A stretch of 23,279 nt of DNA from a virus: positions 1-23,279 of IMG/VR virus record IMGVR_UViG_3300041964_000011, one strand, 5' to 3'. Below, piece after piece: positions 1-23,279 of this stretch. Below the pieces are notes generated by a model. That model was given only the letters and a program-made list of their open reading frames with translations, was not told the origin of the DNA and did not search any database. Numbering within the stretch: position 1 is the first letter of the stretch; the number at the start of each line of letters is the position of its first letter. Made by a program: the position numbers and the translations under genes.

Positions 1-51
1 GAGGCTGGCTGTGAACCGGTCTATTAATGAGTTCGAGTCTCATGAGTCACC
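1..51 (+). tRNA. tRNA-His(GTG), 5'-truncated by window edge
   Basis: Only the 3' two-thirds is present. The anticodon loop CTGTGAA sits between GCTGG and CCGGT and gives anticodon GTG. The T arm is ATGAG-TTCGAGT-CTCAT (27-43), followed by the acceptor strand GAGTCAC. Base 51 is C, the C73 discriminator expected of bacterial tRNA-His. No CCA is encoded; the next bases are CT. The tRNA array therefore extends upstream of the window. Confidence 0.9.
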
Positions 52-81
52 CTGGAAATACAACCGAATAGGAGCGAAGCG

Positions 82-408
82 ATGGTTATGAGATACAGCG
101 TCGTAGGCGTCTTTTTGTTGGTACTGTTCTTCGCTCTAGCTGGACAAGCTTCTGCGAGAGGTGGTTTCGACTTGAAGCACGTATGCACTACGGACAGCGG
201 TAGGGAGAAGTTCCGAGTCCTTAATAACAACAACAGCAGTGAGAGGGTTCGGTTGGTTACGGCTTTCAACGACAAAGTGGTTGAGCTTGGGCCTCTAACT
301 GGTGACATAGTTAGGGCAAGGGTTTCTCAAGGAAACGGCAAGGCCGAGCTAATCAAGCAGAAGGCAGTCGTAGATACGGTATACGCAACTTACAAGCCCT
401 GCAACTAG
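82..408 (+). CDS. small secreted protein, unknown function
   Basis: A 108-residue protein with a clear Sec signal peptide: short charged N-terminus, a hydrophobic core (VVGVFLLVLFFALAG, residues 7-21) and a likely signal-peptidase I site after AxA (QASA, about residue 25). The mature part is about 83 residues, basic, with only two cysteines (about residues 35 and 107), so one disulfide is possible. The start is supported by AGGAG at 70-74, seven bases before the ATG; an alternative in-frame ATG is at 88. It follows tRNA-His by 30 nt and ends 13 nt before tRNA-Leu. I do not recognise the family. A phage protein exported from the host cell could act on the envelope or on competing phages, but that is speculation. 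Confidence 0.8.
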   Translation: MVMRYSVVGVFLLVLFFALAGQASARGGFDLKHVCTTDSGREKFRVLNNNNSSERVRLVTAFNDKVVELGPLTGDIVRARVSQGNGKAELIKQKAVVDTVYATYKPCN

Positions 409-421
409 CGCAGGGCAACAT

Positions 422-502
422 GGCTCTATGGTGGAATTGGTATACACACTGCTCTCAAAAGGCAGCGCCATTGGCATCTCAGTTCGAATCTGAGTAGAGC
501 TA
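422..502 (+). tRNA. tRNA-Leu(CAA)
   Basis: Acceptor GGCTCTA/TAGAGCT (first pair G-U), anticodon loop CTCAAAA giving CAA, a long class-II variable arm, T arm CTCAG-TTCGAAT-CTGAG, discriminator A. No CCA is encoded; CTT follows. It reads UUG, a codon used heavily in the phage genes here. Confidence 0.92.
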
Positions 503-534
503 CTTGCACACACTACGTAGAAAGGAGCAGGCCA

Positions 535-609
535 ATGGAAGACAAGAGATGTCCTTACTTGGGCGACTGTTGCGAGGACTGCTGCGTGTGTGGTGACGAC
601 GATGGCTAA
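535..609 (+). CDS. 24-residue cysteine-rich acidic micropeptide
   Basis: This tiny frame starts at an ATG preceded by AAAGGAG (520-526), a good ribosome-binding site at 8 nt. It encodes 24 residues of which six are cysteines, in the pattern C-x6-CC-xx-CC-x-C, ending in an acidic GDDDG tail. The stop overlaps the start of the next gene (ATG at 602 inside ATGGCTAA), the usual form of translational coupling. Paired cysteines suggest metal binding or a compact disulfide or zinc knuckle. No family is recognised. The ribosome-binding site, the coupling and the unusual composition argue that it is translated, but its length leaves this uncertain. Confidence 0.5.
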   Translation: MEDKRCPYLGDCCEDCCVCGDDDG

Positions 610-792
610 GCGTAATGCCAGAGGCACCAAAGGCCGCACGAACAGCGGTAAGGTGAAGAAAGGCTTTCGCGGCAAGATGCGAGGCAACAACAACGCCAAG
701 AAGCCAGCAAGCAAGTTGAAGCAGCCCAGGCGCAGCAAGACTTCCAACAGGAAGCCGGGCGTCCAAAGGGCAGCAAGAGCAAGAAGAGGTAA
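602..792 (+). CDS. small basic AT-hook-type DNA-binding protein (one frame change)
   Basis: From ATG 602 the product is very rich in Lys, Arg, Gly and Asn (it begins MAKRNARGTKGRTNSGK). Read without change, the frame runs into the next gene. One missing base in the GGG run near 756-758 would instead make the product end in RKPGRPKGSKSKKR and stop at TAA 790-792. G-R-P-K-G inside a basic stretch is the AT-hook core, which binds the minor groove of AT-rich DNA. I therefore read this as a protein of about 63 residues whose frame is broken in the given sequence. It is coupled to the upstream micropeptide by an 8-nt overlap. Possible roles are nucleoid or transcription control of host or phage DNA. 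If the sequence is exactly right, the product would be a 602-1045 fusion with the next gene. Confidence 0.55.
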
Positions 793-814
793 TCCTACAA
801 TGGAGGAATTCAAA

Positions 815-1045
815 ATGTCTCACAAGAAGAACAAGGAATGCCCTCTCATAAGCCTTGATTTGGATGACTTGAACTTGGATATACTCGGCTTGAACGTACA
901 CATCCCGTGCCTTGAGGTTCAAGTTACTGGTGATGAAGATGGTGGTTTGCTGGGCAGCTTGCTTTGCGGCTTGCTTGGTCCTAATTCTCCGGCCCTACTT
1001 CGTGCTATGGCTGACGAGGCGGAGCGCAGAGGAAGCAGCGAGTAG
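815..1045 (+). CDS. small acidic/hydrophobic protein with LGL...GGLLG-LLC motif
   Basis: A 76-residue protein starting MSHKKNKECP. The start is chosen because GGAGG at 802-806 lies eight bases before this ATG; an in-frame ATG at 800 overlaps that site. After a basic head comes an alternating hydrophobic stretch (LDLDDLNLDILGLNVHIP), then VTGDEDGGLLGSLLCGLLG and a charged tail. From memory, the pairing of a LGLxV strand with a later G-x-LLG-x-LLC motif resembles a family of small secreted or envelope-associated proteins of unknown function in bacteria and archaea, but here there is no signal peptide. It lies directly after the AT-hook gene and before another small gene. Function unknown. Confidence 0.6.
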   Translation: MSHKKNKECPLISLDLDDLNLDILGLNVHIPCLEVQVTGDEDGGLLGSLLCGLLGPNSPALLRAMADEAERRGSSE

Positions 1046-1052
1046 ATAATAC

Positions 1053-1196
1053 ATGGATAACTTGGAAGAGTTGTTCACGGTAGAGATGATTAAGTTGAAG
1101 CAAGCGGAGGGTGAGAAGCTCACTGAGCGGGAAGAGATTATACTTGCGTATAGTCCCTACGCTCACGGAGGCTCTTGCCATGCATGCGCACATTAG
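1053..1196 (+). CDS. 47-residue protein ending in a C-x2-C/His tail, abutting tRNA-Thr
   Basis: The product begins MDNLEELFTVEMIKLKQAEG, a charged amphipathic helix, and ends in GGSCHACAH, a CHxC-plus-His arrangement that could bind a metal. The start follows the recurrent junction GATAATAC-ATG seen before several genes in this window; no strong Shine-Dalgarno sequence is visible. The stop TAG (1194-1196) is immediately followed by the first base of tRNA-Thr at 1197, so RNase P processing of that tRNA would create the mRNA 3' end exactly at the stop codon. Family unknown. Confidence 0.6.
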   Translation: MDNLEELFTVEMIKLKQAEGEKLTEREEIILAYSPYAHGGSCHACAH

Positions 1197-1267
1197 GTTC
1201 CTTAGCTAAGTGGTAAAGCACTGGTTTTGTAATCCAGCATTCAACAGTTCGATTCTGTTAGGAACCT
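1197..1267 (+). tRNA. tRNA-Thr(TGT)
   Basis: Acceptor GGTTCCT/AGGAACC, anticodon loop TTTGTAA, T arm AACAG-TTCGATT-CTGTT, discriminator T; CT follows instead of CCA. Position 1 is adjacent to the TAG stop of the preceding gene. Confidence 0.92.
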
Positions 1268-1271
1268 CTCA

Positions 1272-1308
1272 TGGGGGATTAACTCCCGGCTAGTTACCGT
1301 GGCCCCCA
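1272..1308 (+). other. stem-loop spacer between two tRNA-Thr genes
   Basis: TGGGGG (1272-1277) pairs with CCCCCA (1303-1308), enclosing a second hairpin TAACT/AGTTA (1280-1284/1292-1296). There is no T run, so it is not a normal terminator. It may be a small stable RNA or a processing spacer. Confidence 0.4.
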
Positions 1309-1311
1309 CCG

Positions 1312-1383
1312 GCATCCTTAACTTAGAAGGTAGAGTAACTGCTTCGTACGCAGAAGGCATCGGTTCGACTCCGGTAGGATGCT
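1312..1383 (+). tRNA. tRNA-Thr(CGT)
   Basis: Acceptor GCATCCT/AGGATGC, anticodon loop TTCGTAC, T arm ATCGG-TTCGACT-CCGGT, discriminator T, followed by CT. With the TGT and GGT genes it completes a set of three threonine tRNAs. Confidence 0.9.
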
Positions 1384-1384
1384 C

Positions 1385-1408
1385 TTGGACGTAATGCGCT
1401 GCGTCCGA
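1385..1408 (+). other. short hairpin between tRNAs
   Basis: TTGGACG (1385-1391) pairs with CGTCCGA (1402-1408) around a 10-nt loop. It ends four bases before the next tRNA. Role unknown. Confidence 0.35.
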
Positions 1409-1412
1409 GCCT

Positions 1413-1486
1413 GAACGCTTAGCCCAACGGCAGAGGCGGGAGACTTAAAAACTCCACAAGTCTGAGTTCGAATCTCAGAGCGTTCA
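1413..1486 (+). tRNA. tRNA with Leu(TAA) anticodon but short variable loop
   Basis: Acceptor GAACGCT/AGCGTTC, D arm GCC/GGC, anticodon stem GGAGA/ACTCC (A-A mismatch next to the loop), loop CTTAAAA giving TAA, T arm CTGAG-TTCGAAT-CTCAG, discriminator A as in tRNA-Leu. The variable region is only six bases (ACAAGT), whereas bacterial leucine tRNAs have a long class-II arm. It is clearly tRNA-shaped, but the charging identity is uncertain. Confidence 0.7.
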
Positions 1487-1489
1487 CTA

Positions 1490-1529
1490 GATATACATGG
1501 GAGACGCTCCCAAGGAGCCTATGTATATC
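1490..1529 (+). other. structured 40-nt spacer RNA with exposed AAGGAG
   Basis: A perfect 9-bp outer stem GATATACAT/ATGTATATC (1490-1498/1521-1529) encloses a 5-bp hairpin GGGAG-ACG-CTCCC (1499-1511) and an unpaired AAGGAGCCT (1512-1520). It lies 3 nt after one tRNA and 4 nt before the next. A short frame beginning at ATG 1497 crosses it but continues through tRNA-Ala, so I do not call a gene. Confidence 0.45.
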
Positions 1530-1533
1530 GCAT

Positions 1534-1605
1534 GGGGATATAGTGCTAATGGGAACACGCTGCGCTTGCACCGCAGTATTCAGGGTTCGAATCCCTGTAT
1601 CTCCA
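1534..1605 (+). tRNA. tRNA-Ala(TGC)
   Basis: Acceptor GGGGATA/TATCTCC carries the G3-U70 wobble pair that identifies tRNA-Ala. Anticodon stem CTGCG/CGCAG, loop CTTGCAC giving TGC, T arm CAGGG-TTCGAAT-CCCTG, discriminator A, then CTT. Confidence 0.94.
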
Positions 1606-1715
1606 CTTCGCGTCGGCTGATGGTACCGCCCACAGTCAACGTAGGACCGTCGTGTGACTTGAGTATCTGCATAGGCTACGTCCGTGTGGATGTGATATGA
1701 GCATAGTCGGTCAAT

Positions 1716-1789
1716 GCATTCTTAGCTCTAGCGGATAGAGCGCTTCCTTGGTATGGAAGAGGTCATCGGTTCGAATCCGATAGAATGCT
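1716..1789 (+). tRNA. tRNA-Thr(GGT)
   Basis: Acceptor GCATTCT/AGAATGC, anticodon stem CTTCC/GGAAG, loop TTGGTAT giving GGT, T arm ATCGG-TTCGAAT-CCGAT, discriminator T. An ATG follows after only CG. Confidence 0.94.
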
Positions 1790-1791
1790 CG

Positions 1792-1850
1792 ATGCAGCAA
1801 ATACTGGCGATAGCCGCAGCCCCGTGAGCAGGACCGACGAAGCGGAGTAA
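1792..1850 (+). CDS. possible short peptide gene starting 2 nt after tRNA-Thr (frame uncertain)
   Basis: ATG 1792 begins MQQILAIAAAP and stops at TGA 1825. If the CCCC run at 1820-1823 lacks one C, it would read on as ...APVSRTDEAE to TAA 1848-1850, about 19 residues. The reason to list it is position: like four other frames here, it starts 2-3 nt behind a tRNA 3' end. There is no Shine-Dalgarno sequence. It may be chance. Confidence 0.25.
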
Positions 1851-1882
1851 GGCGAGTCGAGTCACTGCTGTCGGTATATCGT

Positions 1883-1952
1883 GGGTCGTTGTTCTGGTAG
1901 AACTAACGAGGCTTTTAATCTCAGAAGGCGGGTTCGACTCCTGCACGACTCA
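1883..1952 (+). tRNA. tRNA-Lys(TTT)
   Basis: Acceptor GGGTCGT/ACGACTC with a G2-U71 wobble shared with the second lysine tRNA, loop CTTTTAA giving TTT, T arm GCGGG-TTCGACT-CCTGC, discriminator A. The gene at 1955 starts after CT. Confidence 0.92.
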
Positions 1953-1954
1953 CT

Positions 1955-2158
1955 ATGGAATTGACGAGACGACAGTTGATTGAACTGAAGAAAGACGAGG
2001 CCGTTGCCAACGTCCAGGTTATCGTGAATACGAAGCCTAAGAATCTTCCGCTCATGACTGCCGTAGTTGATTTCCAACAGTTCCCCGGATTCACTCTCAC
2101 GTATTTCTTCGACATCGAGAGTGAGAGGTGGAAGTTGTTACATCCTTCGTTTCTGTAG
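1955..2158 (+). CDS. 67-residue protein between tRNA-Lys and tRNA-Arg, unknown
   Basis: The frame starts MELTRRQLIELKKDEAVANV two bases after the tRNA-Lys discriminator and ends at TAG 2156-2158, which is also bases 8-10 of tRNA-Arg(CCT). The product is a soluble mixed alpha/beta-looking protein (a helical N-terminus, then VQVIVNTK and FTLTYFFDIES strands). No domain is recognised. No Shine-Dalgarno site can exist outside the tRNA, so translation probably uses a leaderless message released by tRNA 3' processing, or reinitiation. Cutting tRNA-Arg out by RNase P would remove most of the stop codon and the last residues (GTTTCTGTAG lies inside the tRNA), so the tRNA and a full mRNA are alternative products of the same transcript. 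Confidence 0.7.
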   Translation: MELTRRQLIELKKDEAVANVQVIVNTKPKNLPLMTAVVDFQQFPGFTLTYFFDIESERWKLLHPSFL

Positions 2159-2221
2159 CTCAGGGGACAGAGCATCGGTTTCCTAAACCGTGTGTCGCAG
2201 GTTCGATTCCTGCCAGAAACG
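2149..2221 (+). tRNA. tRNA-Arg(CCT)
   Basis: Acceptor GTTTCTG/CAGAAAC, loop TTCCTAA giving CCT, T arm GCAGG-TTCGATT-CCTGC, discriminator G, then CTT. It reads AGG, a very frequent arginine codon here. It overlaps the end of the preceding gene by 10 nt. Confidence 0.92.
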
Positions 2222-2222
2222 C

Positions 2223-2251
2223 TTGACAAATGACCTGGAGTGTGGTAGAGT
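2223..2251 (+). promoter_or_regulatory. sigma-70-type promoter driving a leaderless HNH gene
   Basis: A consensus -35 box TTGACA (2223-2228), exactly 17 bp, then TAGAGT (2246-2251, four of six matches to TATAAT). A start point 6-7 bp downstream falls at 2257-2258, the ATG of the HNH gene, so the mRNA would have no 5' leader. It begins 2 bp after tRNA-Arg(CCT). Confidence 0.7.
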
Positions 2252-2257
2252 ATTACC

Positions 2258-2692
2258 ATGCCTATAAAAGATAAAGCCAGATACAGGGAATATATGAAAC
2301 AAGCTATGAAGAGTAGAGCAAGGCGGCGTAAGGAAGAGCTTGTTGAGTATAAAGGCGGTAAATGTGAATTGTGCGGTTACGATAAGTGTATCGCAGCCCT
2401 TCAGTTTCATCACATAGACCCGGCTACGAAAAAGTTTAGGTTGAGTACATATAATGGAACTTGGGAAGTATTGAAGGAAGAAGCCGATAAATGCGTATTA
2501 CTGTGTGCTAATTGTCATGCCGAACATCATTGGGTACATAGCTCAGCGGAAGAGCAGCAGACTCTTAACCTGCCGGTCTCAGGTTCGAATCCTGATGTAC
2601 TCACAAAACATGCATCTGTAGCTCAATGGAATAGAGCGATAGCCTACGAAGCTATGCGTTGCAGGTTCGAGTCCTGCCAGATGTACTTATGA
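2258..2692 (+). CDS. HNH endonuclease with zinc ribbon; reading frame runs on through two tRNA genes
   Basis: The N-terminus is basic and helical (residues 1-35). Then come the first zinc knuckle CELC (about 37-40), FHHIDP with the catalytic His pair (about 51-56), and LLCANCHAEHH with the second CxxC, the Asn and the final His of the HNH fold (about 82-92). Such proteins are small homing-type or free-standing nucleases common in phages. The recognised domain ends at about residue 92. The rest of the frame (93-144) is simply a translation of tRNA-Lys(CTT) and tRNA-Arg(ACG) and ends at 2692. One more G in the GGG run at 2532-2534 would give HHWGT and stop at TAG 2539-2541, bases 8-10 of tRNA-Lys, matching the other tRNA-junction genes. 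There is no Shine-Dalgarno sequence; the promoter position implies leaderless translation. It probably carries its own promoter because it is a mobile insert in the tRNA array. Confidence 0.85.
   Translation: MPIKDKARYREYMKQAMKSRARRRKEELVEYKGGKCELCGYDKCIAALQFHHIDPATKKFRLSTYNGTWEVLKEEADKCVLLCANCHAEHHWVHSSAEEQQTLNLPVSGSNPDVLTKHASVAQWNRAIAYEAMRCRFESCQMYL
2532..2603 (+). tRNA. tRNA-Lys(CTT)
   Basis: Acceptor GGGTACA/TGTACTC with G2-U71, loop CTCTTAA giving CTT, T arm TCAGG-TTCGAAT-CCTGA, discriminator A, then CAA. It lies inside the open frame of the HNH gene. Confidence 0.92.
2612..2685 (+). tRNA. tRNA-Arg(ACG)
   Basis: Acceptor GCATCTG/CAGATGT (first pair G-U), anticodon stem ATAGC/GCTAT, loop CTACGAA giving ACG, T arm GCAGG-TTCGAGT-CCTGC, discriminator A, then CTT and the ATG of the next gene. 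Confidence 0.93.
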
Positions 2693-2928
2693 CTTTCAAC
2701 GACAACATAAAATGGTTCGTAGATGGCTACCACACAGGCTTGTCTGGTAGGTGGCCCGACTTGGTATTTTACGTACTTGAACCTAGTTATCGGAAAGGCT
2801 ACAGGCGTGGTCGGGAGAGTACAAGCAATCAAAAGACATGCTTCCTTAGCTCAGCGGAACAGAGCAGATGGTTTCTACCCATCAGGTCGGGAGTTCGAAT
2901 CTCTCAGGAAGTGCTTATGCAGATGTAA
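2689..2928 (+). CDS. small protein between tRNA-Arg genes, unknown; frame runs through a tRNA
   Basis: The frame starts MTFNDNIKWFVDGYHTGLSG three bases after tRNA-Arg(ACG). The first about 50 residues look like a real protein with a basic patch (GYRRGRES). After that the frame translates tRNA-Arg(TCT), which begins at 2840, and stops at 2928. One extra A in the AAAA run (2831-2834) would instead end it as NQKDMLP at TAG 2847-2849, bases 8-10 of that tRNA, the same arrangement as the genes ending at 2158 and (reconstructed) 2541. That is the likelier natural end, giving about 53 residues. No domain is recognised and no Shine-Dalgarno sequence is present. Confidence 0.5.
   Translation: MTFNDNIKWFVDGYHTGLSGRWPDLVFYVLEPSYRKGYRRGRESTSNQKTCFLSSAEQSRWFLPIRSGVRISQEVLMQM
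2840..2913 (+). tRNA. tRNA-Arg(TCT)
   Basis: Acceptor GCTTCCT/AGGAAGT (first pair G-U), anticodon stem GATGG/CCATC, loop TTTCTAC giving TCT, T arm GGGAG-TTCGAAT-CTCTC, discriminator G, then CTT. Confidence 0.92.
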
Positions 2929-2990
2929 TTCAGTGGTAGAATGCCAGCTTGCCAAGTTGGTCGCCGTGGGTTCGAATCCCATCATCTGCT
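2919..2990 (+). tRNA. tRNA-Gly(GCC)
   Basis: Acceptor GCAGATG/CATCTGC, anticodon stem CCAGC/GTTGG, loop TTGCCAA giving GCC, T arm GTGGG-TTCGAAT-CCCAT, discriminator T. The next gene's ATG follows after CT. Confidence 0.94.
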
Positions 2991-2992
2991 CT

Positions 2993-3184
2993 ATGTATAG
3001 AATAGAACAAACAGAGAATTCGGTGATAACGCCGAGCAACCCTAAACAGGATATGCACAGTGGTCACGGAGACGAGAGTGGGTTCGATATACCGAACTAC
3101 CATAACGAGACTCCCGACGACAGCGGTTTCTGGGCTACGTTCTTTATAATTCTGTTTGTGATGCTTATAATCGCATGCGGGTGA
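2993..3184 (+). CDS. 63-residue C-terminally anchored membrane protein
   Basis: The frame starts MYRIEQTENS two bases after tRNA-Gly(GCC). It has a polar, acidic, His-rich N-terminal 45 residues without positive clusters, then one hydrophobic segment (FWATFFIILFVMLIIACG, about 46-63) reaching the C-terminus. This is the layout of a tail-anchored single-pass membrane protein. Tiny phage membrane proteins of this kind can act in lysis or superinfection exclusion, but nothing here identifies the role. The stop TGA (3182-3184) lies inside tRNA-Gly(TCC), which starts at 3177. There is no Shine-Dalgarno sequence. Confidence 0.7.
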   Translation: MYRIEQTENSVITPSNPKQDMHSGHGDESGFDIPNYHNETPDDSGFWATFFIILFVMLIIACG

Positions 3185-3248
3185 GATGTTACTGGCAGCA
3201 TGCCAGCCTTCCAAGCTGGACGAATCGGTTCGAGTCCGATTACCCGTA
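3177..3248 (+). tRNA. tRNA-Gly(TCC)
   Basis: Acceptor GCGGGTG/TACCCGT (first pair G-U), anticodon stem CCAGC/GCTGG, loop CTTCCAA giving TCC, T arm ATCGG-TTCGAGT-CCGAT, discriminator A, then CT and ATG. It overlaps the previous gene's last 8 nt. Confidence 0.92.
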
Positions 3249-3250
3249 CT

Positions 3251-4150
3251 ATGAAAACTAATCTACTAGGAGTCAGCGTGAGATTTTTGCTAGCGACCAT
3301 CTTCTCGATGCTTCTTGTCTTGCTTGGGACGCAGGTTGCGCAGGCGCAAACAGCATCCTATAAGGATGGGACGTTCTATGACCAGCCGAGGCAGAAGGGC
3401 ATTCAGTTCTTTGCGGGGAATCAGGGTATGGGAACGTATGACCCTATCGTATTTCCGGGTCAGGATAACGTGGGACACTTGCATGAGTTCTACTGCGGTA
3501 ACGTGATACCGGGAACTCTCACGTCTCAGCTATTCAATGACCGTACTCTTTGCGGCAAGGAAGACCACCACTCGGGCTACTGGCATCCTGCTCTGATTAA
3601 TAAGGTTACGGGAGAGCCGCAGAGGTCAATGAGTTTGTTCGTCTACTACAGGCGCAACGTAGAAATCACACCTTACAGCAGGCTACGCCCAGTCCCCCCT
3701 GGCTTGAAGGTTATAGCCGGTAGCTCCTCTTCTACAGGAGGACAGTACGGTGTAGTAGATTGGGGTTGTGGTGGCGCTAACGGTTCTGGCGCTGCGGGGA
3801 ATACTCGCGGATATGCACTTCCGCAGAAGTGCGACCCTAACAGCAAGCACCCTGCGGTGAAGTCGGTAATTACATTCCCGAACTGCATCCAGAAGTTGCC
3901 TAGTGGTGAGCTTGTGCTAGACTCGCCTGACCACAAGAGTCACATGCGCTACGCTTCGGAGAAGACGGGCTTGTGTCCAGACGGATTCAAGTACCAGATT
4001 CCGATTCCTGTCATGAGTGTGAAGTGGCCCATCTCGAACCCAACGAACTACGAGCTAGCTAGTCATGGGCTTGGTTCGATGCACGGCGACTTGTGGGCGG
4101 CACATCGCACGGCTAGCTTTAGAGTCGCTATGCAGGAAGACTTGCAGTAG
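3251..4150 (+). CDS. secreted DUF1996-family protein
   Basis: About 300 residues with a Sec signal peptide (hydrophobic FLLATIFSMLLVLLG, cleavage after AQA at about residue 33). The mature protein matches the DUF1996 layout as I know it: DPIVFPG, then GHLHEFYCGN, a Cys followed by HHSGYWHPAL, VVDWGCGG, ITFPNC, DHKSHMRYA, GLCPDGF, and near the end SMHGDLW. Many conserved His, Cys and Trp residues suggest an extracellular metal-dependent or carbohydrate-active protein; the family function is unknown to me. Two starts are possible: ATG 3251, 2 nt after tRNA-Gly, or GTG 3278, preceded by AGGAG (3268-3272), which gives a cleaner signal peptide (MRFLLATIF). DUF1996 is best known from fungi and actinobacteria, so capture from a host or another soil microbe is plausible. 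Confidence 0.85.
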   Translation: MKTNLLGVSVRFLLATIFSMLLVLLGTQVAQAQTASYKDGTFYDQPRQKGIQFFAGNQGMGTYDPIVFPGQDNVGHLHEFYCGNVIPGTLTSQLFNDRTLCGKEDHHSGYWHPALINKVTGEPQRSMSLFVYYRRNVEITPYSRLRPVPPGLKVIAGSSSSTGGQYGVVDWGCGGANGSGAAGNTRGYALPQKCDPNSKHPAVKSVITFPNCIQKLPSGELVLDSPDHKSHMRYASEKTGLCPDGFKYQIPIPVMSVKWPISNPTNYELASHGLGSMHGDLWAAHRTASFRVAMQEDLQ

Positions 4151-4155
4151 GCCGC

Positions 4156-4377
4156 ATGAGAGTTGTACTTCTAAGAGACATAAGCATTCCGGCTGGCCCT
4201 TCTTACAGGAAGGGTCAGTTGGTGTTTACGGTCTGGACGGAAGACAATAGGATTATACTTGGGGGCAAGGACGGTATCCCGATTGACTTCGGCATTGATT
4301 ACTTGCCGTATTGGGACACGCACTACCTGAGAGACAGGATGCGCATCAAGGCTCCCACAGTTAAAGAGAAGAGATAA
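4156..4377 (+). CDS. 73-residue protein of unknown function
   Basis: It starts MRVVLLRDISIPAGPSYRKG five bases after the DUF1996 stop, so translation may be coupled; there is no strong ribosome-binding site. The sequence looks like a small beta-barrel-type fold (VVLLRDISI, GQLVFTVWTE, NRIILGG) with a basic C-terminus (PTVKEKR). The PAGPSYRKGQ stretch followed by strands recalls SH3-like small phage proteins, but the match is too weak to name. It ends six bases before the atypical tRNA at 4383, again through a TAATAC junction. Confidence 0.65.
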   Translation: MRVVLLRDISIPAGPSYRKGQLVFTVWTEDNRIILGGKDGIPIDFGIDYLPYWDTHYLRDRMRIKAPTVKEKR

Positions 4378-4382
4378 TACAC

Positions 4383-4459
4383 GCGGGCATATCCCCTCAC
4401 TCTGATAAGGTGTAGAAAGGGTAGCCGGTCACACGAAGGTTCGAATCCTTCTGCCCGTA
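4383..4459 (+). tRNA. atypical tRNA-like RNA, Ile(GAT)-type anticodon loop, no normal D arm
   Basis: Normal acceptor GCGGGCA/TGCCCGT (first pair G-U), normal T arm GAAGG-TTCGAAT-CCTTC, discriminator A followed by CTT. The only anticodon-like hairpin is CACT-CTGATAA-GGTG (from 4398); its loop is the classic tRNA-Ile(GAT) loop. It sits only about 8 nt after the acceptor strand, with no D arm, and about 20 nt separate it from the T arm. Total length (77 nt) is ordinary. It could be a permuted or degenerate tRNA, or a structural tRNA-like element marking the 5' end of the RNase P RNA that follows at 4461. Confidence 0.55.
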
Positions 4460-4460
4460 C

Positions 4461-4822
4461 TTGATATACTTGGCTTTCCCATCGCGGCACACTGGCTCCA
4501 CGCTACTGTGTCGAGGAAGGTCGGGGCACATAGTAGAGGCCGCTCACCCTAATAAGGTGGGGATGCATTCCGTGAGGGGTGTAGACGACAAGTGCAACAG
4601 AGAGAAGAGGGGGTTCGGTCCCCTTGAAAGCTGCCGCCGAAACCCAAAGGCAGGGTTGCTGGTAATACAGTGACGCAGGCAAACTTCCGGTGTGTGCAAC
4701 TCAAATAGATTTACGTGTGAGCAGGACACCCTAACGGGAGAACCGCTATCCACGTATTTCAGGTAGAGGCTTAGATGGATGATGGGTTAATACAGAACCC
4801 CGCCTATACCCAAGTATATCAA
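4461..4822 (+). ncRNA. rnpB: RNase P RNA (bacterial type), phage-encoded
   Basis: This is the catalytic RNA that cuts the 5' leader from pre-tRNAs. P1 is a perfect 13-bp helix, TTGATATACTTGG (4461-4473) with its complement at 4810-4822. P2 is CCCATC/GATGGG (4478-4483/4781-4786) and P3 is 7 bp (4485-4491/4507-4513). The universal core follows: GAGGAAGGTCGGGGC (from 4513), whose GG-T-CGGGG pairs with CCCCGCC (4798-4804) to form P4 with the conserved bulged U at 4521. Then come the AGTGCAACAGAGAGAAGAG block (4591 on), an L15-like loop with GGTAA (4661-4665) that would pair with the tRNA 3' end, and ATACAGAACCCCGCCTATA near the 3' end. The 362-nt length fits bacterial RNase P RNA. No protein subunit gene is in the window, so the host protein would be used. 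Its 5' end touches one tRNA and its 3' end lies 3 nt before tRNA-Gln. Confidence 0.92.
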
Positions 4823-4825
4823 CAT

Positions 4826-4900
4826 TGCGCTGTTACTATGCTGGCAGTGGTGGCTAGGCTTTGAACCTAGTTGTCGTAGGTTCGATTCCTACCGGCGCAA
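4826..4900 (+). tRNA. tRNA-Gln(TTG)
   Basis: Acceptor TGCGCTG/CGGCGCA with the U1-A72 pair typical of tRNA-Gln, anticodon stem CTAGG/CCTAG, loop CTTTGAA giving TTG, T arm GTAGG-TTCGATT-CCTAC, discriminator A, then CAA. RNase P cleavage of its 5' end would also trim the RNase P RNA. Confidence 0.94.
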
Positions 4901-4915
4901 CAACTTCGGCATCTT

Positions 4916-4950
4916 ACCCCTGCACTCGTTATTGAGTGTGGGGGTTTTTT
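4916..4950 (+). terminator. intrinsic terminator ending the tRNA/RNase P operon
   Basis: A 12-bp stem, ACCCCTGCACTC (4916-4927) with GAGTGTGGGGGT (4934-4945), 6-nt loop GTTATT, and a T run directly after the stem (4945-4950, then ATTTCTATTTTTT). It lies 15 nt after tRNA-Gln. Confidence 0.93.
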
Positions 4951-4982
4951 ATTTCTATTTTTTGTAGGGGGGAAGGTGTATT

Positions 4983-5108
4983 GTGCAGATGACACGCAAG
5001 GTATTTCTCGCAGGGCTGTCGTTGCTGTTTCTGATGGGACAGAAGAGGCAGGCGCTCTATCCTTCCAACACGTTGTACCCATCGAATACACTTTACCCGA
5101 AAGGATAA
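4983..5108 (+). CDS. small LYPSNT-repeat protein near tail genes
   Basis: About 39-41 residues: a basic start, a hydrophobic segment (VFLAGLSLLFLMG), then two tandem copies of LYPSNT followed by LYPKG at the C-terminus. GTG 4983 is favoured because GGAAGG (4971-4976) lies six bases upstream; ATG 4989 is in the same frame. Short proteins with tandem xLYPSxT repeats occur, as I recall, beside tail-fibre genes in actinobacterial phages. The function is unknown. It is the first gene after the terminator and ends three bases before the tailspike start, with AAAGGA serving that next gene. Confidence 0.65.
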   Translation: MQMTRKVFLAGLSLLFLMGQKRQALYPSNTLYPSNTLYPKG

Positions 5109-5111
5109 TAC

Positions 5112-6980
5112 ATGGCATACACTAAGAGGGGACCATTTGTAAATAATTCGCCGCCTCCGTGGAATGCCACGACGGGGAATCACTTTGATAACGCACTCTT
5201 TGACCAGGATGCTAGGATTACTGTCTTGGGAAACACCGTATTTGACCTAGATGGCCGAATTGATTCCTTGGACAACACTGTGTTGGACCATGAGGGTAGG
5301 ATTACACTCTTGGAAGACGCACCTGCTCCTGTGGGGGGCGGTAATGGGCTTGGATGGATAAATGTCAAGGATGCTCCGTATAATGCCAAAGGGGACAACA
5401 GCACTGATGACACGGCTGCTATACGTGCCGCGTTGCAGGCTGTTCCGACCGTTTCTGGTACGAGCGGTGGTGGAGTGGTGTTCTTTCCACCGGGGATTTA
5501 CAGGGTGAGCGGGGAGATTGGTTCCTACATCAAGCCTAACACTCACATCGTAGGCTCTGAGCCGTCTTCTCGCTATTGGGGCTACTCTACTTCTGTACCA
5601 CCGTCAAACTGTGCCATACGGCTTGCCAGCAACTTCGCTGGTACATCTTTGTTCCCGTTCCCCGCAAACCTTCGCGCCTCTTCTATACGGAACATCTCTA
5701 TGTTCGGCGCTAACGTAGCTGGCGGTGCCCACTGCTGGAACTTCACCTACCCAGACTTGGAACCGCATTTCACCGGGCAGAACTTCTCCATCATAGGATT
5801 CACTGGGGATGGAATACGTGGCAGGATGTTTGCTTCCAAGCTGTCCAACTTCTTCATCGGCGGTAACCACGGTTGGGGTATTAATCAGACAGAGCGTTGG
5901 TCCGATGTATATCACACGGATGGCTTCATTGCTGGTAACGTATTGGGTGCGCTCAACGCGGATGCCACGGGAAGTAGCCAGACCGGTTACATGATGTACA
6001 ACAACATACGATTCGAGCGTTCGGGATGGAACTCTGGCGCACCTACCGTACCGGTCAACAACGATGCCCCAGGCATTAGGGTACGTAACCTAGCGAACTC
6101 TGCGTTCGTAAATTGCACGACGGATGCGAACTCCGGTCACGGATTGGATATGAGCCACGATGTTGCGGCAAGGGGGGCGTATATCAACACCAACCTCTTC
6201 ACAAACTGCACCTTTAAGCGCGACGGTTTCGGTAATATGTCATCTGCCCCCGATAGGGCTGGCGTATATCTAAAGGGGTTTGCTGTTCCTGACGCAGACA
6301 GGTTGCAGGCACCGACCTTCTACAACTGCCGCGTTCTGACGGGCAGGGCAGATGACGGTGTTACCCAACCAGCGTACGTACACCCTATGCGTGGGGTTCA
6401 TGCAGAACTAACCACCTACTTGCATTGGATTGGACCTACGCCGAAAGGGTCAACAACGGCGTCCAACTGGCATTTTGGTACTTCTGGTGCGGGCAGCAAC
6501 TACAGGCCGCAGATATGGGACATGGAGAGCGGCATAATGACGATGTACCGTAGCTCGACTCGTCCATCAAACCCATTCGGTGGTGGCACTCCTGGCGTAA
6601 ACCAGTTCATGTTTGATTCCAACACGGACAACATCATAATCTTCGACGGAACAAACTGGCGCGACGTAGTGCAGACGCCCGTAAAAAGCTACGTGGATGC
6701 GGATTTCTCTTCTGGTGCGTTGACGGTAGCCATAACCGACCCGAAGCTCCTGTACTTCAACTTTGCGCTAAGCGCTGCGCGTACGGTCAACCTGCCGGGT
6801 TCCGGTTCGGGGAGATATACAGGGATGATGTTCAGGATTGTGCGAGGGGCATCTGCTACCGGAGCGTTCAACCTCGTTATAGCTACAGGCACGGCAAAGA
6901 ACCTAACAGCGGCTAATACTTGGGCCGATGTCGTATACACCGGCTCGGCGTGGATAGTCACAGCATCAGGGACACTGTAA
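5112..6980 (+). CDS. tailspike-type protein with pectate-lyase-like beta-helix
   Basis: 622 residues. The N-terminal 24 residues probably attach to the virion. Residues about 30-70 contain three 14-residue repeats with the core D-x-x-x-R-I-x-x-L, likely a trimeric coiled coil. From about 80 comes the pectate-lyase-3 signature: INVKDAPYNAKGDNSTDDTAAI followed by GGGVVFFPPGIYRVSG. A right-handed beta-helix domain extends to about residue 470. The C-terminal 120 residues (DNIIIFDGTNW, then a small beta domain rich in Gly, Ala and Thr) look like a trimerisation or receptor-tip module. Such spikes bind and often cleave host surface glycans; no catalytic residues can be assigned by eye. The start has AAAGGA six bases upstream. 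The frame is intact. Confidence 0.9.
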   Translation: MAYTKRGPFVNNSPPPWNATTGNHFDNALFDQDARITVLGNTVFDLDGRIDSLDNTVLDHEGRITLLEDAPAPVGGGNGLGWINVKDAPYNAKGDNSTDDTAAIRAALQAVPTVSGTSGGGVVFFPPGIYRVSGEIGSYIKPNTHIVGSEPSSRYWGYSTSVPPSNCAIRLASNFAGTSLFPFPANLRASSIRNISMFGANVAGGAHCWNFTYPDLEPHFTGQNFSIIGFTGDGIRGRMFASKLSNFFIGGNHGWGINQTERWSDVYHTDGFIAGNVLGALNADATGSSQTGYMMYNNIRFERSGWNSGAPTVPVNNDAPGIRVRNLANSAFVNCTTDANSGHGLDMSHDVAARGAYINTNLFTNCTFKRDGFGNMSSAPDRAGVYLKGFAVPDADRLQAPTFYNCRVLTGRADDGVTQPAYVHPMRGVHAELTTYLHWIGPTPKGSTTASNWHFGTSGAGSNYRPQIWDMESGIMTMYRSSTRPSNPFGGGTPGVNQFMFDSNTDNIIIFDGTNWRDVVQTPVKSYVDADFSSGALTVAITDPKLLYFNFALSAARTVNLPGSGSGRYTGMMFRIVRGASATGAFNLVIATGTAKNLTAANTWADVVYTGSAWIVTASGTL

Positions 6981-6983
6981 CCC

Positions 6984-9900
6984 ATGCCTACTGCAACGTT
7001 TGAGATTGCAGCAAGCAACGACGACCAGAACATCAGGGGCGGGGCGAACACGGGCTTCGCCACCTACCCCCCGGCCTTCGCCGCCACGGAGGTCGCAACG
7101 CTGACCGGCATATTCCCGACGGACAACTTTTATGCTGGACCGTCTTACAAGAGAATGCATGTGCTTTTGCGCTTTGACACATCTTCCATACCCGACGGGG
7201 CGACCATAACAAGTGCGTCTCTTTCGTGGCATCAGGCGGCAACCACCAACGCGAACGCGGCCTCTCTGTGGTGCCAGTTCCACGACTGGGCGGTACCACC
7301 CGGCTCGACGGATTACACTACCACGAAGCCTTCTACGCTGGCCTTTGATGTTCTGCTCTCCACCCTGACTGCGGGCGGCACTACGCGCAACAACACGGTG
7401 GCGCTTGTGGGGGCGACAACTGGTATCAACAAGACAGGTTTCACAGGGCTGCGGATAGGCATCAACGCCCCTTCGACCCCAACAGGCGTCAACGAGATAA
7501 ACATGTCCTCTTGGGACCACGCCACCAACGACGCCCCGATGCTGACGGTGGAGTTCTCGATAGGAGACGAGAGGCTTGCTCCGGATGGATTCGTGGGAAC
7601 AGCTTCTCACTCGGTATCTTTGGCAGACCTACAGCAAGAAGGTAGCAATACCGCCGACGTAACTGGCCTCATACCACCGGACCCGAGTGGTACTACTGTG
7701 GTGCATGGCGTACAGTACCCCGACAACAACGCGGGCGCATTGGGTCTCACAGCATTCGGATGGAACACTCCGGCTAACGTAAGGGACACATCGGATGCCA
7801 CGTTCGCCACGCAAGCATCGGCAGCTACGGCACATGCGGATTACTTCAACTTCAACGCAGCCGACTTTAATACGATACCTACCACCAACATCATAAAGAG
7901 TATCAGCGTGGATATTATTCATCAGGCTGGTACGACTAACAGGGTGCAGCCGTACTTGCAGCTTGGTACGTCGAATCTCTCTGGTGGGTTGATAGGTAAC
8001 GAACTTAACGCGGTCAGCAACTCGAACTCCACGAATGCCATCTCCGGAACCACCGTGCAGACTCATACCGTCAATGCATGGACCACCATGCCAACGCCAA
8101 CACAACTCGCAAGCGGCACGTTTGGCGTGAGGCTGAGGATGACTCGTTCCAACACCTCCACCTACAACCTGTATGCCATAAAGGTGACGGTGACTCACGG
8201 GACAGCAGGAAGCACGACTAATACACACGTAACGGTTTCCTTCCCACCACCTTCAACCGGAAGTCTACAGACAGGCGCAGAACTGCAATTCTTCCAAGCA
8301 AGGGTGGCACCGAGAGGCACGAAGGATGCGGGTGTAACCGCCAATCCCCAGGCACGTATAGTCCTGTACGAGTCGGGTACTAGCAAGGCGATAGCATCCA
8401 CCCTCGTAGATGTGACAGCCAGCCAGCTAATATCTCTAGCATGGAACGCATCTTCCCTAACTTCCATCTCCGGAGCAAACGTGGAGGCGCGTGTAGAAGG
8501 CAACGGTGTGCAGGGGCAAGCCGTTTCGATATACTCCGTGGAGTGGTTCGCGGATGTGGCGGCTTCGAGCGGCACGGCGTACACCCAAACGATAGCCTTG
8601 AGCGTGGTTACGGGGTATACAGTCTCAAAGGGTGCTGGAAAACCCCTTTCATTCCCTAGGACACTGACAACAGCATTGCTCAAGGCACCCGCCAAAAGTG
8701 TTGCGGCATCCGTAACGGGTACTCACACCCCAAGAAAAGCGGCGGGAAAGACCACCATCTTTGGGGTTAGTGCAACACCGGCACTAGCCAGCGTCAAGAG
8801 CTTCATGCAGAACATAGCCGTGGGTATATCCGTGGGAAATACGTTGGTGAAGGGGATTGGCAAGACTATACCCAGAGGGGTTACGGCAACGCACAGCCCT
8901 CAGAAGGCTGTTGGGAAGGCGACACTGTTTGGTACTAGCATATCATTCGCGTTCAACGCAAGCAGGACATACCTGAGAACTCTCGCGTTCGCTATAAGTG
9001 GGGTAGCAAGCACTTCTAGGGGTGCGGGTAAGACCATTGCTCAGCCTGTATCTGCGGCACTGTCCTTCCCTTCTCGCGCAATAGGGGCAAGCAAGGCGTT
9101 TGCGACGAGTGCTTCCTTGACTATACGCAAGAGCATACCATTTAGGGTGCTATTCGCCGTAGCGGGAAGCCCCTCTCTACAGAAAGGCGCTCAGAAGGCT
9201 CTCAGTGCCTCTGTAAGCGCCGGGGATGACTATACGTAGGGGTGTGGGTCGTCTGACCGCTTTCAGCGTCACAGCGGGCCTCACAGCGCAGCGTGGTGTT
9301 GGGAGGACTATACTTCGGGAGTTAGTGCTACACCGTCACTAGCGAAAGGAGCGGGGAAGATTATCTCGCAGGGTGTATCGGCTGGCCTTGCGATACGACG
9401 TGCGGTGACGAAGACTATACTCACGCCGGTATCCGCTGCCTTCAACGTGGCTGTGCAGACCGTTGGAAACGTAGCCCGCACTATTGTTGTAACCGTGAAT
9501 GCAAGTCCGACAGTACGCAAGAGTATCACAAGGTTCGAAACTTCGGGGCATCCCTGGTGCCGAGCGCGATTAAGGGGCTGTGGCAAGCAGACTGACTTCA
9601 GCATCAACGCATCTGCTGTAATAAGGAAGGAAGCAGCCAAGGTACTGACCTACGGTGTGAATGCAAGCCTAAGCATGCTCAGGGGGATTCAGCTACTACA
9701 TAGCCGTGGCGGTTGGGGTAGTTCCAAGTATATCCAAGGCAACTACTAAATTAGTAGAAATTAGCAGCACGTTAGCAGCAAACGTCCAGAAGGCTGTAGA
9801 AAAGGCCATTAATTACGACATCCTTGCAACACTACGTTATAGTAAGCATATTGGGTACGTCTATAATCGTGAACTTGAACGTTGCGGTTGAGATAGTCGG

Positions 9901-10048
9901 ACGTTTGGCTGGCCTGCTAACCGGTCCTGTTAAGGTCACCATCAGTGTTGTAAAGAAGCCGGTCGCTAACATGGCTACGATGCCGAAGCCGCAGGCGTTC
10001 TTGCGCATCATGGGTAAGGTTAGAGCAATATTCAGGAATGAGGATTAA
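6984..10048 (+). CDS. long repeat-rich tail/surface protein; intact to 9239, then frame-broken
   Basis: The intact frame gives 751 residues. Residues 1-195 resemble a DNRLRE/CBM-type beta-sandwich (LLRFDTSSIPDGATITSASL, then MLTVEFSIG). Residues about 205-530 hold further beta-sandwich domains (HVTVSFPPPSTGSLQTGAELQ). From about 540 the protein is a string of 17-20-residue repeats, each with the core K-x-x-G-K-T-I and V-S-A. The stop at 9239 is not the real end: the same repeats continue in other frames (GVGRLTAFSV; RTILRGVSAT; KGAGKIISQGVSA; INASAVIRKEAAK; VAVEIVGRLAGLL) to TAA 10046-10048, giving about 1,000 residues with at least six frame changes, the first at the GGGG run 9222-9225. It starts three bases after the tailspike stop. 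It is probably a fibre or decoration protein on the tail; repeat number may vary between relatives. Confidence 0.75.
8590..9980 (+). repeat. degenerate protein repeats, unit 17-20 codons
   Basis: About twenty diverged units encode a K-x-x-G-K-x-[IL]-x-x-x-V-S-A pattern, alternating with a more hydrophobic unit. They are visible as protein repeats rather than exact DNA repeats. They span the intact frame end at 9239 and continue in shifted frames. Confidence 0.65.
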
Positions 10049-10049
10049 A

Positions 10050-10269
10050 ATGCCAAGTGTTCAGTTTGCAGAGTGGTATGAACGAAGGTTCCGTCAGCGC
10101 ATTTGTTACGCATCCGGATGGGTCCATCACGGAATACGGAGTAATAGCGTACAACCACAGGCATCCCGTTCAAGTTGCACGAAGTGGGGAGCAGTGCGAC
10201 CTACGGACGGTATCCACAGAGACTGCCGTTAGTATGTGCCGAAAGCAGCCGGCACCCGCAGCTGAGTAG
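10050..10269 (+). CDS. small protein near tail genes, one frame change
   Basis: ATG 10050 follows the TAA of the previous gene by one base (TAAAATG). The first residues MPSVQFA come from one frame. After a change near 10071-10079 the protein continues naturally in another: GMNEGSVSAFVTHPDGSIT, YGVIAYNHRHPVQVARSGE, ending KQPAPAAE at TAG 10267-10269, about 72 residues. A beta-rich small protein is likely (alternating hydrophobics and a THPDGS turn). No family is recognised. Its position among fibre-type genes suggests a virion accessory component. The sequence as given encodes no complete product. Confidence 0.45.
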
Positions 10270-10280
10270 CGGGTGTTGGC
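10248..10280 (+). terminator. strong stem-loop at gene end, possible weak terminator
   Basis: GCCGGCACCCGC (10248-10259) pairs over 12 bp (two G-U) with GCGGGTGTTGGC (10269-10280) around a 9-nt loop that holds the stop codon of the preceding frame. The following CTTCTCTCT is pyrimidine-rich rather than a T run. A second hairpin, TCTCGG/CCGAGA, lies at 10292-10316. Confidence 0.4.
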
Positions 10281-10349
10281 CTTCTCTCTGGTCTCGGTTA
10301 CTTGCTGTTGCCGAGATCGGTAAACGACTAGGAACAGAGGGAGATATAC

Positions 10350-10780
10350 ATGGCAAATCGTATTGACGATCTTGGATGAGAGCTTGTTGCTAGGGCTATA
10401 CACCAGCCGGTAACAGCATTGGTAGCGAGCGCCTCCGATTCTGTCCAACTGTGCATTGCGTGGGTACGGTACGGCGTGTGTAACCAGCTCGGACCTCTGC
10501 ACACCAGCGCTGCCTAGGTGCGGGAACTCCTTCCATGTTATCAGGTGTGAGTTCTTTTTTGCTAACAACACCATTCCGTGTTGTAGCTCAGCATCACGCT
10601 AACAGCGGCGAGAGATCGTGAGAACTGCGCGGTTTGTTGATGGAGCCGGTATCGGGCGAACCGCCATCGGCGGTAACCTCTTCGTTATGGCTGAGGGGGG
10701 GGGGGCGGGGGGTCTTCGCAGACATCTACCTCGCTAACGGAGACACGCTGACACTGACGTATGTCGTAGCTATTACGTAA
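10350..10780 (+). CDS. frame-broken tail-associated protein
   Basis: ATG 10350 has GAGGGAG just upstream and begins MANRIDDL. The end is recognisable in one frame as DIYLANGDTLTLTYVVAIT, stopping at TAA 10778-10780; fragments between (ASDSV; LITLTAARDR-like; GIGRTAIGGNLFVMAE) lie in different frames. MANRI... starts and a C-terminal NGDxLTLTYxV strand are typical of phage structural proteins of about 140 residues encoded near fibre genes. At least five frame changes are needed, plus an abnormal G run (10695-10705, then C and six G). As written it is non-functional; whether that is decay or sequencing error cannot be told from this copy alone. Confidence 0.4.
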
Positions 10781-10789
10781 GGATGATAC

Positions 10790-11094
10790 ATGGCTAAGTT
10801 TGATATACCCCTGTAGACCCATCATCGCAGGGGACGTACGAGCGAATCAAGTTCGACTTGGGGAAGCAAGGAGAACGAAAGCGACTCCCGACGTATCCGC
10901 AGAACATCGCGGTTGGAGGCTACGCTGCGGCGCAAAGTTTGACCTCTCCGATGCGACATACGTGGAGACCAAGGATTCAAGTGTGCCGGGGACTTGAGAC
11001 TTGTGGATTCGGCTTCGGGCAGTGGGTATATCGTTTTTGTCCTAATGACTTCACAACATCACGTACGAGATCCACGCTATATGTGACTGCGTAG
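10790..11094 (+). CDS. frame-broken small structural-region protein
   Basis: ATG 10790 follows GGATGATAC, the junction used by other genes here, and begins MAKFDIP. Pieces of one protein follow in different frames: VDPSSQGTYERIKFDLGKQG, PQNIAVGGYAAAQ, KFDLSDATYVETKDSSVPGT, then NDFTTSRTRSTLYVTA ending at TAG 11092-11094. This adds up to about 100 residues, beta-rich, without a recognised domain. At least three frame changes are needed. It belongs to the same damaged stretch as its upstream neighbour. Confidence 0.4.
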
Positions 11095-11222
11095 GTGAGG
11101 ATGTGTCGGCAAGCCACCTTCACAACGAAGTTTTTAAATCTTGCCAGTAGGTAAATGGTGTGACCGATTAAGCATGACATCAGTAACTTAAGGTTAGCTG
11201 CGCTAACCGACAAGGAACATAG
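11095..11222 (+). other. 128-nt gap with a perfect 7-bp inverted repeat
   Basis: No gene is supported. GGTTAGC-TGC-GCTAACC at 11192-11208 is a perfect palindrome with a 3-nt centre, 14 bp before the next ATG. There is no T run, so it is more like an operator or an RNA hairpin near the start of the packaging module than a terminator. Confidence 0.35.
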
Positions 11223-11330
11223 ATGACTAAGACGCAGTACGCACAAGATAATCCTTTCGCAAGACGCAGCAAACCACTTGACATCGGAAAGCGACCTTCT
11301 CGCTCGAAGAACAGACAACGGCCGAGATAG
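11223..11330 (+). CDS. 35-residue basic peptide upstream of packaging genes
   Basis: The frame begins MTKTQYAQDNPFARRSKPLD and ends in a strongly basic tail (RPSRSKNRQRPR), with no hydrophobic core. AAGGAA (11213-11218) precedes the ATG at 4-5 nt, and the gene ends 17 nt before the nuclease gene. Small disordered basic proteins at this position could bind nucleic acid, but the product is not recognised. It may alternatively be the intact tail of a larger broken gene. Confidence 0.4.
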   Translation: MTKTQYAQDNPFARRSKPLDIGKRPSRSKNRQRPR

Positions 11331-11347
11331 AACGACGGGATAGACCA

Positions 11348-11824
11348 ATGGCGAGACGAGCAACGCTAGGTATGGCAATGTCAACGGGCTATGCGCTCGA
11401 CTGTGCAGATGACAACTACTACGCAAGCGGATGGGAACGAGACACCGCTAGATTCTTGAAATACCTAACGAACAAAGGTGTTCTGACGGGATGGGAGTAT
11501 GAGCCGGAGACTTTCCTCTTCACGGGGAACGGATACAAACGCGGGCCGTGGGCGTACAAGCCCGATTTTGCCGTGCGTTTCAGCCTCGATGCCCCTAAAG
11601 CCTATCTCAAGTTGCTTCAAGACATGGGATTCGAACATGCGCAGCCTGGGCTGCTTGTCTTCTGGGAAGTCAAAGGACAGGAGACCGGGAGCGACAGAAG
11701 CAAGTGGCGTAGATTTCGCAGCCACGTAGGGTATCCGCTAGAGATTGTGGCAAGAGAAAAGATGCTCATGATACAGACAGGCTTCAAGCCTTTGATTCCA
11801 GAATGGGAGAGTCACATAAGGTGA
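11348..11824 (+). CDS. PD-(D/E)XK nuclease-like protein beside the terminase
   Basis: 158 residues. An N-terminal helix SGWERDTARFLKYLTNKGV (about 27-46) precedes strands WEYEPETFLF and WAYKPDFAVRF, where P-D supplies the first acidic residue (about 76). FWEVKGQETG (about 105-114) supplies the E-x-K pair, followed by a helix and VGYPLEIVAREKM. This order is the PD-(D/E)XK fold seen in DUF1064-type and resolvase-like phage nucleases. These often lie in packaging modules and may resolve branched DNA before packaging. Its stop (TGA 11822-11824) overlaps GTG 11821 of the next gene. The frame is intact. Confidence 0.7.
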   Translation: MARRATLGMAMSTGYALDCADDNYYASGWERDTARFLKYLTNKGVLTGWEYEPETFLFTGNGYKRGPWAYKPDFAVRFSLDAPKAYLKLLQDMGFEHAQPGLLVFWEVKGQETGSDRSKWRRFRSHVGYPLEIVAREKMLMIQTGFKPLIPEWESHIR

Positions 11825-12354
11825 CTGACATAGAACGTCGCAAGAATAACCGGATAGACCAGATTACTCCGGAAGAGAGGGCGACACTGGCCCACCAGCT
11901 TGCTATCGAGTATGCTGAGGGAACTACATATGCGCAGATGGGTAGAACGCACAGCATAACCACTGCCGCCGTGAAGACATTGCTCCAAGAGCATGCCGCG
12001 TATATCCGAAATGCACGTCCTGATACCAGGAGCTTGCAAGAGGAAGAATACATGCGGATGTACGGGGAGATGAAGCGTATCGACCCTACAGACAACAGCA
12101 TATCCGCTCTGATACGTGCGAAAGCTATTGAAGCTAGGATACAGCTATTGACCCGTCGGGACAAGTTGCTTGGACACGAATTGCAGGGGGACATGGACGG
12201 AGCCGTGAATACGGTGGCCGAGATGGTTCGCGCAATGAACCAGAGGGGGGACTTCGACGGAGTATCCGCGATGGACCTAGGGAAGCTGCACCAAGACGAA
12301 GAGGATGTAGTCGAGGCGGAAGTGATTGAGGATGATACCGACAGACCAGAATAA
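11803..12354 (+). CDS. terS: terminase small subunit
   Basis: About 177-183 residues. Residues about 25-70 form a helix-turn-helix region (ERATLAHQLAIEYAEGTTYA, then HSITTAAVKTLLQEH), the DNA-recognition part of small terminases. A central helical region (residues about 85-130, RAKAIEARIQLLTRRDKLLG) would mediate ring assembly. The very acidic C-terminus (EEDVVEAEVIEDDTDRPE) would contact the large subunit. ATG 11803 and GTG 11821 are both possible; GTG overlaps the upstream stop as GTGA and has GGGAGAG about 10 nt before it, so I favour GTG although the longer frame is listed. It overlaps the large-subunit gene by about 23 nt, the usual order. Confidence 0.85.
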   Translation: MGESHKVTDIERRKNNRIDQITPEERATLAHQLAIEYAEGTTYAQMGRTHSITTAAVKTLLQEHAAYIRNARPDTRSLQEEEYMRMYGEMKRIDPTDNSISALIRAKAIEARIQLLTRRDKLLGHELQGDMDGAVNTVAEMVRAMNQRGDFDGVSAMDLGKLHQDEEDVVEAEVIEDDTDRPE

Positions 12355-13945
12355 GGTATCGTCCACAGACCAGAAGAAGCTCATGCGCCTATGGATGGCG
12401 CGTCCGGAAGTGTTCTTCAAAAATGTGTTGGGCTGGGAGCCGTGGGAGAAGCAGGTTGAAATACTCCACAGCATCCGAGACAACAGGGAGACGATGGTAC
12501 AGTCTTGCAACGCTGCTGGCAAGAGTTGGCTGGCTGCTGGCATCGTGATATGGTGGATGATTACGAGGTTCAACGGCAAGGTTATAACCACTGCTCCTAC
12601 ATGGCGTCAGGTACAGGACGTACTCTGGGCGAAGATAGGCAGTCAGGCGGCTAAGGCTCCGGTCTTGGGATTGAAGCCGATGCAGACTGCGATGAACATG
12701 GACAAGGACTGGTTTGCTAGAGGGTTGAGTACGAGACAGCCCGAGAAGTTCGCCGGTTACCACGGAAACGTCTTGATGGTGGTTGACGAGGCCAGCGGTG
12801 TCGTAGGTGAGGGGCTATGGGCTGCTATGGACGGTAACTTGACCGACTTCAAGAATGACCGGATGCTAGCAATTCGGAAACCCTACTGACCCGACGGGAG
12901 AGTTCTACCGCCGATGCACTAGGCCGATGAAGGGTATCCGGAATACGATAAAGATTTCTGGCGTACGACACGCCGAACGTCAAGTACCAGAAGCAGGTTG
13001 TACCCAACCTAATCTCATACGAGATGGTTAAGCAGAAGGAAGTGGACTGGGGATGGAACAGCCCGCTCTTCCAGGTGAGAATACTTGGGGAGTTTCCGAG
13101 GACAGGTGGAGAGAGCCTCTTCCCTCTTGCTTGGTTGGACAGGGCATTCAACTACGATACGTCTGCTGCGTTCGACCCGGTTGCTGGGGACACGTTCTTC
13201 CAGATGCCAGACCTCTCTGCCGAGCAAGGTGGGGTCAAGGTGATTGGGTTCGACGTTGCTGCCGGTGGTGAGGACAAGAATGCTCTATGTTTCCGCACTG
13301 GCTTGAAGGTGCAGAACATCGTATCTTGGTACGCGCAAGACACCACGGAACTGCTTGAGGCGCAGGACATGTATGGGAAATACTTGAGGAAAGGCGATGG
13401 GGAAGCGCAGCCCTTCTCTATACGGATGGGTTGACAGGTACGCACCCGATGTTGTCTACATCGACGCACTGGGACCGGGTAAGCCGATATACGATGAGGC
13501 CAGGAAGCACAAGCTGAGGAACAGCGAGAGGTACGGCCCTTTGAGGATTCGTGCGTTCAAGGCTTCCAACAGCCCACTGAGAGAAGAGATGTTTGCCAAC
13601 GCCAAGGCGGAGGCTTACTGGAACGTGAGAGAGTTGCTTCGTCTCAACCAGCTTGACCTAAGCATGGTTCAAGGGGACGTTAGGGACGAGATAGAGAAGC
13701 AGGCTTTTGCTATACGTTGGAAGCAGAATGCCAAAGGCGCTATCCAGATAGAAGACAAGAGGACAATGAAGGCCAGAGAAGGGTTCTCACCGGACGAGTT
13801 GGAAGCATTGATAATGTCTTTCTACGGTGCGAAGAACCCCAAGGTTAATCCATACGCTACTCGCAAGTTGATGTACGAGCCGCCCTCTCCGGAGGACCGA
13901 GGACACGACATGGTGAGAAGCTTTGACTATCCAATTGGGAGATAA
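12332..13945 (+). CDS. terL: terminase large subunit (three frame changes)
   Basis: The packaging motor: ATPase plus nuclease that cuts concatemers and drives DNA into the prohead. The N-terminal ATPase has WEPWEKQVEIL (adenine-binding region), the Walker A variant SCNAAGKSW (about residue 60), the ITTAPTWRQVQDVLW coupling segment and Walker B VLMVVDEASG. The nuclease half has VIGFDVAAGGEDKNA with its first Asp, DVVYIDALGPG with the second, and FSPDELEAL with the third. The frame changes near 12878, 12960 and 13415-13432; between them the natural sequence resumes (GNPTDPTGEFYRR, then AYDTPNVKYQKQVVPN, then RYAPDVVYIDALG). About 535 residues, normal for the family. ATG 12332 lies in the end of terS. 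Confidence 0.92.
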
Positions 13946-13948
13946 TAG

Positions 13949-15406
13949 ATGCCGACAGACTTGAAACCACCTACTAATGCGAGGAAGTACGAAGTCGGTA
14001 CTGCCCTTGATTTTAATAGGCAGTACAGGGACCAAGCATCGTACGGTGAAATACTTGCGCTAGAGGACCGTCCAAGTGCAATGGACATTTGGAACATGAT
14101 AGGGAATGACGCGCAGGCACACCAGTTGTTTCACTGCCCTGAAGCTCCCTCTGAAGAGTGTCGAGTTTGAAATACTTGCCACTGAGGGGGATAAGGGAGA
14201 GAGGGACTTCGTTGAGTGGGCTATGAATGCTACGGCGCGGCAGGGGGGCATGACTACCCCAATGCGCACGGTAGTTGCCCAGATGGGTAACGCAATAGCA
14301 TTCAGGTATGCACCATTCGAGAAGGTCTGGCGTGTGGTTGAGGATGGGCAATACAAGGCTATCACACACTGCACAAGCTTGCGTATCGACCACCTTCGAC
14401 CGTGACTATACGAGGCGACGAGAACGGCAGCTTCAACGGATTCATACAGAGGGCATACAAGGGTAACAGATACAAGACGGTGCCGGTTACTCCGCAGCGC
14501 TCTCTTGTGTATATCCACAACTTCGACGTTGCTGGCTTGACCGGAATGACAGGCTTCGACGCGGTGTACAAGAACTACTTAAACAAGTTGAAGGTATCGT
14601 TCTTCTACTACGCATTCTTGAGAATGTGGCATTCCCGAGAACACTAGTGAAGGTGGCAGGAGATGACCCCGAAGAACTACAGGGCTTGCTCGACAAGGCG
14701 AGGATGCTTGCATCGCAGGGCATCATTGGACTATACGATACCGAACAGATTGAGACCTATGAATCTCAGAGGACGACAAGCGACTACCAGAATGCCTTGA
14801 GTATCTTGACTGGCAGATGGCGAAGGCTGTGCTTGGACAGTTTCTCGACTTGGGAACCAGTGGAGAGCGAGGCAGCTATGCGCTATCCAAGGACAAGAGC
14901 AGCTTCTTCTACAATGCATTGGAAGCTGTACTACTTGACATTTCTGATGCGATTAACAACTATGTCATTGCTGACCTCGCACAGTACAACTTCGGGCAAG
15001 ATGCGGCGTTCCCGCGTATTAGATTCAAGCCTCTCAATGACGAGACAGCGGATGCGGTCTTGGAAACGTATAGACAGATAATCATGGCGAACACCCCGAA
15101 CATAACGCCAACGTTCATGCTGCAACTAATGAAGCGCGTTGAGGAAATACTTGGGTTGGAGCTTGACCCGCTCAGTGAGTACAGCAATGAGGAATACTTG
15201 GAAGTACTCAAGACTATTCCTACTGCGCGTGAACACTTGCTGTCCAAGGAGAGCAGGGCTGGTGCTGGTCAGAATGCTACTACGGGTGTTGACAAGAATG
15301 CAACAACGAAGGTGGCGGCGGTACTGTTACCGAAGCCAGGGATGGAAAGCGCACGGAAACCAAGTCCGAGCAGGGTAGCGCTTGTCAGACGAGGCCGACA
15401 TCGTAA
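13949..15406 (+). CDS. portal protein, DUF935/Mu gp29-like (about five frame changes)
   Basis: The portal is the dodecameric channel at the capsid vertex through which DNA enters and leaves. Natural sequence can be followed through the frames: YGEILALEDRPS, LKLPLKSVEFEILA, DFVEWAMNATARQGGM, AIAFRYAPFEKVWRVVEDGQ, then SFFYYAFLENVAFPRTLVKV after a change near 14620, LDWQMAKAVLGQFLDLGTSG, FPRIRFKPLND and a C-terminal tail GGGGTVTEARDGKRTETKS ending at TAA 15404-15406. Frame changes lie near 14132, 14365, 14618, 14810 and 15315. The total is about 485 residues, right for DUF935-type portals. ATG 13949 has GGGAG about 9 nt upstream. It follows terL by three bases. The breaks are probably consensus errors because all core segments survive. 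Confidence 0.85.
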
Positions 15407-15467
15407 GCCAGATGCGAGGCCCGAAGGCACCGACCAAGCCGAAGAGGGCAAGGAGGTTCGGCAGATA

Positions 15468-15869
15468 ATGGAGACATTCGAACTAACACTAGCACCAAAC
15501 AGCGACCTGCTCTTGGAGCTAGCTAGGCGAAAGAAGTCAAACTTTGACGGAATACCTAGCAAGCACCCCGAGAGAAAAGGCCAGCTAAACAAGAGCAAGT
15601 TGAAGAATTGGGTCGAGAAGAATGGTGGCTTGCCCACGTATATCAACTCAATCGCAACGGCTCTTCTCAGGGAACATCCGGGATGGGGTATAGGCAGGGT
15701 GATTGCAACAGCGGTAAACATGGTTAAGAAGATGTGTGCTGGCGGTGGGACAGGCATCGTAAAGAAGGTGTCTACTGCTGTCAAGAAGGCGGCTTGCGCT
15801 GCTGTCGCATCTTGGAACAAGAAGAAGGCTACGCGTCGGAAGAAATTGACGCGCACACGCTTGAAATGA
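15468..15869 (+). CDS. head-module protein, basic, unknown (possible N-terminal part of the protease gene)
   Basis: ATG 15468 has AAGGAGG (15450-15456) about 11 nt upstream. The product starts METFELTLAPNSDLLLELAR and contains KLKNWVEKNGGLPTYINSIA, a helical GWGIGRVIATAVNMVKKMC segment and a Lys/Ala-rich C-terminus (AACAAVASWNKKKATRRKK). Similar NWVEKxGGLPxYI segments occur, as I recall, in actinobacterial phage proteins next to or fused with the prohead protease. The end is uncertain: a neighbouring frame continues EEIDAHTLEMTEREVGEMP up to the protease, so this may be one gene with it. An 18-residue basic frame (15412-15468) lies just upstream and is not called. Confidence 0.6.
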   Translation: METFELTLAPNSDLLLELARRKKSNFDGIPSKHPERKGQLNKSKLKNWVEKNGGLPTYINSIATALLREHPGWGIGRVIATAVNMVKKMCAGGGTGIVKKVSTAVKKAACAAVASWNKKKATRRKKLTRTRLK

Positions 15870-15930
15870 CTGAGAGGGAAGTGGGCGAGATGCCCCAACC
15901 CCAATCAGAATACGTGCTGATATACGTGAG

Positions 15931-17178
15931 ATGGGGGAGAGCATTCCGTCTAACCTATTAGCAACCGATGATGAGGCGTTCGCCTTCATGGGAATAGAAC
16001 TAACAGACGAAGAACGTGAGGGGGTGAACAACTTGGATATGGAAGAATACCTAGGACTGGCTGAGGGCGCTGCAAAGGAAGCGGCTGTTTCCTGGTTCCC
16101 CGTGCTTGATATGGCGGCTGCTGAGAAGGTATCAGACAACCTGTACGAGAAAGAGATTATACGTGCGGGTGTCATAAAGGATGCCAAGACCGGCAAGGAA
16201 ATCAAGTTCGACGCTAGTTTCATGAAAGAGTTTAAGGAAAACTTCGAGGCCGTTCTTGCAAGCGAAGGATACGTGCCGGTGCAGGACGTGACCGACGACA
16301 ACAAGCACACTGATGCTACGCAGTATCAGGTGGGCATCGTCAATAAGATGCGTCTTGACGACGAGCAGAACCCAACGAAGGTCATCGCTCAGATTAAGCT
16401 GAACGAAGACATGCGCAAGGTGGTGGACTTCAACCCTAAGATTGGCGTAAGCATAGGGGCGTCGTACTCACACCTGAGCGAAGATGGCAGGCCCACCAAC
16501 GTATTTCCAAGGCATGTTGCTATTACGCACAGGCCGAAGTTGAAGGGCATGGATTCTTGGAAGAATCTAATCAAGATGTCCGATGCTGGTGAAGCACTCA
16601 CGCTTGACCTGACGGACGCGGATTACGTAGAAGAGACGGAAGTAAACGACGAAAGGAAGGTGACAGAAATGGCAGAAGAGGCAAAGAACACAATCAACCT
16701 TACAGAGTTGATGCAGGACGAGGCGTTCAAGAGTGCTTTCAACGACGCGGTTTCTACTCAGGTAGCGAACTTGACGGAAGAGAAGGACAAGGAAATCGAG
16801 CGTCTACAGAAGTCAGTGGGCGAGGTACAGCGCAGCAGCTACGAGCAGGCAGTTAATCTGGCTGTTGAGAGCTACGCGCAGGCTGGCGTTCCGAAGCCGA
16901 TTAGGGATACCGCAAAGGCACTCCTACTAAGCTTCGAGGCTGGCGAAGAGGCCAAGACCCTCAACCTAACCGAAGGCGAAGGCGACGACAAGAAGCAGGT
17001 CGAGCTTAGCCGTTGGGAGACCGTAACACGTCTACTTGATGAGGTCAAGGGCGTGGTTGACATGACCGAAGAGCAGGGCAGCGGCGAAGAGGACGAGAGC
17101 AACGGCGCTCTTACGGGCGATGCTCGTAAGGCAGCGGTTGAAGGTCTCGTAGGACTTGCCCGCGCAAACCGTAAGTAA
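15931..17178 (+). CDS. prohead protease-scaffold fusion, Mu I-like
   Basis: About 415 residues. The first half (to about 225) looks like a Mu gpI-type prohead protease: YQVGIVNKMRLDDEQNPTKV, then AQIKLNEDMRKVVDFNPKIG, VSIGASYSHL (candidate catalytic Ser and His) and FPRHVAITHRPKLKGMDSW. The second half is scaffold-like: NTINLTELMQDEAF, a long charged coiled coil (LTEEKDKEIERLQKSVGEVQ), and an acidic C-terminus. The protease would mature the capsid and remove the scaffold. The start is uncertain: the frame stays open upstream as PIRIRADIRE to the CCCCAACCCC run at 15893-15902, where ATG 15890 could be the true start if the C count is wrong. It ends 30 nt before the decoration gene. Confidence 0.8.
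   Translation: MGESIPSNLLATDDEAFAFMGIELTDEEREGVNNLDMEEYLGLAEGAAKEAAVSWFPVLDMAAAEKVSDNLYEKEIIRAGVIKDAKTGKEIKFDASFMKEFKENFEAVLASEGYVPVQDVTDDNKHTDATQYQVGIVNKMRLDDEQNPTKVIAQIKLNEDMRKVVDFNPKIGVSIGASYSHLSEDGRPTNVFPRHVAITHRPKLKGMDSWKNLIKMSDAGEALTLDLTDADYVEETEVNDERKVTEMAEEAKNTINLTELMQDEAFKSAFNDAVSTQVANLTEEKDKEIERLQKSVGEVQRSSYEQAVNLAVESYAQAGVPKPIRDTAKALLLSFEAGEEAKTLNLTEGEGDDKKQVELSRWETVTRLLDEVKGVVDMTEEQGSGEEDESNGALTGDARKAAVEGLVGLARANRK
16669..17178 (+). CDS. nested in-frame scaffold protein
   Basis: Inside the protease-scaffold gene, AAAGGAAGG (16652-16660) lies 8 nt before ATG 16669, giving MAEEAKNTINLTELMQDEAF and the complete scaffold half (169 residues). Separate translation of the scaffold from an internal start is known for lambda (C/Nu3) and Mu (I/Z). 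It gives an excess of scaffold over protease. The strong site placed exactly between the two domains is the evidence. The product is highly acidic and helical, as scaffolds are. Confidence 0.65.
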   Translation: MAEEAKNTINLTELMQDEAFKSAFNDAVSTQVANLTEEKDKEIERLQKSVGEVQRSSYEQAVNLAVESYAQAGVPKPIRDTAKALLLSFEAGEEAKTLNLTEGEGDDKKQVELSRWETVTRLLDEVKGVVDMTEEQGSGEEDESNGALTGDARKAAVEGLVGLARANRK

Positions 17179-17208
17179 TTCTAACCACAAGAAAGGAGTG
17201 TGAGAGAT

Positions 17209-17667
17209 ATGGCATTGTTGAAGTCACGTTTTGAGTTCGGTGACTACCTTCCAGTGAGGTGCCCAACGGGTGCTACATTGGTTGGTGGACGCCTAGTGCG
17301 TATCAACGCGGCCCTAGGCGGCTACGATGGTCTGCACGGAAAGCCAACAGTTGAGCATACGTTCGCACGTACGCACATCCCGTATGGCGTAAACGAGTAC
17401 GATGTACTTGGCGGAGAAGAGGGTTCCGTAAACAGGAACCACACGATTCTACTATTGGAAGCTAACGGAGCTATTGCTGCGGGCGACCTTGTTGTTCCAT
17501 CTGTAGCGGCTAACGCTGCTGCGGCTGACGCGGGTAGGGTTGTAACGATGGGTGCTGGTGCTGTCAACGAGGTAATCATTGGACAGGCACTACACGCAGT
17601 CGGAAGCGCAGGCGAAAAGGTGTGGGTAGCGATTCCGTTCGGATTCCTACGTCACAGCGGAACCTAA
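17209..17667 (+). CDS. capsid decoration/accessory protein, DUF2190-like
   Basis: 152 residues starting MALLKSRFEFGDYLPVRCPT. AAAGGAG (17192-17198) lies 10 nt before ATG 17209. The sequence is beta-rich, with GGRLVRINA, a central HTILLLEANGAIAAGDLVVPS and DAGRVVTMGAGAVNEVIIGQALHAVGSAGEKVWVAI. The G-x-ALHAVGSAGEKVWVAI end matches the DUF2190 pattern of small capsid proteins (compare GxAlxaaaaGExvxVxl). Its place between scaffold and major capsid protein is where decoration or stabilisation proteins such as lambda gpD are encoded. The frame is intact. Confidence 0.7.
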   Translation: MALLKSRFEFGDYLPVRCPTGATLVGGRLVRINAALGGYDGLHGKPTVEHTFARTHIPYGVNEYDVLGGEEGSVNRNHTILLLEANGAIAAGDLVVPSVAANAAAADAGRVVTMGAGAVNEVIIGQALHAVGSAGEKVWVAIPFGFLRHSGT

Positions 17668-17698
17668 ACTACTAACTAATTGAAAGGGGGTGTAGCAC

Positions 17699-18635
17699 AT
17701 GGCTACAGGAGCAGCAGAAGGACATTTCAGTAATCAGCATGCGAATGCGCCTACAGTTAAGCAGTACTTGAAGGAGCCTACTCTTATCAGGGATGCTATT
17801 AACGACTTGTCTGCCGACCAGTTCATCACTGAGTCACTATTCACTCAGGGCTACAACGCTCAGGGTGGAGCGGTCAAGTACATGCAGGATGCGGTTAAGA
17901 AGTACGTCGAAGAGGGTTACGACCCAGGCGAAGACTTCAGCATCGCAGAAGGCACCGAGTTCCATCAGGTCTACCAGACGGAACCGGCAGAGGTTGTTGA
18001 GCGTGTGAAGAAGTACGCAATCGAGGGTTGGATTACGTACGAGGACGAAGACCGTAACCAGCTTGGCTCACTTGCGCGTCTAACGACACGTATGATGAAC
18101 ACGATGGTTAAGTACTTCGACAGCACGGCACTCAACATGCTGGCTACGCACACGGGCGTACAGACGATGAACAGGACGGCAAGGTGGGACACCACCACGA
18201 CGACCACCATCGTTGACGACATCATGCTTGCTGCGGATATGCTTGCAGACGAGGCACTGACTGGTGGCGAGACTTACAACGCAAACACCTTGGTTATAAG
18301 CCGCAAGACCTACTCAGGCGCTGCGTCGTAACAAGGAAATCCAGAACATGTTTGACAGCGACGACGGACCAACCAACAGCGACCTTCGCTTCGGCGGGCA
18401 GCTAACAAGCTTGGCGGGTATCCCGATTCTCATGTCACCGTTCATGCGTGACAACATGGCATTCTTGATGGAGCGTGGAACCATCGGCGGCATCGCTGAC
18501 GAGATTCCATTGACCCTTCTACCTATCGAGCGCGTTGCACGATTCGAGAGAATCTACGTACGTGCAAAGAGGTTGACGGTTGCGTTCCTAACGGACCCGA
18601 AGGCTATGGTTCGTATCCAGAACATCAACGTTTAA
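17699..18635 (+). CDS. major capsid protein (one frame change)
   Basis: AAAGGGGGTG lies before ATG 17699. The product is about 311 residues, HK97-type by context and pattern: an N-terminal helical arm (KQYLKEPTLIRDAINDLSAD), VVERVKKYAIEGWITYEDED (E-loop and spine-helix area), IVDDIMLAADMLADEAL, NTLVISRKTYSALRRNKEIQ, then GQLTSLAGIPILMSPFMRDN, LMERGTIGGIADEIPL and a final AKRLTVAFLTDPKAMVRIQN. The frame breaks at the GG near 18318-18319 (one base too many); the protein then resumes LRRNKEIQNMFDS. The order (scaffold, decoration, this gene, connectors) and length support the assignment. The break is most likely a sequence error, since a phage cannot do without this gene. Confidence 0.9.
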
Positions 18636-18652
18636 TTTCTAAGGAGATACAC

Positions 18653-19060
18653 ATGGCATATGAAGTCATCATGGACAGGGTTGTAGCGCCACATCGCTAC
18701 ACAGAGTCAACTGGTGCCATCGCTGACCACTCAACGCCAGAGGAAGAGCTTGCTGTAAACGAGCGTGGAGCGCCCCTAGAGGCGTTCCGCGTTCTAAGCA
18801 AGGGCGACATCCTATACACGGACGACGCTGACCTCAACTCTCTGTCGGATGAGCAGAAGCAGAAGGCAGGCGAGTTGCTTTGGGTCAAGAACGAGCGTTA
18901 CCTGAATGAGCATACCAAGCTCAATTCACTCAGGAAGCTAGAGGCAGCGCAGCCGCGTACAGCGGAGCCGCAGCCGAATGCAGGCGCTCCGGAAGACAAG
19001 AGCGCCAGCAGGCGTGGCGGTGCCAAGAGAGGGCCAGCCAGCGCAGCAGGCGACCAGTAA
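18653..19060 (+). CDS. head-module protein, unknown, with disordered C-terminus
   Basis: 135 residues starting MAYEVIMDRVVAPHRYTEST, with AAGGAG eight to nine bases before the ATG. Residues 1-90 look folded (short strands, then a helical SLSDEQKQKAGELLWVKNERYL). The last 35 residues are Pro, Ala and Gln rich and basic (ASRRGGAKRGPASAAGDQ), probably disordered. Small proteins at this position, between capsid and connector genes, are commonly of unknown function. The folded part could sit on the capsid or at the neck. The frame is intact, and 26 nt separate it from the next gene. Confidence 0.7.
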   Translation: MAYEVIMDRVVAPHRYTESTGAIADHSTPEEELAVNERGAPLEAFRVLSKGDILYTDDADLNSLSDEQKQKAGELLWVKNERYLNEHTKLNSLRKLEAAQPRTAEPQPNAGAPEDKSASRRGGAKRGPASAAGDQ

Positions 19061-19086
19061 GATAATACATTTAGGAGGGAGCGGGC

Positions 19087-19470
19087 ATGCCTTACATAGA
19101 CCCTCAAGATATACGTGAGCATTTGAGAGGCTCTGGTTCTATACAGCAGCCAACGTTGGTCGAAGTGATGACTGCGGTAGAGTCTTACGTGAAGATGAGA
19201 CTAAACATGGACCCGCTCCCACCCGATAATCCGGTAGTGAAGGATATTATCCGGGAGCTATCCATAGCTAAGATTATAACCGACCTGATGAACCCTACGG
19301 GGGAAGACTTGAGCAGGGCGGAGTACCACAGAAGGAACGCACTTGCTATGATTAATGATGCGAAGCGAGACGGTCTTGTACCGTTTAGCAGTGGGAACAG
19401 GGTCATAAGCAAGGAAGTGTATAACCCATACCCCGAGCCGTTCTTTAGTAGAGAGGACTTCCTACCCTAG
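19087..19470 (+). CDS. head-tail connector/adaptor protein
   Basis: 127 residues with AGGAGGGAG just before ATG 19087. It is mainly helical: MPYIDPQDIREHL, then PTLVEVMTAVESYVKMRLNM, VKDIIRELSIAKIITDLMNP, RAEYHRRNALAMINDAKRDG and a Pro/Phe-rich tail (YNPYPEPFFSREDFLP). Length, helical make-up, and position right after the capsid genes fit a gp6/gp15-type adaptor that docks on the portal and prepares it for the tail. It shares one base with the next gene (TAGTG). Assignment is by context; no diagnostic motif is seen. Confidence 0.65.
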   Translation: MPYIDPQDIREHLRGSGSIQQPTLVEVMTAVESYVKMRLNMDPLPPDNPVVKDIIRELSIAKIITDLMNPTGEDLSRAEYHRRNALAMINDAKRDGLVPFSSGNRVISKEVYNPYPEPFFSREDFLP

Positions 19471-19952
19471 TGGCTACCATGCGCATGACTATACGTGTGC
19501 ATTCCGAGTTCGGAGACATGGCAGATGACCTGCTTAGAATGCAGAAGGAAACCAACTTCTCGCAGACGGTGTTGAATGGCATAAACGCCATACAGAAGTT
19601 CCAGAGACAGTATGCTCCGATTGGCAAGACGGGTAAGGGACCGCACGGGAACATACCCAGAAGCATAAAGCCAGCCAGGGTTCACACCAGACCTGATGGA
19701 AGTGCGTGGGCTGAGAGCAAGACAGACTACGGCCCTGCTATATTTACAAGTGAGGGTACTGGACAGTTCGGACCTCGCAAGAGACCGTACTTCATTGCTC
19801 GACACAGCAGCAGCTACAACTCTAGGGGCTACTGGCATCCGGGACAGAGAGGCACCAACTGGTGGGATAGGGGAGCCAACTTTGGTTCCGTTATTGCCCT
19901 CTCCGGCTTTCAGCGCAAGGTAGAGAGAATACTTGGAATGAGGACTAGATAA
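19470..19952 (+). CDS. neck/tail-completion protein, HK97 gp10-like by position
   Basis: 160 residues starting at GTG 19470 (VATMRMTIRVHSEF) within the previous stop, or ATG 19479. It has an N-terminal strand, a helix ADDLLRMQKETNFSQTVLNG, then AIQKFQRQYAPIGKTGKGPH, WAESKTDYGPAIFTSEGTGQ and a basic aromatic C-terminus (KRPYFIARHSSSY, GTNWWDRGANFGS). The YAPIGKTG...YA/YG...F-x-E-x-GTG...RPY/F pattern is that of gp10/gpZ-type neck proteins (compare APvdTGxLrxS and YAxyvExGT). They join the connector to the tail tube. The gene order, adaptor before and tail terminator after, agrees. Confidence 0.7.
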   Translation: MATMRMTIRVHSEFGDMADDLLRMQKETNFSQTVLNGINAIQKFQRQYAPIGKTGKGPHGNIPRSIKPARVHTRPDGSAWAESKTDYGPAIFTSEGTGQFGPRKRPYFIARHSSSYNSRGYWHPGQRGTNWWDRGANFGSVIALSGFQRKVERILGMRTR

Positions 19953-19954
19953 AA

Positions 19955-20455
19955 ATGGCACAAGACGCAATGAGGATGGACCTGTACACGGCTGTAGATG
20001 CCATAGGTTCGGCTCTTAGGGATTTGGCTACTACAGGGCATGATGGTGTCTTTCAGGACAGCCTCTATCCAGTACCGGATATGCTCGACATTGCTGAGGG
20101 AAGGCCGGTTATGACCGTGCGCTTCGATGGGATTGCGGGGGACGACTGGAACAGGTTGCAAGAGATGATTGAGCCGCCAAAGAGTCCGTCGGACTTGCGT
20201 TTCGAGGTTCGGATATACCATCCACCGAACATACCAAGCACGGTGCCATACGACACAGACCCTTACATATACGCGCAAGAGCAGGTTATGAAAGGGACTA
20301 GCGAGTTCTACAAGAACCTCCGCGCTGATAATACGTTGGGGGATTTGGTCATGGATGTTCTAATCTTGGGTAGTGTTGCGGGAGACCTCTTCGACCCAAG
20401 AAACAACAGAGAATTTTACGGGCATGAGATAATGCTTGTAACCAGTACATACTAG
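19955..20455 (+). CDS. tail terminator-like protein
   Basis: 166 residues, starting two bases after the neck-protein stop (TAAAAATGG region). It begins MAQDAMRMDLYTAVDAIGSA, then helices and strands: PVMTVRFDGIAGDDWNRLQE, FEVRIYHPPN (central strand), YIYAQEQVMKGTSEFYKNLR, LGDLVMDVLILGSVAGDLFD and a last strand HEIMLVTSTY. The alternation of an N-terminal helix, central strands, a long helix and an L-x-x-L-V-x-D-x-x-x-x-G stretch fits tail terminators (lambda gpU-like), which cap the tail tube. Position just before the tail-tube genes supports this. The family is not proven from sequence. Confidence 0.6.
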   Translation: MAQDAMRMDLYTAVDAIGSALRDLATTGHDGVFQDSLYPVPDMLDIAEGRPVMTVRFDGIAGDDWNRLQEMIEPPKSPSDLRFEVRIYHPPNIPSTVPYDTDPYIYAQEQVMKGTSEFYKNLRADNTLGDLVMDVLILGSVAGDLFDPRNNREFYGHEIMLVTSTY

Positions 20456-20480
20456 TATAAAGAAAGGAAAGGGGGCAAGC

Positions 20481-20828
20481 ATGGCAGTAGACGAAAGAAA
20501 TGCAACCGGAGACGAGTTGAAGGATGTTCGCACTGGTGCGGGACCAGCGGGTACGCATACCGTTGTAGGCCAGGGCAAGGTTCAGAAGGGTGACGCAAGC
20601 GTTACGACTGACGAGCCGAAGGACAATACGCCAGAGGGCGCGGAGGACAAGGTGGCTGTGATGGTTAACAGCGACGAGTTTAACGGCTCAGTAGGCGTAC
20701 CTTACGAGGAAGACGGAGTCCTCAAGACCGACGACTTCGAGCCGGGTAAGGTTCATTATGTAAAAGCAGACACGGCGGAGTTGACTGTAGGCGGCAAGCG
20801 CCTATTCGTTCCAGCCGACGCGGAATAA
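20481..20828 (+). CDS. small acidic protein before tail tube gene, unknown
   Basis: 115 residues, ATG with AAAGGAAAGGGGG upstream. The first 60 residues are polar and disordered-looking (DERNATGDELKDVRTGAGPA, DEPKDNTPEGAEDK). The second half is a compact beta-type domain (KVAVMVNSDEFNGSVGVPYE, VHYVKADTAELTVGGKRLFV). The fold is not recognised. Conserved position next to the tail tube and high expression signals (strong ribosome-binding site) suggest a virion component, perhaps a decoration on the tube. The frame is intact. Confidence 0.65.
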   Translation: MAVDERNATGDELKDVRTGAGPAGTHTVVGQGKVQKGDASVTTDEPKDNTPEGAEDKVAVMVNSDEFNGSVGVPYEEDGVLKTDDFEPGKVHYVKADTAELTVGGKRLFVPADAE

Positions 20829-20845
20829 TAGGAAGGGGGTAAGAC

Positions 20846-21501
20846 ATGCCAGCAGCAGGAAGTGGATTACAGTATTCAAGCCAAGAATCATGGTTGCGAA
20901 GGTTGACCCTGTGACACCAGTTGTATTGCCAGCGCTTTCACTAGCGTTGGGCGCAAACTGGCCTACGGGTTGGAAGCAGATTCCTCACACTGAGGAAGGT
21001 GCGGTAATCACACCGTCAGCACCGAAGGACGACATTGTTTCGGACGAGGCGGGTGGACCAATCGCGGTTGTACCAGCAGGTGGCGCTGAAATCAACATCA
21101 GCTTTACGGCCATCACTCCTGACCTAGACTTGTTCACATGGCTCTCAAGCTTCAAGGACACGACTAGGGTAGCGGTTACTGGTGCCAACGCAGCACCGGC
21201 CCACACGCAGCTTTCATTGAGTGCGGAAGGCCGTCAGTTCATGATTGGCATCGAAGGCGAAGTTCAGGCAGGCGGATTGCTAGCGAACGGTGGTTTGGTT
21301 CGTGCATTCGGCTACAGGGTTGAGCAGACCGACGAGGTTGAAATCAACATGCGTAGGACTGGTGAGGACGCGGCTCTAAGGACCGCAGCCAGCGTACGTT
21401 GCTTGAACACGACACTTGCAGCAAGCCAGTACCCAGCAAGCACGGGTATCATCGCACCAGACAGCCGTTTCGACATCTTCGTGATTGAGAACGTAGTCTA
21501 A
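20846..21501 (+). CDS. major tail (tube) protein, one frame change near the start
   Basis: GGAAGGGGGT precedes ATG 20846 (MPAAGSGLQ). Within about 25 bases the frame must change (near 20870) to continue FKPRIMVAKVDPVTPVVLPA. The rest is intact: LSLALGANWPTGWKQIPHTE, GAEINISFTAITPDLDLFTW, then HTQLSLSAEGRQFMIGIEGE, LANGGLVRAFGYRVEQTDEV and FDIFVIENVV. About 218 residues of beta-rich sequence with a conserved GWxxI...EG start are usual for siphovirus tube proteins, which stack as hexamers around the tape measure. If the sequence is right, translation might begin at ATG 20891. It follows the tail terminator module, as expected. Confidence 0.75.
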
Positions 21502-21642
21502 TACGATATACTTAGACAACCTCTACGTATAATCGTTATATGTAATACATGAGCAGCCGCTTGTGCGAATTATCTCCCAAGACTTTCGCATGAGGGTTGT
21601 TTTCTGTGTAGAAAATGGCTGGCAACAAGAAAGGAGCATCAC
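21502..21642 (+). promoter_or_regulatory. intergenic leader with -10 box, short frame and hairpin
   Basis: A perfect TATAAT at 21528-21533 has no clear -35 box. Downstream, ATG 21549 opens a 14-codon frame (MSSRLCELSPKTFA), and TGCGAA (21564-21569) pairs with TTCGCA (21585-21590) within it. Then GGGTTGTTTTCT follows. It could be a promoter plus leader or weak attenuator between the abundant tube protein and the next gene. Confidence 0.35.
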
Positions 21643-22325
21643 ATGGCTGAGCAGTACTACGCAGACCTAGGACTTCCTATAGGACCGCAACGTGCAGGTG
21701 GAGTACGCAGCTGTCTCACAGGACAAGTCTGACCTTCGTAACTACTTCCAGAACTACTCTCTCGACCTGACATGTATGGTAGAGATTCGAGCTACCGCGG
21801 GGGTATCGAGCAGTTGGTTATCGTAGGGCATAGAAAACTGACAATCGGAACCGAGAAGCTCCACTTCGCTACGGAACCCAGTGGACGCATTTCTGACATC
21901 GGTATGGGAGAGAGGAAGGACGACGTTGACCTGTACGAGAGGTGTGAGCGATACGACAAGAACCGTTGGATGGCACGTCGCAGCCGTTTGCTATGGTTTT
22001 CGCGCAGTATCTAAACGCTGTCATGGAAGATAGCGACGCGAGAGGGAAGTACGCGAGAGGCTGACGGTAAAGGGGCAACGTACCAGCAGAGGACAACTTC
22101 CCCGCTGACGGTGTGGTATGACCACTACCAAAAGATACGCTACTACGCGCTTGAGCGTTCAGACTTGGACAAGGTGGAGGGTCAGACAGAGCTAACCGCA
22201 AGTGGATTCAAGCGTTGGGATACTACACGAAAAGTTCTCAACGAAAATTGTTAGAGCAACGCGAAGCGTACGTCAACGACTCATGCGTTGCGTACTTCGG
22301 TTCAAGGCGCTGGAGGATTAGATGA
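21643..22325 (+). CDS. frame-broken tail-module gene after the tube protein
   Basis: AAAGGAG (21630-21636) lies six bases before ATG 21643 (MAEQYYADLGLPIGPQ). Natural-looking pieces follow in several frames: AVSQDKSDLRNYFQNYSLDL, MVEIRATAGVSSS, KLHFATEPSGRISDIGMGER, YDKNRWMARRSRL, FAQYLNAVMEDSDARGKYAR, TTSPLTVWYDHYQKIRYYAL and AYVNDSCVAYFGSRRWRIR ending at TGA 22323-22325. About 225 residues, at least six frame changes. The position just after the tube gene is where tail-assembly chaperones or further tail genes lie, but I cannot name it. A new frame (ATG 22322) overlaps its stop as ATGA. Confidence 0.4.
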
Positions 22326-23279
22326 CAGAAGCGGAATCATAGACGCCTAGAGATTTGTAGGTGCCTATGATATGGCTGAGCTAGACTAAGCAGAGCAGAA
22401 CGCAGGGAAAAGGCAAGGCAAAAGAAGCTAGAGGGGTTAAATGGTCGTAGGGCGTACTATGAGTTGAGGCCAGTTTTCGGCTTGATGTAATTGCAGTGTT
22501 AATAAGACCTTAAGAGCATGCACAGCGCCTCATAACCTTGGAGAAGATAGGATGTTAACGCGAATCAACGTCAGTTCAAAGAGCAGGGTTGCGTCAGAGC
22601 TAGAAAGCGCATCGACAAGCTGGAGCATCCCTAAGAATTCGCAGACTAAAGCGAACCGTCAGTAGGTTCGAAGTGGCAGCGACAAGCGTTTTCAAAGACT
22701 CTAGACAGGTTGCGAAGGACATGATGAGTTTGGGAAACACCCTACGGAGCAGAACTGAAAGCGACCCACGCAGGTAACCGTACTATAAGCATGGTCAAGA
22801 AAGAGCTGCACAGTATTCCAGACTCTGTAGTGCACGCATCAAGGGGAAGCGTCTGGATTTACAACGGTGGTGCTGAGCTACGCAAGTGGCAGGTTCAGCG
22901 ACAACTAAACGGCCCGCGGGTACATTAAAGTACCGCAGATAACGTTGCTGTATTAAGTTGGTATGCTCACAGACTCGTACAAAATTCACAGTGTCGAAGC
23001 GCGATGAGCAGTTTCTCTTCGTCGTGCATATTTTTCAGCAGGCACGCAGTTGCTACATTCGACCCTAGTTGGGCTAGCAGCGAGCCAGTGGACGCTACTT
23101 GCTGGGTTGACTTACTTGAACTGCCTATACCGTAGCGGAGGGTTCGGTCGTGCATTGCGCTGCTCCTATTATCCACTTTGCTAATGCCGAGCATGCTACG
23201 AAGTTGAAGAGTGCCAGCGATCTTAGAAGCAAGCACGAAGATGAAGAAGCACAAGAGTTGCTGATGCACAGGCGGGCGT
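22326..23279 (+). other. unresolved stretch, probably start of further tail genes with many frame changes
   Basis: No frame longer than about 65 codons reads like a protein on either strand. A start at 22322 (MTEAES) and another at 22552 (MLTRINVSSKSRVASELESA) look like real N-termini but break quickly. Fragments such as QVAKDMMSLGNTLRSRTESD and KELHSIPDSVVHAS-like stretches appear in mixed frames. The region is where a tape-measure or other tail gene would be expected. I see no tRNA, terminator or repeat array in it. Confidence 0.35.

Follow-up and report, generated by a model that had tools for sequence, protein, structure and literature searches.

RNase P ranks with the most conserved enzymes of the cell, and the gene for its RNA is regarded as a housekeeping gene. 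Positions 4461-4822 of a 23,279-base virus contig (IMG/VR record IMGVR_UViG_3300041964_000011; this whole stretch of DNA is called the window) raise the question of whether a phage carries the gene for this RNA and, if so, what the RNA would do there. The original prediction of a bacterial-type RNase P RNA was confirmed at the level of the covariance model: the 362 nt of the plus strand correspond to a full-length, class-A-like bacterial RNase P RNA (RF00010). In the local 561 bases, the class A model was significant (74.1 bits, E = 1.2e-22; match at 4466-4821, model positions 1-367, that is, all 367), though below the curated cut-off, and the search over the whole record gave E = 1.2e-24. The Rfam gathering cut-off for RF00010 is 100 bits, which is a curation limit and not a biological feature. 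As 74.1 bits falls short of it, the default Rfam scan of the window misses the RNase P RNA and lists tRNAs only; consequently, a reduced threshold was used on the local region. Genuine reduced RNase P RNAs of CPR bacteria also fall below covariance-model cut-offs and need lowered thresholds (PMC8172020). The free-energy fold of the RNA was only modestly better than that of shuffled sequences (z = -2.3); it is the model match and the covariation that support the gene.

Standard pairs could be drawn for P1, P2, P3, P4, P5, P7, P8, P9, P12, P13, P14, P15 and P16 (Table 1), while P10/P11 were assigned from the Rfam alignment only. The predicted end points coincide exactly with both ends of P1, whose 13 perfect pairs were found as described, and P2, P3, P4 with its bulged U and the core blocks GAGGAAGGTC, ACAGAGAGA and ACAGAACCCCGCCTA were all present. 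One label had to be corrected: the "L15-like GGTAA loop" (4659-4668) caps P14, and the true L15 GGU motif lies in the GGTA further downstream. P18 was absent, as is generally known for some bacteria. Bacterial RNase P RNAs that lack P18 are also described in PMC8172020.

Table 1. Features of the RNase P RNA locus and of its surroundings in the window.
Feature	Position in the window	Strand	Evidence or remarks
tRNA array, 13 further tRNAs	422-3249	+	None with encoded CCA
HNH endonuclease gene	2258-2692	+	Within the tRNA array
tRNA, probably Ile(GAT)	4383-4459	+	RF00005, 31.2 bits; tRNA-Ile(GAT) at the matching site in G066
P1	4461-4473 with 4810-4822	+	Perfect 13 bp
P2	4478-4483 with 4781-4786	+	2 compensatory changes vs. 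G066
P3 hairpin	4486-4512	+	3 compensatory changes vs. G066
Conserved block GAGGAAGGTCGGGGCA	4513-4528	+	Contains the P4 5' strand (4518-4526) and the bulged U
P4	4518-4526 with 4798-4805	+	8/8 pairs, bulged U present
P7	4540-4542 with 4688-4690	+	Drawn pairs
P8 hairpin	4543-4561	+	Drawn pairs, compared with G066
P9 hairpin	4564-4583	+	Drawn pairs, compared with G066
Conserved ACAGAGAG block, J11/12	4597-4604	+	RF00010 match
P12, P13, P14	4607-4625, 4631-4653, 4655-4674	+	Together 6 compensatory changes vs. G066
Conserved GCAACTCAAATAGA	4696-4709	+	RF00010 match
P15	4700-4702 with 4766-4768	+	Drawn pairs
L15 GGU motif	4762-4764 (GGTA 4762-4765)	+	Sequence
Conserved ACAGAACCCCGCCTA	4792-4806	+	Contains the P4 3' strand (4798-4805)
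tRNA-Gln(TTG)	4826-4901	+	Separated from the RNase P RNA by 3 nt
Candidate intrinsic terminator	4916-4945	+	13-pair stem and T run; consensus match only
Packaging and head genes (TerS-like, terminase large subunit, portal, major head protein)	11348-18635	+	Synteny with G066

A divergent relative of the window, contig G066 (also L094; 95,940 bases, 95.9 kb), carries an RNase P RNA between matching tRNAs. The order in G066 (tRNA-Arg, tRNA-Arg, tRNA-Gly, tRNA-Gly, tRNA-Ile(GAT), RNase P RNA, tRNA-Gln(TTG)) matches that of the window and is followed, again as in the window, by a long secreted/tailspike-like protein, a long tail protein, an endonuclease and TerS. Protein identity between both contigs is 54% for the endonucleases and 33% for TerS. 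The two RNAs were aligned without structure information. All of the 79 drawn pairs could form in both RNAs (158/158 cells paired; thirteen helices fully paired in both), and 17 of these pairs had both sides changed in a compensatory manner. Such double changes averaged 8.4 in shuffled alignments, none of the 500 shuffles reaching 17, and dropped to 0-2 when the partners were slid. An independent consensus fold of the same alignment contained 15 doubly changed pairs and recovered P1, P3, P4, P8, P9, P12, P14 and P16. The helices added in class A were formed in both RNAs in the case of P13, P14 and P16, with double changes in P14 and P16. The structure of the RNase P RNA is maintained by covariation despite the strong divergence of the flanking proteins.

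The contig is that of a phage, as was predicted, and the gene stands at the end of an array of 15 tRNAs; terminase, portal and head genes are present in the same window, and the syntenic relative shares the arrangement and the covarying structure. ARAGORN found 14 tRNAs on the plus strand of the window and Infernal found the fifteenth (4383-4459), separated from the 5' end of the RNase P RNA by 1 nt. This fifteenth tRNA has an abnormal D arm and an oversized variable region and was missed by ARAGORN, while its counterpart in G066 is a normal tRNA-Ile(GAT). Downstream of tRNA-Gln, the strong terminator-like hairpin is a candidate for the end of the array. None of the 15 window tRNAs encodes CCA; in each of them (422-4901), the first C following the discriminator seems to be present in the gene. 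A gene for a DUF1996-domain protein (3200-4150) lies in the array and overlaps a tRNA-Gly, and a pectate-lyase-like tailspike gene follows the array. The terminase, portal and head genes are split over several frames (12326-13945, 14106-15869 and 17699-18635), which suggests indel errors in the contig.

Viral contigs were scanned with short core motifs carrying no tRNA sequence, and the matches were checked with RF00010. We set aside the host-like copies L030-L033 and L113 (the latter 94% identical to a Hydrogenophaga sequence) and the L043-L046 cluster, which has no 5' half. The gene recurs in many phage lineages: about 26 distinct clusters of intact viral RNase P RNA were obtained at 80% identity, all from uncultured viral contigs, and in 16 of them a tRNA lies at most 10 nt away, on the same strand every time. 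P4 had 8/8 pairs and the bulged U in every intact viral copy, except L115 (7/8 pairs, U present); P4 was partly selected for in three of the scans, because their motifs contained one P4 strand, while the ACAGAGACGAG scan contained neither. Over 17 distinct viral variants, P4 was 99.3% paired, double-change cells amounted to 32 (10.1 in shuffles) and the U bulge was invariant. A terminase was detected in 14 of the 49 viral records and ribosomal protein uS7 in none of 40. The terminase protein of the window had no relatives among the viral contigs, whereas the RNA motifs did find relatives. Blastn matches to cultured phages were discounted, as they represented host flanks or unverified faecal scaffolds. 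The prediction that RNase P RNA is rare in phages has to be qualified: none was found in seven tRNA-rich cultured phages (Jay2Jay, Myrna, phage G, T4, XacN1, CcrColossus and KVP40), but uncultured viral contigs hold the distinct intact copies counted above.

Several viral copies are unusual in form or company. Miniature RNase P RNAs of 160-216 nt keep P4 and the bulged U intact and lack most or all of the specificity domain (L114:1501-1660, which is G061 19528-19687; L047:482-672; L049; L042; L050, in G003 and G004; and L054). The contig of the 160-nt RNA, G061, also has a match to a permuted, alphaproteobacterial-type tmRNA (L089 9894-10226), as well as genes for a ribonucleotide reductase and a tailspike-like protein. 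Further tmRNA genes lie close to phage RNase P RNAs in L026 (10752-11100), L066, L067, L070 and L073. In L043-L046 (G011, G019, G022 and G027), the 3' half of the RNase P RNA is intact and a tRNA-like stretch replaces the 5' half; this RNA has decayed or is possibly split. As this lineage retains the 3' half only, the gene can be lost. In G020, a ribonucleotide reductase frame of 1457 aa (L248:3615-7988) contains an internal HNH endonuclease segment, which is probably an intein.

The origin of these RNAs does not seem to be single. A large viral group shares a Burkholderiales-type core (ACAGAGACGAG...TGAAACGG) that is present in Burkholderiales genomes, and L034 and L036 are similar to the high-GC host RNA L031. 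The window RNA has neither the Burkholderiales-type core nor a blastn match to sequences of that group, shows no blastn likeness to L034, L036 or L031, and its own motif had no match in the GTDB genome contigs. Several separate captures of RNase P RNA by phages are therefore likely, judging from these sequence comparisons. The RNAs have diverged too far to be aligned reliably as nucleotides.

Next, we considered the partners of the RNA. RnpA (PF00825) was found in none of the 49 records (the window and 48 others), using a search that was positive in 10 control genomes; this absence is not firm, since the window is fragmentary (23 kb) and so may be all of the records. A CCA-adding enzyme (phrog_2244, in agreement with PF01743) was present in 12 of 31 records, including G066 and the other records with CCA-less tRNAs (G018, G020 and G013). 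In other records with an RNase P RNA, almost every tRNA has an encoded CCA (for example 26/27 in L006, 14/14 in L009 and 31/31 in L071). In other bacteria, the L15 GGU is the site that pairs with the tRNA CCA, and cyanobacterial RNase P RNAs, which favour CCA-less substrates, have lost this motif (PMC4264200). The phage RNA retains it, L15 reading GGGTA in the G066 relative. Retention of GGU, the existence of CCA-encoding relatives and the CCA-adding enzyme of G066 leave the proposed tuning to CCA-less pre-tRNAs unsupported.

The RNA probably combines with the RNase P protein of the host and acts in maturation of the transcript of the phage tRNA array, its own release included, as far as gene order and structure indicate. 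It would be transcribed as part of the array transcript, with its predicted 5' end adjoining the 3' end of the upstream tRNA and its 3' end adjoining the 5' end of tRNA-Gln, so that RNase P cleavage of the tRNA-Gln leader would release the RNase P RNA at its 3' end as well. As no phage copy of the protein was found, the RNA would assemble with host RnpA and would provide additional capacity for 5' leader removal from the 15 phage tRNAs, and in related phages the phage CCA-adding enzyme would then finish the tRNA 3' ends. The benefit may be more or faster tRNA maturation in infection, gained either as extra capacity for the sudden load of array transcript or as independence from host rnpB. It is possible that the RNA keeps processing going after host RNA decay, as proposed in the original prediction. 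Host rnpB RNA has been reported to be fairly stable in T4 infection (PMC9697503), and loss of host RNA need not be the reason for the phage gene.

Other explanations were weighed against this one. The phage RNase P might be autonomous and independent of the bacterial protein subunit, either as RNA alone or with a phage protein that was not recognised, which would fit the 0/49 records with rnpA and the established ability of bacterial RNase P RNAs to be catalytic alone at high magnesium. However, no candidate phage protein was identified and the host protein is always in the cell, which makes autonomy unlikely. We give less weight still to a decoy, namely an RNA that sequesters the host RNase P protein, so that tRNA maturation in the host slows down, and that does not itself process phage tRNAs. 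Such an RNA would also have to use the host protein, since phage rnpA was not found, and the miniature forms of other phages (160-216 nt), poor in specificity domain, would suit it; nevertheless, P4, the bulged U, the conserved blocks and the L15 GGU are needless for a protein sink and are kept under covariation, and the location within the phage's own tRNA array argues for service to those tRNAs.

Covariation also bears on whether the gene is a passenger or relic, that is, an unused copy of host rnpB carried along with tRNA genes, for which the broken copy in L043-L046 offers a precedent. The window and G066 differ by 17 compensatory changes and zero lost pairs despite their strong protein divergence, and the same arrangement recurs across many lineages; consequently, we consider a relic highly improbable. 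Least credible of all is host DNA or an assembly artefact joining a bacterial rnpB to a phage contig. The record comes from an uncultured virus and host-like rnpB does occur in other viral records (L030-L033, L113), but the same arrangement is found on a second contig, the window also contains terminase, portal and head genes, and the motif of the window RNA had no match in the GTDB genome contigs.

Maturation of the phage's own tRNAs with the host protein is thus the reading that we prefer, and we lean, with somewhat less assurance, towards a broader one. Many uncultured phages may carry a partial tRNA-maturation kit, in which the tRNA array contains an RNase P RNA that releases itself, frequently accompanied by a CCA-adding enzyme and in some cases by a tmRNA, but not by RNase P protein; repeated captures from hosts would have given rise to RNAs of reduced size, the smallest of about 160 nt and devoid of the specificity domain, which would act as hybrid enzymes with host protein. 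If this is true, with phages carrying the catalytic subunit in their tRNA arrays without the protein, some viruses control tRNA maturation itself. The recurrence in unrelated uncultured phages points to viruses that bring part of the tRNA-making machinery with them, and a phage RNase P RNA could help to explain how large phage tRNA arrays function in infection. The miniature viral forms are natural experiments on the minimal content of the ribozyme.

A full-text literature search, covering mostly papers outside subscription, returned no earlier description of an RNase P RNA encoded by a phage. The nearest case is Mycobacterium austroafricanum, which has extra, divergent RNase P RNAs of possible horizontal origin, separated by an endonuclease gene; unlike the window RNA, they are in a bacterial genome, and the passages on them make no link to phages or tRNA arrays (PMC9569102). 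The tRNA arrays of Streptomyces phage Jay2Jay and Mycobacterium phage Myrna resemble the window in their many tRNA genes and differ in that no RNase P RNA was found in them. Burkholderiales-type RNase P RNA provides the core common to many other viral copies, which the window RNA does not share. With class A RNase P RNA (RF00010, the type of E. coli M1 RNA), the window RNA has in common P1-P5, P7-P9 and P12-P16, the bulged U of P4, the conserved blocks and the L15 GGU; unlike it, the window RNA is phage-encoded within a tRNA array, lacks P18, has a short P12 and scores 74 bits, below the cut-off. The reduced RNase P RNAs of CPR bacteria (PMC8172020) resemble the window RNA in being genuine yet below the cut-off, and differ from it in being cellular housekeeping genes.
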